A stretch of 64,000 nt of DNA, from positions 372,001 to 436,000 of the forward strand of contig NZ_CP040915.1 in assembly GCF_006352065.1 (NCBI RefSeq). The letters run 5' to 3'. This DNA is from Georgenia yuyongxinii. GTDB lineage: Bacteria > Actinomycetota > Actinomycetes > Actinomycetales > Actinomycetaceae. The notes under the pieces are model-generated. The model was not told the origin of the DNA and did not search any database. It saw nothing but the letters and a program-made list of their open reading frames with translations. Both the position numbers and the translations under genes were made by a program. Below are positions 1 through 64,000 of this stretch, piece after piece (position 1 is the first letter of the stretch; each line of letters starts with the position of its first letter).

Positions 1-1354
1 CGATGGCCAGGAGCCGGTACATCTCCTGGATCTCCGTGCCGGTCATGCCCACGGCCGCGGCGATCCCCTCGTCGGGCTCCTCCCCGAGGTTGATGTCGCG
101 CATGTAGGAGCGCATGGCGGCCAGGCGGCGCAGCGTCTTCTCCACAGGGGCGGTGTCCCCGGCGGAGAACAGCCCGGCCAGGTACTCCAGCGGGATGCGC
201 ATCGTGGACAGCGCCGTCAGCAGCGTCTTGGCGTCCTCACCGTCGTTGCCCGAGGCGGTGACGACGTCGACCACCGGGCTCAACGGCGGGATGTACCAGA
301 CCATCGGCAGGGTGCGGTACTCCGGGTGCAGCGGCAGCGCCACCTCGTAGTCGCTGATGAGCCGCCAGATCGGGGAGTTCTGCGCGGCCTCGACCCAGTC
401 CGCCGGGATGCCGTCGCGCCGGGCGGCGGCGACGACCTCCGGGTCGTGCGGGTCGAGGAAGACCGAGCGCTGCGCGGCGAGCAGGTCGTGCTCGTCCTCG
501 ACGGCGGCCGCCTCACCCACCCGGTCGGCGTCGTAGAGCACCAGGCCGAGGTAGCGCAGCCGGCCCACGCAGGTCTCCGAGCACACGGTCGGCAGGCCGA
601 CCTCGACGCGCGGGTAGCACAGCGTGCACTTCTCGGCCTTGCCGGTCTTGTGGTTGAAGTAGACCTTCTTGTACGGGCAGCCCGTCAAGCACATGCGCCA
701 CCCGCGGCACTGCTCCTGGTCCACGAGCACGATGCCGTCCTCGGCCCGCTTGTACATCGCGCCGGAGGGGCACGAGGCCACGCAGGACGGGTTGAGGCAG
801 TGCTCGCAGATCCGCGGCAGGTAGAACATGAAGGTCTTCTCGAACTCCATGGCCACGTGGTCGTTCATGTGCTTGAGCACGGGGTCCAGGGTGGCGATCT
901 CCTGGGAGCCGCCGAGGTTGTCGTCCCAGTTGGCCGACCACTCGATCTTCGTGGGCTCGCCGGTGAGCAGGGACTTCGGGCGCGCGACCGGGGTGTGCCG
1001 GGAGTTCGCCGGGGCGGAGAGCAGCGCGTCGTACTCGTACGTCCACGGCTCGTAGTAGTCGTGGATGGTGGGCATCTTGGGGTTGGAGAAGATCGTCGCG
1101 AGCTTCTTCAGCCGCCCGCCCGCGCGGAGCTTGACCTTCCCCCGCTTGGTGCGCACCCACCCGCCGCCCCACCGCTCCTGGTCCTGGTAGGTGCGGGGGT
1201 AGCCCAGCCCGGGCCGGGTCTCGACGTTGTTGAACCAGACGTACTCCATGCCGGTGCGGTTGGTCCACGCCTGCTTGCACGTCACCGAGCAGGTGTGGCA
1301 CCCGATGCACTTGTCCAGGTTCATCACCATGGACATCTGCGCCATGACCTTCAT
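1..1354 (-). CDS. narH: Respiratory nitrate reductase beta subunit NarH (3' end cut off)
   Basis: This is the iron-sulfur subunit that carries electrons from the NarI haem subunit to the molybdenum site of NarG at the cytoplasmic face of the membrane. The translation opens MKVMAQMSMVMNLDKCIGC and shows the ferredoxin-type cysteine groups of NarH: CIGCHTCSVTC near the N terminus, then CEHCLNPSCVASCPSG, then CRGWRMCLTGCPYKK and CTLCYP. The Trp in CRGWRMC is the NarH signature for the cluster ligated by three Cys. About 451 codons are present; NarH is usually near 500-560 residues, so the C terminus and presumably narJ and narI lie beyond the left edge. It follows narG by 51 bp on the same strand, as in narGHJI operons. 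The ATG at 1354 matches the conserved family N terminus. Confidence 0.96.
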   Translation of the reverse strand, partial: MKVMAQMSMVMNLDKCIGCHTCSVTCKQAWTNRTGMEYVWFNNVETRPGLGYPRTYQDQERWGGGWVRTKRGKVKLRAGGRLKKLATIFSNPKMPTIHDYYEPWTYEYDALLSAPANSRHTPVARPKSLLTGEPTKIEWSANWDDNLGGSQEIATLDPVLKHMNDHVAMEFEKTFMFYLPRICEHCLNPSCVASCPSGAMYKRAEDGIVLVDQEQCRGWRMCLTGCPYKKVYFNHKTGKAEKCTLCYPRVEVGLPTVCSETCVGRLRYLGLVLYDADRVGEAAAVEDEHDLLAAQRSVFLDPHDPEVVAAARRDGIPADWVEAAQNSPIWRLISDYEVALPLHPEYRTLPMVWYIPPLSPVVDVVTASGNDGEDAKTLLTALSTMRIPLEYLAGLFSAGDTAPVEKTLRRLAAMRSYMRDINLGEEPDEGIAAAVGMTGTEIQEMYRLLAI

Positions 1355-1405
1355 AGGGTCACGCTCCCCCTTCGCTCGTGCCTCGCTGCGGAGCTCGCCG
1401 TTCCG

Positions 1406-4400
1406 TCATGAGTACTGCACCTCCTGGCTGCGGCGACGGATGACCGTCACCTCGTCACGCTGGTTGCCCGTGGGGCCGATGTAGTTGAACGCGTAGCTCA
1501 GCTGGGCGTAGCCGCCGATGAGGTGGCTGGGCTTGAGCAGCACCCTGGTCACGGAGTTGTGGATCCCGCCGCGCAGCCCGGAGGTCTCCGCCACCGGCAC
1601 GTCGATGACGCGGTCCTGGGCGTGGTGCATGTACACCGTGCCCTCGGGCATGCGGTGGGAGACCACCGCGCGGGCCACGATCACGCCGTTGCGGTTGTAA
1701 GCCTCGATCCACTCGTTGTCCTTGACGCCGATCTTGGCGGCGTCCTGCACCGACATCCAGATGCTCGGGCCGCCGCGGGAGAGGGCGAGCATGAACAGGT
1801 TGTCCTGGTACTCGGAGTGGATGGACCACTTCGAGTGCGGCGTCAGGTAGCGCACGGCCACCTCGGCCACCCCGGCGGGTGCGGACCCGGTGGGTGTGGT
1901 GTCGCCGGGGATGGCGTCACCGAACAGCCGGTGCATGTCCAGCGGGGGCCGGAAGACGGGCAGGTTCTCCCCGATCTCGCTCATCCAGTCGTGGTCGAGG
2001 AAGAAGTGCTGCCGCCCGGTCAGGGTGTGCCAGGGCTTGAGCCGCTCGACGTTGATGACGAACGCCGAGTACCGCCGTCCGCCGTGCTCGGAGCCGGACC
2101 ACTCCGGGGAGGTGACCACCGCCTGCGGGCGCAGCTGGGTGTCGGCGAAGGTGATGCGGGTGCCGGCGTGGTCGGCGGAGAGGTCCGCCAGCCGGGTGCC
2201 GGTGCGCTTCTCCATGTTCTCGAAGCCCTGGGTGGCCAGCCGGCCGTTGGTGGTGCCGGAGAAGGCCAGGATCATCTCGCAGGCCTTGGTGTCCTTGTCC
2301 AGCAGGGGCCGCCCGGCGGCGACGCCGGAGGTCGCGCGGCCGTTCTTCTCGCCCAGGGCGTGGACCTCCTCCGTCGGGTCGAAGGCGACGCCCTTGGTCA
2401 CCATGCCGAGCTTGTCCGGCAGCGGACCGAGGGCGTCGAACTTTGCCGCGAGGTTGGGGTAGTCCCGCTCGACGACCACCAGCTTGGGCATCGTCACGCC
2501 CGGCGTCATGGGCAGCTCGTCCATGGCGGCGACGGTGCCGTGCGGGGTGGTCAGCTCGTCGGGGGTGTCGTGGGCGAGCGGGGCGGCGACGACGTCGCGG
2601 TGCACCCCGAGGTGGCCGGCGCTGAGCGCGCTGACCTTGCGGGCCAGGCTCTGGAAGATCGCGAAGTCCGAGCGGGTCTGCCACGGCGGGTTGATCGCCG
2701 GGGTGAAGGCGTGCACGAACGGGTGCATGTCCGTGCTGGACAGGTCGTACTTCTCGTACCAGGTGGCGGCCGGCAGCACGATGTCGGAGAACAGCGTGGT
2801 CGAGGTCATCCGGAAGTCGATCGCGGTGAGCAGGTCGAGCTTGCCCTCGGGGGCCTGCTCGCGCCAGACGATGTCCCGCGGGCGCCGCTCCGGCGCGGTC
2901 TCGGCCGCCCGGACGGCCGACTCGGTGCCGAGCAGGTGCTTGAGGAAGTACTCGTTGCCCTTGGCGGAGGAGCCGAGCAGGTTCGAGCGCCATACGGTGA
3001 GCACCCGGGGGAAGTTCTCCGGGGCGTCGGGGTCCTCGACGGCGTAGCGCAGGTTACCGGCCTTGAGCTCGTCGACCACGTGGTCGGCCACCTCCTTGCC
3101 CGCCTCCGCGGCCTCCTGGGTGAGGAGCAGGGGGTTGCGGTTGAAGGTGGGAAAGCTCGGGGTCCAGCCACGCTTGACCGCCTCGACGAGGGTGTCCGCC
3201 GTCGTGCGCCCGGCGAACGTGCCGCCGGCGAGCGGGGAGGCGAGGGCGTCGGCGGGCATGCCGTCGTAGCGCCACTGGTCGGTGGCCAGGTACCAGAAGG
3301 AGGTGGCGGTCATCTGCCGGGGCGGGCGCTGCCAGTCCAGGGCGAAGCCGTACTGCTGGAAGCCGGTGATCGGCCGGACCTTCTCCTGGCCCACGTAGTG
3401 CGCCCAGCCGCCGCCGTTGACGCCCTGGCAGCCGGTCATGGTGGTCAGCGCCAGCATCGCCCGGTAGATGGTGTCGGCGTGGAAGTAGTGGTTGACGCCG
3501 GCGCCCATGACGATCATCGACCGGCCCTTGGAGCGCACCGCGTTGTCCGCGAACTCGCGGCCGATGCGGATGGCCGCGTTGGCGGGGACGCCGGTGAGCT
3601 CCTCCTGCCAGGCGGGGGTGCCGGGGGTGGTGGGGTCGTCGTAGCCGGCCGGCCAGGTGCCGGGCAGCCCGTCACGGGCCACCCCGTACTGGGCGAGGAG
3701 GAGGTCGTAGACGGTGGTGACCAGGCGGCCGGCCACCCGCCGCACGGGCACCCCGCGGCGCACGACGCCGGTGCCGCCGGTGTGCGCGCCGGTCGCGCCC
3801 GACTCGGGGGTGGGTGGGACGTCGAAACGCGGCAGGTCCACCGCGACGGCCTCGCTGCCGGGCAGGTCGGCCAGGGTGAGGGTGGGGTCGACGTCTCCCA
3901 GGTCGAGGTTCCACCGGCCCTTGCCCGCCTCGCCGAACCGGTCACCCAGGGTGCCGTTGGGGACCACCGGGGTGCCGCCGTCGTCCAGGAGGACGGTGCG
4001 GAAGGCGGGCTGCTCGCCGTCGGCCAGGGCGGCGTGCTCGGGGTCGCCGGCGAAGTCGGCGGCGGTGAGGAACTTGCCGGGCACGTAGGCGTCGTCGCGC
4101 GGCTCGAGGCTGACCAGGAACGGGGAGTCGGTGTACCGCTTCATATACTCCAGGAAGCGGGGGGTGCGCTCGCGGACGTGGAACTCGGAGAGGATCACGT
4201 GCCCCATCGCCAGGGCCAGCGCGCCGTCGGTCCCGGGGTGCACGGCGAGCCACTCGTCGGCGAACTTGGTGTTGTCGGCGTAGTCGGGGGAGACCGCCAC
4301 CACCTTCTGACCGTGGTAGCGGGCCTCGGCCATGAAGTGGGCGTCCGGGGTCCGGGTGACCGGGATGTTTGAGCCCCACATGATCAGGTACCCGGCGTTG

Positions 4401-5182
4401 AACCAGTCCGCCGACTCCGGCACGTCGGTCTGGTCGCCGAAGACCTGCGGGGAGGCCATCGGCAGGTCCGCGTACCAGTCGTAGAAGGAGAGCATCTGCC
4501 CGCCCATGAGCGAGTAGAACCGTGAGCCGGCGCCGTAGGAGACCTGCGACATCGCCGGGATGACGGAGAAGCCGGCCAGCCGGTCCGGCCCGTACTGCTG
4601 GGTGGTGTACACGTGGGCCGCGGCCATGATCTCCTCGACCTCCTCCCACGTGGCACGCACCAGGCCGCCCTTGCCGCGGGCGGCCTTGTACTGCCGGGCA
4701 CGGGCTGGGTCCTCGACGATGTCGGCCCAGGCCTCGACCGGGTCGGTGAGCCGGGCCTTCGCCTCGCGGTAGAGGTTGAGCAGGGCGGCGCGCACGTAGG
4801 GGTAGCGCACCCGGGTGGGGGAGTAGGTGTACCAGGAGAACGCGGCGCCGCGGGGGCAGCCGCGGGGCTCGTACTCGGGGGAGTTCGGGCCCACCGAGGG
4901 GTAGTCGGTCTGCTGGGTCTCCCAGGTGATGATGCCGTCCTTGACATACACCTTCCACGAGCACGAACCCGTGCAGTTCACCCCGTGCGTGGAGCGCACC
5001 ACCTTGTCGTGGCTCCACCGGTCGCGGTAGAACGCGTCACCCTCCCGGCCGCCCTCGAGGAAGATCTGGCGCAGGTCCGGGGAGGCCTTGCCGCGCCGGA
5101 GGAACGTGCCCAGCTTCAGCAGGGCGTCCTCTGCGGCGGGCTCGCGGCTGCGCTGGGTGGCCTCGGGCTTGGTGGCCGTCAT
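1406..5182 (-). CDS. narG: Respiratory nitrate reductase alpha subunit NarG
   Basis: This is the catalytic subunit that reduces nitrate to nitrite at a bis-MGD molybdenum centre. The product has 1258 residues, normal for NarG. The FS0 iron-sulfur motif is visible as His66, Cys70, Cys74 (in HGVNCTGSCSWKVYVKDG) and Cys109 (in RGCPRGAAFSW). The segment FYDWYADLP (about residues 234-242) followed by QTDVPESADWFN is the conserved stretch around the Mo-binding Asp. The C-terminal molybdopterin dinucleotide-binding domain ends near YNYIGPTGNQRDEVTVIRRR. The ATG at 5182 is preceded by GGAAGGAC at good spacing. It lies 51 bp upstream of narH and 51 bp downstream of narK, so the three probably share a transcript. 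No Tat signal is present, consistent with cytoplasmic NarG. Confidence 0.98.
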   Translation of the reverse strand: MTATKPEATQRSREPAAEDALLKLGTFLRRGKASPDLRQIFLEGGREGDAFYRDRWSHDKVVRSTHGVNCTGSCSWKVYVKDGIITWETQQTDYPSVGPNSPEYEPRGCPRGAAFSWYTYSPTRVRYPYVRAALLNLYREAKARLTDPVEAWADIVEDPARARQYKAARGKGGLVRATWEEVEEIMAAAHVYTTQQYGPDRLAGFSVIPAMSQVSYGAGSRFYSLMGGQMLSFYDWYADLPMASPQVFGDQTDVPESADWFNAGYLIMWGSNIPVTRTPDAHFMAEARYHGQKVVAVSPDYADNTKFADEWLAVHPGTDGALALAMGHVILSEFHVRERTPRFLEYMKRYTDSPFLVSLEPRDDAYVPGKFLTAADFAGDPEHAALADGEQPAFRTVLLDDGGTPVVPNGTLGDRFGEAGKGRWNLDLGDVDPTLTLADLPGSEAVAVDLPRFDVPPTPESGATGAHTGGTGVVRRGVPVRRVAGRLVTTVYDLLLAQYGVARDGLPGTWPAGYDDPTTPGTPAWQEELTGVPANAAIRIGREFADNAVRSKGRSMIVMGAGVNHYFHADTIYRAMLALTTMTGCQGVNGGGWAHYVGQEKVRPITGFQQYGFALDWQRPPRQMTATSFWYLATDQWRYDGMPADALASPLAGGTFAGRTTADTLVEAVKRGWTPSFPTFNRNPLLLTQEAAEAGKEVADHVVDELKAGNLRYAVEDPDAPENFPRVLTVWRSNLLGSSAKGNEYFLKHLLGTESAVRAAETAPERRPRDIVWREQAPEGKLDLLTAIDFRMTSTTLFSDIVLPAATWYEKYDLSSTDMHPFVHAFTPAINPPWQTRSDFAIFQSLARKVSALSAGHLGVHRDVVAAPLAHDTPDELTTPHGTVAAMDELPMTPGVTMPKLVVVERDYPNLAAKFDALGPLPDKLGMVTKGVAFDPTEEVHALGEKNGRATSGVAAGRPLLDKDTKACEMILAFSGTTNGRLATQGFENMEKRTGTRLADLSADHAGTRITFADTQLRPQAVVTSPEWSGSEHGGRRYSAFVINVERLKPWHTLTGRQHFFLDHDWMSEIGENLPVFRPPLDMHRLFGDAIPGDTTPTGSAPAGVAEVAVRYLTPHSKWSIHSEYQDNLFMLALSRGGPSIWMSVQDAAKIGVKDNEWIEAYNRNGVIVARAVVSHRMPEGTVYMHHAQDRVIDVPVAETSGLRGGIHNSVTRVLLKPSHLIGGYAQLSYAFNYIGPTGNQRDEVTVIRRRSQEVQYS

Positions 5183-5233
5183 GGTGGTGTCCTTCCGGGC
5201 GGTGCGGGGCCGTGCGGGCGGTGGCCGTGGGTG

Positions 5234-6478
5234 TCAGGCGCCGGGGCGGGAGGCGCGGCGCACCGGGCCCCAGGTGAAGGCGGCGACGGCGAAGGCGGAG
5301 AGGGCGAGCAGCGCGAAGCCGATCGTGTAGGCGCCGGTGCTGCTGTAGACGGCGCCCATGACGAGCGGCGGGAAGAACCCGCCGAGACCGCCGGCGGCGC
5401 CGACGATGCCGGTGACCGAGCCGACCTTGTCGGCCGGGGCGACCTTCGCCACGAGGGCGAAGCAGGCGCCCGACGCCGCACCGAGGGTCGCGGCCAGCGT
5501 CAGGAACGCGACGGTCCCGACCGGGAGCAGCTCGAGCTTGAGCGCCGCCAGGACCGCCGCCAGGCCGGCGAGCGAGAAGCACACCGTGAGGACGGGCACC
5601 GGGTGCCACCGGTCGGAGAGCCAGCCGCCCAAGGGTCGGGCGACCACGGCGAGGATGACGAAGCCCGCGGTGCGGAACGAGGCGTCGGCCCGGGTGAGGT
5701 CGTAGTCGGTGGTGAGGTAGGTGGGCAGGTAGACGCTGAAGGCCACGAACCCGCCGAAGCCCATCGCGTAGATGAGCGCAAGCTGGCGCGTGACGGGGAT
5801 CTTCAGCGTCGCGACCGTGCGGGTGAGGAGCGACCCGGCGGGTGCCGTGCGGCCCGGGGCGTCGCGAAGCAGGACCCGCGCGACGACGGCGTACGCGGCG
5901 AGCAGCACAGCGACGAGGATGAACGGGCCCGCACGGCCGAACCGCTCCGCGAGGCTCACCGTGGTGAACGCCGCGACGGCGGTCCCGGCGTTGCCCATCC
6001 CGAAGATGCCGAGCGCGGTGCCGCGCCGGGCGGGCGCGAACCAGGCGTTGACGAACGGGACGCCGACGGCGAATGCGGTGCCGCCGAGGCCGAGGAAGAA
6101 CCCGCCGATGAGGATCATGACGAAGTTGTCCGCGACCAGGCCCACGAACAGAGTGGGGATGATCGTCAGGATGCTCACGAGCGGGAACATCACCCGGGCG
6201 CCGAGCCGGTCGGTGAGCGCACCGATGGGGATGCGGCCGAGCGAGCCGACGATGACGGGCACCGCGACGGCCACCGAGAGCTGGATCGGCGTGAGCGCGA
6301 GGTCCTCCTGGTAGGTCGGTCCCAACGGACCGATGAGCGACCAGGCCCAGAAGTTGACGAAGAAGCCGATGGTGGCGAGGAGCAGCATGACGTTGGGGCG
6401 GCCCGCACTCGCCGACGTCCCGGCGGCCCGTGCCCCGGGCCGCGTACCGGGTGCGGTGCCCGCCTGCTCGGCGCTCAC
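5234..6478 (-). CDS. narK: Nitrate/nitrite MFS transporter NarK
   Basis: This MFS protein (414 residues from the GTG at 6478) imports nitrate or exchanges it for nitrite. The first membrane segment reads MLLLATIGFFVNFWAWSLIG and is followed by the NarK-like GPLGPTYQEDLALTPIQLSV. Two copies of a glycine-rich nitrate-signature-type segment are visible: GIFGMGNAGTAVAAF in TM5 and GIVGAAGGLGGFFPP in TM11, typical of the NNP family. An upstream in-frame extension to 6634 is possible but lacks family similarity. The VSAEQAG start leaves a short polar N terminus before TM1. It is the first gene of narK-narG-narH and is transcribed divergently from mogA across a 502 bp spacer, so nitrate or oxygen control probably acts there. 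Confidence 0.95.
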   Translation of the reverse strand: MSAEQAGTAPGTRPGARAAGTSASAGRPNVMLLLATIGFFVNFWAWSLIGPLGPTYQEDLALTPIQLSVAVAVPVIVGSLGRIPIGALTDRLGARVMFPLVSILTIIPTLFVGLVADNFVMILIGGFFLGLGGTAFAVGVPFVNAWFAPARRGTALGIFGMGNAGTAVAAFTTVSLAERFGRAGPFILVAVLLAAYAVVARVLLRDAPGRTAPAGSLLTRTVATLKIPVTRQLALIYAMGFGGFVAFSVYLPTYLTTDYDLTRADASFRTAGFVILAVVARPLGGWLSDRWHPVPVLTVCFSLAGLAAVLAALKLELLPVGTVAFLTLAATLGAASGACFALVAKVAPADKVGSVTGIVGAAGGLGGFFPPLVMGAVYSSTGAYTIGFALLALSAFAVAAFTWGPVRRASRPGA

Positions 6479-6980
6479 GGGGTCACCCCCGCAGCGGGGC
6501 GAGACGGGTATCGGGTGGCGGTGACGGCGGGCATCGAGTGCTCCAAAGTCGTTCAGACAATCCGGGCCGAACCAAAGGTGGTGGGCGCCATTATGCACGG
6601 TGTCGGTCGTTGTTTCGACCGAAGTGTGACCCATTTATTCACTGCAGCGAATTACGTCACGGTGCCCGTTCGTTGAACGTTTTTCTACACCTTTTCTGAC
6701 TGGGTTCCACGGCTTTCCTTCGGAAAGTCAGGGAGGCCCGGACCTGCGCGAACATCCGTCGTTCACGCCGCACCGTGCGCTACCGGAAGATTTGTGGCAC
6801 CATCCGGGCCCTTGTGAACCGGTGTTCATTTTGGAGCCTCGGACGTTTACGTGCGGGGCGCGTTTGATGCCTGGCTACCACTTGCCGGGGGTCCGCTGGC
6901 GCTTCTCTTGACGTCGCGCGACCACACGTCACCAGGAGGGACAGCGACCAGGTGCCCCGCCGGGGCGTTAACGTGGGCTG
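6479..6980. promoter_or_regulatory. Divergent narK / mogA intergenic region with two inverted repeats
   Basis: This 502 bp spacer between the starts of narK and mogA is noticeably less GC-rich than its surroundings. It carries two dyads that could be operators: TCGGTCG-TTGTTT-CGACCGA at 6603-6622 (7-bp arms) and TGAAC-CGGT-GTTCA at 6815-6828 (5-bp arms). I see no clean FNR/CRP-type TTGAT-N4-ATCAA site. No coding sequence is supported here. The binding protein is unknown; a NarL-, GlnR- or redox-type regulator would be plausible given the genes served. Confidence 0.45.
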
Positions 6981-7592
6981 GTGACCAGCCACGAAGCCCC
7001 CGAGGTGCGCGCCGTGGGGCACTCCGACAACGAGCCCGCCGACCACGAGCGTGGCGACCACGAGCGTGGCGACCACGAGCGGGGCGACCACGAGCGGGGT
7101 GCGGCGCGGGCCGTGCTCGGTGTGGTCATCACCGTCTCGGACAGGTGCGCGCGCGGCGAGGCCGAGGACCGCTCCGGCCCGCTGGCGGCGACGCTGCTGG
7201 CCGATCTCGGTGTGCGCGCGGACGTGGTGGTGGTCCCGGACGGCGTGGAGAGCGTGCGGGCGGCGGTGGGCGACGCGCTCGCGGCCGGCGCTCGCCTCGT
7301 CCTCACCACCGGGGGGACCGGCATCGGGCCGCGCGATGTCACTCCCGAGGGGACACGCCCGCTGCTCGCCCGGGAGCTGCCCGGGCTCGCGCAGGCCATA
7401 CGTGACCGCGGCGCGGCAAAGCTGCCCGCCGCGGTGCTCTCCCGCGGCCTGGCGGGCATCGCCGCGGGACGCGACGGCGAGGTGCTCGTGGTCAACGCCC
7501 CAGGGTCCCCGGGAGCGGTGCGGGACGCGGTGGCCGTGCTGGGCCCGCTCGTGGGGCACGTGCTCGACCAGCTCGCCGGCGGCGCGCACTAG
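6981..7592 (+). CDS. mogA: Molybdopterin adenylyltransferase MogA/MoaB family
   Basis: The product (203 residues, GTG start) is a MogA/MoaB-type enzyme, which adenylylates molybdopterin before MoeA inserts molybdate. The family pattern is clear from residue 45 on: VLGVVITVSDRCARGEAEDRSG, then LVLTTGGTGIGPRDVTPEGT with the TGGTG nucleotide-binding loop, and near the end VNAPGSPGAVRD. Length without the N terminus is normal. Odd feature: residues 21-40 are four perfect DHERG repeats encoded by four 15-bp units (7041-7100), forming a charged tail not expected in the family. A start after this repeat is possible, but none has a convincing ribosome site. It is divergent from narK and faces the moeZ-moeA-moaC-mobA operon across a pseudogene. 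Confidence 0.9.
   Translation: MTSHEAPEVRAVGHSDNEPADHERGDHERGDHERGDHERGAARAVLGVVITVSDRCARGEAEDRSGPLAATLLADLGVRADVVVVPDGVESVRAAVGDALAAGARLVLTTGGTGIGPRDVTPEGTRPLLARELPGLAQAIRDRGAAKLPAAVLSRGLAGIAAGRDGEVLVVNAPGSPGAVRDAVAVLGPLVGHVLDQLAGGAH
7041..7100 (+). repeat. Four 15-bp tandem repeats inside mogA
   Basis: The unit GACCACGAGCGKGGC occurs four times head to tail at 7041-7055, 7056-7070, 7071-7085 and 7086-7100 (last base T). Units differ only at K (T, T, G, G) and the final base. Each encodes Asp-His-Glu-Arg-Gly. As an in-frame short tandem array it could change copy number between strains without breaking mogA. Confidence 0.9.
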
Positions 7593-7650
7593 CGCTGGGC
7601 GTCACCGGCGTCGCAGGCGGGTGGAGTTCCCGCAGGTCGTCGGCGTCGAG

Positions 7651-8000
7651 CTAACTGTGGTGCCTCTGGGTGGGCTCGAGGTACCGGTCGGCGGCCCAGT
7701 CCGCCACGTGGTGCCCGAGCGCGTTGGCGTCCTCCATCGCGTGCGGAAGTGGAAGCCCAGCAGGATGCGGGCATTCTCGGCCTCCCGGTCGAGGACACGG
7801 AGGCTGGTGTAGCTGCGTCCGTCGACGCCGGCTGTGAGGGAGGGGACGTTCAGGACGACGTGCTTTCGCTCGAAGACCTCGGCGACGGTCTCGGTGGCCG
7901 CACCGATGATCGTGGCGTGCCCGCTCGGGTAGTCCGGATAGGGCGGGGTAGGCAGCAAGGTTTCTCCGCCGGCGGCGGGTTCACAGACCCGCATTGAGGG
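7651..8000 (-). pseudogene. Remnant of a PAP2 / vanadium haloperoxidase-like phosphatase, truncated and frameshifted
   Basis: On the minus strand the segment TPPYPDYPSGHATIIGAATE is the family signature of PAP2/vanadium-dependent haloperoxidases (PSGH carries an active-site His). It is followed by SYTSLRVLDREAENARILLGFHFRT. The reading frame then breaks near 7737-7743; one base later the frame continues AMEDANALGHHVADWAADRY to a stop at 7651, which matches the usual family ending (HFRTAxEDG..LG..V). So one base appears to be missing. The N-terminal two thirds of the protein, with the first phosphate/vanadate motif, is absent upstream of about 8000. I read it as a decayed fragment; the single-base break could also be a sequencing error, but the 5' loss could not. 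Confidence 0.75.
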
Positions 8001-8033
8001 GGCTGGCGCCCTGGACAGAGATACAGGCCCGAG

Positions 8034-8076
8034 CGATGACATGTCGCGGAGAAGATGACATCTCGCCGGGGGTGGA
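8034..8076. repeat. Dispersed palindromic element, copy 1 (after mobA)
   Basis: The sequence contains GATGACATGTC, GGAGAAGATGACATCTCG and their surroundings, 10 bp beyond the mobA stop codon. The core GAGATGWCATCTC is a near-perfect odd-length palindrome. Similar elements occur at 23119-23196, 33298-33370 and 54141-54174, each directly after gene ends. It is probably a terminator or REP-like repeat. Confidence 0.75.
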
Positions 8077-8085
8077 GGGGGGCGG

Positions 8086-8682
8086 TCAGGTCAGGGCGTC
8101 GAGGTCCGGCCAGGTGTCGACGTCGGCGGCCTCGCGGCCCTGTGCCGGGACCGCGGCGAGCGTCAGGTGCGACGTCAGGGCCCGCACCGACGAGCCGCGC
8201 AGCTCGGGGGCGAGGGTGTCCAGGCGTGCCCGTAGCGCCGCCGTCCGGTACACGCCGACCAGCCACTGCAGGTAGCCGGAGGAGTCTTTCAGGCACGCGC
8301 CGTCGCGCCCGCTGCTGGTGGCCGCTTCGAGCAGACGCGGCACGGCCCCGGCGGCGAAGGGCACGTCGCACGAGAGCAGGAGGACCAGCGGGGCCGCGGC
8401 CGCGCCGCGGGCCGGGTGCCCGTCCAGCGCGGCGAGGCCTGCCGCGATGCCGGCCACCGGCCCGCCGTGGGGCGGGTCCTCCAGGGTGCGCAGGACACCG
8501 TCGGGCACCTCGACGGTGTCAGGGGCGACGACGACCACCCGGTCGGCACCGGCGGTGGCGGCCAGCACGTGGTCCAGCAGGCGGCGGCCGGCCAGCTCGA
8601 CGTCGGGCTTGGAGACGCCGTCGAGCCGCTGGGCGGTGCCGCCGGCGAGGACGATCGCGTCGAAGGTGTCGGGAACGGCCAT
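8086..8682 (-). CDS. mobA: Molybdenum cofactor guanylyltransferase MobA
   Basis: MobA joins GMP to Mo-molybdopterin to form the MGD cofactor needed by NarG. The 198-residue product starts with the nucleotidyltransferase signature AIVLAGGTAQRLDGVSKPDV (LAGGxxxRxxxxDK-like, with K at SKP), and then shows LLSCDVPF, the acidic metal-binding loop, and SGYLQWLVGVY in the C-terminal half. Length is typical for actinobacterial MobA. It is the last gene of the minus-strand operon moeZ-moeA-moaC-mobA and starts 5 bp after the moaC stop. Confidence 0.93.
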   Translation of the reverse strand: MAVPDTFDAIVLAGGTAQRLDGVSKPDVELAGRRLLDHVLAATAGADRVVVVAPDTVEVPDGVLRTLEDPPHGGPVAGIAAGLAALDGHPARGAAAAPLVLLLSCDVPFAAGAVPRLLEAATSSGRDGACLKDSSGYLQWLVGVYRTAALRARLDTLAPELRGSSVRALTSHLTLAAVPAQGREAADVDTWPDLDALT

Positions 8683-8687
8683 CGGGC

Positions 8688-9185
8688 TCAGCCTACGGGG
8701 CGGTGCCAGTCGCCGGAGCGGCCCCCGGACTTCGCCACCACCTTGACGGCGGTGATCTCCGCGGACCGGTCCACGCCCTTGACCATGTCGACCACCGCCA
8801 GCGCCGCGACGCAGACCGCGGTGAGGGCCTCCATCTCCACCCCGGTCCGGTCGGCCGTGCGCACGGTGGCGGTGATGACCACCCGGTCCGCCGCCAGCTC
8901 GAGGTCCACGGTGGCGCCGTGCACGCCGATGGTGTGGGCCAGCGGCAGCAGCTCGGGCGTCTTCTTTGCGGCGGCGATGCCGGCGATGCGGGCGACGGCG
9001 AGCACGTCGCCCTTGGGCACGGTGCCCTCGCGCAGCGCTGTCATCACGTGCTGGCTGCAGCGGACCTCGCCGGTGGCGACCGCTTCGCGGACGGTGGGCT
9101 GCTTGCCGGTGACGTCGACCATCCGGGCGTGCCCGGCGTCGTCGAGGTGGGTCAGCCGCAGGACGGGCTCGTCGGTGGTGCTCAC
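8688..9185 (-). CDS. moaC: Cyclic pyranopterin monophosphate synthase MoaC
   Basis: MoaC converts the MoaA product 3',8-cyclo-7,8-dihydro-GTP to cyclic pyranopterin monophosphate. The 165-residue protein begins at a GTG (9185) whose codon overlaps the moeA stop as GTGA, implying translational coupling. Recognisable features are LTHLDDAGHARMVDVTGK at the N terminus, KKTPELLPLAHTIGVHG (family consensus KxTSxLIPLCHPL), the TGVEMEALTAV segment and DMVKGVDR (MxK). The usual Cys-His-Pro of the PLCHPL motif reads Ala-His-Thr here, keeping the His. No moaA is in the window, so the substrate must come from a gene elsewhere. Confidence 0.94.
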   Translation of the reverse strand: MSTTDEPVLRLTHLDDAGHARMVDVTGKQPTVREAVATGEVRCSQHVMTALREGTVPKGDVLAVARIAGIAAAKKTPELLPLAHTIGVHGATVDLELAADRVVITATVRTADRTGVEMEALTAVCVAALAVVDMVKGVDRSAEITAVKVVAKSGGRSGDWHRPVG

Positions 9186-10447
9186 GGGACCATCATGACG
9201 CGTACGACGTCGCCCTCCGCCACGGCCTCCACGTCGGCGTCGACCACCGCGAGCGCGTCGGCCCGCGCGAGGGACGCCACCAGGTGGGAGCCCGAGCCGC
9301 CCACGGTGGCCGGGCGCACCCGCAGCTCGCCGTCGCGCACCTCCTCCACAGCCACCGGCATGAACTGTCGCCGACCGGCCGGGCACCGCCAGCCGGTGGC
9401 GGCGACGGCGTCGGTGGTGGGGCGCGGGCCCGCGTCGGCCACCAGCGCGCGCATCCGCTGCAGCGCGGGGTGGACGAACACCTGGAAGCTCACGAACACG
9501 CTCACCGGGTTGCCCGGCAGGCAGAACATCGGCACGCCGGGGCCGCCGTCGGGGCGGGCGAGCACCCCGAAGCCTTGCGGCTTGCCCGGCTGCATGGCGA
9601 CGCGCTCGAAGCTCACCTCGCCGAGCGGGGCGAGCACCTCCTTGACGACGTCGTACGCGCCCGCGCTGACCCCGCCGGTGGTGACGATCGCGTCCACCCG
9701 GCCCAGGTTCTCGGTGAGGCGGGCACGCAGGGCGGCGGCGTCGTCGACCACCGCGCCGAGCACCACCGGCACCGCGCCGGACTCACGGACCATGCCGGCC
9801 ACGAGCGTCTCGTTGGAGTCCGGGATCTGCCCGTGCGCCAGCGGCTCCCCGGGCGTCACGAGCTCGGAGCCGGTGGACAGCACGCCCACGCGCACCGGGG
9901 GGTGAACGAGCAACGTGCCGTGCCCGGTGGAGGCCGCGGTGGACAGGTCGCGGGCGCGCAGCCGCGTCCCGGCCCGCAGCACGACCGTGCCGGGGGCGAC
10001 GTCACCCGCGGCCCGGCGCACGTGGGCGCCGGGCCGGGCGGGCTGGCGGATCTGGACGACCTGGGGCAGGCGGGCGCCCTCGCCCGGGCCCGCCACCTGG
10101 TCGGTCGCCTCCACGGGGACGACGGCGTCCGCGCCCGGCGGCATCGGCGCACCGGTCATGATCCGCACGGCGGTCCCGGGCGCGACCGGTGGCCGCTCGG
10201 CCGAGCCCGCGGGCAGGTCGCCGACCACCTGCAGCCGCACCGGCACGGTCTCGCTCGCACTCGTTACGTCGGCCGCCTGCACGGCGTAGCCGTCCATCGC
10301 GGAGTTGTCGAACGGTGGCACCGCGACGGTGGCCGCGACGTCCTGGGCCAGCACGCACCCGAGTGCCTGCGCCAACGGCAGTGCACGCGGTGGCAGCGGG
10401 GCCACGGCTGCCAGGATGCGGTCCAGGTGCTGCTCGACGGTGATCAT
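9182..10447 (-). CDS. moeA: Molybdopterin molybdenumtransferase MoeA
   Basis: MoeA inserts molybdate into adenylylated molybdopterin. The product is 421 residues, a normal length. Diagnostic motifs are PPFDNSAMDGYAVQAADV near residue 45, VRIMTGAPMPPGADAVVPVE near residue 95, STGSELVTPGEPL near 190, DAIVTTGGVSAGAYDVVKE near 255, and CLPGNPVSVFVSF near 320. It is the second gene of the Moco operon: 57 bp after moeZ and overlapping moaC by 4 bp. Confidence 0.96.
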   Translation of the reverse strand: MITVEQHLDRILAAVAPLPPRALPLAQALGCVLAQDVAATVAVPPFDNSAMDGYAVQAADVTSASETVPVRLQVVGDLPAGSAERPPVAPGTAVRIMTGAPMPPGADAVVPVEATDQVAGPGEGARLPQVVQIRQPARPGAHVRRAAGDVAPGTVVLRAGTRLRARDLSTAASTGHGTLLVHPPVRVGVLSTGSELVTPGEPLAHGQIPDSNETLVAGMVRESGAVPVVLGAVVDDAAALRARLTENLGRVDAIVTTGGVSAGAYDVVKEVLAPLGEVSFERVAMQPGKPQGFGVLARPDGGPGVPMFCLPGNPVSVFVSFQVFVHPALQRMRALVADAGPRPTTDAVAATGWRCPAGRRQFMPVAVEEVRDGELRVRPATVGGSGSHLVASLARADALAVVDADVEAVAEGDVVRVMMVP

Positions 10448-10504
10448 GCGGCTCCTCTCCCGCCTTTCAGGCGCAGGCGGGCGGGTCGGTCGGGTCGGGG
10501 CGGG

Positions 10505-11791
10505 TCAGTAGGTGGGCAGGGTGGGGTCGACGTCCTCGACCCAGGCCAGCACGCCGCCGTCGACGTTGACGGCCCGGGCGCCGGCGTCGCGCAGGGCGCG
10601 GACGGCGTCGGCGGAGCGCTGGCCGCTGCGGCAGTGCACGAGCAGCTCGCGAGCCACCCCGCCCGGCCGGGCCAGGCCCAGCCGGTGCACGGCCGCCTCG
10701 GGATCGGTGAGGACCTTCCCGAGCGGGATGCCCACCGCGCCGGGGATGGCCACGATGCTCCGCTCGGCGGGCTCGCGGACGTCGAGGAGGACGAAGTCGT
10801 CGGCGCCCCGCTCCCGGGCGGTGAGCCGCTCGGCAAGCTCGGCGGCGGAGATGGCCGGCGGCTCGGCGAGCGCTGGGGCGGGTGCCGCGACGTCGCTGAC
10901 CAGGCAGGCGGCACCGGCGGAGCCGGCCGGGCTGCCCGTGGGGTCGTAGCCCAGCTCGGCGACCGTGGCGGGCGGCCGGGCGCCGGTACGGGGCCGCACC
11001 GGCAGCTCGCTCCAGCGTGAGGAGAGCGCGTCCAGGACCAGCACCCGGCCCAGGAGCGGCTCGCCGGTGCCGGTGATGAGCTTGACCGCCTCGGTGGCCA
11101 TGACCGAACCAACCTGCCCGCACATCGCGCCGAGCACGCCGGCCTGCCCGCACGACGGGGTGGTTCCGGCCGGCGGCGGGGAAGGGAACAGGTCCCGCAG
11201 GGTGACGGCGGGGGGCAGGTCCGAGGCGTCCGCCGCGGCAGCGCGGCCGGCGGCGGGTCGGGGCCGGGACCAGAACACCGAGACCTGGGCGTCGAAGCGC
11301 AGGATCGAGCCCCACACGAGGGGCAGACCCAGCTCGGCGCAGACGTCGTTGACCAGGTAGCGGGTGGGGAAGTTGTCCGTGCCGTCGAGCACGAGGTCGT
11401 AGGCCGCGAAGATGTCCCGGGCGTTGGCCGCGTCCAGCCGGAGGTGGTGCCGGGTGACCTCGACCTCGGGGTTGAGCGCGTGCATCTTCTCGGCTGCGGA
11501 GTCCACCTTCGGTCTGCCGACGTCGGCGAGGGTGTGGATGACCTGGCGCTGGAGGTTCGAGGCGTCCACGACGTCGTCGTCGACGATGCCCACCTGGCCC
11601 ACCCCGGCCGCCGCGAGGTACAGCAGCGCCGGGGCGCCGAGGCCGCCGGCACCCATCACCAGCACCCGAGCGGCGCGCAGCCGGCGCTGCCCGTCCTCGC
11701 CGAGCTGACCGAGCAGCAGATGGCGCGAGTACAGCTGGACCTGCTCACGTGTGAGCGGCGGACCCGGGTCGACCAGGGGCGGCAGTGGCAT
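10505..11791 (-). CDS. moeZ: Adenylyltransferase/sulfurtransferase MoeZ (ThiF-rhodanese fusion)
   Basis: MoeZ activates a small sulfur-carrier protein (MoaD/ThiS/CysO type) by adenylation and then thiolates it. An N-terminal ThiF/MoeB domain (about residues 15-280) shows YSRHLLLGQLGEDGQRRL, the ATP loop VMGAGGLGAPALLYLAAAG and DGTDNFPTRYLVND. A C-terminal rhodanese domain (about 330-428) has LLDVREPAE and the active-site Cys in LLVHCRSGQRS. Length is 428 residues from the ATG at 11791, where MPLPPLVDPGPPLTREQV lines up with mycobacterial MoeZ; an in-frame ATG at 11809 would add six residues. It heads the moeZ-moeA-moaC-mobA operon. A cognate MoaD-like carrier is not in the window. Confidence 0.93.
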   Translation of the reverse strand: MPLPPLVDPGPPLTREQVQLYSRHLLLGQLGEDGQRRLRAARVLVMGAGGLGAPALLYLAAAGVGQVGIVDDDVVDASNLQRQVIHTLADVGRPKVDSAAEKMHALNPEVEVTRHHLRLDAANARDIFAAYDLVLDGTDNFPTRYLVNDVCAELGLPLVWGSILRFDAQVSVFWSRPRPAAGRAAAADASDLPPAVTLRDLFPSPPPAGTTPSCGQAGVLGAMCGQVGSVMATEAVKLITGTGEPLLGRVLVLDALSSRWSELPVRPRTGARPPATVAELGYDPTGSPAGSAGAACLVSDVAAPAPALAEPPAISAAELAERLTARERGADDFVLLDVREPAERSIVAIPGAVGIPLGKVLTDPEAAVHRLGLARPGGVARELLVHCRSGQRSADAVRALRDAGARAVNVDGGVLAWVEDVDPTLPTY

Positions 11792-12122
11792 GGCCAACAC
11801 TCTAAGCATCCCCGCGCGCCCGGAGGGCGGCCCTTCGTCACCCGTGGCCGGACGGACAGGTCACGGCGTGATTTTGAGGGCGGTGCGGTGCCCGAAGACA
11901 GCGTGGCGGGAGGGCGAGGTCACAGCCGCGCGCCTGGTTTCTGCTGCATGTGTTGGATAACCTGTTTCGAGGCGGTGTCTTCCGTAATGACCCGACCCGG
12001 CCTGATGGCTCGTCGCCGCATGGAGGGCCGACCGGGTGCGATGACGCGCCGCCCCCATGACCACCTGGGTGCCGCGTGCCGCATCGTGCTGGCCCGCGCG
12101 CTCAGAAGAACTAAGGAGCACC
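11792..12122. other. Intergenic stretch between moeZ and the repeat protein
   Basis: About 330 bp between divergent genes. A lower-GC patch near 11935-11975 (with TGTTGGATAACCTGTTTCG) could hold a promoter for the plus-strand repeat protein, giving it a leader of roughly 150 nt. No reading frame here has family similarity or a ribosome site that I can support. Confidence 0.4.
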
Positions 12123-12413
12123 ATGGCCATCGCCAGCACCTCACCTGCCACGACCGATCTCGCCGACCTGGGCGTCGCCCACCTGATCTGCGCCGACGGC
12201 CTGGGGGTCGCAGCCCCCGTGGCGCCGTCCGCGACGGTCGCCGAGCTGATGCGGGCCGACGGCCTCGGCGCGACAGCGCCTGCCGCCGCCCCGTCCACGA
12301 CGGTCGCGGACCTCATGCGCGCCGACGGCCTCGGCGCGTCCACTGCGCACCGCGCAACGGTCACGGTGCTCGCCGACGCCATGCGGGCCGACGGGCTGGT
12401 CCTGGCCGTCTGA
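12123..12413 (+). CDS. Unrecognised 96-residue protein with four ~22-residue ADGLG repeats
   Basis: I do not recognise this protein. The ATG at 12123 has a strong ribosome site (AAGGAG, about 5 nt upstream), and the stop is followed directly by a 28-bp perfect hairpin, so it looks like a complete monocistronic gene. The product is small, acidic and Ala/Leu-rich, and contains four copies of a motif related to TVADLMRADGLGA: ICADGLG at 22-28, MRADGLG at 43-49 and 65-71, MRADGL at 87-92. The motif period is 21, 22 and 22 residues. Neighbouring copies differ mostly at synonymous sites (for example GAGCTGATGCGG versus GACCTCATGCGC), suggesting selection on the protein repeat rather than a recent DNA duplication. 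There is no signal peptide, one Cys (23), no Lys and no Trp. A repeat-core precursor peptide, a scaffold or a regulator are all possible; none is shown. Confidence 0.75.
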   Translation: MAIASTSPATTDLADLGVAHLICADGLGVAAPVAPSATVAELMRADGLGATAPAAAPSTTVADLMRADGLGASTAHRATVTVLADAMRADGLVLAV

Positions 12414-12416
12414 CGA

Positions 12417-12478
12417 CCGCTACACGACTCGGCGAGCGCGCCAGCTGCAACTGGCGCGCTCGCCGAGTCGTGTAGCGG
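12417..12478. terminator. Perfect 28-bp inverted repeat after the repeat protein
   Basis: The left arm (12417-12444) and right arm (12451-12478) are exact reverse complements around a 6-nt loop CTGCAA. It begins 3 bp after the stop codon of the repeat-protein gene. No T-run follows, as is common for actinobacterial terminators. The stem is unusually long and perfect for a simple terminator. Confidence 0.8.
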
Positions 12479-12607
12479 TGGGACAGTGGCAGGCGCCGCA
12501 GGTGCCGGCACACCGGCCTTCGTGCGCCTGGCACGCATGCAGCTGTCTCGCGGCCGACGGCGACGTCCTAGGCTCGCAGGCACAGTCGAGCGTGGAGAGG
12601 AGCCGGG

Positions 12608-13126
12608 ATGGCGATCGAGGGCGACACCAAGGACTGGACCTGGGTGCTCCAGCGCCGCTGCGAGCAGTGCGGTGTGGAGTCCGCCCGCGAGGACCCGGCG
12701 AGCGTGCCCGCCCTGCTGCGTGACGCCGTCGGACGCTGGCGGGAGGTCCTGCGCCGCCCGGACGTGCGCGACCGTCCCGACGACGCCACCTGGTCCCCCC
12801 TTGAGTACGCCGCCCATGTGCGGGACGTCTTCGGCGTGTTCGCCGGCCGGCTCCGGCTCATGGTCGACGAGGGCGAGCCGACGTTCGCCGACTGGGATCA
12901 GGACGGCGCCGCGGTCGCGGGCGAGTACGCGAGCCAGGATCCAGCTGCGGTGTCCGCAGACCTGACGACGGCGGGGCTCGCCCTCGCCGACGCGTTCGCC
13001 GCCGTCCCGGCCCAGTCATGGGAGCGTCGAGGCCTGCGAAGCAACGGCTCGGAGTTCACCGTCCGCACGCTGGGCCAGTACTTCATCCACGACGTTCTGC
13101 ATCACCTGCACGACGTACGGGGCTGA
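12608..13126 (+). CDS. DinB-like four-helix protein
   Basis: The 172-residue product resembles the DinB/YfiT-like superfamily of metal-binding helical bundles, whose actinobacterial members include mycothiol-dependent transferases. Signs are WSPLEYAAHVRDVFGVFAGR with the first likely metal His (AAHV), and near the end LGQYFIHDVLHHLHDVRG, where the closely spaced His residues would complete the metal site. The N terminus contains CEQCGVE, a CxxC pair sometimes seen in this subgroup. The ATG at 12608 has GGAG-type ribosome site upstream. The substrate cannot be told from sequence. Confidence 0.75.
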   Translation: MAIEGDTKDWTWVLQRRCEQCGVESAREDPASVPALLRDAVGRWREVLRRPDVRDRPDDATWSPLEYAAHVRDVFGVFAGRLRLMVDEGEPTFADWDQDGAAVAGEYASQDPAAVSADLTTAGLALADAFAAVPAQSWERRGLRSNGSEFTVRTLGQYFIHDVLHHLHDVRG

Positions 13127-13160
13127 CGGCCCGGCGCCGTATACGGGGCTGACGGCCCGG
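13116..13160 (+). repeat. 19-bp direct repeat across the DinB-like stop codon
   Basis: TACGGGGCTGACGGCCCGG occurs at 13116-13134 and again at 13142-13160. The first copy includes the last codons and stop of the DinB-like gene; the second repeats the same end in the spacer. It looks like a small slippage duplication. Confidence 0.8.
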
Positions 13161-13243
13161 GCGGTGCCGGCCCTGTGAGACTGCGTCGGGGTCGCGGTGG
13201 GACTCGACGCAGCCACGGTGGGCAAGTGCACACCCCCACAGAT

Positions 13244-13270
13244 AGATGCATGCTGCATGTAGATGTAGCC
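13244..13270. promoter_or_regulatory. Probable MarR operator/promoter
   Basis: Immediately before the marR-like GTG start lies the dyad ATGCA-TGC-TGCAT (13246-13258), flanked by a repeated TAGATG (TAGATGCATGC and TAGATGTAGCC). This AT-richer patch in a GC-rich setting is a likely autoregulatory MarR site overlapping the promoter. A start at 13279 would leave almost no 5' leader. Confidence 0.55.
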
Positions 13271-13278
13271 TGTTCGTC

Positions 13279-13782
13279 GTGCCCGAATCGCCCGAGTCCA
13301 TGCGTCTTGCCGCCGAACGCGTCCTTGACCGGATGGCCCTGCTGAACCGGCGCTCCCGCGCCTTCGCGGCGACCGTCGCGCAGCGCAGCGGGCTGCAGCC
13401 CGCTCAGGTCCAGCTGCTCTTCGCCCTGTACCGGGCGAGCGAGTGCCGGGTGGCCGCCCTGGCCGAGCAGCAGCTCGTCGACCCCTCCGTGGCCAGCCGG
13501 CAGATCGCCTCGCTGGAGAAGGCTGGCCTGATCGCCCGGCGCTCAGACCCGGAGGACGGCCGGGCGACCCTGGTCTCCCTCACCGAGGCCGGTCTCGACC
13601 GCCTGCGGGCCCTGCGCCGGCTGCACGTCACGGCCGCCGCTGACGCCGTGGCGGACTGGCCGCTCGAGCACGTCGACCGGCTGGCCGCGGATCTCGAGGT
13701 CCTCATCGGCGGGATCGAGCACGCCCATTCCAATTTTGCCGGCCTGGAGCCGGATAACGAACAACAGGAGCAGCACGCGTGA
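13279..13782 (+). CDS. MarR-family transcriptional regulator
   Basis: This is a winged-helix repressor-type protein of 167 residues from the GTG at 13279. The MarR core is evident: LQPAQVQLLFALYRASECRVAALAEQ (helices alpha2-alpha3), VDPSVASRQIASLEKAGLIARR (recognition helix) and the wing SDPEDGRATLVSLTEAG with its conserved DxR. An in-frame ATG at 13246 lies within the presumed operator, so the GTG is preferred. The stop codon overlaps the start of the downstream drug transporter (GTGA at 13779), so the pair is translationally coupled. It most likely represses the transporter and itself, with release by a small-molecule ligand. Confidence 0.92.
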   Translation: MPESPESMRLAAERVLDRMALLNRRSRAFAATVAQRSGLQPAQVQLLFALYRASECRVAALAEQQLVDPSVASRQIASLEKAGLIARRSDPEDGRATLVSLTEAGLDRLRALRRLHVTAAADAVADWPLEHVDRLAADLEVLIGGIEHAHSNFAGLEPDNEQQEQHA

Positions 13783-15506
13783 CGAAGAAGCCCTTGACGT
13801 CCCGGCGGATCTACGCCGGGATGACGGCGGCGCAGGCCGAGACTGCGCACCACCAGCACCAGCAGGTCCTCAAGGTGCTGACCGGGCTGCTGATGGGCAT
13901 GTTCGTTGGCAACCTGACCGGCACCATCGTCGGCAACGCCCTGCCCGTGATCGTCGCGGAGATCGGCGGCACTCAGCAGCAGTACACGTGGATCGTCACC
14001 TCGACGATCCTCGCCTCGACCGCCGCGACGCCGATCTTCGGCAAGCTCGCCGATCTCTTCGACAAGAAGAAGCTGCTCGTCGCCTCGATGGTCATCTTTT
14101 TGGCGGGCTCGTTCCTCGCCGGGCTCTCCACCTCGGCCGGCATGCTGATCGCGCTGCGGGTGCTCCAGGGTGTCGGGATGGGCGCCAACATGGTGCTCAC
14201 CCAGATCATCATCGCCTCGATCATCCCGCCGCGGCAGCGTGGCCGGTACAACGGCTACATGGGTGCGGTCATCGCCGTCGCCACCGTCGCCGGGCCGCTG
14301 ATCGGCGGACTCATCGTGGACACGCCGTGGCTCGGATGGCGCTGGACGTTCTGGATCGTCATCCCCTTCATGATCGCCGCGATGGCCGTGATCATCCGGG
14401 GCCTCGAAGTGCCCGGGACGGGCCGTCCCGGCGCCAAGGTCGACTGGGCCGGCGCCGCGCTGATCATCCTCTCGGCGTCCCTGCTGCTCATGTGGGTCTC
14501 ATTCGCGAACCACGAGTTCGCCTGGGTCTCCTGGCAGAGCGGCGCGATGGTGGGCGGCGCGCTGGTCGCCGCGGTGGCCTTCGTGCTCGTGGAGCGCCGG
14601 GCCAGCGAGCCGGTCGTGCCGCTGAGCATCCTCACCAACCGGACGACGTCGCTGGCGATCCTCGCCAGCCTCGCGGTCGGGACTGCCCTGTTCGGCACGA
14701 ACATCTTCCTCGGCCAGTACTTCCAGATCGGCCGTGGCTTCACCCCGACCGTGGCCGGCATGCTGGGCCTGCCGCTCGTGCTGGGCCTGCTCGTCTCCTC
14801 CACGGTCGCCGGCCGCCTCGTGACGGCGTCGGGCACGTGGAAGAAGTACACCGTGACCGGGATGGCGCTCCTCGCGGTCGGCATGGTCCTGATGGGCACG
14901 GCCGGTGCCACGACGAGCCTGGCCCTGATCAGCCTGTACCTGCTCATCGCCGGCGTCGGGCTGGGCGCGTCGATGCAGAACCTCGTCCTCGCCGTCCAGA
15001 ACACCGTGTCCATCGGCAACGTCGGAGTGGCCACCTCCACGGTCACCTTCTTCCGCACCCTCGGCGGGGCCATCGGGATCCAGGTGCTCGGTGCGCTGTA
15101 CACGGTGCGGGTGACCGCGCTGACGCGGGAGGGCTTCGCCGCACAGGGCGTGGACGCCTCCGGGCTGGACGCCTCGACCTCCTCGCTCGACCTCAGCGTG
15201 CTCCCGGCCCCGCTGGAGCAGGCGGTGCGCGACGCCTACGGCAACGGCATCGGCATCGTGTTCGTGGTCGCGGCGGTCTTCGGGGTCATCGGGCTGGTCG
15301 CCGCCGCGCTGATGCGCGGCACCACGCTGCGCAGCACCTGGGACGTGCCGGAGACGAGCGAGCGGGTGATTCAGGAGGTGGTGGCATCTGAGCCGGAGAG
15401 TGACGGCGCGGCAGAGACGCGTGTCAGTGCGGTTGACGCGCGCGTCAGTGCGGCATCCCAGCCCGGTACAGCTGAGCGGGCCGGCGGCCGACGACCCGCT
15501 GGCTGA
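13779..15506 (+). CDS. DHA2-family (14-TMS) drug efflux MFS transporter
   Basis: The 575-residue protein is a proton-driven multidrug exporter of the DHA2 type. Visible are TM1 with LMGMFVGNLTGTIVGNALPVI (motif D1-like), the loop motif GKLADLFDKKKLL (motif A), RVLQGVGMGANMVL (motif B) and ATVAGPLIGGLIVD (motif C, antiporter signature). Hydrophobic segments continue to about residue 515, followed by a polar tail of about 55 residues rich in Glu, Ala and Ser. It is coupled to the MarR gene by a 4-bp overlap with a ribosome site (CAGGAG) inside the marR end. A strong hairpin follows at 15594. Confidence 0.93.
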   Translation: MTKKPLTSRRIYAGMTAAQAETAHHQHQQVLKVLTGLLMGMFVGNLTGTIVGNALPVIVAEIGGTQQQYTWIVTSTILASTAATPIFGKLADLFDKKKLLVASMVIFLAGSFLAGLSTSAGMLIALRVLQGVGMGANMVLTQIIIASIIPPRQRGRYNGYMGAVIAVATVAGPLIGGLIVDTPWLGWRWTFWIVIPFMIAAMAVIIRGLEVPGTGRPGAKVDWAGAALIILSASLLLMWVSFANHEFAWVSWQSGAMVGGALVAAVAFVLVERRASEPVVPLSILTNRTTSLAILASLAVGTALFGTNIFLGQYFQIGRGFTPTVAGMLGLPLVLGLLVSSTVAGRLVTASGTWKKYTVTGMALLAVGMVLMGTAGATTSLALISLYLLIAGVGLGASMQNLVLAVQNTVSIGNVGVATSTVTFFRTLGGAIGIQVLGALYTVRVTALTREGFAAQGVDASGLDASTSSLDLSVLPAPLEQAVRDAYGNGIGIVFVVAAVFGVIGLVAAALMRGTTLRSTWDVPETSERVIQEVVASEPESDGAAETRVSAVDARVSAASQPGTAERAGGRRPAG

Positions 15507-15593
15507 CGCCGCACGCGCAGTTCGCGCGTTCGACTGCCGGACGCGCGGGCGTGTTCAAGAGCCCTGCGCGACGGGGACAGAGGTAGGACAGCG

Positions 15594-15643
15594 AACGAGA
15601 TGGCGAAAATGGTTGGTACGGCAGCCATTTTCGCCATCTCGTT
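15594..15643. terminator. Bidirectional terminator hairpin
   Basis: AACGAGATGGCGAAAATGG (15594-15612) is exactly repeated in reverse complement at 15625-15643 around a 12-nt loop. It sits between the convergent transporter and hydrolase genes. The A-rich/T-rich inner stem gives a usable U-tract in both directions. Confidence 0.8.
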
Positions 15644-15691
15644 TGGCGGCGGGCCTCGTTGGGCGGCGCCGGCCCAGGTGTCGCCGGCTCG

Positions 15692-16783
15692 TCAGCCGGC
15701 GGCCGCAGCCTCGTCCTGCTCGCTGAGGCGCGCACCGGCCCATTCGACAGCCCCGCGCGAGTGGTACTCCCGCGCTGTGCCGGGGGAGAGCGCGAGGTCG
15801 TGGACCCCTCCGGGCACCTCCATGATGGTCACGTCCGGGCCGATCATCGGCGCCCGCTCGATCATCTGCCGCACGTCGAGCACCACGTCGGTGCTGCTGA
15901 GCTCGGCGGGGCCGGGATTGCGGCGGTCGCCGGACCGGGTGGAGCAGCACAGCAGTACGGGGACCTCGACGTCGAGGCCCCGGGCCACCTCCGCGTGCGC
16001 GCGCCGGACGGACCGGCTGAACCCGGCCCGGGCCGGGAACCCCGCATGCGGCTTGAGCGCGAGGTCGTACTCCCACTCCCCGCCGGTTGCGCTGTGGAGG
16101 TGCCGGCCGTACACCTCGCCGATGGTCCCCACCTTCAGGCTGGGCAGCCACCTTCCGAGCAGGTTCACCGCCGCCGTCAGGACGGTGCGCTCGAACCAGC
16201 CGCGGTTCAGGTCCAGCCACGGGGAGTTCAGGACGAGCGCGTCGATGCTGCCCGGGTGGTCCGCCGCCCACAGCACCGCCTGCAGACCGCCGGTGGAGTG
16301 GCCCAGCAGCACCACCTGGCGGGCACCGGCGCCGCGGATCAGATCCAGGGCCAGCCCGATCTCCTCGTCGTGCACGCGCAGGTCGCGTACGTCATTCGGG
16401 CGCGGGTGATTGTTGATCGACCGGCCGGCCCGGCGCAGGTCCAGCGCGTAGAAGTCGTAGCCGGCGTCGATCCACGCCTGGGCGTGGTCGGTCTGGAAGA
16501 AGTAGTCGACGAAGCCTGACAGGTACAGCACCGCGCGCTCGCGGCCACCGGCGTGCTCCTGGTGCACCAGGGTGGCCACGTCCGGAGCGGCGGGGTCCTC
16601 GCCGCCGTCGGTGCGTTCGGCGAGCAAGATGGTGCGGGCGACCCATGGCGGGCCGAGCAGGTCCTCCGGGGCTGCCAAGGTGGACAGGTCTGCGCGCGAC
16701 GGCGGGGCTGGTCGTGACCCCGGCAGGACATCGGTGGCCGGTAGCGCGGCGGGACCTGGACGTGCCGGATCGAGAACGCTCAT
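15692..16783 (-). CDS. Alpha/beta hydrolase (monoacylglycerol lipase-like)
   Basis: The 363-residue product is a serine hydrolase of the alpha/beta fold. The nucleophile elbow is GHSTGG (in VVLLGHSTGGLQAVLWA); the oxyanion region is LYLSGFVDYFFQTDHAQ; a likely acid is in the segment after VPVLLCCSTRSGD; and a likely catalytic His is in VPGGVHDLALS near the C terminus. The strand order and lid region (DLNRGWFERTVLTAAVNLLG) resemble the monoacylglycerol/lysophospholipase group. No signal peptide is seen, so it should be cytoplasmic. The substrate is unknown. It converges on the drug transporter and stands alone. Confidence 0.88.
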   Translation of the reverse strand: MSVLDPARPGPAALPATDVLPGSRPAPPSRADLSTLAAPEDLLGPPWVARTILLAERTDGGEDPAAPDVATLVHQEHAGGRERAVLYLSGFVDYFFQTDHAQAWIDAGYDFYALDLRRAGRSINNHPRPNDVRDLRVHDEEIGLALDLIRGAGARQVVLLGHSTGGLQAVLWAADHPGSIDALVLNSPWLDLNRGWFERTVLTAAVNLLGRWLPSLKVGTIGEVYGRHLHSATGGEWEYDLALKPHAGFPARAGFSRSVRRAHAEVARGLDVEVPVLLCCSTRSGDRRNPGPAELSSTDVVLDVRQMIERAPMIGPDVTIMEVPGGVHDLALSPGTAREYHSRGAVEWAGARLSEQDEAAAAG

Positions 16784-16994
16784 GGCCCGATCATTGCAGG
16801 GCCGCCCCCGGGGTGGCCCGGTGTCTGTGGGAAGTCGTGACTGGTCGATGCAGCCGCCCGGTCAGTGGGCACTGCCCGGCTCGCTGGTCCAGATGTTGGG
16901 AACTCACGGCGGGCGCCGACCGCCGACCGTGCCGTCGCGTAATGTGGCTGGCGCCACCCCGCGGACGGCGGGGCACCAGACGCAGGAGACGACC

Positions 16995-17096
16995 GTGACG
17001 GATCAGCTGGCCACCGGCCGCCCCCGATCCTCCCGGCCCACGCGGGCCGCGGCCCTCTCGCGCATGTGCATGCCCGGGGGCGTCGCGCTGCGATAG
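16995..17096 (+). CDS. Possible 33-residue leader peptide with Met-Cys-Met codons
   Basis: A small open frame starts at GTG 16995 with a good ribosome site (CAGGAG, 7 nt upstream) and ends at TAG 17096. It encodes VTDQLATGRPRSSRPTRAAA then LSRMCMPGGVALR. The cluster Met-Cys-Met lies ten codons before the stop, in front of a GC-rich hairpin at 17113-17131 and upstream of a GST-like gene and metZ. That arrangement is what a transcription or translation attenuator sensing Met/Cys supply would look like. It is inferred from layout; I cannot show that it is translated. No SAM riboswitch motif is visible. Confidence 0.5.
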   Translation: MTDQLATGRPRSSRPTRAAALSRMCMPGGVALR

Positions 17097-17112
17097 GCGC
17101 GCGCCCGCCCCG

Positions 17113-17131
17113 CCCTCCGGCTCCCGGAGGG
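17113..17131 (+). terminator. Possible attenuator hairpin before the metZ operon
   Basis: CCCTCCGG-CTC-CCGGAGGG forms an 8-bp stem with a 3-nt loop, 16 bp after the end of the putative leader peptide and about 45 bp before the GST-like start. It lacks a T-run. Its place suggests attenuation or mRNA masking. Confidence 0.45.
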
Positions 17132-17178
17132 ACCGTGCACGCCGTCGGGCTGGTCCCGGCACGATCTGGAGCAACAGC

Positions 17179-17802
17179 ATGACCGTCCGCCTCAACCACC
17201 CGCGCCCGGGCGTCGTCCGTGGAGCAGGTTGCGAGCAGCCCGCCCGGTCCTCGACCCCCGGTTGCGGCGACGCCGCGGCGCACCGCCCCGCAGCCGGGTA
17301 CCGCCGCACCGTACCGACTCCGAGAGCCAGCACTGGCGTCACGGCGACACCCGCTCCCGGGGTCGACTCCGTGGTACCCGCCCAGGCGCGCGCGGCGGTG
17401 CGCCGACGGCTGCACGAACGCCTTCGCCGCCTGGCCCTCCCGCCAGAGGTCGAGCTCGTCCCCAACGACCTGGCGGACCAGGTGCTCGACGTCGTCGAAC
17501 GCCTCGAGCAGCTCGCGGACTTCGATGCCGCACGCGCGCTCATCCCCACCGCGCAGCTGAGCGCCGCCCTGGCCTGCTACGACGAGCAGCTGGCCGCCGG
17601 TGGCTGGCTGGCCGGCGACCGGGTCACGGCCGCCGACCTGCACCTGTGGGCGGTGCTGGTCCGGCTCAGCGGCGTGCCGGGCGGCGGCGACGTGGTCGAG
17701 GACCTGGACCACCTGCGCGGCTGGTCGCGCCGCCTGTGCGAGCGACACGGTCGGCTGACCGGCGTCGTCGCCGCCTACCTCGGCCCGCACCCGCCGGGGT
17801 GA
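17179..17802 (+). CDS. Glutathione S-transferase C-terminal-like protein
   Basis: Residues about 70-205 resemble the all-helical C-terminal domain of GST/glutathionyl-hydroquinone reductases: RRRLHERLRRLALPPEVELV, LVPNDLADQVLDVVERLEQL, LAACYDEQLAAGGWLAGD-like and RVTAADLHLWAVLVRLSG, the last matching the DxxL helix motif. The thioredoxin-fold N-terminal domain that would bind the thiol is absent; instead there are about 70 residues of low-complexity sequence rich in Pro, Arg, Thr and Gly. Since actinobacteria use mycothiol, a true glutathione enzyme is unlikely. It precedes metZ by 64 bp on the same strand, suggesting a sulfur-metabolism link. It may be a truncated, repurposed or decaying gene. 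ATG 17179 has GGAG upstream. Confidence 0.65.
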   Translation: MTVRLNHPRPGVVRGAGCEQPARSSTPGCGDAAAHRPAAGYRRTVPTPRASTGVTATPAPGVDSVVPAQARAAVRRRLHERLRRLALPPEVELVPNDLADQVLDVVERLEQLADFDAARALIPTAQLSAALACYDEQLAAGGWLAGDRVTAADLHLWAVLVRLSGVPGGGDVVEDLDHLRGWSRRLCERHGRLTGVVAAYLGPHPPG

Positions 17803-17866
17803 CCTCCACCGACCCCGCAGACCTGCGAGCACCCCGGCGCGACGCCGGATCACGAAGGAGCACCTG

Positions 17867-19216
17867 ATGACCAACCTCGCGGACCTCGACCCCGCCTGTA
17901 CCGACCTCGCCGCGACGGCGCAGCCAGCATGCGCCACCGGCGGGCCGGTCGCGCCCGCCGGCCTGCGCGCCGCGACCCTCGCCGTCCGGGGCGGGCTGCA
18001 CCGCACCGCCTTCCAGGAGACCTCCGAGCCGCTCTTCCTCACCCAGGGCTTCGTCTACGACCACGCCGCCGAGGCCGAGGCTGCCTTCGCCGAGGAGATC
18101 GACCGGTACACCTACTCCCGCTACACCAACCCCACGGTCACCACCTTCGAGGAGCGGCTCGCGCTCGTCGAGGGCGCCGAGGACTGCTACGCCCAGGCGA
18201 CCGGGATGTCGGCGGTGTTCAACTCCGTCGCCGCCCTCGTGAGCTCCGGCTCCCGCATCGTGGCCGCGCGGGAGCTGTTCGGCTCCACCCTGTGCGTCTT
18301 CGACGACGTCCTGGCCCGGTGGGGCGTGCGCACCGACTACGTCACCGGCACGGACCTGGACCAGTGGGCCACGGCGCTCGCCACCCCGGCCGACGTGGTC
18401 TTCCTCGAGAGCCCGTCCAACCCGATGCAGGACGTGCTCGACCTGCCTGCCATCGCGCGCCTCGCCCACGCCGCCGGCGCCGTCGTCATCGTCGACAACG
18501 TCTTCGCCACCCCCGTGCTGCAGAAGCCGCTCGAGCTGGGCGCCGACGTCGTCGTGTACTCCGCCACGAAGCACATCGACGGCCAGGGCCGGGTGATGGG
18601 CGGCGCGGTGCTGGGCAGCAAGGAGTACGTGCGCGGCCCGCTGCAGGCGCTGCTGCGCGCCACCGGCCCCACGCTCGCCCCGTTCAACGCCTGGGTGCTG
18701 GCCAAGGGCCTGGAGACCATGCCCATCCGGGTGAGGGCGGCCACCGCCACCGCCCTCGACCTGGCCGGCTGGCTCGAGGACCAGCCCGGCGTCGCGTCGG
18801 TGCGCTACCCGTTCCTGTCCAGCCACCCGCAGCACCAGCTGGCGCGGGCGCAGATGACCGGCGGTGGCACGGTCGTGACGTTCACGCTCGACGGCGTACG
18901 TGGCCCGGGCAGGTCCACCCTCGACGGCGGAAGTCGCCCGGGCGGGCCGGTGCTCGACGACGCCGCCGCACGCCGGGACACCGAACGCACCTTCGCGTTC
19001 CTCGACGCGCTGCGCGTCATCGACATCTCCAACAACCTCGGCGACGCGAAGTCCATGGTCACCCACCCGGCGACGACGACCCACCGGCGGATCGACCCGG
19101 TCACCCGGCACGCACTGGGCATCGAGCCGACCACCGTGCGGTTCTCGGTGGGCCTGGAGGACGCCGAGGACCTACGCGAGGACCTCGACGCCGCGCTGCG
19201 GGTGTTCCGCGGCTGA
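17867..19216 (+). CDS. metZ: O-succinyl/O-acetylhomoserine sulfhydrylase (MetZ)
   Basis: This PLP enzyme (449 residues) of the Cys/Met metabolism family makes homocysteine directly from an acylated homoserine and sulfide. Motifs are PLFLTQGFVYDHAAEAEAAF, YTYSRYTNPTVTTFEERLALVEGAE, the cofactor-binding ATGMSAV, VDNVFATPVLQKPLELGADV and the PLP lysine Lys235 in VYSATKHIDGQGR. The GFVYDHAAEA pattern is characteristic of MetZ rather than cystathionine gamma-synthase. An unusual Gly/Pro/Arg-rich insertion lies at about residues 345-372 (GPGRSTLDGGSRPGGP). ATG 17867 follows GAAGGAGC at good spacing. It probably shares a transcript, and Met/Cys-responsive leader control, with the GST-like gene. Confidence 0.93.
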   Translation: MTNLADLDPACTDLAATAQPACATGGPVAPAGLRAATLAVRGGLHRTAFQETSEPLFLTQGFVYDHAAEAEAAFAEEIDRYTYSRYTNPTVTTFEERLALVEGAEDCYAQATGMSAVFNSVAALVSSGSRIVAARELFGSTLCVFDDVLARWGVRTDYVTGTDLDQWATALATPADVVFLESPSNPMQDVLDLPAIARLAHAAGAVVIVDNVFATPVLQKPLELGADVVVYSATKHIDGQGRVMGGAVLGSKEYVRGPLQALLRATGPTLAPFNAWVLAKGLETMPIRVRAATATALDLAGWLEDQPGVASVRYPFLSSHPQHQLARAQMTGGGTVVTFTLDGVRGPGRSTLDGGSRPGGPVLDDAAARRDTERTFAFLDALRVIDISNNLGDAKSMVTHPATTTHRRIDPVTRHALGIEPTTVRFSVGLEDAEDLREDLDAALRVFRG

Positions 19217-19256
19217 CAGGTGGGACCGCGGCGGGCCGGCCGGCCGGGTGGCGCCG

Positions 19257-19784
19257 TCAGCTTGCCGCGGCGAGCACGGACTCCGGGATGGAGGGCCAGG
19301 TGCCCTCGAGGGCGGCGGCGTCGACCATGGCGGCGACCTCGTCCTCGGTCGTGGACAGGGCGATGGCGAGCTCGCTCACAAACGGGTCGCAGGCGTCACG
19401 GAGGAGCTTCATCTCACCGAAGGAGAGCCGCTTGTCCGCGTTCCACCGGGTGAGGTCACGGATGAGGCCGGCAATGGTGCGGATGTCGCCGGAGCGAAGC
19501 CGCTCGGTGCTGTTCTTGATGCGACGCGACCAGACCTTTTCCTTTTCCTCGCCGGGAGCCAGGAGCAGCTTGAAGAGGTCGCGGGCGCCGTCGATATCGA
19601 CGACCGGACGCACGCCGATCTCCTCGGCACGCTCGGTCGGCACGAAGACCGACAGCTCGGGGTCATGCACGTTGAGCGTGAGGAACCGCACGCGACGGTC
19701 GCGGATCGTGCGGGTGGTGACCTGCGCGACGGTTGCTGGGCCGTGGTGCGGATGGATGACGACCTGACCGGGGACAAATTTCAT
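19257..19784 (-). CDS. carD: CarD-family RNA polymerase-binding regulator
   Basis: CarD binds the RNA polymerase beta subunit and stabilises open promoter complexes, notably at rRNA promoters. The 175-residue product opens MKFVPGQVVIHPHHGPATVA, the Tudor-like RNA polymerase-interaction domain, with TERAEEIGVRPVVD next. The C-terminal helical DNA-contact domain shows WSRRIKNSTERLRSGDIRTI, AGLIRDLTRWNADKRLSFGE and the Trp in GTWPSIPE. It converges on metZ with 40 bp between stops. The start at 19784 gives the conserved family N terminus; a longer in-frame upstream extension is not supported. Confidence 0.93.
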   Translation of the reverse strand: MKFVPGQVVIHPHHGPATVAQVTTRTIRDRRVRFLTLNVHDPELSVFVPTERAEEIGVRPVVDIDGARDLFKLLLAPGEEKEKVWSRRIKNSTERLRSGDIRTIAGLIRDLTRWNADKRLSFGEMKLLRDACDPFVSELAIALSTTEDEVAAMVDAAALEGTWPSIPESVLAAAS

Positions 19785-20259
19785 TGTGTGACCCTTCGAC
19801 GAGAGTGCGCCACACTCGGCGTCGGCTACCGCCGTCGCAAGGCGACGACCGACGACCGCCTCAGCCGCTCGTGACGTCCTCACGTCCTGCGAATCACAGT
19901 CTTCCGAGCGGCCTGAGGACACGGAGGAGTTCGCAGTCGCAACGGATGAAAGCGCCCGACCCCCGCGAGCCGGCCCAGGAATTGTCTCATCAATTCCGTA
20001 TATTTTCTAGAGGTGTCGTCCGGCGCATTTTTTAGAGGTGCCGTCCGGCCCGGTCGCCCGTCTAAAAACATGACCGTGGCACATTCAGGCAATGCGCCCG
20101 CGGCCCGTGGTTCTCGTCCCGGGCCGTCGGGTCCCGTCCGGTACGGCGGGGGCCGGGTCCCGTCCGGTACGGCCGGTGGCCACGCTGCTGATCGTCCTGC
20201 TGCCACGCGTGCCGGCGCCCCCGACGGTGTCGGGTTAGACGACGCCGCACGGTGTCGTG
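19785..20259. promoter_or_regulatory. AT-rich carD upstream region with dyad and tandem repeats
   Basis: This 475 bp region between carD and upp holds no supported gene. It contains the dyad GGAATTG-TCTCAT-CAATTCC (19978-19997) next to the AT-rich TATATTTTCTAG; then a roughly 25-bp direct repeat whose copies end TTTTCTAGAGGTGTCGTCCGGC (to 20024) and TTTTTTAGAGGTGCCGTCCGGC (to 20049); and further on a second duplication of GGTCCCGTCCGGTACGGC (around 20129 and 20157). The carD promoter probably lies here, giving a leader of about 200 nt. Confidence 0.5.
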
Positions 20260-20898
20260 TCAGTCGACGATGCCGTACAGCCGGTCCCCGGCGTCGCCGA
20301 GCCCCGGCACGATGTACTTGGCCTCGTTGAGGCGCTCGTCCACGGCGGCGGTCACGATCGTCACGTCCCCGCGGTCGCCGATGGCCGTGTCCAGCGTGCG
20401 CAGCCCCTCCGGCGCGGCGAGCAGGCAGATGGCGGTGACGTCGCGCGCGCCCTTCTCCAGCAGGTAGTTGATCGCCGCGACCAGGGTGTGACCGGTGGCG
20501 AGCATCGGGTCGAGCACGTAGCACTGCCGGCCCGAGAGGTCCTCCGGGAGCCGGTTGGCATAGGTGATGGCCTCGTACGTGGTCTCGTCGCGCTGCATGC
20601 CCAGGAAGCCGACCTCCGCGGTCGGGAGAAGTCGTGTCATGCCCTCGAGCATGCCCAGGCCCGCCCGCAGGATCGGCACGACGATCGGGCGCGGTGCGGC
20701 CAGGTGCGTGCCCACCGTCGGGGCGACGGGCGTGGTGACCTTCACCTGCTCCACCCGCACGTCCCGGGTGGCCTCGTAGGCCAGGAGGGTGACGAGCTCG
20801 TCGACCAGGAGCCGGAACGTCGGTGACTCGGTGCGCTGGTCGCGCAGGACGGTGAGCTTGTGGGCGATCAGCGGATGGTCCGCGACGTGCAGGCGCAT
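20260..20898 (-). CDS. upp: Uracil phosphoribosyltransferase
   Basis: Upp salvages uracil to UMP using PRPP. The 212-residue product has the UPRTase core: [20 protein letters not shown] at the N terminus, [19 protein letters not shown], the PRPP loop [20 protein letters not shown] and the C-terminal uracil-binding [16 protein letters not shown]. Length is typical. It is divergent from tadA with 80 bp between starts. The uracil permease uraA is some 15 kb away in this window, consistent with pyrimidine salvage. Confidence 0.96.
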
Positions 20899-20978
20899 GC
20901 GCTGAATGTATCGCCCGGCGCGTGGGCGAGGAGGGACGGGCGACCCAGCCGTGCGAGACGGGTTGACATGATGAGCCC

Positions 20979-21467
20979 GTGGACCTCGCCCGCCCCTCGT
21001 CCTCCCGCCTCGTGAGCGACGACGTCGACGCCGCGATGGTCCGCGCCCTCGACCTCGCCCGCGACGCGCTGACCAGCGACGACGTCCCCGTGGGGGCGGT
21101 GGTCCTCGGCCCCGACGGCGCCGAGATCGGCAGCGGCCGCAACCGCCGCGAGGCCGACGGCGATCCCACCGCGCACGCCGAGATCCTCGCTCTGCGCCAG
21201 GCCGCGACCACGCTGGGCACCTGGCGGCTGGAGGGCTGCACGCTGGTGGTCACCCTCGAGCCGTGCACCATGTGCGCCGGCGCGATCGTCCTCGCTCGGG
21301 TCGGCCGGGTGGTGCTCGGGGCGTGGGACCCCAAGGCCGGTGCGACGGGCTCGGTGCGCGACGTCGTCCGCGACTCCCGGCTCAACCATCGTGTCGAGGT
21401 GGTCGCCGGGCTGCGCGAGGTGGAGGCAGCGGCGCTGCTGCGGGAGTTCTTCGCCGAGCGGCGGTAG
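20979..21467 (+). CDS. tadA: tRNA-specific adenosine deaminase TadA
   Basis: TadA deaminates A34 to inosine in tRNA-Arg(ACG). The 162-residue protein carries the zinc and proton-shuttle site: [10 protein letters not shown] (His and catalytic Glu) and [20 protein letters not shown] (PCxxC). Other matches are [12 protein letters not shown] near residue 40 and [17 protein letters not shown] in the C-terminal half. The GTG at 20979 gives a slightly long N terminus of about 12 residues before the conserved region. Confidence 0.94.
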
Positions 21468-21588
21468 TTCGCCAAGAGTCGAGCGGTGGTGTTGCGGCGT
21501 GCGCCACTCGAGGATCGTGCGGGGGTCGGCCGTCGGTGGGCACTGGCATCCCGGGCGCGGGCGACCAGGTCCCGGCACACTGGGAGCC

Positions 21589-21855
21589 GTGATCCGCCGT
21601 CGCCTCATCGTCCACGGGCTGGTCCACGGCGTGGGCTACCGCTACTCCTGCCAGCTGCAGGCCGAGCGTCTCGGCGTGCGCGGCTGGGCCGCCAACCGTG
21701 ACGACGGCACCGTCGAGGTGGTCCTGGAGGGTGAGCCGGGTCCGGTGGCGGAGATGATGGCGTGGCTCGAGCGCGGCCCGCGCCACGCGGACGTGACGCG
21801 GGTGGAGGTCGGCGAGGAGACGCCGGAGGGGGCGGTCGGCTTCGACACCTTCTGA
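21589..21855 (+). CDS. acyP: Acylphosphatase
   Basis: This 88-residue enzyme hydrolyses carboxyl-phosphate bonds such as those in acetyl phosphate. It fits the acylphosphatase fold exactly: RRRLIVHGLVHGVGYRYSC contains the phosphate-binding loop with the catalytic Arg (GVGYR), and GWAANRDDGTVEVVLEGEPG holds the catalytic Asn and the GTVEV strand. It ends GAVGFDTF, close to the usual GF.I ending. The GTG at 21589 is chosen because it begins right at the conserved first strand. Confidence 0.93.
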   Translation: MIRRRLIVHGLVHGVGYRYSCQLQAERLGVRGWAANRDDGTVEVVLEGEPGPVAEMMAWLERGPRHADVTRVEVGEETPEGAVGFDTF

Positions 21856-21949
21856 GCGCCGGCAGGACCCTTGTTACCGTCGGAGCGCGCCGTAGTCGAT
21901 GACGGGATCGTCAGGTGCGCGACTGAACCGTCAGGGAGGACCACCAACC

Positions 21950-23101
21950 ATGACCGAACCGCAGGAGATCGACTGGGACCCCCGGTCCGCGCCGGTGCTC
22001 AAGGATCAGATCGCCGCCTACGACGAGATGCGCGGGCGCTGCCCCGTCGCCCACAGCGAGTACGGCAACTGGTCCGTCTTCCGGCACGACGACGTCGTGC
22101 GGATCCTCGACGACCACGAGACGTTCAGCAACGTCGTCTCCACCCACCTGTCGGTGCCCAACGGCATGGACCCGCCCCAGCACACACCCTTCCGCGCGAT
22201 CAACGACAAGTACTTCACCGCCGAGGCGATGGCGGCGTTCGAGCCCGCGTGCCGGGCCATCTCGCGCGAGCTGGTCGCCGCGTTGCCGCGCGGCGAGGTC
22301 GAGCTCATGGCCGACCTCGCCGAGGACTTCGCCAACCACATCCAGTGCGCCTTCATGGGGTGGCCGGACTCCCTGCGCGAGCCGCTGCGGCTGTGGACGG
22401 AGAGGAACCACCAGGCCACGCTCGCGATGGACCGGGCGGCGATGTCCGCCGTCGCGGTGGAGTTCGACGGCTACATCCGTGAGCAGCTCCAGGTGCGTCG
22501 CGCGGCCGGCGCCGGCGCCCCCGACGACAACACCACCCGGCTCCTCGCCGAGACCGTCGACGGCCGGCCGCTCAGCGACGAGGAGATCGTCTCCCTGGTG
22601 CGGAACTGGACCGTCGGCGAGCTGGGCACCATCGCCGCCTCGGTCGGCATCATTGCCCACCACCTCGCCGCGCACCCCGAGGTGCAGCAGCGGCTACGGG
22701 ACGACCCGGCGTCGATCGAGCGCGCCACCGACGAGATTCTCCGCATGCACGCCCCGCTGATCGCGAACCGGCGCCGCACCACCAAGCCCGTGACGATTGC
22801 CGGGCGGGACATCCCCGAGGGCGAGCGCGTCATGGTCCTGTGGGCGTCCGCCAACCGCGACGAGACCGTTTTCGGGGACCCGGACGAGTTCCGGCTCGAC
22901 CGTGACCCCGCGGAGAACCTGCTCTATGGCCGCGGTGTCCACGTGTGCCCGGGCGCGCCTCTGGCCCGGCTGGAGCTGCGGGTGCTGCTGGAGGAGCTGC
23001 TCGCCGGCCCCACGCGGATCGAGACGGTGGACGGCAAGGACCCCGAGAATGCCGCCTACCCGGGCAGCGGGTACTCCTGGCTGCCGCTGCGGATCAGCTG
23101 A
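21950..23101 (+). CDS. Cytochrome P450 with an atypical I-helix
   Basis: The 383-residue protein is a bacterial class I type P450. The haem loop LLYGRGVHVCPGAPLARLEL places the thiolate ligand at Cys333, and the K-helix ExxR is Glu262-Arg265 (EILR). In the I-helix, where most P450s have A-G-x-(D/E)-T for proton delivery, this reads TVGELGTIAASVG (residues 221-233), so the acid-Thr pair is displaced or missing. That is known in some bacterial P450 groups and may mean peroxide use or an unusual reaction. No ferredoxin or reductase gene adjoins it. ATG 21950 follows GGGAGGA. The stop is followed by a dispersed palindromic element. Confidence 0.93.
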   Translation: MTEPQEIDWDPRSAPVLKDQIAAYDEMRGRCPVAHSEYGNWSVFRHDDVVRILDDHETFSNVVSTHLSVPNGMDPPQHTPFRAINDKYFTAEAMAAFEPACRAISRELVAALPRGEVELMADLAEDFANHIQCAFMGWPDSLREPLRLWTERNHQATLAMDRAAMSAVAVEFDGYIREQLQVRRAAGAGAPDDNTTRLLAETVDGRPLSDEEIVSLVRNWTVGELGTIAASVGIIAHHLAAHPEVQQRLRDDPASIERATDEILRMHAPLIANRRRTTKPVTIAGRDIPEGERVMVLWASANRDETVFGDPDEFRLDRDPAENLLYGRGVHVCPGAPLARLELRVLLEELLAGPTRIETVDGKDPENAAYPGSGYSWLPLRIS

Positions 23102-23118
23102 CCCCCGTTTTTACATGC

Positions 23119-23196
23119 GGCGAGATGTCATCTTCTCCCCGAGGTCAACGATCTCGCGGGGAGGAGATGACATGTCGTGGAGGAGATGACATCTCG
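23119..23196. repeat. Dispersed palindromic element, copy 2 (between P450 and sirtuin)
   Basis: Three related units lie between convergent stop codons: GAGATGTCATCTTCTCCCC, an opposite-sense GGGGAGGAGATGACATGTC, and GGAGGAGATGACATCTCGG. The outer halves can pair to form a long hairpin. The element starts 17 bp after the P450 stop and ends 16 bp before the sirtuin stop, so it probably terminates both. Confidence 0.8.
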
Positions 23197-23212
23197 GGGG
23201 GGGGGTGAGCGC

Positions 23213-24097
23213 CTAGGCGGGGGAGGTCAGGGCTGCCGCCAGGGCGGTGAGCGTCTCCGAGGTACCCGCCTCGACCTTGACCGTGGCCAGCTCGTCCCCG
23301 CGAGTGGCGCCGCGGTTGACGATCACGACCGGCTTGCCCGCCTTCGCGGCGTGCCGCACGAACCGCAGCCCGCTCATCACGGCCAACGACGAGCCGGCCA
23401 CGAGCAGCGCCCCGCCGTCGTCCACCAGCTCGTACGCGGCGGCCACCCTGGCCTTGGGCACGTTCTCGCCGAAGTAGACGATGTTCGGCTTGAGCATCCC
23501 GCCGCACCGCTCGCACGCGGCCACCGCGAAGCCCTCGGTGGACCCGATGACGGCGTCCGCGTCGGGGGCGATCTCGACGTCGGCGACGGCGCGGACCCGC
23601 TCCGTGAACCCCGGGTTGAGCGCGCTGAGCCGCTCGTGCATCTGGGCGCGGGTGATCACCGTCCCGCAGCTCAGGCACACGACCTCGTTGTAGTGCCCGT
23701 GCAGGTCGATCACCCGCCGGGACCCGGCCGCCTGGTGGAGCAGGTCGACGTTCTGCGTGATGACCCCGACGACGACGCCGCCGGCCTCCAGCCGGGCCAG
23801 CGCCCGGTGCCCGGCGTTGGCCTCGGCCCGGCGCAGGTGGCGCCAGCCGATGTGGTTGCGGGCCCAGTAGTGCCGGCGGAAGCCTTCGTCGCCGACGAAC
23901 TGCTGGTAGGTCATCGGGTTCCGCGGTGGGGAGTCCGGGCCGCGGTAGTCGGGGATGCCGGAGTCGGTGGAGATTCCCGCACCTGTGAGGACGGCGAGGC
24001 GCCGGCCCCGCAGTGCGGAGACGAGCTCCGCCGGCATGGCGGTGGGGTCGACGTCGGTGCGCCGGCCGCCGGCGCGCTCGGTCTCGGCTGCGGTCAC
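23213..24097 (-). CDS. Sir2-family NAD-dependent protein deacylase (sirtuin)
   Basis: The 294-residue product removes acyl groups from lysines with NAD. Sirtuin motifs: AVLTGAGISTDSGIPDYRGP (NAD-binding GAGxS and the PDYR/F loop), VITQNVDLLHQAAGS (TQNxDxLH), the catalytic His in DLHGHYNE, zinc cysteines CLSC and CERC (four Cys), KPNIVYFGENVP and LLVAGSSLAVMSG. The GTG at 24097 lacks a strong ribosome site; an in-frame ATG at 24037 (MPAELVSALRG) is a plausible alternative. The N-terminal 20 residues are not conserved. It starts just downstream of the multicopper oxidase on the same strand, after a small direct repeat. Confidence 0.93.
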   Translation of the reverse strand: MTAAETERAGGRRTDVDPTAMPAELVSALRGRRLAVLTGAGISTDSGIPDYRGPDSPPRNPMTYQQFVGDEGFRRHYWARNHIGWRHLRRAEANAGHRALARLEAGGVVVGVITQNVDLLHQAAGSRRVIDLHGHYNEVVCLSCGTVITRAQMHERLSALNPGFTERVRAVADVEIAPDADAVIGSTEGFAVAACERCGGMLKPNIVYFGENVPKARVAAAYELVDDGGALLVAGSSLAVMSGLRFVRHAAKAGKPVVIVNRGATRGDELATVKVEAGTSETLTALAAALTSPA

Positions 24098-24119
24098 CCG
24101 TCGAGGGTACGTGGCAAGG

Positions 24120-24150
24120 GCCCGGGTACGCGTTGGCCCGGGTACGCGTT
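24120..24150 (+). repeat. 15-bp direct repeat between oxidase and sirtuin
   Basis: GCCCGGGTACGCGTT occurs at 24120-24134 and 24136-24150, one base apart, in the gap between the sirtuin start and the multicopper oxidase stop. It could be a duplicated site or simple slippage. Confidence 0.75.
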
Positions 24151-24154
24151 CCGG

Positions 24155-26260
24155 TCAGTGGCCGCCGTGGTCGTCCATCGGCTGACCGGCCTGCGGTGGG
24201 CCGATCCGGTACGGGCGCATCATCTCGTTGTCCTCGTGCTCGAGGATGTGGCAGTGCCAGACGAACTGGCCGGCGGTCTCGAACCGCATCCGCACGCGGG
24301 TGACCTCCCCCGGGTAGGCGATGACGGTGTCCTTGAATCCCACCTCCCACGGCTCCCGCGGCCGGGGCTCTGACCCCGGTGCGACGGCGACCGTGCCGGC
24401 CGCCTCGTCGATCACGACCGGCTGGCGGTCGAGCACCTGGAAGGCGACCTCGTGGATGTGGATGGGGTGTGCGTCTCCGGTGGTGTTGTACAGCTCCCAG
24501 GTCTCGGTCGCCCCGAGCGTCGGTGTCTGGGTGGGCGCGTCGGCCCACTCCTCGGCCACCCAGCGGCCGTCCTCCTCGACGCGGCCGAGCAGGGCCTCGA
24601 CGGGCGAGTCGTCGAAGTCCTGCGACATCATCTCGATCAGGGCGAGCTTGCGTACCGGGGCCGGGGGCAGCGGCGTGATCGCCGGCAGGACGAGGTGCTC
24701 GGGCGGTGTGGTCCGGTCCCGGCCAAGGGCGCGGCGCACCCGGATCTGCATGACCCGTCCGGTGGTCTCGGGGTCGGCAGCAGGGAAGTCGTCGCCCGGC
24801 TCGCCACCGCCGAACGGCTCGTCGGGGCCGAGGTTGCCGAGCACGTGGTTGCCCACGGGGACGGCGGTGAAGTCGACGACGACGTCGGCCCGCTCGGCGG
24901 GCGCGAGGAGCAACCGGCCGCGGTGAGCCCCGCTGAGGTCTACCGGGGCGGCGAGGAATCCGCCGTCGGATCCGATCTGCGCCACACGGACGCCGGGGAT
25001 CTGGGAGAAGTCGAGGATGAGGAACCGGGAGTTGCAGCCGTTGAGCAGACGGAACCGGTACCTGCGCTGCTCGACGTCGAGGTAGGGCCAGGTGCGGCCG
25101 TTGACGATCAGGGTGTTGCCGAAGAACTCGGGGTTCCAGATCGGCGAGAGGTCGCTGTGCGGCAGGTACGCCCGCTCCTGCCCGTCGAAGAACGCGCGGG
25201 TGTCCGGGTAGAACAGCGACCCGTCGGCGTCGAAGGAGCGGTCCTGGATCACCAGCGGGATCTCGAGGTACCGCCGGTCCGACGCCGGGGGCTCGTGGCC
25301 CGGGGCCGGCCCGGGCAGCACCGCGCGCCGCCCGGTGCGGGCGTCGCGGACGGCGTCGTCGCCGTCGGGCCCGCCGCGGATGAGGTAGAAGCCGGCCGGG
25401 CCGGCGTAGACGTTCACCCGCGTCATGCCCAGGGTGTGGTCGTGGAACCACAGCGTGCGCGCGCGTCGGATATTGGGGTACTGCGCGGTGGCCGTGCCGG
25501 GCGCCCACGGCATGCCCATCGCGGCGGCCTTGCTGGCGAAGAAGTCGTACCAGGTGCCCACGCGCGCATGATCCGCAGGCACGTCGGTCGCGGTGGGCAG
25601 GAACCAGGCTTCCGGGTAGCCGTCGGACTCGTCACCCACGGCGCCCGCGCCGTGCAGGTGGGTGACCATCGGGACGGGGCCGCGGTAGGGGGCCGGGGTC
25701 TCCGCGAAGGCGGGTTCGGTGTCGCGCCCGCCCGTGCCGCCGGGCGGGTTGGCCCAGTGCAGCGTGGGGTCCACCGGCAGCAGGTGGGGCCGGAACCGGC
25801 CGCCGGCGTCGACCAGCTCGTTGACCCAGGTCACCCGCACCGGCCGGCCCCACTCGGCCTCGATCGTCAGGCTCGGTGCATGGTGGAGGGCCCGCTTCTG
25901 CCCGCCGCGCGCCACCGGTCCGTAGCCCCACAACGTGGTCGGCGGTAGGCCGGCCGGCAGCACCTGCTGCGCGAACTGCCGCATCGAGATCACGTAGTGG
26001 TCGATGCGCTTCCCGCCCTTCGTGCGCACGGTGCCGCTGCGCGGCATCGCCGGCGGGACGACCAGCGCGCTCGCGAACTTCGGGATCGATGCCGGGTCGA
26101 GCGTCCCGCCCGGCAGCACCGCCGTGGCGGGCACCTCCACGGCGACGGCGCGGCCGCCCACCGTGCTCAGCAGGAACAGGCCAAAACCGGCGCCCCCCGC
26201 CCGCAGGACGGAGCGGCGGCTCATCGTCGCGAGAGTATGCGTCTGAGGTGTGTCAGGCAT
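24155..26260 (-). CDS. Tat-exported multicopper oxidase (CotA/bilirubin-oxidase-like)
   Basis: The 701-residue enzyme oxidises phenolics, bilirubin-like compounds or metals with oxygen, outside the cytoplasm. The N terminus has a Tat-like signal, MSRRSVLRAGGAGFGLFLLS (an in-frame ATG lies 12 codons upstream, at 26260, with AGGAGGG in front). All copper motifs are present: THLHGAG, RTLWFHDHTLGMTRVNVYAG, HPIHIHEVAFQVL and WHCHILEHEDNEMM (HCHxxxHxxxxM, type 1 copper with axial Met). Cupredoxin domains are separated by acidic/Pro-rich loops typical of CotA-like laccases. It is larger than most (about 500-600), owing to loops between domains. It is divergent from a FAD oxidase. A second, decayed oxidase of this superfamily lies near 42 kb. 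Confidence 0.93.
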   Translation of the reverse strand: MPDTPQTHTLATMSRRSVLRAGGAGFGLFLLSTVGGRAVAVEVPATAVLPGGTLDPASIPKFASALVVPPAMPRSGTVRTKGGKRIDHYVISMRQFAQQVLPAGLPPTTLWGYGPVARGGQKRALHHAPSLTIEAEWGRPVRVTWVNELVDAGGRFRPHLLPVDPTLHWANPPGGTGGRDTEPAFAETPAPYRGPVPMVTHLHGAGAVGDESDGYPEAWFLPTATDVPADHARVGTWYDFFASKAAAMGMPWAPGTATAQYPNIRRARTLWFHDHTLGMTRVNVYAGPAGFYLIRGGPDGDDAVRDARTGRRAVLPGPAPGHEPPASDRRYLEIPLVIQDRSFDADGSLFYPDTRAFFDGQERAYLPHSDLSPIWNPEFFGNTLIVNGRTWPYLDVEQRRYRFRLLNGCNSRFLILDFSQIPGVRVAQIGSDGGFLAAPVDLSGAHRGRLLLAPAERADVVVDFTAVPVGNHVLGNLGPDEPFGGGEPGDDFPAADPETTGRVMQIRVRRALGRDRTTPPEHLVLPAITPLPPAPVRKLALIEMMSQDFDDSPVEALLGRVEEDGRWVAEEWADAPTQTPTLGATETWELYNTTGDAHPIHIHEVAFQVLDRQPVVIDEAAGTVAVAPGSEPRPREPWEVGFKDTVIAYPGEVTRVRMRFETAGQFVWHCHILEHEDNEMMRPYRIGPPQAGQPMDDHGGH

Positions 26261-26401
26261 GTGCCCTCCTCTGGCTCCGCAGCGCCGCGGTGTTCCCATG
26301 GTGCTCGGGTGCCGGCGCGCGTCAAGACCCCCACGCTGGTGACGCGGCCTCGCTCCGGCCGCGTGACCAGGCATGAGTGCGCCGATGGATACGCTTCCGG
26401 C

Positions 26402-27541
26402 ATGCGCTGCGTGGTGGTGGGGGCCGGAGCCTGGGGCCTGCCGGCGGCGGCCGAGCTGGTCGGCCGCGGGCACGACGTCGTCCTGCTGGACCGGTACGGC
26501 GTGGGGAACCCACTGAGCTCGTCCTCCGGCCCGACGCGGCTGTGGCGCCTGACCCATCCCGACGCTGCCCGCGTCCGGCTTGGCCTGCGCAGCGTCGAGG
26601 CCATGGAGCGCCTGGCCGCCCGCAGCGGCCGGGAGGTCTTCCTGCGCCGCGGTCTGCTCTGGCGCGACGACGTCACCGTCCCGGCGGTCACCGCCGCGCT
26701 GGCGAGCGAGAGCGTCGCGCACGACCTCGTCGAGCCCGACGACGTCGCCCGGTTCTTCCCCGGCCTGCGCCCCGACGGGCGCCCGGCGGTGTGGCAGCAG
26801 GAGGCCGGGCCCGTCCTGGCCGCCGAGTCGCTGCGCGCACAGGCGGGTCTGTTCGACGCCGCGGGCGGCGAGCTCGTCACCGGTGCCGTGGTGGCCGAGG
26901 TGGTGCCACGCAGCCAGGGCGTGCGCGTGGTGTGCGAGGACGGCCGCACGTTCGACGCCGACACCGTGGTCCTCGCGCCCGGTCCCGGCGCCGGGCGGCT
27001 GCTCGCGGGCCTGGGGGTCGACCTGCCCCTGCGGCCACGCCTGGAGCAGGTGGTCCATGTCGGGGACCCGGCGGCGCCCCGCGCGGCGGACGACTTCCCG
27101 TGCCTGTTCGACGGACCCCGCGAGGCAGAGCCCGGGATCTACGCCATGCCGACACCCGGCGTGGGCTACAAGCTGGGCCTGGACCGGCCGGTGCGCGACC
27201 TGCGCCCGGGCGACCTGGACCGCACCCCGGACGCCGACCTCGTGGCCGAGACCGTCGCGCGGGTGCGTCGCGACCTCACCGCGCTCACCCCGAACGCCCT
27301 CGACGCGCAGGTGTGCTCCTGGACGCTCTCACCGGACGGGCGCTTCGTCCTCGACACCCTCCCGGGCGGCGTCGTCGTCGCGTGCGGGGACTCGGGGGAG
27401 GGCTTCAAGTTCTCCGCCCTGATGGGCACGGTGCTCGCCGACCTCGCCGAGGGGCGCACCCCGGACGACGACGTCGCGAGCTTCTCGTTGGCCCGCTTCG
27501 CCGACGGCACGGTCGTCAACGAGCACGTGCTGGGCCGCTGA
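26402..27541 (+). CDS. FAD-dependent oxidase of the DAO / sarcosine oxidase family
   Basis: The 379-residue product begins with the dinucleotide motif MRCVVVGAGAWGLPAAAELV (GxGxxG) and continues VVLLDRYGVGNPLSSSSGPTRLWRLTHPD, which matches monomeric sarcosine oxidase / N-methyltryptophan oxidase (SSSGxTRxxR). Near the C terminus, LSPDGRFVLDTLPGG and VVACGDSGEGFKFSALMG are the conserved FAD-contacting segments (GxGFKF). The usual flavin-linking Cys of these enzymes probably corresponds to the Cys in AQVCSWTLSPDG. The substrate is a secondary amine or N-methyl amino acid by family; it cannot be specified. It converges on the protoglobin gene with 3 bp between stops. Confidence 0.9.
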   Translation: MRCVVVGAGAWGLPAAAELVGRGHDVVLLDRYGVGNPLSSSSGPTRLWRLTHPDAARVRLGLRSVEAMERLAARSGREVFLRRGLLWRDDVTVPAVTAALASESVAHDLVEPDDVARFFPGLRPDGRPAVWQQEAGPVLAAESLRAQAGLFDAAGGELVTGAVVAEVVPRSQGVRVVCEDGRTFDADTVVLAPGPGAGRLLAGLGVDLPLRPRLEQVVHVGDPAAPRAADDFPCLFDGPREAEPGIYAMPTPGVGYKLGLDRPVRDLRPGDLDRTPDADLVAETVARVRRDLTALTPNALDAQVCSWTLSPDGRFVLDTLPGGVVVACGDSGEGFKFSALMGTVLADLAEGRTPDDDVASFSLARFADGTVVNEHVLGR

Positions 27542-27544
27542 GCC

Positions 27545-28126
27545 TCACCACAGCGCGGTCGCGTACGGGCGCGACCACAGGGCGACCTGCATGATCACCG
27601 ACTTGCGCCAGGCCTCGTGCATGGCGTCGACGTCGGCCGCGGGGGTGTCCCCCTTGGCGAGGAAGTCCCGCACGGTGGCCGTGATGGGGTAGATCAGAGC
27701 GATGAGGTAGCGCAGCGGCACGTAGGGCACCGAGGTGACACCGTCGGTCTTGTTCTTCTTCTCCGGCGTGTGGCGCTCGGCAATCTCCTCCTGGTAGGCG
27801 AGCCAGACGTCGTCGTAGGGGCGGGCGCAGGTGTCGCGGATCCACTGGCCGAAGCGGCCGCGCACGCGTTCGAGGTAGGCGGTGACCGGTTCGCCCTCCG
27901 GGGTGGAGAAGTCGGCTAGCAGGTGCGGGTTGGCGCCGACGAAGCCGTACCAGACGTCGAGGACGTCTTCCACCTGGCCGCCGAGGACCTCACCCGCCCG
28001 GCGCAGGGCGGCCTCGTCCTCGGGGCCGAAGAGCACCGACCGCTTGAGCAGCTCGAGCTCCTCCCGGGTCACCGGTGAGGGCTTGACCTCGCCGTAGTCG
28101 TAGCCCGCGATCGTTGTCTCGCCCAT
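27545..28126 (-). CDS. Protoglobin (single-domain globin)
   Basis: The 193-residue product resembles archaeal/bacterial protoglobins and the globin part of globin-coupled sensors. Features are the N-terminal GYDYGEVKPSPVTREELELLK, LGGQVEDVLDVWYGFVGANPHLL, and the F-helix region LAYQEEIAERHTPEKKNKTDG, where His is the likely proximal haem ligand, followed by VPLRYLIALIYPITATV. It ends without any signalling domain. Haem binding of O2, CO or NO is expected from the family; NO chemistry would fit a nitrate respirer. ATG 28126 follows GGGAGGAC. Just upstream is tRNA-Ser. Confidence 0.9.
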   Translation of the reverse strand: MGETTIAGYDYGEVKPSPVTREELELLKRSVLFGPEDEAALRRAGEVLGGQVEDVLDVWYGFVGANPHLLADFSTPEGEPVTAYLERVRGRFGQWIRDTCARPYDDVWLAYQEEIAERHTPEKKNKTDGVTSVPYVPLRYLIALIYPITATVRDFLAKGDTPAADVDAMHEAWRKSVIMQVALWSRPYATALW

Positions 28127-28293
28127 GGTGTCCTCCCGCGTCGTCGCGACGCCCTCACGGTAATCGCGGCGCGCCGTCGGTGGAACGCCCGATCGGGGGG
28201 CACGGCTGAGCCGGGGCATCGGTGGAGCGTGACCGGTGCCACTGCGGGCCGGTTTGGGGAGGTCTCCGGCGGGCAGGTAGCATCGCACGGCGA

Positions 28294-28379
28294 GGTAGCG
28301 TGTCCGAGCGGCCTAAGGAGCACGCCTCGAAAGCGTGTGAGGTTAACAGCCTCCGTGGGTTCAAATCCCACCGCTACCG
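28294..28379 (+). tRNA. tRNA-Ser (anticodon CGA)
   Basis: The acceptor arms GGTAGCG and CGCTACC pair, with G as discriminator. The anticodon arm CACGC-CTCGAAA-GCGTG gives anticodon CGA, which reads UCG. A long variable arm (class II) and the T arm GTGGG-TTCAAAT-CCCAC are present. CCA is not encoded (GCC follows). It is flanked by the protoglobin gene and an MFS gene. Confidence 0.97.
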
Positions 28380-28439
28380 CCGAGCCGAACGGCCCGCACC
28401 CGGGATACCGGGCGCGGGCCGTTCGCTTGTCTCCGGCCC

Positions 28440-29693
28440 TCAGCGCCGCGACCGCCGCGGCACCAGCCACCCACCCAGCCCCAGCATCCCCAGCCCGGCC
28501 ACGACCACGGTGAGCAGCCCTGCCCGCAGCCCGGCGGCGTCGGCGATGATGCCGACCACCGGTGGGGACAGCAGGAACCCGACCCGCAGCAGCCAGCTCA
28601 CCACGGTCAGGCCCGCGCCCGCCGGCAGGCCGGGCAGCTCGTCGGCCGCGTGCATGGCGGCCGGCACGAGGGTGGCCACGCCCAGACCGGCCAGGGCGAA
28701 CCCTGCGAGCGTGGTGCCCACCGTCGGCCACGCCAGTGCCAGCCCCATCCCCGCCGCGACGAGCACCCCGCCGGCGCGTACCACCGCAGCGGTGCCGAAG
28801 CGGTCGACGGCGCGGTCGCCGGTGAGCCGGCCGACCGTCATCGCGACCGACAGCGCCACGAAGCCCAAGCCAGCCGTGATGGCGTCGGCGCCGAGGTCGC
28901 CGGAGAGGTAGACGGCGGCCCAGGAGCTGCCCGCGTCCTCGACCAGGGCACCGCAGGCTGCGAGCACGCCCAGCACGGCCAGCGCCGCCACGGCGGCCCG
29001 TGGCACCCGGCCGGCCCACCGGCGCCAGCCGCGTGCAGCGGGGACGGGTGGCTCGATGACGGCGGAGGCGTTCGGGTCGGCAACGGTTGCCGGTACCCGC
29101 TCGGCGTCCTCCGGCCCAGGAAGCAGGAACCTGTACGCAACCAGCGCCACGGCGGCGAAGATCGCAGCCGCCACGGACAGGTGCGCCACCAGCGGCACCT
29201 GAAGACCCGCCGCGGCCGCACCCATCAGCCCGCCTGTGACGCTGCCGATGCTCCACACCCCGTGGAAGGAGTTGACGATCGAGCGCCCGTACAGCCGCTG
29301 CACCCGCAGCCCGTGCGCGTTCTGCGCGACGTCCACGAGGGCGTCCACCGCCCCGCCCATGAGGAGGACGACGGCGAGCAGCGCCGCCGTCGGCGCGAAG
29401 CCGATGCCCAGGATCGCCGCGGCGAGGAGCACGATGCCCAGCGCGGCGACGCGGGAGGAGCGGAACCGGCCGATGAGGGCCGCCGCGAAGAGGCCCCCGA
29501 CGAGGGCACCGAGCGGGAAACCCGCCAGGACGGTGCCGTACGCGGCGTTGCTCAGGCCCAGCTCGGCCTTGATCTGCGGGTAGCGCGGGATGACGTTGGC
29601 GAACAGTGCCCCGTTGGTGAAGAACAGGGCGGCGACGGCGAGCCGCGCCTGTCGGGCCCGGTCGGGGACCGGGCTGTCGGAGACGGCACTCAC
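28440..29693 (-). CDS. MFS transporter
   Basis: A 12-TM major facilitator of 417 residues. TM1 region LAVAALFFTNGALFANVIPR is followed by YPQIKAELGLSNAAYGTVLAGFPLGALVGG and a motif-A-like loop ALIGRFRSSRVAALG. A central polar loop (about residues 185-215) separates the two halves; the second half repeats the motif as LTGDRAVDRFGTAAVV. The pattern NVIPRYPQIKAELGLS is typical of the YbjJ/fucose-permease-like group, but the substrate is unknown. The GTG start overlaps the stop of the upstream HAD gene by 4 bp (GTGA), so the two are coupled; a sugar or phosphosugar link is possible. Confidence 0.88.
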   Translation of the reverse strand: MSAVSDSPVPDRARQARLAVAALFFTNGALFANVIPRYPQIKAELGLSNAAYGTVLAGFPLGALVGGLFAAALIGRFRSSRVAALGIVLLAAAILGIGFAPTAALLAVVLLMGGAVDALVDVAQNAHGLRVQRLYGRSIVNSFHGVWSIGSVTGGLMGAAAAGLQVPLVAHLSVAAAIFAAVALVAYRFLLPGPEDAERVPATVADPNASAVIEPPVPAARGWRRWAGRVPRAAVAALAVLGVLAACGALVEDAGSSWAAVYLSGDLGADAITAGLGFVALSVAMTVGRLTGDRAVDRFGTAAVVRAGGVLVAAGMGLALAWPTVGTTLAGFALAGLGVATLVPAAMHAADELPGLPAGAGLTVVSWLLRVGFLLSPPVVGIIADAAGLRAGLLTVVVAGLGMLGLGGWLVPRRSRR

Positions 29694-30583
29694 CGGGCGT
29701 GCCCGGCGTGCCCCGGTTGCCCGGCGTGGCCCGGTTGCCCGGCGTGGCCCGCGACGTCCCGCGAGGCGGCGGCGCGGGCGGCGAGCAGGGCCTCGACGAA
29801 CGCGGCCGCGGCGTCGTCGCCGTGGTGACCGATGTGGAGCCGCGCGACGGCCTTGACCGGTTCGCGGGCGTTGTCCATGGCCACCGGCCACCCCACCTGG
29901 GAGAGCCACGGGACGTCGTTCTCGCCGTCGCCCAGGCCGGCCACCTGGGAGGGCTCGATGCCGAGGCGGTGCAGGATCGCGGCCAGCGCCACCCACTTGT
30001 CGGCGCCCGCGGGGCCCAGCTCGAAGACGTTGTCCATCGAGCGCACGGCGCGGGGGAAGGCGGCGCGCACAGCGTCGTCGAGCTCGTCCAGGCGCTCGGT
30101 GGCGCCGAAGAGCATGGCCTTGGTGACGCCGTCGAGCGGCAGCTCGCGGAGCGGGACCTTGCGGGTGACGGAGTCCGGGTGGACGGCGACGAGGTAGTCG
30201 TAGGCGAGGCTGTCCTCGCCGACCACCATGTCCGTGGCGGTGAACACCAGCGGCTCGACGTCGGCGGCGAGGGCGAACGCGACGAGCGACTCGACGTCCT
30301 GGGCGGCCATGACGGCGGTGTGCAGCGGCTCGGCCTGCCGGGTGTCCACCGCGACGGCGCCGTTGGAGGCGATCACGTACCCGTCGATGCCGGCGGCGGT
30401 GAGGACCTCGACTGCGGCGTCGACGATGCGGCCGGTGACGACGATGGGCTCGACGCCCGCGGCGTCGAGCGCGGCCAGCGCGCGCAGCGTGCGGGGGCTC
30501 ACCATGTGGTCGGCGCCGGCCAGGGTGCCGTCGACGTCGAACGCGATCGCGCGCACGTCGAGGAGCTCGGCGGGCAGGTGCAT
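29690..30583 (-). CDS. HAD-superfamily hydrolase, Cof subfamily
   Basis: A phosphatase of about 297 residues with the IIB-type Cof cap. HAD motif I is AIAFDVDGTLAGADH (nucleophile Asp), motif II is PIVVTGRI, motif III includes the Lys in ADKWVALAAIL, and motif IV is VAGLGDGENDVPWL. The C terminus ends in an imperfect tandem repeat GHAGQPGHAGQPGHAGHAR (encoded near 29696-29752), not part of the fold. The ATG at 30583 is preferred to the GTG at 30592. It is translationally coupled to the MFS gene. The substrate is probably a sugar phosphate or nucleotide. Confidence 0.9.
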   Translation of the reverse strand: MHLPAELLDVRAIAFDVDGTLAGADHMVSPRTLRALAALDAAGVEPIVVTGRIVDAAVEVLTAAGIDGYVIASNGAVAVDTRQAEPLHTAVMAAQDVESLVAFALAADVEPLVFTATDMVVGEDSLAYDYLVAVHPDSVTRKVPLRELPLDGVTKAMLFGATERLDELDDAVRAAFPRAVRSMDNVFELGPAGADKWVALAAILHRLGIEPSQVAGLGDGENDVPWLSQVGWPVAMDNAREPVKAVARLHIGHHGDDAAAAFVEALLAARAAASRDVAGHAGQPGHAGQPGHAGHAR

Positions 30584-30732
30584 GCCCCCCACGGTAACCG
30601 GCGGCAGTCACTGCGCCGGGTGCCGGCGCCCACCCGCGCCGCAGGGTGCGCAACGTCACCGCGTGCCGCGGCGCAGGGCAGCGGGCCGTCGTCCCGACGT
30701 GCGGCAGCGGCCGGGCACGACAGAATCGGTCC

Positions 30733-31695
30733 ATGTGGAGCGCGTATTGGACGACGGCGCCCGGCCGGGGCGAGCTCCGCACGGAGCCCGCTCGCGAGCC
30801 CGGGCCGGGGGAGGCGCTGGTGCGCACGCTGCGCTCCGGGATCAGCCGCGGCACCGAGCTGCTGGTGCACCGCGGCGAGGTCCCGCCGCAGGTCGCCGAC
30901 ACCATGCGCGCCCCGTTCCAGGCCGGTGACCTGCCCGGCCCGGTCAAGTACGGCTACCTCTCGGTCGGTCTCGTGGAGGCAGGGCCGGCCGACCTGGTGG
31001 GTCGCCGGGTGTTCTGCCTGTACCCGCACCAGGACCGTTATGTCGTCCCCGCCTCGGCGCTCACCCCCGTGCCCGACGGCGTCCCCACCGACCGCGCCGT
31101 CCTCGCCGGCACCGTGGAGACCGCCGTCAACGCGGTCTGGGACGCCGCACCTCGGCTGGGCGACCGGGTCGCCGTCGTCGGCGCCGGCATGGTCGGCGGC
31201 ACGGTCGCCGCGCTGCTGCGGACCTTCCCCCTCGACCGGCTCCAGCTGGTCGACCCCAACCCCGCCCGTGCCGAGCTCGCGGCCGCCCTGGGCGTGACCT
31301 GGCGCCATCCGGACGACGCCGCCGACGGCTGCGACGTCGTCGTGCACTGCTCCGCCACCGAGGAAGGCCTGGGCCGGGGCCTCGAGCTGCTCGGCGACGA
31401 GGGCGAGCTGATCGAGCTGTCCTGGTACGGCACGCGCGAGCCCCGCGTCCCGCTCGGGGCCGGCTTCCACGCCCGCCGCCTGACGGTCCGAGCCAGCCAG
31501 GTAGGCGCCGTCGCCGTCGCGCGCCGGGCGCGCCGCACCCCCGCCGACCGGCTCGCGCTGGCGCTGCGCCTGCTCGCCGACCCGGCCTTCGACGCGTTCC
31601 TCACCGGCCGCTCCGCCTTCGCCGACCTGCCCGCCACGATGACCGCCCTGGCCGACGACCCGGCCGCACTGTGCCACCTGGTGACCTACCCCTGA
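30733..31695 (+). CDS. MDR-family (zinc-type) dehydrogenase, first gene of PTPS/GT cluster
   Basis: The 320-residue product is a medium-chain dehydrogenase/reductase: the N-terminal GroES-like part has GEALVRTLRSGISRGTELLV and the C-terminal Rossmann part has RVAVVGAGMVGGTVAALL (GxGxxG) and VVVHCSATEEGLGRGLELLG. The usual catalytic-zinc Cys after the first strand (CGxD) is replaced by ISRGTE, so a catalytic zinc is doubtful. It ends 8 bp before the PTPS-like gene, with its stop inside that gene's ribosome site. By context it would oxidise or reduce an intermediate built from the GTP cyclohydrolase product; that is inference. Confidence 0.85.
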   Translation: MWSAYWTTAPGRGELRTEPAREPGPGEALVRTLRSGISRGTELLVHRGEVPPQVADTMRAPFQAGDLPGPVKYGYLSVGLVEAGPADLVGRRVFCLYPHQDRYVVPASALTPVPDGVPTDRAVLAGTVETAVNAVWDAAPRLGDRVAVVGAGMVGGTVAALLRTFPLDRLQLVDPNPARAELAAALGVTWRHPDDAADGCDVVVHCSATEEGLGRGLELLGDEGELIELSWYGTREPRVPLGAGFHARRLTVRASQVGAVAVARRARRTPADRLALALRLLADPAFDAFLTGRSAFADLPATMTALADDPAALCHLVTYP

Positions 31696-31703
31696 GGAGC
31701 CGT

Positions 31704-32081
31704 ATGTACCGCCTGACCGTGCGCGACCACATGATGGTGGCCCACTCCCTGCCGCACCCCGCCTTCGGACCGGCCCAGCAGCTGCACGGCGCCACGTTCG
31801 TCGTCGAGCTGACCTTCCTGCGCGCGGAGCTGGGGGAGGAGGCGATCGTCATCGACATCGGGGAGGCCACCACCCTGCTGCGCGAGGCGCTGGCGGATCT
31901 GGACTACTCCAACCTCGACGACCACCCCGACCTGGCCGGGGTGCTCACGACCACCGAGACGCTGGCGCGAGTGGTCGCCGATCGGGTAGCTGCCCGGCTG
32001 CCTGGCGGCCGCTACGCGGGCCTGGAGGTGACCTTGCGCGAGCACCCCGACGCCTGGGCCACGTACTCCCTCGACCTGTGA
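31704..32081 (+). CDS. 6-pyruvoyltetrahydropterin synthase / QueD-like protein with altered active site
   Basis: The 125-residue product has the PTPS/QueD tunnelling fold signature: MYRLTVRDHMMVAHSL (first zinc His region), QQLHGATFVVELTFL (second His; normal HGHxY reads HGAT), IDIGEATTLLREALADLDYSNLDD (equivalent of xDFxxLK...LDHxxLN), TTETLARVVADRV (PTxExxA-like) and REHPDAWATY (the conserved pterin-binding Glu). The protein has no cysteine at all, so the catalytic Cys of PTPS/QueD is missing, and one zinc His is Ala. It may therefore do a different lyase/isomerase step. ATG 31704 has TGAGGAG in front. Its stop overlaps the glycosyltransferase start (GTGA). Confidence 0.85.
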   Translation: MYRLTVRDHMMVAHSLPHPAFGPAQQLHGATFVVELTFLRAELGEEAIVIDIGEATTLLREALADLDYSNLDDHPDLAGVLTTTETLARVVADRVAARLPGGRYAGLEVTLREHPDAWATYSLDL

Positions 32082-33241
32082 CGCGCCTGGCGCTGGTCAC
32101 CTGGACGGCTCGCGAGCCGTCCGGCGGCAACACCTTCAACCGCGAGCTGGTCGATGCGCTGCGCGCCGGGGGAGCGGACGTCACCATCCGCGCCGTGCCG
32201 GGCGAGTGGCCGACGGCGGCGCCTGCCGACCGTGCGGTGCTTGCCGCAGAGCTGGCCGCTGCGCGCGCCCGGGACGAGACGGTACTTGTCGACGCGATCG
32301 TGGCCTGCGGGGCGCCGGCCGAGGTGGGTGCGGCCGTCGCGGCCGGGACCACGGTGGCAGTGCTGCTGCACATGCTGCCCTCCGACGTCGCCGGGCTGGC
32401 CGTGGCGGAGCGGCAACGGCGGGCCGCGGCGGAGGCCGCCGCGCTGCGGGCGGCTTCGGTGGTGATCTGCCCGAGCAGCGCCGCGGCAGAGGACCTCGTG
32501 CGCCGCTACGGCGTGCGGGCGCACGTGGCCGCGCCGGGAACCCGGCCCGTACCGCCGGCCGCGGGGACCCGGCCGCCCGCACCGCCGGCCGTGGGAACCC
32601 GGCCGCCCGCACCGCCGGAGCTCATGGCGCTGGCCAACCTCGTCCCCGGCAAGGACCAAGTCACCCTGGTGCGTGCGCTGGCCCAGGTCCGCGACCTCGC
32701 CTGGACCGCGCGCCTCGTGGGCGCCACGGGCGTGGACCCCGCCTACACGGCGGTGGTGCGCGGCGAGATCGCGGCGGCGGGACTGACGGACCGGGTGACA
32801 CTCACCGGGGCGAAGGTTGGTGCGGCGCTGGAGGCCGAGTGGGCACGCACGGACCTGCTCGTGCTGTCGTCCCGGTCGGAGACATTTGGTCTGGTAGTGC
32901 TCGAGGCGCTCGCCCACGGGGTGCCCGCCGTGGTGCCGGCGGGGACGGGAGCGGTCGAGGCGCTGGCGTCCGGCTCAGTGGGAGCGGGAGGTCTCAGCGG
33001 ACGGGCGCCGGACGGGGCCGTGCCGCCGGGCCGGGCCGTGGCGACCGACCCAGCCGAGCCGCCGGGCCGGGCCGTGCCCCCGGGCGACCCCGACGCGCTC
33101 GCGGCCACGTTCCGGGAGTGGTTGACCTCGCCGCCCCTGCGTGACGCGTGGGCCGCCGCCGCTCGGGAGCGACGCGGCCGGCTGCCCGGCTGGGACGTCA
33201 CAGCCGCGCAGGTCCTCGCGGCGCTGGCACAGCCAATGTGA
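32078..33241 (+). CDS. GT4-type glycosyltransferase in PTPS cluster
   Basis: A GT-B glycosyltransferase of 387 residues, lacking a signal peptide. The N-terminal acceptor domain opens TRLALVTWTAREPSGGNTFN; the C-terminal donor domain shows LVPGKDQVTLVRALAQV and the nucleotide-sugar motif SRSETFGLVVLEALAHGVPAVV (E-x7-E). The domain linker (about residues 150-180) is a Pro-rich tandem repeat of GTRPPAPPAV type. Another Pro/Gly/Arg-rich insertion lies near residues 300-335. It overlaps the PTPS-like gene by 4 bp, so dehydrogenase, PTPS-like and GT are one coupled operon. The acceptor is likely the small molecule made by the cluster rather than a lipid or cell-wall glycan, but this is inferred. 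Confidence 0.88.
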   Translation: MTRLALVTWTAREPSGGNTFNRELVDALRAGGADVTIRAVPGEWPTAAPADRAVLAAELAAARARDETVLVDAIVACGAPAEVGAAVAAGTTVAVLLHMLPSDVAGLAVAERQRRAAAEAAALRAASVVICPSSAAAEDLVRRYGVRAHVAAPGTRPVPPAAGTRPPAPPAVGTRPPAPPELMALANLVPGKDQVTLVRALAQVRDLAWTARLVGATGVDPAYTAVVRGEIAAAGLTDRVTLTGAKVGAALEAEWARTDLLVLSSRSETFGLVVLEALAHGVPAVVPAGTGAVEALASGSVGAGGLSGRAPDGAVPPGRAVATDPAEPPGRAVPPGDPDALAATFREWLTSPPLRDAWAAAARERRGRLPGWDVTAAQVLAALAQPM

Positions 33242-33297
33242 GCCGGTGCGGCACGGGCTCCACCCCTCGGTCGAGCACCGGGCACGCCCACGGGCCA

Positions 33298-33370
33298 ATG
33301 ACATCTCCCGGAGAAGATGACTTCTCACTGAGAAGACGACATCTCCCGGAGAAGATGACATCTCGCGGGA
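33298..33370. repeat. Dispersed palindromic element, copy 3 (between GT4 and RibA-RibD)
   Basis: Units ATGACATCTCCCGGAGAAG, ATGACTTCTCACTGAGAAG, ACGACATCTCCCGGAGAAG and ATGACATCTCGCGGG follow one another with a period of about 20 bp, so this copy is itself a tandem array. It lies between convergent stops (33241 and 33401). Confidence 0.8.
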
Positions 33371-33400
33371 AGGGGCGGGGGCGTGCGGGGCGGTGCGGGG

Positions 33401-34774
<1,374 letters not shown>

Positions 34775-34833
34775 CCGCACAGATTGGCACACGCACCCGC
34801 GATGAGCAGCGCGATGACTGCTCGTGCCGCCTT

Positions 34834-34892
34834 GCCGGGCCAGGCAGCGCCCCTCCGCGCGCCGCAAGCCGGGCCAGGCAGCGCCCCTCCGC
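34834..34892 (+). repeat. 25-bp direct repeat upstream of RibA-RibD fusion
   Basis: GCCGGGCCAGGCAGCGCCCC followed by TCCGC occurs at 34834-34858 and again at 34868-34892, directly after the GATase stop and before the RibA-RibD gene. It may be a duplicated terminator-type or regulatory segment. Confidence 0.8.
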
Positions 34893-34895
34893 TGC

Positions 34896-35630
34896 TCAGT
34901 CCCGTGCGTAGCGGGCGACGAAGTTGCGCAGCACCCGGAACGGCATGTCCACCTGCGAGTCACGGCAGGCGCGCTCGACGGCCTCTTGCTCGCCGGGCGG
35001 GAAGTAGCCGGCGTCGCGGTAGATCTGGACACGCTCGAGCAGCCCCATGACGTCCAGCTCGGGGTGGAACTGGGTGCCGTAGAGGTTGTCCTTGATCCGG
35101 AACATCTGCACCGGGCAGGCCGCAGAGGTGGCGAGCAGCACGGCGCCCTCGGGCATCGAGGTCATGGCCTCCTTGTGGCCCACGAAGGCTTGGAACCGGC
35201 GCGGCATGCCGGCCAGGAGCGGGTCCGCGGCACCGTCGTCGGTCACCTCGATCCACGGGGCGCCGATGTTCTCGGCGTAGGTGCCGTCGATGGTCGCGCC
35301 CTGGTGCCGGCCGAGGGTACCGACCCCGTAGCAGGCGCCGAGGAAGGGATAGTCCTCGGCGACGACGACATCGAGCAGGCCGGCGAGCTCGGCCTCCACC
35401 CTTCGCTGGGTGTCGCTCTTGTGCTCAACCGGGATGGACCCCGTGTAGGGACTGCCGCCGACGAAGATGCCGGAGTAGTCGGCCAGCGACACCGGCGGCA
35501 TCGGTGCCGAGTCCAGCCGCACGCGCACGAGGTCACGCTCGGTCAGGCCGCCGTAGCGCAGGAAGGCCCGGTACTCGCTGTCGGCGGCGGCGTCCTCGGG
35601 CCGCGTCGCCAGGAGCAGGAAGGGTCTCAC
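34896..35630 (-). CDS. Class I glutamine amidotransferase-like protein
   Basis: A 244-residue GATase-1 domain protein (GuaA-type fold). The nucleophile elbow is FLGACYGVGTLG (Cys), and the His-Glu pair is in YGTQFHPELDVMGL. IFVGGSPYTGSIP forms the oxyanion region. There is no synthetase domain, so it either supplies ammonia to a partner or acts as a gamma-glutamyl peptidase. It lies 122 bp upstream of, and on the same strand as, the RibA-RibD fusion, so it may belong to the same cluster; a 25-bp repeat intervenes. The GTG start at 35630 begins at the first conserved strand. Confidence 0.85.
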   Translation of the reverse strand: MRPFLLLATRPEDAAADSEYRAFLRYGGLTERDLVRVRLDSAPMPPVSLADYSGIFVGGSPYTGSIPVEHKSDTQRRVEAELAGLLDVVVAEDYPFLGACYGVGTLGRHQGATIDGTYAENIGAPWIEVTDDGAADPLLAGMPRRFQAFVGHKEAMTSMPEGAVLLATSAACPVQMFRIKDNLYGTQFHPELDVMGLLERVQIYRDAGYFPPGEQEAVERACRDSQVDMPFRVLRNFVARYARD

Positions 35631-35715
35631 CTGGGCAGGGTAGCCAGACCGGGCCGTCCGGGCGGGCCGGGACCGCCGTCCGGGACGACGGCGAGCGCCC
35701 GGCGGTAGAACCGGC

Positions 35716-36042
35716 TCACCGGCCGCTCCCGGCGACTACTGCGGCGGCGAGGAGCAGCCACAGCGCCGTCATCGCGTACCCCAGCGCCAGCCCGGCGAGC
35801 GCGAACCCCCGGCTGCCCCGGGCGCGGCCGGGCACTGCCCCTGCCATGGCCCGACCCGTCCCGGTCGCGGACCGACCGCGGCGCAGGGCCACATGACCGC
35901 ACACCACTGCTGCCACGCCAAGGCCCGGGACGACGGCGAGCAGCCCCAGGGCGAGCGCGGCGACGGCCACCGGGTCCAGCGGCGCCTCGGCCGGCGGGGG
36001 AGCGACCGGCCCTCCGGGGGTGCTCTCGGGAGTGCTCTCCAT
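35716..36042 (-). CDS. Small DUF4190-like membrane protein
   Basis: A 108-residue protein with a Pro/Glu-rich cytoplasmic N terminus and two hydrophobic segments: VAVAALALGLLAVVPGLGVAAVVCGHVAL-type (about 28-58) and GFALAGLALGYAMTALWLLL (about 80-102). Between them are the basic residues ALRRGRSATGTGR. The GHVAL-x-GFALAGLALGY arrangement is the DUF4190 pattern found in many actinobacterial membrane proteins of unknown role. ATG 36042 follows GGCAGGAGGC. Confidence 0.75.
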   Translation of the reverse strand: MESTPESTPGGPVAPPPAEAPLDPVAVAALALGLLAVVPGLGVAAVVCGHVALRRGRSATGTGRAMAGAVPGRARGSRGFALAGLALGYAMTALWLLLAAAVVAGSGR

Positions 36043-36165
36043 CGGTGCCTCCTGCCGCCAGGATGACACGCGGCGCGGTCGGGGTCCGCGCCGTGGCTAC
36101 TCTTGCCACCCGAGCCGGCCCCTCGATCACGTGGGCGCAGGGTGAACGAGCATCGGGAGGTCGCC

Positions 36166-37512
36166 GTGGGCGTAGAGGCAAGAAGATTCGCTGGCTGGAA
36201 GCTGCACGGCGACGGGCGGCACATCAGCCCCGGTACCGTCGTCGCCCCTGACGAGCGGCTGAGCTGGCCCGCCACCATCGGCATCGGCGCACAGCACGTG
36301 GTGGCCATGTTCGGGGCGACGTTCCTCGTCCCGCTCATCACCAACTTCGACCCCGCCACCACCTTGTTCTTCTCGGCGGTCGGCACCCTGCTCTTCCTCG
36401 TCATCACCGGCGGGCGGGTGCCGAGCTACCTCGGGTCGAGCTTCGCCTTCATCGCACCCATCGCCGCGGCATCCAACCTGTTCGGCCAATCCTCCGCGCT
36501 GGGCGGCATCATCTCCGTCGGCGTGCTACTCGCGATCGTCGGCCTGGTGGTCCACTTCGCCGGGGCGAAATGGATCGACATCGTCATGCCGCCCACCGTC
36601 ACGGGGACGATCGTCGCGCTCATCGGTTTTAACCTGGCCCCAGAGGCGTGGAACAACGTCAAGCTCGCGCCGCTCACCGCAGTGGTGACCATCGCATCTA
36701 TCGTCCTGATCACCGTGCTCTTCCGCGGCCTGGTCGGCCGGCTGTCGATCCTGCTCGGCGTCCTCATCGGCTACGCCACCGCCGCGATCCGCGGTGAGGT
36801 GGAGTTCGACGCCGTTCGCGACGCCCCCTGGTTCGGTCTGCCCGACTTCACCGCACCGACCTTCGAGCCCGCCACCCTGGGGCTGTTCCTGCCCGTGGTG
36901 CTCGTCCTGATCGCCGAGAACGTCGGCCACGTCAAGTCCGTCGCCGCGATGACGGGCCAGAACCTCGACGACGTCACCGGGCGGGCACTGTTCGCCGACG
37001 GGGTCGCCACCGTGCTCGCCGGCTCCGGCGGTGGCTCCGGCACCACGACCTACGCGGAGAACATCGGCGTCATGGCCGCGACCCGCGTCTACTCGTCCGC
37101 GGCGTACCTGGTGGCGGGCCTGGTGGCGTTCCTGCTGAGTATGTCGCCAAAGTTCGGCGCCGTCGTCGCGACGATCCCGGCCGGGGTGCTCGGTGGGGCC
37201 GCGACCGTGCTCTACGGGATGATCGGCATGCTGGGCGTGCGCATCTGGGTGCAGAACCGGGTGAACTTCTCTGACCCGGTCAACCTCAACACCGCCGCCA
37301 TCGCCCTGGTGATCGGGATCGCGAACTTCACCTGGGTGGTCGGCGACATGCGCTTCGAGGGCATCGCGCTCGGCTCGGCCGCCGCGCTGCTGATCTATCA
37401 CGTCATGCGCCAGATCGCGCGGGCCCGCGGCACGAGCCAGGAGGCTGCGTCCCCGGCGTCGGCGCCCGCGGGCACGGAGCTCGAGGAGGGCTCGTTGCGC
37501 CGCGAGCAGTGA
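36166..37512 (+). CDS. uraA: NCS2 uracil/xanthine permease
   Basis: A nucleobase:proton symporter of 448 residues. Recognisable segments are IGIGAQHVVAMFGATFLVPL (TM1 with the QH motif), GGRVPSYLGSSFAFIAPIAA (TM3), LVLIAENVGHVKSVAAMTGQN (TM8, with the substrate-binding Glu and the AENxGH motif of UraA) and AGSGGGSGTTTYAENIGVMA (TM10, TYAEN). The GTG at 36166 has GGGAGG 5 nt upstream and is preferred to further-upstream starts. Uracil is the likely substrate, matching upp for salvage. Confidence 0.93.
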   Translation: MGVEARRFAGWKLHGDGRHISPGTVVAPDERLSWPATIGIGAQHVVAMFGATFLVPLITNFDPATTLFFSAVGTLLFLVITGGRVPSYLGSSFAFIAPIAAASNLFGQSSALGGIISVGVLLAIVGLVVHFAGAKWIDIVMPPTVTGTIVALIGFNLAPEAWNNVKLAPLTAVVTIASIVLITVLFRGLVGRLSILLGVLIGYATAAIRGEVEFDAVRDAPWFGLPDFTAPTFEPATLGLFLPVVLVLIAENVGHVKSVAAMTGQNLDDVTGRALFADGVATVLAGSGGGSGTTTYAENIGVMAATRVYSSAAYLVAGLVAFLLSMSPKFGAVVATIPAGVLGGAATVLYGMIGMLGVRIWVQNRVNFSDPVNLNTAAIALVIGIANFTWVVGDMRFEGIALGSAAALLIYHVMRQIARARGTSQEAASPASAPAGTELEEGSLRREQ

Positions 37513-37632
37513 GGAACCGAAGCCGGGGCTGAGCCGAAGCGGGGCAAGTGTCAGTTTGTTCCCTCTCGTTACATATCCCCAGATCACGGCGGCGCCGAGG
37601 GCAATGTCAGTGGTCGCGGATAGCGTCGTTTC

Positions 37633-39819
37633 ATGGTCAAGGACGACGGCGTGAGCGGGGCGGGTGGCGCGGTGGCGTTGGCCTTTCCCTCGGTCCGCGT
37701 CGTGGAGTCCGGCGGCACGTTGATGGTGCACCTGTCGGTGCCCGAGGCGGCGTTGGGAACGGCGGCCGCTGAGGTCGCCGTGGACATGACCGAGCTGGTG
37801 CTTTCCGCGCCGTGGTGGGACCGGTACGAGGAGCTCGCCGCAGCGGCCGCGACAGCCAGCGCCGCGGTCAGCGACACCGCCGCGGCGAGCGGCCCGGCCG
37901 CCGCCTCCGACACCGTCGCGTTTACCGCCGAGTCTCCGTCCGCGGACGCATCCGCATCAGCGGACGCGGACGGGGCCGGCTGGTTCGCCGACCTCGACAC
38001 CCGTTCGAGCGACGGCGACCCGGTAGCCGGCCACCGCTCCGGCCCGGGCGAGGCGTCCGCGCTGGGTCAGCCCGGCCCGGCCGCCGCGGGGCTCGACTTC
38101 GTCGCCAGTTCTGGCCCGGTTGTCGGCGATGACCTGGGCGCCGACAACGCCGACGCGGTGCCGGAGGGCCTAGAGGCGGAGGTGGAGGACCCGCCGGGGG
38201 TGCGTGAGGAGTGGGAGTCGGGGTACGGGCTGACGTCGGCGCCGGCGGTCTTCCTCGAACGCCTCGCCCCGGGTGGGCGGTTGGCCTCGGTGCTGGGCGG
38301 GATGTGCGTCGGTGACGCGGACGACGCCACGATCGTCGAGGCGATCGCCGGCGCGGAGCGGTTGGCGTCGTGGGCGATGGCCGTCCAGGCCCGCGCGGTG
38401 CGTGAGCTGACCGACCGGCGGGGCCCGACCTCCCTGGCCCTGACCAGTGCCGGCGCGGAGATCTCCGCCCGGTTGGGCATCACCGGTTACGCCGGGCAGG
38501 CCAAGGTCCACTTCGCTGCCGGGCTGGACCTGTTCCCCGAGGTCGCCGACGCCCTGACCACCGGCCGGATCGACAAACGCAAGGCCGACGTGCTCCTCAA
38601 CCGTGAGGACGGGCTGTCCGTGGCCGACCACCGCAAGGTCGTCGCCGACATCCTCGGCGTGCCGATCCGCACCCACCTCCACCCCGACCACCCCACCACC
38701 GACACCGACACCGACACCGCCGGTGCCGGCGCCGGCGCCGGTGGCGGCGGCGACCAGCCGGATTCGGACACCGCCGACACCACCGCCACCCCTGACCAGG
38801 ACGCCACACAGGCGGATGCGGTCACAGACGGCGACGCCATCGACACGGACACGGACACCGCCGACGCGGACGCCGCGGACGCCGATGCCGATGTCGATGC
38901 CGACGTGGAGGGTGCGGAGGCGGTGGCGGTGACGTTGGGGGTGGAGGACCTGACCGGGTCGCAGCTACGTGATCTTCTGCGTTGGGCGGCGGTGGATGCC
39001 GGTGGTGTCGACGCCGCGACCAAACGCCGGGAGAAGGCCTTCGCCGACCGCCATGTGCGGTTCGAGCCCGCCCCGGAGAACATGGCGTGGGTCTCGGCGT
39101 TCATCCGCGCCGACCAGGCCGGGGCCACCCGGATCTGTCTCGACGCCCTCGCCCACGCGGCCAAGGGCCCCAACGACCTCGACACCCGCACCCTGGACCA
39201 ACGCCGCGCCGACGTCTTCACCGACCTGTTCACCACCGTGCTCACCCGCGGCGTCGACCTCGACGGCCACGAGCTCCCCACCTACCACGGGGTCAAACCC
39301 CAGATCCAGGTCACCATGGCCGCCCCCACCCTCCTGGGCCTGGACGACGAACCCGCCCAGCTCGGCGGGTACGGCCCCATCCCCGCCGACCTCGCCCGCG
39401 AGATCGCCCAGGACGGCACCTGGCGTGGCCTGTTCACCGACGCCACCGGCTGCTTCCGCGCCCTGGGGTCGAAGAAGTACCGCCCCGGCGCGGACCTGAC
39501 CCGCCAGGTCATCGCCCGCGACATCCAATGCACCTTCCCCGGCTGCCGCCAACCCGCGTGGAAGGCCGACCTGGACCACATCGCGTCCTACGACCCCGCG
39601 ATCGCCGAGCTGATCGAGCAGACCACCAAGATCCGCCTGCAGGCCCTGTGCCGGCGCCACCACAACCTCAAGACCAACAAATGGTGGACCGCCACCCGCG
39701 AGGAGACCACCGGCAACATCATCTGGACCGCCCTGACCGGGCACACCTACATCCGACCACCGCCCAAACCCCTCGGCAAACGCCTCCCCCCACCCAGCGA
39801 CGACGACCCGCCCTACTAA
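37633..39819 (+). CDS. DUF222 / HNH endonuclease (13E12-type) protein
   Basis: A 728-residue member of the actinobacterial DUF222-HNH family. DUF222 spans about residues 185-560 (EAIAGAERLASWAMAVQARA, GQAKVHFAAGLDLFPEVADA). The C-terminal HNH domain has CTFPGCRQPAWKADLDHIAS and LCRRHHNLKTNKWW, with the Cys pairs and His-Asn-His of the nuclease. Two low-complexity inserts are unusual: an Ala/Asp-rich N-terminal stretch (about 70-120) and an Asp-Thr/Asp-Ala alternating linker (about 356-435) built from short GACACCGAC-like repeats. Such genes are often multi-copy and repetitive in actinobacterial genomes; the cellular role is unknown. ATG 37633 is close to AAGGACG-like sequence, not a strong ribosome site. 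Confidence 0.85.
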   Translation: MVKDDGVSGAGGAVALAFPSVRVVESGGTLMVHLSVPEAALGTAAAEVAVDMTELVLSAPWWDRYEELAAAAATASAAVSDTAAASGPAAASDTVAFTAESPSADASASADADGAGWFADLDTRSSDGDPVAGHRSGPGEASALGQPGPAAAGLDFVASSGPVVGDDLGADNADAVPEGLEAEVEDPPGVREEWESGYGLTSAPAVFLERLAPGGRLASVLGGMCVGDADDATIVEAIAGAERLASWAMAVQARAVRELTDRRGPTSLALTSAGAEISARLGITGYAGQAKVHFAAGLDLFPEVADALTTGRIDKRKADVLLNREDGLSVADHRKVVADILGVPIRTHLHPDHPTTDTDTDTAGAGAGAGGGGDQPDSDTADTTATPDQDATQADAVTDGDAIDTDTDTADADAADADADVDADVEGAEAVAVTLGVEDLTGSQLRDLLRWAAVDAGGVDAATKRREKAFADRHVRFEPAPENMAWVSAFIRADQAGATRICLDALAHAAKGPNDLDTRTLDQRRADVFTDLFTTVLTRGVDLDGHELPTYHGVKPQIQVTMAAPTLLGLDDEPAQLGGYGPIPADLAREIAQDGTWRGLFTDATGCFRALGSKKYRPGADLTRQVIARDIQCTFPGCRQPAWKADLDHIASYDPAIAELIEQTTKIRLQALCRRHHNLKTNKWWTATREETTGNIIWTALTGHTYIRPPPKPLGKRLPPPSDDDPPY

Positions 39820-39821
39820 CA

Positions 39822-39849
39822 CCGACCCGGGGCCACGGCCCCGGGTCGG
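39822..39849. terminator. GC-rich hairpin after DUF222-HNH gene
   Basis: CCGACCCGGGGCC pairs with GGCCCCGGGTCGG, with a very short loop, 3 bp after the stop codon at 39819. A short T-containing ATTCTCC follows. It is a likely terminator. Confidence 0.65.
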
Positions 39850-40020
39850 GATTCTCCCGACTCCGTTCCCGCGGCGGTCGATCAGCAGCCGCGCAGGCCC
39901 GGGTCCGCACCCCCCGCCCACACCCCCGCCCCACCGTCCACACCCCCGCCCCGCCGTCCATCCACACCCAGCCCCGCGGTCCCCACCCCGCCGCCCGGCT
40001 ACCGCTCCTAGGATCAGGCC

Positions 40021-40239
40021 ATGTTCGACGAGGTCTTCTCGATGTTCGACCCCGGACTCAAACACCTGACCGACGAACGCGAACGCCAACGCCTCGAGAT
40101 CGAACGACCCGGCGACGGCGCCCCACCCTTCGGCATCGACCTCGACGCCGGCATCGCCTACCTAGAAACCAAACCCGCACGAAAACCAGAAGCCAAGCCG
40201 GCACGAACACCCGACCCCCCGGTCACCCCCGAGGCATGA
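40021..40239 (+). CDS. Small DUF6191-like protein
   Basis: A 72-residue, soluble, charged protein opening MFDEVFSMFDPGLKHLTDER. The segment HLTDERERQRLEIERPGDGA then PFGIDLDAGIAYLE resembles a group of small actinobacterial proteins (DUF6191) with the pattern F.PG..H..ER...L......G....P.DLD.G. The tail is Lys/Pro/Ala-rich with a repeated KPARKPEAKPAR motif. A short ribosome-like GGATCAGG lies before the ATG. Function unknown; family assignment is from memory of the pattern. Confidence 0.6.
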   Translation: MFDEVFSMFDPGLKHLTDERERQRLEIERPGDGAPPFGIDLDAGIAYLETKPARKPEAKPARTPDPPVTPEA

Positions 40240-40288
40240 CCCACAGCCCGTACCGCGTCGGGTGAGAACCGAGCTTCAGCGCAAGCAG

Positions 40289-40918
40289 TTACGCGGGCGC
40301 GCCCCCGGCCGACGCGACCGGCGTGCAGCCTTCCGGGGAGACGAGCGGCGTGGCCGGGTCGAGCGCGGCGATCTCCTCGGCCGGCAGCATCGACTCGTAG
40401 GTGGCGCCGAGGACGATGTCGATCGTCTCGTCGGTGCGGGAGCCGTCCAGAGTGACCACGGCACCAGGGAAGAGGCGCGCGACGGAGTTCCCGGCGGTCA
40501 CGCCGAGCGGGCCGACGACGATCTGGACTGCGCCGGAGTACGTGCCTTGCGGCCAGTTCGCCTGCTGGTTCACAACCACACCCAGCTGGCCGAGGGAGGC
40601 CGCGGTCGCTCCGGCCAGGCCGCGGCGGTCGGTGCCGTTGTAGACGTTGGCGGTGACGTCCGGAAACGCCACCGGGGTGGCTCCCTCCGGCACGCAGGGC
40701 GTGACGAGGTCCTCCTCGGTGGGCGAGGCGCTGGTGAACTCTCGTGAGAACGGAGCCGGGAGCATGCCCGCCCACATCGCCGCGGCAATCAGCCCGATGA
40801 CGAGCATGACGGCGATGAGTCCGCCGAAGATCACGGTCTGACGCTGCTGCAGCCGGCGCCGTCGGACGGCGCGCTGCTGCTCGGCATCGGGGGTGGCGGT
40901 GGCTGGCACAGGGGTCAC
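40289..40918 (-). CDS. Membrane-anchored LytR C-terminal domain protein
   Basis: The product (209 residues from the GTG at 40918) has a short basic cytoplasmic N terminus (RRRRLQQRQ), one membrane segment VIFGGLIAVMLVIGLIAAAM, and an extracytoplasmic LytR_C domain: ANVYNGTDRRGLAGATAASL, LGVVVNQQANWP and IVVGPLGVTAGNSVARLFPG. LytR_C domains occur alone or after LytR-CpsA-Psr ligase domains in actinobacterial cell-envelope proteins; no catalytic LCP domain is present here, so it probably binds rather than ligates. Longer in-frame upstream sequence is not conserved. Confidence 0.82.
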   Translation of the reverse strand: MTPVPATATPDAEQQRAVRRRRLQQRQTVIFGGLIAVMLVIGLIAAAMWAGMLPAPFSREFTSASPTEEDLVTPCVPEGATPVAFPDVTANVYNGTDRRGLAGATAASLGQLGVVVNQQANWPQGTYSGAVQIVVGPLGVTAGNSVARLFPGAVVTLDGSRTDETIDIVLGATYESMLPAEEIAALDPATPLVSPEGCTPVASAGGAPA

Positions 40919-41159
40919 CGTAGTGGAGCAAGGGGACCCGGCCGGGGCACGGCACTCCGGCGCACACCCGTGACGGGCGTGCCAGGCGCACTGTCCGCAA
41001 GAAGACGAACCACGTCGCGCGCAGGGTTTCGGGCACCCCAATTTTAGGGAGACCCCACACCCTCAGATGGGTCTTCGCTGACACAGGGCGTCCGCACGAC
41101 GATGAGTCCACGCCATCAGGGGGTCCATCCATGAACGCGACCGCAACGTCGGCTCCACC

Positions 41160-41235
41160 GACGGTCCGGCTTACCGTGCAGCTGTTCCCGACGTCGTGGT
41201 CATGGACTTCCACCTGCCGGGGAGAGTTCCCAGGC
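41160..41235 (+). pseudogene. Fragment of a response-regulator receiver domain
   Basis: In one frame this short stretch reads AYRAAVPDVVVMDFHLPG, which is the conserved strand-3 and phosphorylation-site region of NarL/FixJ-type response regulators (PDVVVMDxHLPG, with the phospho-acceptor Asp). Nothing of the domain before or after it is preserved in any frame. It looks like a recombination scar joined to the decayed copper oxidase that follows. Confidence 0.6.
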
Positions 41236-41439
41236 ATCGGAGGTCATGGCGCGTCCCATCCACAGCCCCCCTGCTTCCGGCATCGTGCAGGAGCAGTATG
41301 GCGGCGGATGAAACCGCGCGTACACGGCTTGCGCATCAGGTGACGACGAGAACTGGATGCGGCCCGCCGGCGGCCCGGTGCGCCGGCTCGGCGAGGGACT
41401 TGCGCAGGAAGGTGCCGACGACGTCGCCGGCCGCCCGCA

Positions 41440-42714
41440 GACCGCTGGTCCACCCCGAGTGGGGCTACCCGCTGGACACCTCCACCCACCTGCATGGCTC
41501 CGCATCGGTGCCGCAGTTCGACGGGTACGCCAACGACCTGACGCACGTGGGGTACAAGAAGTACTACCAGTACCCGAACTTCCAGCCGGCGCGCACGCTG
41601 GTATCACGACCACGCGGTGCACAACACCGCCCAGAACGCCTACTCCGGCCTCGCCGCGCAGTACCACCTGCACGACCCGGCCGAGCGGGAGCTGCTGCCC
41701 CAGGGCGACTTCGACGTGCCGCTGACCGTCACCGACGCGATGTTCGCACGCAACGGCAACCTCGCCTGGGACGACAACAGCCACTCCGGGCTGTGGGGCG
41801 ACGTCATCCTCGTCAACGGCGCGCCCTGGCCGGTGATGAAGGTCCAACGGCGGGTCTACCGCTTCCGCATCCTCAACGCCTCGATCTCCCGCTCCTACAA
41901 CTTCCGGCTCAGCACGCGCGACGCCGTCACCGTGGTCGCCACCGACGGTGGCCTGCTGCCCGTGACGAAGCAGGTGACGTCCTGGCGGCACGCCGGGGCG
42001 GAGCGGTACGAGGTCCTCATCGACTTCTCCAAGTACAAGGCCGGCACCAGCGTCGAGCTGCAGAACACCTCGAACAAGAACAACGTCGACTACGACTACA
42101 CCGGCAAGATCATGCGGTTCGACGTCACGGAAACGCCCGTCACCATCACCCGGCCCGACGGCAGCCCCGACCCCACCTGGAACCGCGTCCCCACCACCCT
42201 GGTGAGCAGCGACGTCATGGCGCTGAAGGCGTCGCAGGCCAAGAAGACCCGGCGGATGCGGTTGAAGAAGAACGACGCCGGCATCTGGACCCTCGGTGAC
42301 CACAGCTGGCAGGAGATCGTCGACAGCGGCTTCACCAAGAACGTCGCCAACCCCGCCCTGGACGACGTGGAGATCTGGGAGTTCGAGAACAGCTCGGGCG
42401 GCTGGTTCCACCCCGTCCACGTCCACCTCGTCGACTTCCAGATCCTGGCCCGCAACGGCAGGGCTCCCTTCGAGTACGAGAAGGGCCCCAAGGACGTGGT
42501 GTACGTCGGCGAGGGCGAGACGGTGAAGGTGCTCATGAAGTTCGGCCCGCACCGGGGCCGGTACATGATCCACTGCCACAACCTGCCGCACGAGGACCAC
42601 GACATGATGACCCAGTTCATCGTGGGGATGGCGCCAGGGGAGCCGGACGTGAACGACCCCATCGAGGCCGCGCCGTGCATCGACGACGGCGACACCTCGC
42701 AGGACGACGACTAG
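41440..42714 (+). pseudogene. Multicopper oxidase, 5'-truncated and frameshifted
   Basis: The region encodes most of a laccase/bilirubin-oxidase-like protein. In one frame it begins DTSTHLHGSASVPQFDGYAN and runs to QYPNFQPARTL; the frame then breaks near 41600. The expected LWYHDHAVHNTAQNAYSGLA continues in another frame, so two bases appear to be missing. From there the product runs intact to 42714, with WFHPVHVHLVDFQIL and the type 1 copper motif MIHCHNLPHEDHDMM. The N-terminal domain, including any export signal, is absent upstream, where a response-regulator fragment lies instead. The remaining C-terminal part shows no further stops, so decay is recent or the downstream frame is still maintained. 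The stop overlaps the lepB start (TAGTG). Confidence 0.8.
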
Positions 42715-43229
42715 TGCAGCGCACCGCCCCGGCGCCCTCCGTCACCGCCCCATGGCGGAGGGTGCCGCTCACGGTGGCGGCGGCCACCGTGGTGGTCCTG
42801 GCGCTGCTCGTGCGCCAGTTCGCGGTCACCTGGTACCCGGTGGTCTCGGACAGCATGGCGCCGACCGTGCCCACCGGGTCCCACGTGGTGGTGGACAAGC
42901 TCGGCTGGCGCCTGGACGGTCTGCAGCACGGTGACGTCGTCGTCCTCACCAGCCCCGCGGACGGCACGCTGCTGGTCAAGCGAGTCGTCGGCCGCGCCGG
43001 GGACGAGGTCCGCATCGACGACGCGATCCTGGTCGTGAACGACAGGCCGGTTGAAGAGCCGTACGTCGACCACTCCCGCATCGACGCCACCTTCTTCGGG
43101 CCCGTCACCGTCCCGGCCGACCACGTGTTCGTCATCGGCGACAACCGGTTCGGCTCCATCGACTCCCGTGTGTTCGGCCCCGTGCCCGTGCCGGACGTCG
43201 TCGGCCGCGTCATCACCGACCTCGGCTGA
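42714..43229 (+). CDS. lepB: Signal peptidase I
   Basis: A 171-residue type I signal peptidase that cleaves exported proteins at the membrane outer face. One N-terminal membrane segment (about residues 19-38, LTVAAATVVVLALLV) is followed by the catalytic site: Ser47 in VVSDSMAPTVPTGSHVVVDK and Lys89 in LLVKRVVGRAGDEV. The later motif VFVIGDNRFGSIDSRVFGPV (GDNxxxSxDSR) is diagnostic. The GTG at 42714 overlaps the preceding oxidase stop. Placement between a copper oxidase and copC is unusual for a housekeeping signal peptidase and suggests a dedicated one for these exported copper proteins. Confidence 0.92.
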   Translation: MQRTAPAPSVTAPWRRVPLTVAAATVVVLALLVRQFAVTWYPVVSDSMAPTVPTGSHVVVDKLGWRLDGLQHGDVVVLTSPADGTLLVKRVVGRAGDEVRIDDAILVVNDRPVEEPYVDHSRIDATFFGPVTVPADHVFVIGDNRFGSIDSRVFGPVPVPDVVGRVITDLG

Positions 43230-43268
43230 GCACCGGCCCCACAGAGAGCCCCGCAGAGAGAAGAAACC

Positions 43269-43976
43269 GTGCCCGTCAGGATCTTGCGCCTGCTCCTCGT
43301 GCTCGGTGCGCTGCTGGTACTGCCCACTGTGCCGGCCGCCGCGCACGACGAGCTCGTCTCCACTACCCCGGCCGACCGGGCCACGGTGGACGTGCCGCCC
43401 GGCGAGCTGCAGCTCGTCTTCAGCCAGCCCGTGCTGGCCGTCGGCACGCAAGTGGTGGTCGAGGACCCCGACGGGAACCTGATCGGGACCGGTGAGCCGC
43501 AGGTCGCCGGTGACCAGGTGGTCGTGCCGCTGCCGGACGCCCTGCCCCCGGGGGAGTACCGCGTGCGCTGGCGGGTCACCTCGGGTGACGGGCACCCGGT
43601 CACGGGGGACTTGCGGTTCGCTGCTACGGCCGGGACGACGGCGGTCGCCGCACCTCCCGTGGCCCCAGCGCCCGTGACCGCCGCGCCCGCGCCGTCGGAC
43701 ATGAAGGTGCCGGCCCCTGGTGTGGCGGCCTCGACGGCAGCGGCCGAGCCCGCGTCGGACTCGGCCGCCGTACGCACCGTGGAGGGGGCGGCCTCGGCCT
43801 CCGCGGCGAAAACGGTCGACGCCGTGACGTCCGGCCCGTCCTGGCAGCTGCTCGCCGTCGTGGGCGGGTGCGCGCTCGTCGCGGTGCTCGCGGTGGCCGT
43901 GCTCGCCGCTGGCAGCCGGACACCGGAGCGTGTGGCCGCTCGCGCGGACCGGCGGCCCCCGCGAACCGAGGGCTAG
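43269..43976 (+). CDS. copC: CopC-like copper-binding exported protein
   Basis: The 235-residue product has a Sec signal peptide (LRLLLVLGALLVLPTVPAAA, cleavage before HDEL) and a CopC domain of about 95 residues: N-terminal copper His in AAAHDELVSTTPADRATVDV (His would be the mature N terminus), then VVVPLPDALPPGEYRVRWRV and TSGDGHPVTGDLRF with the second copper His. An Ala/Pro-rich linker and a C-terminal membrane helix (LLAVVGGCALVAVLAVAVLA, about 195-216) anchor it. It sits 39 bp after lepB and should act in copper handling outside the membrane. There is no copD partner in the window. Confidence 0.9.
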   Translation: MPVRILRLLLVLGALLVLPTVPAAAHDELVSTTPADRATVDVPPGELQLVFSQPVLAVGTQVVVEDPDGNLIGTGEPQVAGDQVVVPLPDALPPGEYRVRWRVTSGDGHPVTGDLRFAATAGTTAVAAPPVAPAPVTAAPAPSDMKVPAPGVAASTAAAEPASDSAAVRTVEGAASASAAKTVDAVTSGPSWQLLAVVGGCALVAVLAVAVLAAGSRTPERVAARADRRPPRTEG

Positions 43977-44004
43977 CGGACCGCACCCGCGGCGCACCGA
44001 GGGG

Positions 44005-44319
44005 CTAGCTGACCGGCTGCCCTGCGTCGTCGAGCTCGAGGATGCGCGCGTGCAGCACCAGTCGCTGCTGCAGGGCCGCGCGCAAGGCGCGGTGGAGGCC
44101 GTCCTCGAGGTAGAGGGTGCCGCGCCACGACACCACGTGGGCGAAGAGGTCGCCGTAGAACGTGGAGTCGGAGGACAGCAGCGACCGCAGGTCGAGCTGG
44201 CTCTTGGTGGTCACCAGCTGGTCGAGCCGCACCTGACGCGGGGGGATTCCGGCCCAGTCCCGCGGCGTGGTGATGCCGTGCTCGGGGTAGGGGCGTGAGT
44301 CGCCCACGGCCTTGAACAT
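44005..44319 (-). CDS. Small conserved protein, possibly ParB/Srx-like fold
   Basis: A protein of 104 residues starting MFKAVGDSRPYPEHGITTPR. Pattern IPPRQVRLDQLVTTKSQLDL ... FAHVVSWRGTLYLEDGLHRALRAALQ recalls the ParB-like nuclease fold, in which a conserved Ile/Leu-pair strand is followed by a DG-HR helix. No DNA-binding helix-turn-helix is attached. A GTG directly before the ATG is an alternative start. I have seen similar actinobacterial proteins labelled as orphan antitoxins, but no toxin gene adjoins it; function is unknown. Confidence 0.65.
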   Translation of the reverse strand: MFKAVGDSRPYPEHGITTPRDWAGIPPRQVRLDQLVTTKSQLDLRSLLSSDSTFYGDLFAHVVSWRGTLYLEDGLHRALRAALQQRLVLHARILELDDAGQPVS

Positions 44320-44460
44320 CACGGCGACGATCCTATGCTGGCGCTGCACGCGCGACGGGGAGGCGCGGCCAGGTTCGCGGAGCCCAGAGCCGGGTATCTG
44401 GGGAAACTGCCGGTCCCTGGGCAACTGCCGCTCCCTGCGGACTGCCGAAAGCCCGGGAGC

Positions 44461-44491
44461 TGTCCGGTGCCCGTGGGCCGGGCACCGGACA
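44461..44491. terminator. Terminator hairpin after NlpC/P60 gene
   Basis: TGTCCGGTGCCC (44461-44472) and GGGCACCGGACA (44480-44491) form a 12-bp perfect stem with a 7-nt loop, 6 bp beyond the stop codon of the minus-strand NlpC/P60 gene. Confidence 0.75.
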
Positions 44492-44497
44492 GCAGCC

Positions 44498-45322
44498 TCA
44501 CATCACCCGGATGAAGGTCGGGTTGGCGCGGTAGAGCGGCGTCTCGGCCAACGAGGTGCCGGGGTTCCGAGCCGCGATGTGGTTGCCGTTGCCGGTGTAG
44601 ATGCCGACGTGCCCGGGCCACCAGACAAGGTCACCGGGCGCGGCCTCGGACGCGGAGACCACCGTGCCGGCGCCGCTCTGGGCGCCGGAGGACCGGGGGA
44701 GCGTGACGCCGAAGTGGGCGAAGACGTAGCTGGTGAAGCCCGAGCAGTCAAAGCCGGCCGGGGTGGCGCCGCCGTACACGTACGGGGTGCCCACGAACTG
44801 GCGGGCGTAGTTGACTACCGCGCTCGAGGAGGCGGACGGCGCCGGTGCTGCCGCGGCGGGGGCGGCGGCCGGGGCTGCGGCGGGCGCGGCTGCGGCAGCC
44901 GCCTCAGGGGCGGCCGCTGACGCCAAGGTGGCGCGCTCCCCGGAGCGCGACGCCGCGTGCGTGCCCCGGTTGACCGCGAGCACCGGCTCCGGCTCCGGCT
45001 CCGGGGGCGGCGGCGGGGGCGGGGGTGTGGCGACGGCGTCGACGGACGCCACACTCCAGGTCAGGTCCGCGGGCACCGTGACCGTGGGGGTGGAGACCCT
45101 GACGGCGGTGGCATCCGCAGCGGCGAAGATGTCGGCCTTGACGGGTGCCGGCTCCGCCTCGGCGGTCCCCGCTGCGAGGGTGAGGATCAGACCCGAGGCG
45201 GCGGCAACGGCGATGCTGCGTCGGGCGGTGCTGCTCGTGCTGGTCGTGCTGCTGGTCTTGGCGAACGAGGACGTGGAGGGTTGGCGCACCGTTTCAGGGC
45301 GCGCATCAGTGCAGTTCGTCAC
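44498..45322 (-). CDS. Secreted NlpC/P60 cell-wall peptidase
   Basis: A 274-residue peptidoglycan endopeptidase. After a Thr/Ser-rich N terminus comes a hydrophobic export segment IAVAAASGLILTLAAGTAEAE, then a spacer with a Pro run and an Ala/Pro-rich stretch (about 95-160), then the NlpC/P60 domain: VVNYARQFVGTPYVYGGATP, the catalytic Cys in FDCSGFTSYVF, and the catalytic His in WWPGHVGIYTGNGNHIAA. It is long at the N terminus, as in RpfA/NlpC-type enzymes. A c-di-AMP riboswitch lies just upstream, implying control by osmotic/cell-wall second messenger. GTG 45322 has GGAGAGG before it. Confidence 0.9.
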   Translation of the reverse strand: MTNCTDARPETVRQPSTSSFAKTSSTTSTSSTARRSIAVAAASGLILTLAAGTAEAEPAPVKADIFAAADATAVRVSTPTVTVPADLTWSVASVDAVATPPPPPPPPEPEPEPVLAVNRGTHAASRSGERATLASAAAPEAAAAAAPAAAPAAAPAAAAPAPSASSSAVVNYARQFVGTPYVYGGATPAGFDCSGFTSYVFAHFGVTLPRSSGAQSGAGTVVSASEAAPGDLVWWPGHVGIYTGNGNHIAARNPGTSLAETPLYRANPTFIRVM

Positions 45323-45334
45323 GGAGGGCCTCTC

Positions 45335-45502
45335 CTGCCGCCTTCGGGGTGAGCTGTCGGGTTCGGGTGGGAGAACACCCGGTGCGCCGCCATGGCCGCA
45401 CTTCACCCCAAGGTCCTGGTTGTCCAGGACCGGAAAACGATGGGTCCCCCGTCCCTGCCACGTGTCCGTGGGCCCCGGGTGGGTGGCAGGGTTCGGCGTC
45501 CC
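45335..45502 (-). ncRNA. Cyclic di-AMP riboswitch (ydaO/yuaA class)
   Basis: On the minus strand, the conserved pieces of this class occur in order: GACGCCGAACCCTGCC (5' P1 side, around 45485-45502), GGGGGACCCA (45441-45450), TTGGGGTGAA (45402-45411) and CCCGAACCCGACAGCT (45352-45367), closing with CACCCCGAAGGCGGC near 45335. The first and last segments can pair as the P1 helix. It ends about 13 nt before the GTG of the NlpC/P60 gene. Such riboswitches regulate cell-wall hydrolases in actinobacteria, usually turning them off when c-di-AMP is high. Confidence 0.87.
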
Positions 45503-45651
45503 GCCCGGAGGCTTCCGGAATGGGAAATCCGGAAAGCGAGTGTGACGCTACCCGCATCCGGGCGTCTATGTCACGTTTTGGTCACGGCGTTGTGGGGGGC
45601 GGCGGATCCGCGGATTCCCGGGGAAAACGGCATGTAATTGCAGCCGGAAAA

Positions 45652-45686
45652 GCGCATGGCCCCGTCCTGAAGACGGGGCCATGCGC
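45652..45686. terminator. Terminator hairpin after M23 peptidase gene
   Basis: GCGCATGGCCCCGTC and GACGGGGCCATGCGC are exact reverse complements (15 bp) around the loop CTGAA. It lies 20 bp after the M23 stop codon and upstream of the NlpC/P60 promoter region. Confidence 0.8.
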
Positions 45687-45705
45687 TGCGAGCCTGTTGC
45701 GCGCG

Positions 45706-46728
45706 TCAGAGCTGGCTGACGTCCTTCGCGCCGTGCTGCTGGAGCCACGCGAGCGGCTCGATGGTCGAGTCGTCGGCGAGATGCACCTCGAAGTGCAGGT
45801 GGTTGCCGGTGGAGTTGCCGTTCGAGCCGACCCCGCCGATGACCTCGCCGGCCGCAACCTTCTGGCCGGCGGAGACGTACACGCCGTCGTTGTACATGTG
45901 GACGTACCAGGTGTAGAAGGTCTCGCCGCCGATGTTGTGCTCGATGACGACCAGGTTGCTCGAACGGCCGTCCTTGCCGGCGCCGGCGTGCACGACGGTG
46001 CCCGCAGCCGCGGCGTGGATCGGCGTGTTCCGCGGGGCGGCGAAGTCGGTCCCGAGGTGGTACGAGTAGGCGGCGCCCCGGCCGAGCGGGTCGTTGCGAC
46101 CGCCGTAGCCGGAGGTGTTCCGGAAGGTGCCGGCGGGGAGGGGCACGACGACCTGGCGGGCGGCGTCCGCCGCCGCCTTCTCGGCAGCGGCTTTCTCCTC
46201 GGCGGCCTTCTTGGCGGCAGCCTCGGCCTCGGCCTTCTCGAGGGCCTCGCGCTCGGCGGCCCGGGAGGCGGCGGCCGCCGCCTCGGCGCGGGCGATGGCG
46301 ACGGGGTCCTCGGTGAGGGTCTCCGGCGTCGCAACGGCGACCGCGTTCGCGTCCAGCGGCGCGAGCACGTTCTTCTCGGTGCCTACGGTGGCCGCAGCGG
46401 CGTGGTCGACGTACTGGGCCACACCGGTGATCGGTGCGACGAGCGCAAGAGCTCCGAGGACACCGAGCATCGTGGAGCGCGGGGTGAGCCGCGAGTGCAC
46501 GGCGGTCGCCCCCTCGGCCAGGCGCAGGTCGCGGCGGCGGGGCTGCTGGCCGGCGGTGGAGAAGACCACGGTCGGGGCGTCGTCGCCCGTGTCCGCGTCG
46601 GCGGGCCTCCGGGCGAGCTGGCTCGCGAAAGCCTGGAGGGAGCGCAGCTTGGGCTCGTGGGCCCGCTGGGCTTTACGGATCTCGCGACGGGTCAGTGGCG
46701 CCGACTGGGGCTGGGTACGGCTCGACAT
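45706..46728 (-). CDS. Membrane-anchored M23 metallopeptidase
   Basis: A 340-residue LytM/M23 endopeptidase that would cleave peptidoglycan cross-bridges. It has an 85-residue basic cytoplasmic N terminus, a membrane segment STMLGVLGALALVAPITGVA (about 86-106), an Ala/Glu/Lys-rich coiled coil (about 140-190) and the M23 domain: YHLGTDFAAPRNTPIHAAAA with zinc His and Asp, WYVHMYNDGVYVSAGQ, and NHLHFEVHLAD (HxH). All zinc ligands appear present, so it is probably active. Type II membrane topology would put the enzyme outside. It is followed by a hairpin terminator and lies near the NlpC/P60 gene. Confidence 0.92.
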   Translation of the reverse strand: MSSRTQPQSAPLTRREIRKAQRAHEPKLRSLQAFASQLARRPADADTGDDAPTVVFSTAGQQPRRRDLRLAEGATAVHSRLTPRSTMLGVLGALALVAPITGVAQYVDHAAAATVGTEKNVLAPLDANAVAVATPETLTEDPVAIARAEAAAAASRAAEREALEKAEAEAAAKKAAEEKAAAEKAAADAARQVVVPLPAGTFRNTSGYGGRNDPLGRGAAYSYHLGTDFAAPRNTPIHAAAAGTVVHAGAGKDGRSSNLVVIEHNIGGETFYTWYVHMYNDGVYVSAGQKVAAGEVIGGVGSNGNSTGNHLHFEVHLADDSTIEPLAWLQQHGAKDVSQL

Positions 46729-47088
46729 GGGTTGGGGGCCTCCACGGGAGGATCTCGCCCCTTAGGGGGGCTGGTTTGCCCCACGTAGGGGCCGGTCGGG
46801 GCGGGTCTCAACCTCGGGGTTTATGAGGGACGCCGTCCTGGAATGTCACAGAACGATAACGAGGTGTTTATCGGAGGGTCTACCCCCTGTGGATGTGGGG
46901 CCTGTCACGTGAGCGTGTCGCTCTGGCGCGGCGGGGCCTTGCGTGCCGCGCGGCGGGGTGGGCATGCGCTCCCGACGGGGCCGCGGCCGGGGCGCCGCGA
47001 CGGCCTGTTACGCCGCTTCCGGAACTGCCTCGTCACGGCCATGCGCCGCGTCGTGCTGCCGGGCCCTGCTGGAGGGCCGGTGGGACGG
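46729..47088. other. Intergenic stretch upstream of the M23 gene
   Basis: About 360 bp between the M23 start and a tRNA terminator. It contains the self-complementary segments GCCCCTTAGGGGGGCTGG and GCCCCACGTAGGGGC (46762-46795), part of the M23 leader, and the dyad CGATA-N10-TATCG near 46854-46873, which could mark its promoter. No supported gene. Confidence 0.4.
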
Positions 47089-47132
47089 CGAAGGGCCTCT
47101 GACCGGGGCTATCGCGGGTCAGAGGCCCTTCG
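47089..47132. terminator. Hairpin downstream of tRNA-Ser(GGA)
   Basis: CGAAGGGCCTCTGACC (47089-47104) pairs perfectly with GGTCAGAGGCCCTTCG (47117-47132). The minus-strand tRNA ends 8 bp before it, so it is the likely tRNA terminator. Confidence 0.8.
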
Positions 47133-47139
47133 GCACTGG

Positions 47140-47224
47140 CGGAGGATGGGGGATTCGAACCCCCGAGGGCTTGCACCCAACACGCTTTCCAAGCGTGCGC
47201 CATAGGCCACTAGGCGAATCCTCC
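47140..47224 (-). tRNA. tRNA-Ser (anticodon GGA)
   Basis: On the minus strand, the acceptor arms GGAGGAT and ATCCTCC pair, with discriminator G; the anticodon arm ACGCT-TGGAAAGCGT gives anticodon GGA (reads UCC/UCU). The class II long variable arm and T loop GGGGG-TTCGAAT-CCCCC are present. CCA is not encoded. Confidence 0.97.
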
Positions 47225-47459
47225 TGGGAAAGACGCCTCGCGGCGGACTTTCGAGTTTCGAGGATACCCGACGGTCCCCACGGCCTCGACCACCAAGGCA
47301 CACGTTCGGCGCGTGCTCTTGGTCACCAGGAGGTGTCCGTGTCCGTGGCGCAGGCTCGCCGTTCGTCCGTGGCGCGGCTCGCCGGTTGCCTCATCATGCG
47401 GGCGCGGCCACCTCGGTCACATGCGTCCATGCTGCCCGGACGGGTCGGTTAGACTGAAG

Positions 47460-47552
47460 GCCGACCCCTCGTGCGGCGTCATCTTGCCGAACTCCCCCAG
47501 GGCCGGAAGGCAGCAAGGGTAGGTGAGCTCTGGCGGGTGCGCGGGGGGTCCC
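47460..47552 (+). ncRNA. ffs: Signal recognition particle RNA (small bacterial type)
   Basis: The conserved helix-8 tetraloop region reads CAGGGCCGGAAGGCAGCA then AGGGTAGGTGAGCTCTGGCG, diagnostic of 4.5S-type SRP RNA. The ends GACCCCTCGTGC and GCGCGGGGGGTC pair. It lies about 70 bp before dnaX, the usual actinobacterial arrangement, and is followed by a short T-run. Confidence 0.93.
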
Positions 47553-47621
47553 TTTGTGCCCATCCACCGGCCCGGCCAGCGCGTGTGCCACGTGTCGGTG
47601 CCCCCAGCTAGGGTCAGATTT

Positions 47622-50135
47622 GTGACGACAGCCCTGTACCGCCGCTACCGGCCGGAGACCTTCCAAGAGGTCATCGGTCAGGAGCACGTGACCGAGCCGC
47701 TGATGGCCGCGCTACGTGCGGACAGGGTGACCCACGCCTACCTCTTCTCCGGGCCACGCGGCTGCGGCAAGACCACCTCCGCCCGCATCCTCGCGCGCTG
47801 CCTGAACTGCGCCGAGGGTCCGACCGACACCCCCTGCGGCACCTGCGACTCCTGCGTCGAGCTGGCCCGCGGCGGTACCGGCTCCCTCGATGTGGTCGAG
47901 ATCGACGCCGCGAGCCACAACGGTGTCGACGACGCTCGTGAGCTGCGCGAGCGTGCCAGCTTCGCCCCCGCGCGGGACCGGTTCAAGATCTTCATCCTCG
48001 ACGAGGCGCACATGGTGACGCCGCAGGGCTTCAACGCCTTGCTCAAGCTCGTCGAAGAGCCGCCGTCCCACGTGAAGTTCATCTTCGCGACGACGGAGCC
48101 CGACAAGGTCATCGGGACCATCCGGTCGCGTACCCACCACTACCCGTTCCGCCTGGTGCCGCCCGAGAACTTGCTCGCGTACCTCGAGCAGCTGTGCGCC
48201 AGCGAGGGCGTGCGGGTCGGCGGCGGGGTGCTGCCGATGGTCGTGCGCGCCGGCGGTGGATCGGTGCGCGACACCCTCTCGGTGCTCGACCAGCTCATCG
48301 CCGGCGCGCAGGACGGCGTGCTGGACTACGACCGCGCGGTCGCCCTGCTCGGGTACACCGACGCGGCGCTGCTCGACGACGTCGTCGACGCCGTCGCCGC
48401 GCGAGACGGCGCAAGCCTGTTCCGGGTGGTCGACCGGGTGATCGGATCCGGGCACGACCCGCGTAGGTTCGTCGAGGATCTTTTGCAGCGGCTGCGTGAC
48501 CTCGTCGTCATCGCCTTGGCCGGTGAGCACGCGGCGGCCGCGCTGCGTGGCGTGCCTGCCGACCAGCTCGACCGGATGCGCGCCCAGGCCCAGCACCTGG
48601 GGGCAGGCCAGGTCACCCGGGCGGCGGACCTGGTCAATGCCGCTCTCACCGAGATGACCGGGGCCACCTCCCCGCGCCTGCAGCTGGAGCTGCTGTGCGC
48701 GCGGATCCTGCTGCCCGGCGCCGACGATGCCGATGCTGGCTACGGCGCCCGCCTGGACCGTCTCGAGCAGCAGGTCACGAGCGGGGTGTCGGTCCCCCCG
48801 GTGGCAGCCGCGGTTCCCGCGTCGATGACCCCGGCGCCCTCACCTGCCGCGTCGTCCGCGGCCGCAGCCCCTGCCGCGTCCGCGGTCCCCGTGACCGCCC
48901 TCGCAGAGTCGGCCGCCCCTGCGGCCGCACCTGCGCCCTCCGGTGCCGTTCCGACGGCTGGCGCTAGCCCCGTCCAGGGCGGCCCCACATCGGCCCCGGC
49001 CTCTTCCCGGCCCGCTGCTCAGGGAGCGCCGCAGGGCGGCCGGCCCGGCGCTGCCCGCCCGCCCGCCGCGACCCCCACCGCAGGACCCACCAGTCGCCCC
49101 GACGCGCCCCAGCGTCAGGCCGGTGCTCCCGGTGCTCCCGGTGCTGCTGGAGCCGCCGGTGCTGCCCCCGGTGCCTCGGCTGCCGCGACCGCGCAGGCCC
49201 CGGCCCGCTCGGAGGACTCCGGTGCGGATGCGGAGATGGTGCGCAACCGCTGGTCCGAGGTCGTCGCCACGCTGGCGCGGATGAAGCGCGCCACGTGGAC
49301 GCTGGTGTCGCAGAACGCGCACGTGGGCGAACTCTCCGGCGGGGTCCTGCGACTGGTGTTCAGCACCCCGGGCCTGGCCACCGCCTTCCGGAACGGCTCG
49401 CACGCGGGCGCCGTCCAGCAGGCCCTCGCCGAGACCCTCGGGGTCCGGGCCCGCATCGAGGCCGTCTCCAGCGACGGTGCCGGTGGGCCCGCCCTGGCCG
49501 GCCGGGCCGCGCCCGCGGGTCCGGGCACAGTGCCGGGCGGCACCGCCACGCCGGGCAGCGTCCCGACCGCCGTCACCCCGCCGAGCGCGGTCACCAACGC
49601 CCGGGCGAGCTGGGCGTCGCCGCCCTCGGCCGGATCTGCGACGCCGCCCAGCGCCGGCTCCCCGGCCGACGCCGGACCGCCGTCGCGGCCCGCGCCGTCC
49701 GCCGGTGACGCCGCCACGCGCCATGGTCGTACCGGTGCCGCCGCCACGCGTCCTGGTCGTACCGGTGGCCCTGCGGCTGCGGGGCAGCCCGCACCCGAGG
49801 ACGACTACCCCCTCCCGCCCGAGCCCACCGACGACGACCCCGGCCCCGCCGCCGGCTTCGATGACGCTCCGGCCGTCGCGTTCACCGGCGCCGGGTCCGG
49901 GTCCGCTGCCGCCTCGGCCGAGCTTGGCTCGGCCCCCACGGCTCCTTTCGGGTCCGCACCGTCGGCCCCGACCGTGCCCGTACCCCGCCCCACGGTCTCC
50001 CCGGCCGACGACGTCGCCTCCTTGGACGACCCCGACGCCGAGGGGTCCGGCATGGTCGGCGCGCCCCTGGTGGCCAAGGTCCTGGGGGGCACCGTGATCG
50101 AGGAGCTCACCGTGCCGCCCCAGGGGGCGATGTAG
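47622..50135 (+). CDS. dnaX: DNA polymerase III gamma/tau subunit
   Basis: The clamp-loader ATPase of the replisome, 837 residues. The AAA+ core (1-370) shows YRRYRPETFQEVIGQEHVTE, Walker A FSGPRGCGKTTSARI, the zinc module CLNCAEGPTDTPCGTCDSC, Walker B FILDEAHMVT and ATTEPDKVIGTIRSR (sensor 1/arginine finger region). Domain III follows to about 370. The long C-terminal tail (about 400-810) is Ala/Pro/Gly-rich with many short repeats (for example GAPGAPGAAGAAGAAPG), interrupted by a folded part MVRNRWSEVVATLARMKRAT near residue 540, the tau-specific domain. GTG 47622 begins the conserved core. The recR start follows the stop without a gap. Confidence 0.95.
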   Translation: MTTALYRRYRPETFQEVIGQEHVTEPLMAALRADRVTHAYLFSGPRGCGKTTSARILARCLNCAEGPTDTPCGTCDSCVELARGGTGSLDVVEIDAASHNGVDDARELRERASFAPARDRFKIFILDEAHMVTPQGFNALLKLVEEPPSHVKFIFATTEPDKVIGTIRSRTHHYPFRLVPPENLLAYLEQLCASEGVRVGGGVLPMVVRAGGGSVRDTLSVLDQLIAGAQDGVLDYDRAVALLGYTDAALLDDVVDAVAARDGASLFRVVDRVIGSGHDPRRFVEDLLQRLRDLVVIALAGEHAAAALRGVPADQLDRMRAQAQHLGAGQVTRAADLVNAALTEMTGATSPRLQLELLCARILLPGADDADAGYGARLDRLEQQVTSGVSVPPVAAAVPASMTPAPSPAASSAAAAPAASAVPVTALAESAAPAAAPAPSGAVPTAGASPVQGGPTSAPASSRPAAQGAPQGGRPGAARPPAATPTAGPTSRPDAPQRQAGAPGAPGAAGAAGAAPGASAAATAQAPARSEDSGADAEMVRNRWSEVVATLARMKRATWTLVSQNAHVGELSGGVLRLVFSTPGLATAFRNGSHAGAVQQALAETLGVRARIEAVSSDGAGGPALAGRAAPAGPGTVPGGTATPGSVPTAVTPPSAVTNARASWASPPSAGSATPPSAGSPADAGPPSRPAPSAGDAATRHGRTGAAATRPGRTGGPAAAGQPAPEDDYPLPPEPTDDDPGPAAGFDDAPAVAFTGAGSGSAAASAELGSAPTAPFGSAPSAPTVPVPRPTVSPADDVASLDDPDAEGSGMVGAPLVAKVLGGTVIEELTVPPQGAM

Positions 50136-50744
50136 GTGGCCGGCATCTACGAGGGTGCCGTCCAGGACCTCATCGACGAGCTCGGCCGCCTTCCGGGCGT
50201 GGGGCCCAAGAGCGCCCAGCGCATCGCGTTCCACATCCTCTCCGCCGAGGCGGAGGACGTCGCCCGCCTCGTCAACGCCCTGACCCAGGTCAAGGAACGC
50301 GTCCGCTTCTGCGAGGTCTGCGGCAACGTCTCCGAGGGGCCGCGCTGCCGCATCTGCGAGGACCCGCGCCGCAACCCCACCGTGCTCTGCGTGGTCGAGG
50401 AGGCGAAGGACGTCGTCGCGATCGAACGTACGCGTGAGTTCCGCGGCCGCTATCACGTGCTCGGTGGGGCCATCAATCCCATCGACGGCGTCGGCCCGGA
50501 CGATCTGCGCATCCGCGAGCTCATGACGCGTCTGGCCGACGGCGTGGTCGAGGAGGTCATCCTGGCCACCGACCCGAACATCGAGGGGGAGGCCACTGCC
50601 ACCTACCTCGCCCGGATGCTGCGCGGGGTGGGCGTCGCCGTCTCCCGGCTCGCCTCCGGCCTGCCGGTCGGCGGCGACCTCGAGTACGCGGACGAGGTCA
50701 CCCTCGGCCGAGCCTTCGAGGGCCGCCGCCGCGTCGAGTCCTGA
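50136..50744 (+). CDS. recR: Recombination mediator RecR
   Basis: A 202-residue recombination protein that loads RecA with RecO/RecF at gaps. It has the helix-hairpin-helix [20 protein letters not shown], the C4 zinc finger [20 protein letters not shown], and the Toprim segments [36 protein letters not shown] and [20 protein letters not shown]. The GTG start abuts the dnaX stop, the common dnaX-recR pair. Confidence 0.96.
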
Positions 50745-50824
50745 CCACCCGCACCGGAGCCCGCAGCGTCGGCGCGGGCGGTCGACTGCGGAGGCACACC
50801 CGGCCGTCGTGATGAGATACGCGG

Positions 50825-51610
50825 GTGCCACCCGAGATCGATGCCCTCGCCATCCTCCTCCTCGTCGTCGCGGGACTCACGGCAGGCTGGGTCGACGCCG
50901 TCGTCGGCGGGGGTGGCCTGATCCAGCTGCCCGCGCTGCTGCTCATGCCGGGCGTGAGCCCGCTGCAGGCGCTCGCCACGAACAAGGTCGGGTCGATCAT
51001 GGGCACGTCGACCAGTGCCATCACCTACTACCGCCTGGTGGGCCCAGACCTCCGCACGGCAGCTCCCATGGCCGCCGCCGCCTTCGTCGCGGCGATCGGC
51101 GGCGCCGCCGTGGCCAGCCGCATCCCCGCCGAGGCCTTCACGCCGATCATCCTGCTCGCGTGCTTGGCGGTCGCCACCTGGACCCTGGCGCGGCCCAAGG
51201 TCGGCCGCACCACCGAGCTGCGCTGGGAAGGGCACCGGCACGTCGGCGCAGCCCTAGGGCTCGGCCTGGTCATCGGCGCCTACGACGGCGTGCTCGGCCC
51301 GGGCACCGGCAGCTTCCTCGTGATCGCCCTGGTCGGGGTGCTCGGCTACGCGTTCCTGCCCGCCTCAGCAATCGCGAAGATCGTCAACTTCGCCACCAAC
51401 CTCGGCGCCCTGGTCTTCTTCGTGCCGCACGGCGCGGTCATCTGGTCGCTCGGCCTGATCGTCGGGGCGGCCAACCTCGTCGGGGCCTACACCGGCGCCC
51501 GTATGGCCGTGGCTCGCGGCAGCGCCTTCGTCCGTGTGATCTTCGTCGTGGTCGTCGGTGCCCTCGTCGTCCGTCTGGGGTGGCAGACCGCCCAGCAGTA
51601 CTGGTTCTGA
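50825..51610 (+). CDS. TauE/SafE-family sulfite/anion exporter
   Basis: A 261-residue, roughly eight-helix membrane protein. The two halves show the family repeat: LTAGWVDAVVGGGGLIQLPALL near the N terminus and VIGAYDGVLGPGTGSFLVIALV in the middle, each with the Gly-rich loop, plus ALATNKVGSIMGTSTSAITY and ASAIAKIVNFATNLGAL (NxxxN motifs). The substrate is probably an inorganic or organosulfur anion; this cannot be fixed from sequence. It stands between recR and lysC on the same strand with 80 bp and 160 bp gaps. Confidence 0.88.
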   Translation: MPPEIDALAILLLVVAGLTAGWVDAVVGGGGLIQLPALLLMPGVSPLQALATNKVGSIMGTSTSAITYYRLVGPDLRTAAPMAAAAFVAAIGGAAVASRIPAEAFTPIILLACLAVATWTLARPKVGRTTELRWEGHRHVGAALGLGLVIGAYDGVLGPGTGSFLVIALVGVLGYAFLPASAIAKIVNFATNLGALVFFVPHGAVIWSLGLIVGAANLVGAYTGARMAVARGSAFVRVIFVVVVGALVVRLGWQTAQQYWF

Positions 51611-51770
51611 GCCCCGCACGACGCCGGCGACCCTTGCTCGTGCGCGTCCCGCGCCGTCCATCATCCGGATCCGCCGGTGACCGGAGCGTGAGACGCACCT
51701 AGAATGGCTCGGGTCAGCCGCCGGCGGCACCCCCGCGCCGCCGCGCACCCCCCTCTCCCGGAGCAATCCT

Positions 51771-54130
<2,360 letters not shown>

Positions 54131-54140
54131 GCCAATATCG

Positions 54141-54174
54141 CCGAGATGTCATCCTCTCGGTGAGATGTCATCGG
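54141..54174. repeat. Dispersed palindromic element, copy 4 (after asd)
   Basis: CCGAGATGTCATCCTCTCGG followed by TGAGATGTCATCGG, giving two direct GAGATGTCATC units 20 bp apart, as in the other copies. It starts 10 bp after the asd stop, just before a conventional terminator, between convergent genes. Confidence 0.8.
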
Positions 54175-54204
54175 AACGCCCCCGCCCAGCAGGGCGGGGG
54201 CGTT
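54175..54204. terminator. Terminator between asd and adhE
   Basis: AACGCCCCCGCCC-AGCA-GGGCGGGGGCGTT is a 13-bp perfect stem with a 4-nt loop and A/T at its base, lying between convergent stop codons at 54130 and 54222. Confidence 0.85.
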
Positions 54205-54221
54205 CTCGCGATAGCGCGGGG

Positions 54222-56978
54222 TCAGCCCTCCTCGGCCGCCCCGGCAGGGATCGACGAGCCGTCGGCCACCACACCCTCGGTCACCACACTGTTAGTCCCC
54301 ACACCGTCGGCCACCACACCGTCGGCTGCGACCGCGGCGGCTGCCCGGTCTGCGCGCACCTGCGCCGCGCTGACGCCGTAGTACGCGGCCTCCATGATGT
54401 CCTTCATGTCGTCCAGCATCGGCAGGCGCGGATTCGCCGGTGCGCACTGGTCCTCGAAGGCGCGCATGGCCAACGCGTCCAGGTTGGGCACGAAGTCGGT
54501 CTCGGCGATGCCCATCTGAGCGAACGAGGCGGGCATTCCCAGCTCGGCCCGGAGCTGCTCGACCGCCCGGGCATAGGACTCCACGGCCTCGTCGGGCGTG
54601 GCGGCCGGCAGGCCGAGGTGGGCGGCGATCTCCTGGAACCGCTCCGGCGCGATGTACCGCTCGTACTTCGGCCAGCTGTTGAGCTTGGTCGGCACCTGCC
54701 CGTTGTAGCGAATGACGTGGGGCAGGAGCACGGCGTTGGTGCGGCCGTGCACCTGGCTGTAGGTCGAGCCCACGGTGTGCGCCATGGCGTGGACGATGCC
54801 CAGGAACGCGTTGCCGAAGGCCATACCCGCGATCGTGGAGGCGTTGTGCATCTTCTCGCGGGCCTTGGCGAGCTCCAGGCGCGGGGCGCCCTCACGCGCG
54901 CCGTTGACCGACGTCGCGAGGTGTTCGAAGACCATCTTGATGGCGTGCAGGGCGAGGGCGTCGGTGAAGTCGCTGGCGTAGACCGACACGTACGCCTCGG
55001 TGGCGTGGGTGAGGGCGTCGAACCCGGAGTCGGCTGCCAGGGTCGAGGGCATGTCGGTCGTCAGCTCGGGGTCGATGATGGCCACCGACGGCGTCAGCGC
55101 GTAGTCCGCCAGGGGGTACTTGTAACCCGTCTGCGGGTCGGAGATGACGGCGAAGGGCGTCACCTCCGCGCCGGTGCCCGACGAGGTCGGGATGCACACC
55201 AGCTTCGCCAGCTCGCCCAGCGGCGGGAACCTGAAGGCCCGCTTGCGGACGTCGAGGTACTTCTCGCGCAGGTCGGAGAAGCGGACCTCGGGGTGCTCGT
55301 AGAGCAGCCACATCACCTTGGCCGCGTCCATCGGTGAGCCGCCACCGAGGGCGATGATCGTGTCGGGCCGGAAGGCCCGCATGCTTTCCGCGCCGCGGCG
55401 GACGGTGGCGATCGACGGCTCGGGCTCGACGTCGTCGATGATCTGCAGCGCGACACGGTTGCCGCGCCGGCCCAGGACGTCGAGCACCTTGTCCACGTAG
55501 CCGAGCCGCGTCATGGTGGCGTCGGTGACGATGGTCACACGGCTGATGCCTTCCATGTCGTACAGGTACCGGATGGCGTGCGGCTCGAAGTACGTCTTCG
55601 CCGGGACCTTGAACCACTGCAGGTTGTTGGTGCGTCGGCCGATGCGCTTGATGTTGATGAGGTTCACCGCCGAGACGTTGTTGGACACCGAGTTGTGGCC
55701 GTAGGAGCCGCAGCCCAGCGTGAGGGAGGGCAGGAAGGAGTTGTAGACGTCCCCGATCCCGCCGAGCGAGGAGGGGGTGTTCTCGATGATCCGCACGGCC
55801 TTGACCCGCGCGCCGTACTCACGCACGAGGTCCTGGTCGGTGGCGTGGATGACGGCGGAGTGTCCCAGCCCGTCGAGCTCGACCATCTGCTCGGCGTAGC
55901 GGATGCCCTGCTCGGTGGAGGTGGCGCGCAGCACAGCCAGCACCGGGCACAGCTTCTCTCGCGTCAGCGGCTCGTGCGGCCCGACCCCCGAGACCTCGGC
56001 GAGGATGATCGAGGTGTCCTCCGGCACGGTGAAGCCGGCCTGCCGGGCGATCCAGACCGGGGACTGACCGACCACGGCGGCGTTGAGCTTGGCCTCGCCG
56101 CAGTTTTCCGCGGCGGCGGCCACCCCGAAGATGAACTCCTCGAGCATCGTCTTCTCTGCCGGCGTCGTGCGGTAGGCGTGCAGCCGCTGCAGGCCGGCGA
56201 GCGCGTCGTCGTAAATGGCGTCGTCGAGGATCACCGCCTGCTCCGAGGCGCAGACCATGCCGTTGTCGAACGCCTTGGACATCACCAGGTCGGTGACGGC
56301 GCGGCCGACGTCTGCGCTTTCGTGGACGTAGGCGGGGACGTTCCCCGCCCCGACGCCGAGCGCGGGCTTGCCGCAGCTGTATGCCGCGCGGACCATGCCG
56401 TTACCGCCGGTGGCGAGGATGAGCGCAACACCGGGGTGGTTCATCAGCGCGCTGGTGGCCGCCATGGACGGCTCCTCGACCCACTGCACGCAGTGCTCGG
56501 GGGCGCCGGCCTCGATCGCGGCGTCCCGCACGATGCGCGCGGCCGCGACGGAGCATTCCTGGGCGCCCGGGTGGAAGGCGAAGATGATGGGGTTGCGGGT
56601 CTTGAGGCAGATCAGCGCCTTGAAGATCGCCGTCGACGTCGGGTTCGTCACCGGCGTGACGCCCGCGACGACACCCACCGGCTCGGCGATCTCGACGATC
56701 CCGCTGAGCTCGTCCTCGGCGATGACGCCGACCGTGCGCAGGCCGCGCATGGAGTGGGTGACGTTCTCGCACGCGAAGATGTTCTTGGTGGCCTTGTCCT
56801 CGAAGACGCCACGACCGGTCTCCTGCACCGCGGCCCGGGCGAGCGCGCCGTGCTGGTTCAGCGCCGCCACGGAGGCCTTCTTCACGATGCGGTCGACGTC
56901 CTCCTGCGTCAGGTGGGCATAGTCCGTCAGGGCCGCCTGGGCGCGAGCGACGAGCTGCTCGATGGCGGTGGTGTTCAC
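54222..56978 (-). CDS. adhE: Bifunctional acetaldehyde-CoA/alcohol dehydrogenase AdhE
   Basis: AdhE converts acetyl-CoA to ethanol in two NADH-dependent steps and forms spirosome filaments; 918 residues, slightly long because of the C terminus. The N-terminal aldehyde dehydrogenase (about 1-440) has VAGVTPVTNPTSTAIFKALI, LATGGNGMVRAAYSCGKPAL and the catalytic Cys in NGMVCASEQAVIL. The C-terminal iron alcohol dehydrogenase (about 455-870) has IALGGGSPMDAAKVMWLLYE, PTSSGTGAEVTPFAVI and HAMAHTVGSTYSQVHGRTNA (iron-binding His). The last 30 residues are a low-complexity Gly/Val/Asp repeat, GVVADGVGTNSVVTEGVVAD. GTG 56978 follows GAGGAG. It suggests fermentative capacity. Confidence 0.96.
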   Translation of the reverse strand: MNTTAIEQLVARAQAALTDYAHLTQEDVDRIVKKASVAALNQHGALARAAVQETGRGVFEDKATKNIFACENVTHSMRGLRTVGVIAEDELSGIVEIAEPVGVVAGVTPVTNPTSTAIFKALICLKTRNPIIFAFHPGAQECSVAAARIVRDAAIEAGAPEHCVQWVEEPSMAATSALMNHPGVALILATGGNGMVRAAYSCGKPALGVGAGNVPAYVHESADVGRAVTDLVMSKAFDNGMVCASEQAVILDDAIYDDALAGLQRLHAYRTTPAEKTMLEEFIFGVAAAAENCGEAKLNAAVVGQSPVWIARQAGFTVPEDTSIILAEVSGVGPHEPLTREKLCPVLAVLRATSTEQGIRYAEQMVELDGLGHSAVIHATDQDLVREYGARVKAVRIIENTPSSLGGIGDVYNSFLPSLTLGCGSYGHNSVSNNVSAVNLINIKRIGRRTNNLQWFKVPAKTYFEPHAIRYLYDMEGISRVTIVTDATMTRLGYVDKVLDVLGRRGNRVALQIIDDVEPEPSIATVRRGAESMRAFRPDTIIALGGGSPMDAAKVMWLLYEHPEVRFSDLREKYLDVRKRAFRFPPLGELAKLVCIPTSSGTGAEVTPFAVISDPQTGYKYPLADYALTPSVAIIDPELTTDMPSTLAADSGFDALTHATEAYVSVYASDFTDALALHAIKMVFEHLATSVNGAREGAPRLELAKAREKMHNASTIAGMAFGNAFLGIVHAMAHTVGSTYSQVHGRTNAVLLPHVIRYNGQVPTKLNSWPKYERYIAPERFQEIAAHLGLPAATPDEAVESYARAVEQLRAELGMPASFAQMGIAETDFVPNLDALAMRAFEDQCAPANPRLPMLDDMKDIMEAAYYGVSAAQVRADRAAAAVAADGVVADGVGTNSVVTEGVVADGSSIPAGAAEEG

Positions 56979-57242
56979 TACTGGCTCCTCGGCTGGGGCA
57001 CCCGGTCTGGGGTGCCGGTACCAGTCACGCTAGGCAACGGTTCGTCCCAGAATCGGGGCCTTTGAGCCCACGGCCGTTGGTCCCACGACCTTGGTCCGGG
57101 TCGGGTGCCCCGCGACCGGATAGTGGCCGGCAACGCCGGAGCATGCCTGCCGAGGCGACGCCGGGGCGTGCCCAGCGGGCCCCTGGCCACCAAACCGCGC
57201 CGCCCCTACGCTGGGCGTCACATCGCGAGCGAAGGAGCCGCC

Positions 57243-57635
57243 ATGACCGAGAGCACCTCACCGTCGGCCAACACCGTCACGTGGTGGGAGCTGCCGGTCA
57301 CCGAGGTCGCCCGCGCCAAGGTGTTCTACAGCACCGTGTTCGGGTGGACCTTCTCCTCGTTCGGCCAGGATGAGGACTACGCGGGCGTCGAGGCCGGGGG
57401 TGCTCTCGTCGGGGGTCTGTACAAGGCGCCACCGGACAGCCCGACCGCGCCCGGCGTCCGCGTCTACGTCCTGGTCACCGATCTCGAGGCGACTCTGGCT
57501 GCCGTCGAGGCCGCGGGCGGCTCGGTGACCAAGCCCCGCACCTTCATCGCGGACGGCATGGGCTGGTGGGCCGAGATCGCCGACCCGGACGGGTGGTGGC
57601 TCGGGCTCACCACCGACAACGCAGCCCGCGACTGA
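57243..57635 (+). CDS. VOC-superfamily protein (glyoxalase-like)
   Basis: A 130-residue vicinal-oxygen-chelate fold protein with the two beta-alpha-beta modules: VTWWELPVTEVARAKVFYSTVFGWTF and VYVLVTDLEATLAAVEAAGG, ending FIADGMGWWAEIADPDGWWLGL. The pattern WWELPVTDxxRAxxFYxxVFGW is common in actinobacterial proteins of unknown role annotated as glyoxalase/bleomycin resistance. The metal ligands are not fully evident (Glu in WWELPV, Glu in AEIADP). ATG 57243 follows GAAGGAGC. It is 24 bp before the phosphatase-like gene. Confidence 0.85.
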   Translation: MTESTSPSANTVTWWELPVTEVARAKVFYSTVFGWTFSSFGQDEDYAGVEAGGALVGGLYKAPPDSPTAPGVRVYVLVTDLEATLAAVEAAGGSVTKPRTFIADGMGWWAEIADPDGWWLGLTTDNAARD

Positions 57636-57659
57636 CCCGCCATCGACGCGCGACCCTCG

Positions 57660-59411
57660 ATGCCGCCCGGAGAGCGCCCACCCGAGCAGCCACCACGCCT
57701 GCTGCTCGGCCCGCTGCTGCGCTTCGTCGACGCCGACAGCGCCACGGTGTGGGTGGAGACCGACCGGCCCTGCCTGGCCACCCTGCACGCCGGCGGACGG
57801 CAGGCCGTCGAGCGCACCTGGTCCGTGCACGGACACCACTACGCCCTCCTGGTCCTCACGGGCTTGCCCGAGGCCGCCGTCCTGCCCTACGAGGTGCGTC
57901 TCGACGGCGTGAGGGCCTGGCCCGCGCCGGACCAGGAGCTCCCGCCGAGCGTCATCCGCACCATCAGGCACGACCAGCGGCTCCGGCTGGCCTTCGGCTC
58001 CTGCCGGCGCAGCGCCGGGCACGACGCCGAGGCGCTGCGCACGTTCGGCGCCGACGCCCTCGTCGCGCTGGCCGGGAAGATGGCGACCGCGCCCCACGAG
58101 CAGTGGCCCGATGCGCTGTTCCTCGCCGGCGACCAGATCTACGCCGACGATCCCTCACCCGAGCTCACCGCACGTCTGAAGGCTGCGCATCGGGACACGG
58201 ACGCCCACGACGCAGGACGCCGGGACGCCGGCACCCGCCATGACGGCGGCCGCCGCGAGGTCCCGGGTGAGGTGCACGACTTCGAGGAGTACACCTGGCT
58301 GTACCAAGAGAGCTGGTCCCAGCCGGCGGTGCGGTGGCTCCTCTCCACCGTTCCGAGCTGCATGATCCTCGATGACCACGACCTGCGCGACGACTGGAAC
58401 ACCTCCTGCGCCTGGCGCGAGCGGATGGAACGGCAGCTGTGGTGGCGCGACCGTGTCACCGGCGCGTTCGCGTCGTACTGGGTCTACCAGCACCTCGGCA
58501 ACCTCTCACCGCGTGAGCTCGCCGAGGACGAGGTGCTCGCCGCGATGCACACCACCGACGACGACGCCACGCGCACCCGGGTGCTCGACGAGTTCGCGTG
58601 GCGCACGGACGCCGAGCCGGACACCGCCCGGTGGAGCTACTTCCGCGACTTCGGCGGCCGAGGGCTCGGCATCCGGCTCGTCGTCGTCGACTCCCGCTGC
58701 TCGCGGCGCCTCGACCCGGACGCCCGCGCCATGGTCGACGACGCCGAGTGGGCGTGGGTCCTCGAGCACGCGCTGACCCCGCCCGGCGGCGAGCGCATCG
58801 GGCACCTGCTGCTGGGGACCACCCTGCCCGCCTTCCTGCCCGCCGGCATCCACCACCTGGAAGGCTGGAGCGAGGCGGTCGCCTCCCACCGTGCGTGGGG
58901 GCCGGTCGCCGCCTGGCTGGCCGAACGTCTGCGCCGGGCCATCGACCTGGAGCACTGGGCGGCGTTCCGGGCGTCGTTCGACCAGCTGGTCGATCTGCTC
59001 CGCCGCGCCGTCGAGGCCCCCGAGCCGCCGTCGAGCATCCTGCTGCTCTCGGGTGACATCCATTCCTCCTACACCGCCCGGGTGCGGCTGCGCGGTGTCC
59101 GGCATCCCGGCACCGCCGTGCACCAGCTGACGATGTCGCCGTTCCGCAACCCCATGCACCGCGCGGTCCGGCTCGCGCACCAGGTCATCGAGTGGCCACC
59201 GGTCAGCCGCACCTGGCGAAAGTTGGCGCGGCTGGCTGGGGTGGCCGACGTGCCCGTCGCGTGGCGCCTCGAGCACGGCCCGTGGTTCACCAACGGCATC
59301 ATGACGCTCTCCATCGACGGCACCCGTGCCACCGTGGAGATGGACCGCGCCGAGGTGCGGCACGGCCGTGAGGAACTGACCCGGCTCGGCGTCGCGTCGC
59401 TGGCGCCCTGA
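57660..59411 (+). CDS. PhoD-like metallophosphatase
   Basis: A 583-residue protein of the alkaline phosphatase D / metallophosphoesterase type. An N-terminal fibronectin-like region (to about 95) precedes the catalytic domain: RLAFGSCRRS, LFLAGDQIYADDPSPE (GDQIYAD metal site), MILDDHDLRDDWNTS (DDHD), and near residue 460 LLLSGDIHSSYTARV (GDxHxS). No signal peptide is seen, unlike exported PhoD, so it may be cytoplasmic. The start has no clear ribosome site. It may be co-transcribed with the VOC gene. Substrate unknown. Confidence 0.88.
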   Translation: MPPGERPPEQPPRLLLGPLLRFVDADSATVWVETDRPCLATLHAGGRQAVERTWSVHGHHYALLVLTGLPEAAVLPYEVRLDGVRAWPAPDQELPPSVIRTIRHDQRLRLAFGSCRRSAGHDAEALRTFGADALVALAGKMATAPHEQWPDALFLAGDQIYADDPSPELTARLKAAHRDTDAHDAGRRDAGTRHDGGRREVPGEVHDFEEYTWLYQESWSQPAVRWLLSTVPSCMILDDHDLRDDWNTSCAWRERMERQLWWRDRVTGAFASYWVYQHLGNLSPRELAEDEVLAAMHTTDDDATRTRVLDEFAWRTDAEPDTARWSYFRDFGGRGLGIRLVVVDSRCSRRLDPDARAMVDDAEWAWVLEHALTPPGGERIGHLLLGTTLPAFLPAGIHHLEGWSEAVASHRAWGPVAAWLAERLRRAIDLEHWAAFRASFDQLVDLLRRAVEAPEPPSSILLLSGDIHSSYTARVRLRGVRHPGTAVHQLTMSPFRNPMHRAVRLAHQVIEWPPVSRTWRKLARLAGVADVPVAWRLEHGPWFTNGIMTLSIDGTRATVEMDRAEVRHGREELTRLGVASLAP

Positions 59412-59440
59412 CGGGCCCGAGGCTGCGCCGTCCGGCCGGC

Positions 59441-61280
59441 TTACAGGTGGCGTCGCACGAAGTCGAGCTGGCGCCGCAGCTGCGCCACCTCCTCGTCGTC
59501 CACCACCGAGCCGTGCCCGGCGCCGTAGGTGTACAGCTCCACCTCACCCGGGTAGTCGGTTCGTGCACGCAGGGCGCGCACGTAGTTCAGCACCTGCCCC
59601 AGCGGGCAGCGCGGGTCGTTCTCCCCGGCCATGACGAGCACCGGGGCCCGCACGGCGTCCACGTACGTCAGCGGGCTCGCCACCCGGTACGCCTCGGGGA
59701 CCTCCGCGGGCGAGCCGCCGAAGAGGGACCGGTCGAACGCCTGCAGGTCGGGCATCTCCTCGTGGTACGCCGTCACGTAGTCCGCCACCGGCACGTCCGC
59801 GAGCCCCACCGCCCAGCGCCCCGGCTGGGTGCCGAGCCCGAGCAGGGTGAGGAAGCCGCCCCACGACGAGCCCGCGAGCACCGACCGGGCCGGGTCCACC
59901 ACGCCATCGGCCACCAGCAGGTCGTGCACCGCGGCGATGTCCTCCAGCTCGGTCAGACCCACTCGGCCCTCCAGCGCGTCGCGCCACGCCGACCCGTAGG
60001 CCGGTGGACCCCCGGTAGTTGACGCTCACGACGGCGAAGCCGTGGTCCGCCCACGCCGCCAGGTGCGAGGAGAACGAGTCCGAGCGGTGCCAGGCCGGGC
60101 CGCCGTGGACGTCCATGATCGTCGGGAACGGGCCCGTGCCCTCGGGGGGCAGCCGCAGCAGCGCGTGCACCCGCCCGCCCGGACCGTCCGCCCACACATC
60201 GCGCGCCGGCACCGACGGCGCCGCCCGCAGGCCGTGCGGGCTGATGATCTCCCGGCCCGTGGAGGCCGAGACGAGCGTGCGCGGGGTGGCCGCGGAGGAC
60301 CAGCGCAGCCATACGTCGCCGTCGGGTCGGGGACCGGCCTCCGAGACGGTGCCGTCCACCGGGCCCACCGGGACCGTGGCCCCGCTGGCGAGCACATGCC
60401 GGTACAGGCGGGTGCGCGCCTCGTGGTCGACGGCGACCAGCAGCGTGCGGCCGTCGGCGTACCACCAACCGTCGGTCACCTCACCGGGCAGCGGCCCGCC
60501 GCCGGGCTCGCGGAGCTGCACGTCGTGCACCAGCCCGGTGCCCAGGTCCCAGATGGCAAGCTCCGCACGTCCGCGGCGCTCGTGCGCGAGGAGCAGGCGC
60601 AGATCGCCGTCGCGCGGGGCGAACTCGATCGCGGTCAGCCCCCGGCCGGGCCCGTCGTCCAGGTCCGCCACCACCGCGCCGGTGTCCGTGGCGATCACGC
60701 GCAGCGCCATGTGCCGGTTGTCCCCGCGCTCGGCGTGCTCGACCGCCACGAGGTTGCCGTCGTGGGACAGTGCCGCCGCCTCGGCGTCGGCCTCGTGCCG
60801 GTACAGCAGCACCAGCCGTTCCGTGCCGGGCTCGCTGACCCCGATCACGACCTGGTGGATGGTGGTGCCCTGCTCGGAGCTGCGGCCGACGACGGCGGTG
60901 CCGTCCCGGGCGAGCAGGAGCCCGGCGGGATAGGCGTCGGGCAGGGGGATGGGGTCCTGCACGCCATGCCCCGGCGGTGAGCCGAAGGGCTGACGGCGCC
61001 AGCGGCCGAACTCATCACCGGCGGTGTCGTCGAACCACCACACCCAGTTCCCTCGCGGGTCGATGGTGGTGAGGGTGGTGCCCTCCGGGCGGTCGGTGGC
61101 CTGGACCAGGCGCCCGGTCCGGGCGTCCCAGGAGTGGACCTGCAGCACCCCGCGCGCGGTGGCGACGACGCACGCACGGTCGGGTGCGTCCTCGGCCCAG
61201 TCGGGGAGCTCGACCTGGTGGGCGCGCAGCCGCAGCTCCCAGGGGGGTGGTGGCCAGCCGTCGGGCGTGGAGGAGGTCAT
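59441..61280 (-). pseudogene. S9 (prolyl oligopeptidase / acylaminoacyl peptidase) family, frameshifted
   Basis: The gene encodes an S9 serine peptidase whose N-terminal beta-propeller runs from ATG 61280 to about codon 425. It enters the peptidase domain as DVHGGPAWHRSDSFSSHLAAWADH and FAVVSVNYRGSTG, then breaks at 59998-60004: one extra base (in ACCGGCCTACGGG) shifts the frame. In the next frame it continues YGSAWRDALEGRVGLTELED and keeps the whole triad: Ser in AGSSWGGFLTLLG, Asp in VMAGENDPRCPLG and His in YGAGHGSVVDDEE, ending at 59441. Both parts are otherwise intact, so a recent mutation, a sequencing error or a recoding event are all possible. As read, a functional enzyme would not be made. 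Confidence 0.85.
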
Positions 61281-61417
61281 GTCCGGAGCCTAGATCCAGC
61301 CGGTGACGTCGAACGGCGGCCAGCGGGTGCCCGCCGGGCGTGCGGCGCGCATGATGTGTGTGCTGCCGCGGCCGCCGTCGCTGCACGGTCACCGTGGACC
61401 GGAAGGGAGCACCACCG

Positions 61418-62329
61418 ATGCTGCATGCCCGCACCAGCCCCGCCGCCAAGCGTGCGACGCTTCGTGAGCGGCTCAGCACCGCCGAGCAGCCGTTACGCCT
61501 GCCCGGGGCGTTCAACCCGCTGAGCGCGAAGCTCATCGAGGAGGCCGGCTTCGAGGGTGTCTACGTCTCCGGTGCCGTGCTCTCCGCCGACCTCGGACTG
61601 CCCGACATCGGCCTGACCACGCAGACGGAGGTCGCGCTGCGGGCCGGGCAGGTGGCGCGGGTGACGGAGCTGCCCACCATCGTCGACGCCGACACCGGCT
61701 TCGGTGAGCCGATGAACGTGGCCCGCACGATCCAGGTCCTGGAGGACAACGGACTGGCCGGGTGCCACATCGAGGACCAGGTCAACCCCAAGCGGTGCGG
61801 CCACCTCGCCGGCAAGGAGACGGTCGACACCACCACCGCCGTCAAACGCATCCGCGCCGCCGTGGACGCCCGCCGGGACGGCAACTTCCTCATCATCGCC
61901 CGCACGGACGTGCGGGCTGCCGAGGGACTGGCCAGCACCGTCGCCCGCGCGCGGGCACTCGTCGACGCCGGCGCCGACATGGTCTTCCCCGAGGCGATGG
62001 CCGACCTGGCCGAGTTCGAGGCTGTCGCACGGTCCGTCGACGTGCCCGTGCTGGCCAACATGACCGAGTTCGGCCGCTCCGCGCTCTTCACCGTTCGCCA
62101 GCTGGGCGAGGCCGGGGTGCGGCTGGTGATCTACCCGGTCACCCTCCTGCGCCTGGCCATGGGGGTGGCCGAGCGGGCGCTGGGGGTGCTTGCCGCGCAA
62201 GGCACCCAGGCGGACCTCGTCCCCGAGATGCAGACCAGGGCCCGCCTGTACGACCTGGTCGACTACGCCGCCTACAACGCCTTCGACGACCAGATCTTCA
62301 CCTACCGCCCCGACACGCCGGAGGGCTGA
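61418..62329 (+). CDS. prpB: 2-methylisocitrate lyase
   Basis: This enzyme cleaves 2-methylisocitrate to pyruvate and succinate, the last step of propionate catabolism. The 303-residue product has FNPLSAKLIEEAGFEGVYVS, DADTGFGEPMNVARTI, the catalytic Cys motif NPKRCGHLAGKETVD (KRCGH), LIIARTDVRAAEGL and ANMTEFGRSALFTV. These residues distinguish PrpB from isocitrate lyase. ATG 61418 follows GGAAGGGA. It ends 3 bp before prpC; no prpD is found in the window. Confidence 0.95.
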   Translation: MLHARTSPAAKRATLRERLSTAEQPLRLPGAFNPLSAKLIEEAGFEGVYVSGAVLSADLGLPDIGLTTQTEVALRAGQVARVTELPTIVDADTGFGEPMNVARTIQVLEDNGLAGCHIEDQVNPKRCGHLAGKETVDTTTAVKRIRAAVDARRDGNFLIIARTDVRAAEGLASTVARARALVDAGADMVFPEAMADLAEFEAVARSVDVPVLANMTEFGRSALFTVRQLGEAGVRLVIYPVTLLRLAMGVAERALGVLAAQGTQADLVPEMQTRARLYDLVDYAAYNAFDDQIFTYRPDTPEG

Positions 62330-62332
62330 GCC

Positions 62333-63451
62333 GTGGCCGCCGAGATCCACAAGGGCCTGGCCGGCGTCGTCGTCGACGTCACCGCCATCTCCAAGGTCAA
62401 CCCCGAGACGAACTCCTTGCTCTACCGCGGCTACCCCGTCCAGCAGCTGGCCGCCCGGTCCACCCTCGAGGAGGTGGCGTACCTGCTCTGGCACGGGGAG
62501 CTGCCCGGGCCCGACGAGCTCGCCGTCCTCATCGCCGAGGGCCGCTCCGAGCGGTTCCTCTCCGAGGAGGTGCGTACCGCCGTCGAGGCCCTGCCGAAGA
62601 CGTGCCACCCGATGGACGTGTGCCGCACCGCCGTGTCGGTGCTCGGGGCGCACCACCCCCGGGCGGAAGACCACTCCCGGGAGGCCGAGCTGTCCAAGGC
62701 CCTCCAGCTGTTCGCCGTCCTGCCGGCCGTCATCGCCCTGGACCAGCGACGCCGTCGCGCCCTGCCGCCGCTCGAGGCCCGCGCGGACCTCGGCTACGCG
62801 GAGAACTTTCTGTGGATGACGTTCGGCGAGGTGCCCGACGACGTGGCCCTGCGCGCGTTCGAGACCTCGCTGATCCTCTACGCCGAACACTCCTTCAACG
62901 CCTCCACGTTCGCCGCACGGGTCATCACCTCCACGCTCGCCGACCTGCACTCCGCCGTCACCGGAGCAGTGGGTGCTCTGAAGGGGCCGCTGCACGGTGG
63001 CGCGAACGAGGAGGTCATCCACCACTTCGCGGAGATCGGCACGGCCGCGAACGTGCCCGCCTGGCTTGACGCGCGGCTCGGCCGCAAGGATAAGGTGATG
63101 GGCTTCGGGCACCGGGTCTACAAGCACGGCGACTCCCGGGTGCCGACGATGCGCGCCGCACTTGTGGAGCTGGCGGAGCACCTCGGGCGCCAGGACGTGC
63201 TCGAGCTCTTCGACGCGCTGGAGTCCGGGATGCGCGAGCGCACCGGCATCGAGCCCAACCTCGACTACGCCACCGGCCCGGCCTACCACCTCATGGGGTT
63301 CGACCCGGGGGTGTTCACCCCGCTGTTCGTGGCGGCCCGGGTGCTGGGCTGGACCGCGCACATCATGGAGCAGCGGGCCGCCAACACATTGGTGCGGCCG
63401 CTGGCCGAGTACGTGGGCCCGGACGAGCGTGACGTGCCCGAGGGGGCGTGA
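62333..63451 (+). CDS. prpC: 2-methylcitrate synthase / citrate synthase
   Basis: A type II citrate synthase-like enzyme (372 residues) that condenses propionyl-CoA with oxaloacetate. Motifs are LLYRGYPVQQLAARSTLEEV, the catalytic His in AEHSFNASTFAARVITSTLA, KGPLHGGANEEVIHHFAEIG and MGFGHRVYKHGDSRVP with the second His and Arg, plus the Asp-containing NLDYATGPAYHLMGFDPGVF. Its place directly after prpB favours methylcitrate synthase. GTG 62333 is the start. The adjacent downstream 318 bp has no gene. Confidence 0.93.
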   Translation: MAAEIHKGLAGVVVDVTAISKVNPETNSLLYRGYPVQQLAARSTLEEVAYLLWHGELPGPDELAVLIAEGRSERFLSEEVRTAVEALPKTCHPMDVCRTAVSVLGAHHPRAEDHSREAELSKALQLFAVLPAVIALDQRRRRALPPLEARADLGYAENFLWMTFGEVPDDVALRAFETSLILYAEHSFNASTFAARVITSTLADLHSAVTGAVGALKGPLHGGANEEVIHHFAEIGTAANVPAWLDARLGRKDKVMGFGHRVYKHGDSRVPTMRAALVELAEHLGRQDVLELFDALESGMRERTGIEPNLDYATGPAYHLMGFDPGVFTPLFVAARVLGWTAHIMEQRAANTLVRPLAEYVGPDERDVPEGA

Positions 63452-63769
63452 GGATCCGGCGCTCAGCCCTCGCCGAACGCCACACGGCTCGCGAACCCGC
63501 GCAGCCGCACCGGCGCCGGGACACCGCGCCTGCCCCGCCGGCTTGTCCGCCGCGAAGTGGCGCCGCTCTCGGTCAGCACGCGGAACCGGCGCCGGTCTTG
63601 TCCCAGAGGTCCATCGTCTCTCTGTCTCGGTTGAGGGTTCCGGCGGCCGCGCCGGGTGAGGGCCTGGACCGGGAAGCGCTCCGCGGCGTGCTGCACGGCG
63701 AATCGGTGAGCGTTCGAGGAATCGGTCAGAGCGCGAGCCGGCCCAAGACAGGGGCAGGTCCGGTTTACG
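63452..63769. other. Gene-free stretch after prpC
   Basis: About 318 bp with no frame I can support. A minus-strand 77-residue frame at 63463-63696 is Arg-rich and without similarity or a ribosome site. No hairpin of note was seen. It separates prpC from the small membrane protein. Confidence 0.4.
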
Positions 63770-63919
63770 TCAGGTGAGCGACCACGGATCTCCGCCGAAG
63801 AGGTACTCGCCGCGTGGCGGCTGGCGGTGGGTGAAGGAGTGCCCGCGGTCGTCCTGCCAGATCACGTGGAGGAGGTAGGCGGCGGCGGTCAGGAACACGA
63901 GGGCCAGGATGAATGTCAT
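63770..63919 (-). CDS. 49-residue single-span membrane protein
   Basis: A small protein opening MTFILALVFLTAAAYLLHVI, a single membrane helix, followed by a polar, basic/aromatic tail WQDDRGHSFTHRQPPRGEYL and ending GGDPWSLT. I do not recognise a family. The coding potential is supported by the clean hydrophobic N terminus and third-position GC. It sits apart from prpC on the opposite strand; the upstream sequence 63920-64000 has dyads of TGCCA/TGGCA type. Confidence 0.6.
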   Translation of the reverse strand: MTFILALVFLTAAAYLLHVIWQDDRGHSFTHRQPPRGEYLFGGDPWSLT

Positions 63920-63947
63920 GGCAGAAAGCATGCAACCGACCAGATCC

Positions 63948-63961
63948 TGCCACGAGTGGCA
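63948..63961. promoter_or_regulatory. TGCCAC-GA-GTGGCA dyad near the right edge
   Basis: TGCCAC (63948-63953) and GTGGCA (63956-63961) form a perfect 6-bp dyad with a 2-bp spacer, and two further TGCCA copies lie at about 63966 and 63987. It precedes the small membrane-protein gene on the minus strand and may be an operator. Confidence 0.4.
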
Positions 63962-64000
63962 GATATGCCAGGTTACGTCGATTTACTGCCAACCCTGTGC

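What the first reader, a model, noticed from the sequence alone, without database searches (positions are those of the whole stretch)
30733..35630. Candidate uncharacterised pathway: GTP cyclohydrolase II-RibD fusion, PTPS-like, MDR dehydrogenase and glycosyltransferase together
A coupled plus-strand operon (dehydrogenase, PTPS-like, GT4) converges on a minus-strand GTP cyclohydrolase II-RibD reductase fusion and a GATase. The first enzyme would open GTP to a pyrimidine; the PTPS-fold protein, dehydrogenase and glycosyltransferase would modify and glycosylate it. Riboflavin, queuosine or tetrahydrobiopterin synthesis do not need this set. Extra GTP cyclohydrolase II isozymes with PTPS neighbours are known from Streptomyces, but I know of no assigned product.
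Basis: partly seen in the sequence, partly recalled or inferred. Interest (0 to 1): 0.78.

Follow-up and report, generated by a model that had tools for sequence, protein, structure and literature searches.

The report
Uncharacterised GTP-derived metabolite gene cluster
A small set of bacterial genes that opens the ring of GTP and seems to attach a sugar to the product recurs in many bacteria and is kept even in this strain, which lacks two key vitamin B2 genes, so it most likely makes a different, still unknown compound.

Summary
Observation confirmed. Window 30733-34774 holds an MDR dehydrogenase, a PTPS-fold protein and a GT4 (+), convergent with a GTP cyclohydrolase II (GCHII)-RibD reductase fusion (-). 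Of 80 loci found only through the PTPS protein, 72 have MDR and GT4 within 8 kb (66 collinear), 51 a RibD-type reductase and 40 a GCHII. About half or more also carry CDP-alcohol phosphotransferase, LPG-synthase-TM and methyltransferase genes, absent here. The GATase is genus synteny. The PTPS protein belongs to the SCO6650 (PDB 3d7j) subfamily, which lacks the catalytic Cys and a Zn ligand: this is a variant of a Streptomyces locus known but, as far as I know, unassigned. The fusion is the genome's only GCHII match, yet DHBP synthase and lumazine synthase give none, so riboflavin is very unlikely to be its purpose here. Related clusters fall into two types: GCHII switch residue Tyr with RibD_C and no creatininase, or Met/Leu/Ile/His with creatininase and no RibD_C (a single clade). 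Best reading: a dedicated pathway from GTP via a 2-amino-4-oxopyrimidine to a glycoside. Product unknown; every chemical step is inferred.

The parts
30733..31695 (+). MDR-superfamily dehydrogenase, probably Zn-independent (S-x-G-T-E where Zn enzymes have Cys; no Cys among columns conserved in 93% or more of 81 rows)
31704..32081 (+). PTPS-fold protein of the SCO6650/3d7j subfamily; FGPAQ and HGAT in place of the catalytic Cys and HGH motif
32078..33241 (+). GT4 family glycosyltransferase
33401..34774 (-). GTP cyclohydrolase II (34172-34726) fused to a RibD reductase domain (33422-34042); switch residue Tyr (AYALQD); no deaminase domain
   Evidence: (relatives)
29690..30592 (-). Cof-type HAD hydrolase, neighbour; in 10 of 12 Georgenia-group loci; possible phosphatase of the pathway, not core
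   Evidence: 2 of 80 loci
34896..35630 (-). Glutamine amidotransferase (PRK07567-type), neighbour by genus synteny, not core
36103..37512 (+). NCS2 nucleobase permease, neighbour by genus synteny, not core

Best explanation
A dedicated pathway, not riboflavin synthesis, that draws on the GCHII product. Proposed steps: (1) GCHII opens GTP to 2,5-diamino-6-ribosylamino-4(3H)-pyrimidinone 5'-phosphate (predicted from an intact GCHII domain with the Tyr switch residue). (2) The fused RibD_C domain reduces the ribosyl to a ribityl chain without prior deamination (inferred: no deaminase domain in the protein; similarity to 2,5-diamino-type reductases). (3) The PTPS-fold protein binds the remaining 2-amino-4-oxopyrimidine edge through its conserved Glu and, with the MDR dehydrogenase, changes the side chain or closes a second ring (inferred; reaction unknown). 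(4) GT4 adds a sugar (inferred). In many other lineages a methyltransferase and membrane genes suggest methylation and attachment to, or passage across, the membrane; their profiles do not match in this window. Shown here: gene content, co-occurrence, residue changes, no match for ribB and ribH. Inferred: every chemical step.
For: Co-occurrence: MDR+PTPS+GT4 in 72 of 80, with RibD_C or creatininase in 60 of 80, with GCHII in 39 of 80. Host: one GCHII match, no DHBP synthase, no lumazine synthase, models that ring in 14 of 14 controls; its one FMN riboswitch precedes an ABC permease and an NMT1/THI5-like binding protein. G410 likewise keeps the five genes without DHBP synthase. All 9 genus genomes plus G410, G411, G416 keep MDR, PTPS, GT4, RibD_C and GCHII together. 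In G400, G401, G402, G411, G416 the DHBP synthase has no GCHII domain and the cluster GCHII is the only one, which fits a GCHII that makes the ordinary product. GCHII over the ribA cut-off (219.4 against 205.85 bits). Nearest PDB chains of the reductase half: 6p8c, named 2,5-diamino-6-ribosylamino-4(3H)-pyrimidinone 5'-phosphate reductase, 98.5 bits, then 7lrh RibD, 91 bits.
Against: No product, no biochemistry. RibD_C is absent from all 17 non-Tyr clusters, so reduction may not be essential or may be done by an unlinked enzyme (not searched). GCHII is not near the trio in about half of the 80 loci, and five Nesterenkonia loci have neither GCHII nor RibD_C nearby. The window RibD_C scores about equally on the general RibD_C model (117), the archaeal-type reductase (104.5) and bacterial RibD (101), all below cut-off. 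Five Streptomyces loci carry the PTPS protein with no partner. Riboflavin synthase and RibD deaminase were not searched in the host; the genome is rated 98% complete.
Confidence: 0.55

Rival explanations
1. The fusion is simply this organism's riboflavin enzyme (RibA plus reductase) and its neighbours are incidental.
For: It is the only GCHII match in the genome; in five relatives it is probably the only GCHII available to the DHBP synthase-bearing riboflavin operon.
Against: No match for DHBP synthase or lumazine synthase in the host; G410 also lacks DHBP synthase; five genus members keep the fusion beside a separate GCHII at the DHBP synthase; neighbours conserved.
Confidence: 0.1
2. The functional unit is MDR-PTPS-GT4 alone; GCHII and RibD_C are frequent but dispensable neighbours that raise the supply of a pyrimidine or flavin precursor used elsewhere.
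For: The trio is in 72 of 80 loci, with GCHII in 39 of 80; Nesterenkonia has the trio without GCHII or RibD_C nearby.
Against: RibD_C or creatininase accompanies the trio in 60 of 80; kept in all 12 Georgenia-group genomes examined, including two without DHBP synthase. A host without its own cluster GCHII could use RibBA for the same step.
Confidence: 0.2
3. A classical pterin route (BH4, queuosine or a folate-type pterin) with a diverged PTPS enzyme.
For: PTPS fold (85 bits); T-fold Glu kept.
Against: Ala replaces the catalytic Cys in 45 of 45 aligned members and the third Zn-ligand His is Ala in 90% or more; QueD and 6PTHBS models score 42.6 and 35, far below cut-offs 89.25 and 125.5. I recall that SCO6650 was reported inactive as a PTPS.
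Confidence: 0.05
4. A cyclitol or sugar pathway in which MDR (and creatininase in sister clusters) act as in inosose metabolism and the GCHII has another role.
For: Weak matches: MDR to IolM (19.2 bits window, 21.9 L049), creatininase to IolN (57.5 bits), GT4 of L046 to MshA (72.3 bits).
Against: All far below curated cut-offs; no creatininase in the 30 Tyr-type loci.
Confidence: 0.05

Closest known systems
Streptomyces coelicolor SCO6650-SCO6655 locus (SCO6650 = PDB 3d7j; SCO6655 listed as GTP cyclohydrolase II)
   Same: PTPS protein of one subfamily (profile E 2.9e-65). The loci nearest to 3d7j (L123-L126, L128; 86-94% identity) carry MDR, PTPS, GT4 and GCHII in the same arrangement of the core.
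   Different: Those loci have Met at the GCHII switch, a creatininase, CDP-alcohol phosphotransferase, methyltransferase and LPG-TM genes and no RibD_C in the stretch; the window has Tyr, a GCHII-RibD_C fusion and none of the others. The S. coelicolor locus itself was not read here; its neighbourhood is inferred from relatives and recall.
Riboflavin RibA/RibBA and RibD
   Same: GCHII and reductase domains.
   Different: No deaminase domain, no DHBP synthase domain; host without DHBP and lumazine synthase matches.
QueD / 6-pyruvoyl-tetrahydropterin synthase (COG0720; PTPS-I to -III in PMC5041015, passages)
   Same: Fold family (PF01242).
   Different: No catalytic Cys, HGAT instead of HGH.
BrbF / ArfB formylamino-pyrimidine deformylases
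   Same: BrbF, annotated as creatininase, deformylates the formylamino-pyrimidine (PMC9478397, passages); sister clusters hold a creatininase (PF02633, 214 bits).
   Different: The sister-cluster enzyme is nearest to MftE (133 bits, cut-off 172), ArfB only 36.5 bits; none in the window.
Vicine/convicine synthesis in faba bean
   Same: A GCHII domain starts a non-riboflavin pathway (PMC12202586, passages); that vicine is a pyrimidine glucoside is recalled.
   Different: Plant pathway; no PTPS-fold or MDR partner known to me.

Membership tests
SCO6650-SCO6655-type cluster | PTPS protein of the 3d7j subfamily | tested here: met
SCO6650-SCO6655-type cluster | MDR and GT4 collinear with PTPS | tested here: met
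   window; relatives (66 of 80)
SCO6650-SCO6655-type cluster | GCHII beside the trio | tested here: met
SCO6650-SCO6655-type cluster | non-Tyr GCHII with creatininase | tested here: not met
   Tyr (AYALQD); no creatininase match in the window. Hence variant, not the same type.
GTP cyclohydrolase II | three Zn-Cys and the switch Tyr | tested here: met
   ECLTGD...RCDCG and AYALQD aligned with 4i14; residue roles recalled; ribA model over cut-off
GTP cyclohydrolase II | GTP to diaminopyrimidine activity | not testable with these tools
   needs assay
Riboflavin pathway | DHBP synthase and lumazine synthase in the genome | tested here: not met
   (controls 14 of 14)
Riboflavin pathway | riboflavin synthase and RibD deaminase in the genome | not tested
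   no search made
PTPS/QueD enzymes | catalytic Cys and HGH Zn motif | tested here: not met
2,5-diamino-type pyrimidine reductase | over the curated score of TIGR01508 | tested here: not met
   104.5 against 186.45 bits; RibD_C fold itself met (Pfam 133 bits)

The most novel reading that the evidence does not exclude
The cluster makes a class of GTP-derived compound not yet described: a ribityl-aminopyrimidine or 8-ribityl-pterin glycoside, handled by a Zn-free PTPS-fold enzyme, and in many lineages methylated and linked to or moved across the membrane by the CDP-alcohol phosphotransferase and flippase-like genes, serving as an envelope-associated cofactor, pigment or signal in several phyla. 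Georgenia would keep the soluble short form.
Probability: 0.3. Interest if true: 0.85.

Novelty: new variant of a known kind. Interest (0 to 1): 0.6.

Why it matters
The Streptomyces locus with a solved PTPS homologue (3d7j) and an unusual GCHII has no assigned product that I know of. Two results make it testable. A host with no match for two riboflavin genes keeps the whole set, so its GCHII fusion can be studied without the vitamin pathway in the way. And related clusters split into two consistent enzyme sets (Tyr-GCHII with RibD_C; non-Tyr GCHII with creatininase), which predicts the first intermediates. The set is widespread, so the product may be a common but overlooked bacterial metabolite.

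Tried and rejected
GATase, NCS2 permease and MFS gene as members: genus synteny only. Repeated independent recruitment of GCHII: a first tree suggested it, but four rows were wrongly labelled RibBA (L163, L185, L186, L187); relabelled and rebuilt in careful mode without L186 (copy of L203) and L118 (odd composition), one clade for all cluster-type GCHIIs is not rejected (p-AU 0.156). Independent recruitment of RibD_C: two deep lineages, but too few and too distant outgroups to decide. Many independent switches of Tyr with creatininase: rejected, the 17 non-Tyr rows lie on one side of a branch (88/90), so the link counts as one event. Promoter/terminator scan: none found. Structure prediction of the PTPS protein was asked three times and never ran; no fold search was made. 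Papers: locus tags and family combinations in the open library gave no paper with a product in the rows shown (30 of 244, 2 of 2, 25 of 318; 0, 0, 9 of 9, 20 of 597, 1 of 1, 10 of 110). The papers on SCO6655 and SCO6650 by Bandarian and co-workers are recalled and were not seen.
Full report
What is there. The window is G000:C1:372001-436000 of a 4.17 Mb single-contig genome rated 98% complete. The nearest named loci by the PTPS protein are Georgenia (86 and 82% identity). On the plus strand lie an MDR-type dehydrogenase (30733-31695), a PTPS-fold protein (31704-32081) and a GT4 (32078-33241, 4-base overlap). Convergent on the minus strand is a 457-aa protein with GTP cyclohydrolase II and a RibD reductase domain (33401-34774), then a glutamine amidotransferase (34896-35630).

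Is it a unit? Profiles were built from seeds and these loci plus 8 more (creatininase). Within 8 kb of the PTPS gene: GT4 in 75 of 80, MDR 72, RibD_C 51, LPG-synthase-TM 48, methyltransferase 47, CDP-alcohol phosphotransferase 47, GCHII 40, sulfatase-like 31, creatininase 10. MDR, PTPS and GT4 are together in 72 of 80 and collinear in 66 of 80. Sixteen of the 80 have short flanks; in the other 64 the trio is in 59. Against: five Streptomyces loci hold only the PTPS protein (L086, L095, L097, L100, L106) and five Nesterenkonia loci have no RibD_C or GCHII in the stretch. Most of the loci are Actinomycetota; the named isolates Kushneria aurantia, Jiella pelagia and Zoogloea sp. carry it too. Loci labelled Bacteroidetes, Acidobacteria and Myxococcales are metagenome bins and may be mis-binned. 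In 396 genomes drawn from the window's phylum, 61 have a PTPS match at E 1e-8; 9 of these (own included) are over 50% identical and over 100 bits. All 9 have MDR and GT4 beside it and 8 of 9 have GCHII in the fetched stretch. The ninth, G008, has a second GCHII on another contig that groups with cluster-type GCHIIs at modest support.

Riboflavin. The only GCHII match in the genome is the fusion. DHBP synthase and lumazine synthase give no match, though both models ring in 14 of 14 control genomes. The one FMN riboswitch (94.4 bits) precedes an ABC permease and an NMT1/THI5-like binding protein, which I recall as the make-up of the RibXY uptake system. The strain is therefore very likely a riboflavin auxotroph; riboflavin synthase and the RibD deaminase were not searched. 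Of 19 genomes with the PTPS gene, 17 have DHBP synthase (in G434 as two pieces); G000 and G410 have none. G396, G397, G398, G399 and G403 have a second GCHII beside the DHBP synthase; G400, G401, G402, G411 and G416 have DHBP synthase without a GCHII domain, G411 with what reads like its C-terminal tail. All 9 genus genomes and G410, G411, G416 keep MDR, PTPS, GT4, RibD_C and GCHII together. In the G400-type genomes the fusion may feed riboflavin as well; in G000 and G410 it is kept for something else. Eight further genomes with the PTPS gene all have DHBP synthase and at least two GCHII matches.

The PTPS protein. In 45 aligned members (window plus 44 of the 80 loci) His14, His28, Phe21-Gly22-Pro23-Ala24-Gln25 and Thr31 are invariant; Ala24 stands where PTPS enzymes have the catalytic Cys, and Ala30 (90% or more) where HGH has its second His; Glu113 is kept in 90% or more (roles of these positions recalled). 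QueD and 6PTHBS models score 42.6 and 35 bits, below cut-offs 89.25 and 125.5. PDB 3d7j, SCO6650, is of the same subfamily (E 2.9e-65). I recall, and could not read here, that this structure lacked Zn and PTPS activity, and that SCO6655 makes the formylamino-pyrimidine because a Met replaces a Tyr.

Two cluster types. Switch residue Tyr: 30 loci, creatininase 0 of 30, RibD_C 29 of 30 (not L112). Met 10, Leu 4, Ile 2, His 1: 17 loci, creatininase 15 of 17 (L060 and L075: the contig ends before its usual place; L056 only a partial match), RibD_C 0 of 17. Unread: L089 (frame broken; creatininase) and L118 (RibD_C). The 39 loci without GCHII have no creatininase. The loci nearest to 3d7j (L123-L126, L128) are all Met type with creatininase. 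The non-Tyr GCHIIs form one clade, 88/90, so this is one evolutionary event. BrbF of Sinorhizobium, annotated as a creatininase, was shown to deformylate the formylamino-pyrimidine (PMC9478397, passages). The sister-cluster enzyme is a creatininase (214 bits), nearest to MftE and weakly like ArfB, so deformylase is an inference. If right, both types deliver the same diaminopyrimidine. Why the second type has no RibD_C is unexplained.

Other partners. The MDR has S-x-G-T-E where, as I recall, Zn-dependent relatives have Cys, and no Cys among columns conserved in 93% or more of 81 rows. The methyltransferase, LPG-TM, CDP-alcohol phosphotransferase, sulfatase-like and creatininase profiles do not match in the window; the rest of the genome was not searched for them. 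The Cof-type HAD gene is in 10 of 12 Georgenia-group loci and could be the phosphatase, but in 2 of 80 loci overall, both Georgenia.

Mechanism. Best reading: GTP to a 2-amino-4-oxopyrimidine that is never deaminated, so that the PTPS-fold protein can hold its guanine-like edge, then redox change of the side chain and glycosylation. All chemistry is inference. Expression hints, weak: SCO6655 and SCO2687 stand in a list of genes whose expression runs against predicted flux, most of which are raised in stationary phase (PMC2853524, passage); SCO6652 stands in a table on mycelium types (PMC3610822, passage; column meaning not seen; which gene it is was not checked).

Verdict. The kind of cluster was already known from Streptomyces; this is a distinct variant (GCHII-RibD_C fusion, Tyr type, no membrane genes in the window) in a host that very likely cannot make riboflavin.

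Noticed in passing
L188:6364-6493 (-), G000:C1:2170364-2170493: The genome's one FMN riboswitch precedes an ABC permease and an NMT1/THI5-like binding protein (RibXY-like), not rib genes.
   Followed up: partly
L210, ORF around 5581-6156 (+): In G411 the DHBP synthase is followed by what reads like the C-terminal tail of a lost GCHII domain.
   Followed up: partly
L086, L095, L097, L100, L106 (PTPS match): Five Streptomyces loci carry a PTPS protein of this subfamily (75-82% identical to 3d7j) without any other cluster gene in the stretch.
   Followed up: partly
window 27545-28288 (-): Protoglobin (PF11563, 97.6 bits) beside a tRNA-Ser at 28294-28381.
   Followed up: no
window 37633-39819 (+): DUF222 protein of 728 aa with a long acidic, Asp/Thr-rich repeat-like stretch.
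   Followed up: no
G000, 15 places listed: The genome holds 15 RibD_C matches over cut-off although DHBP and lumazine synthase are not found.
   Followed up: no
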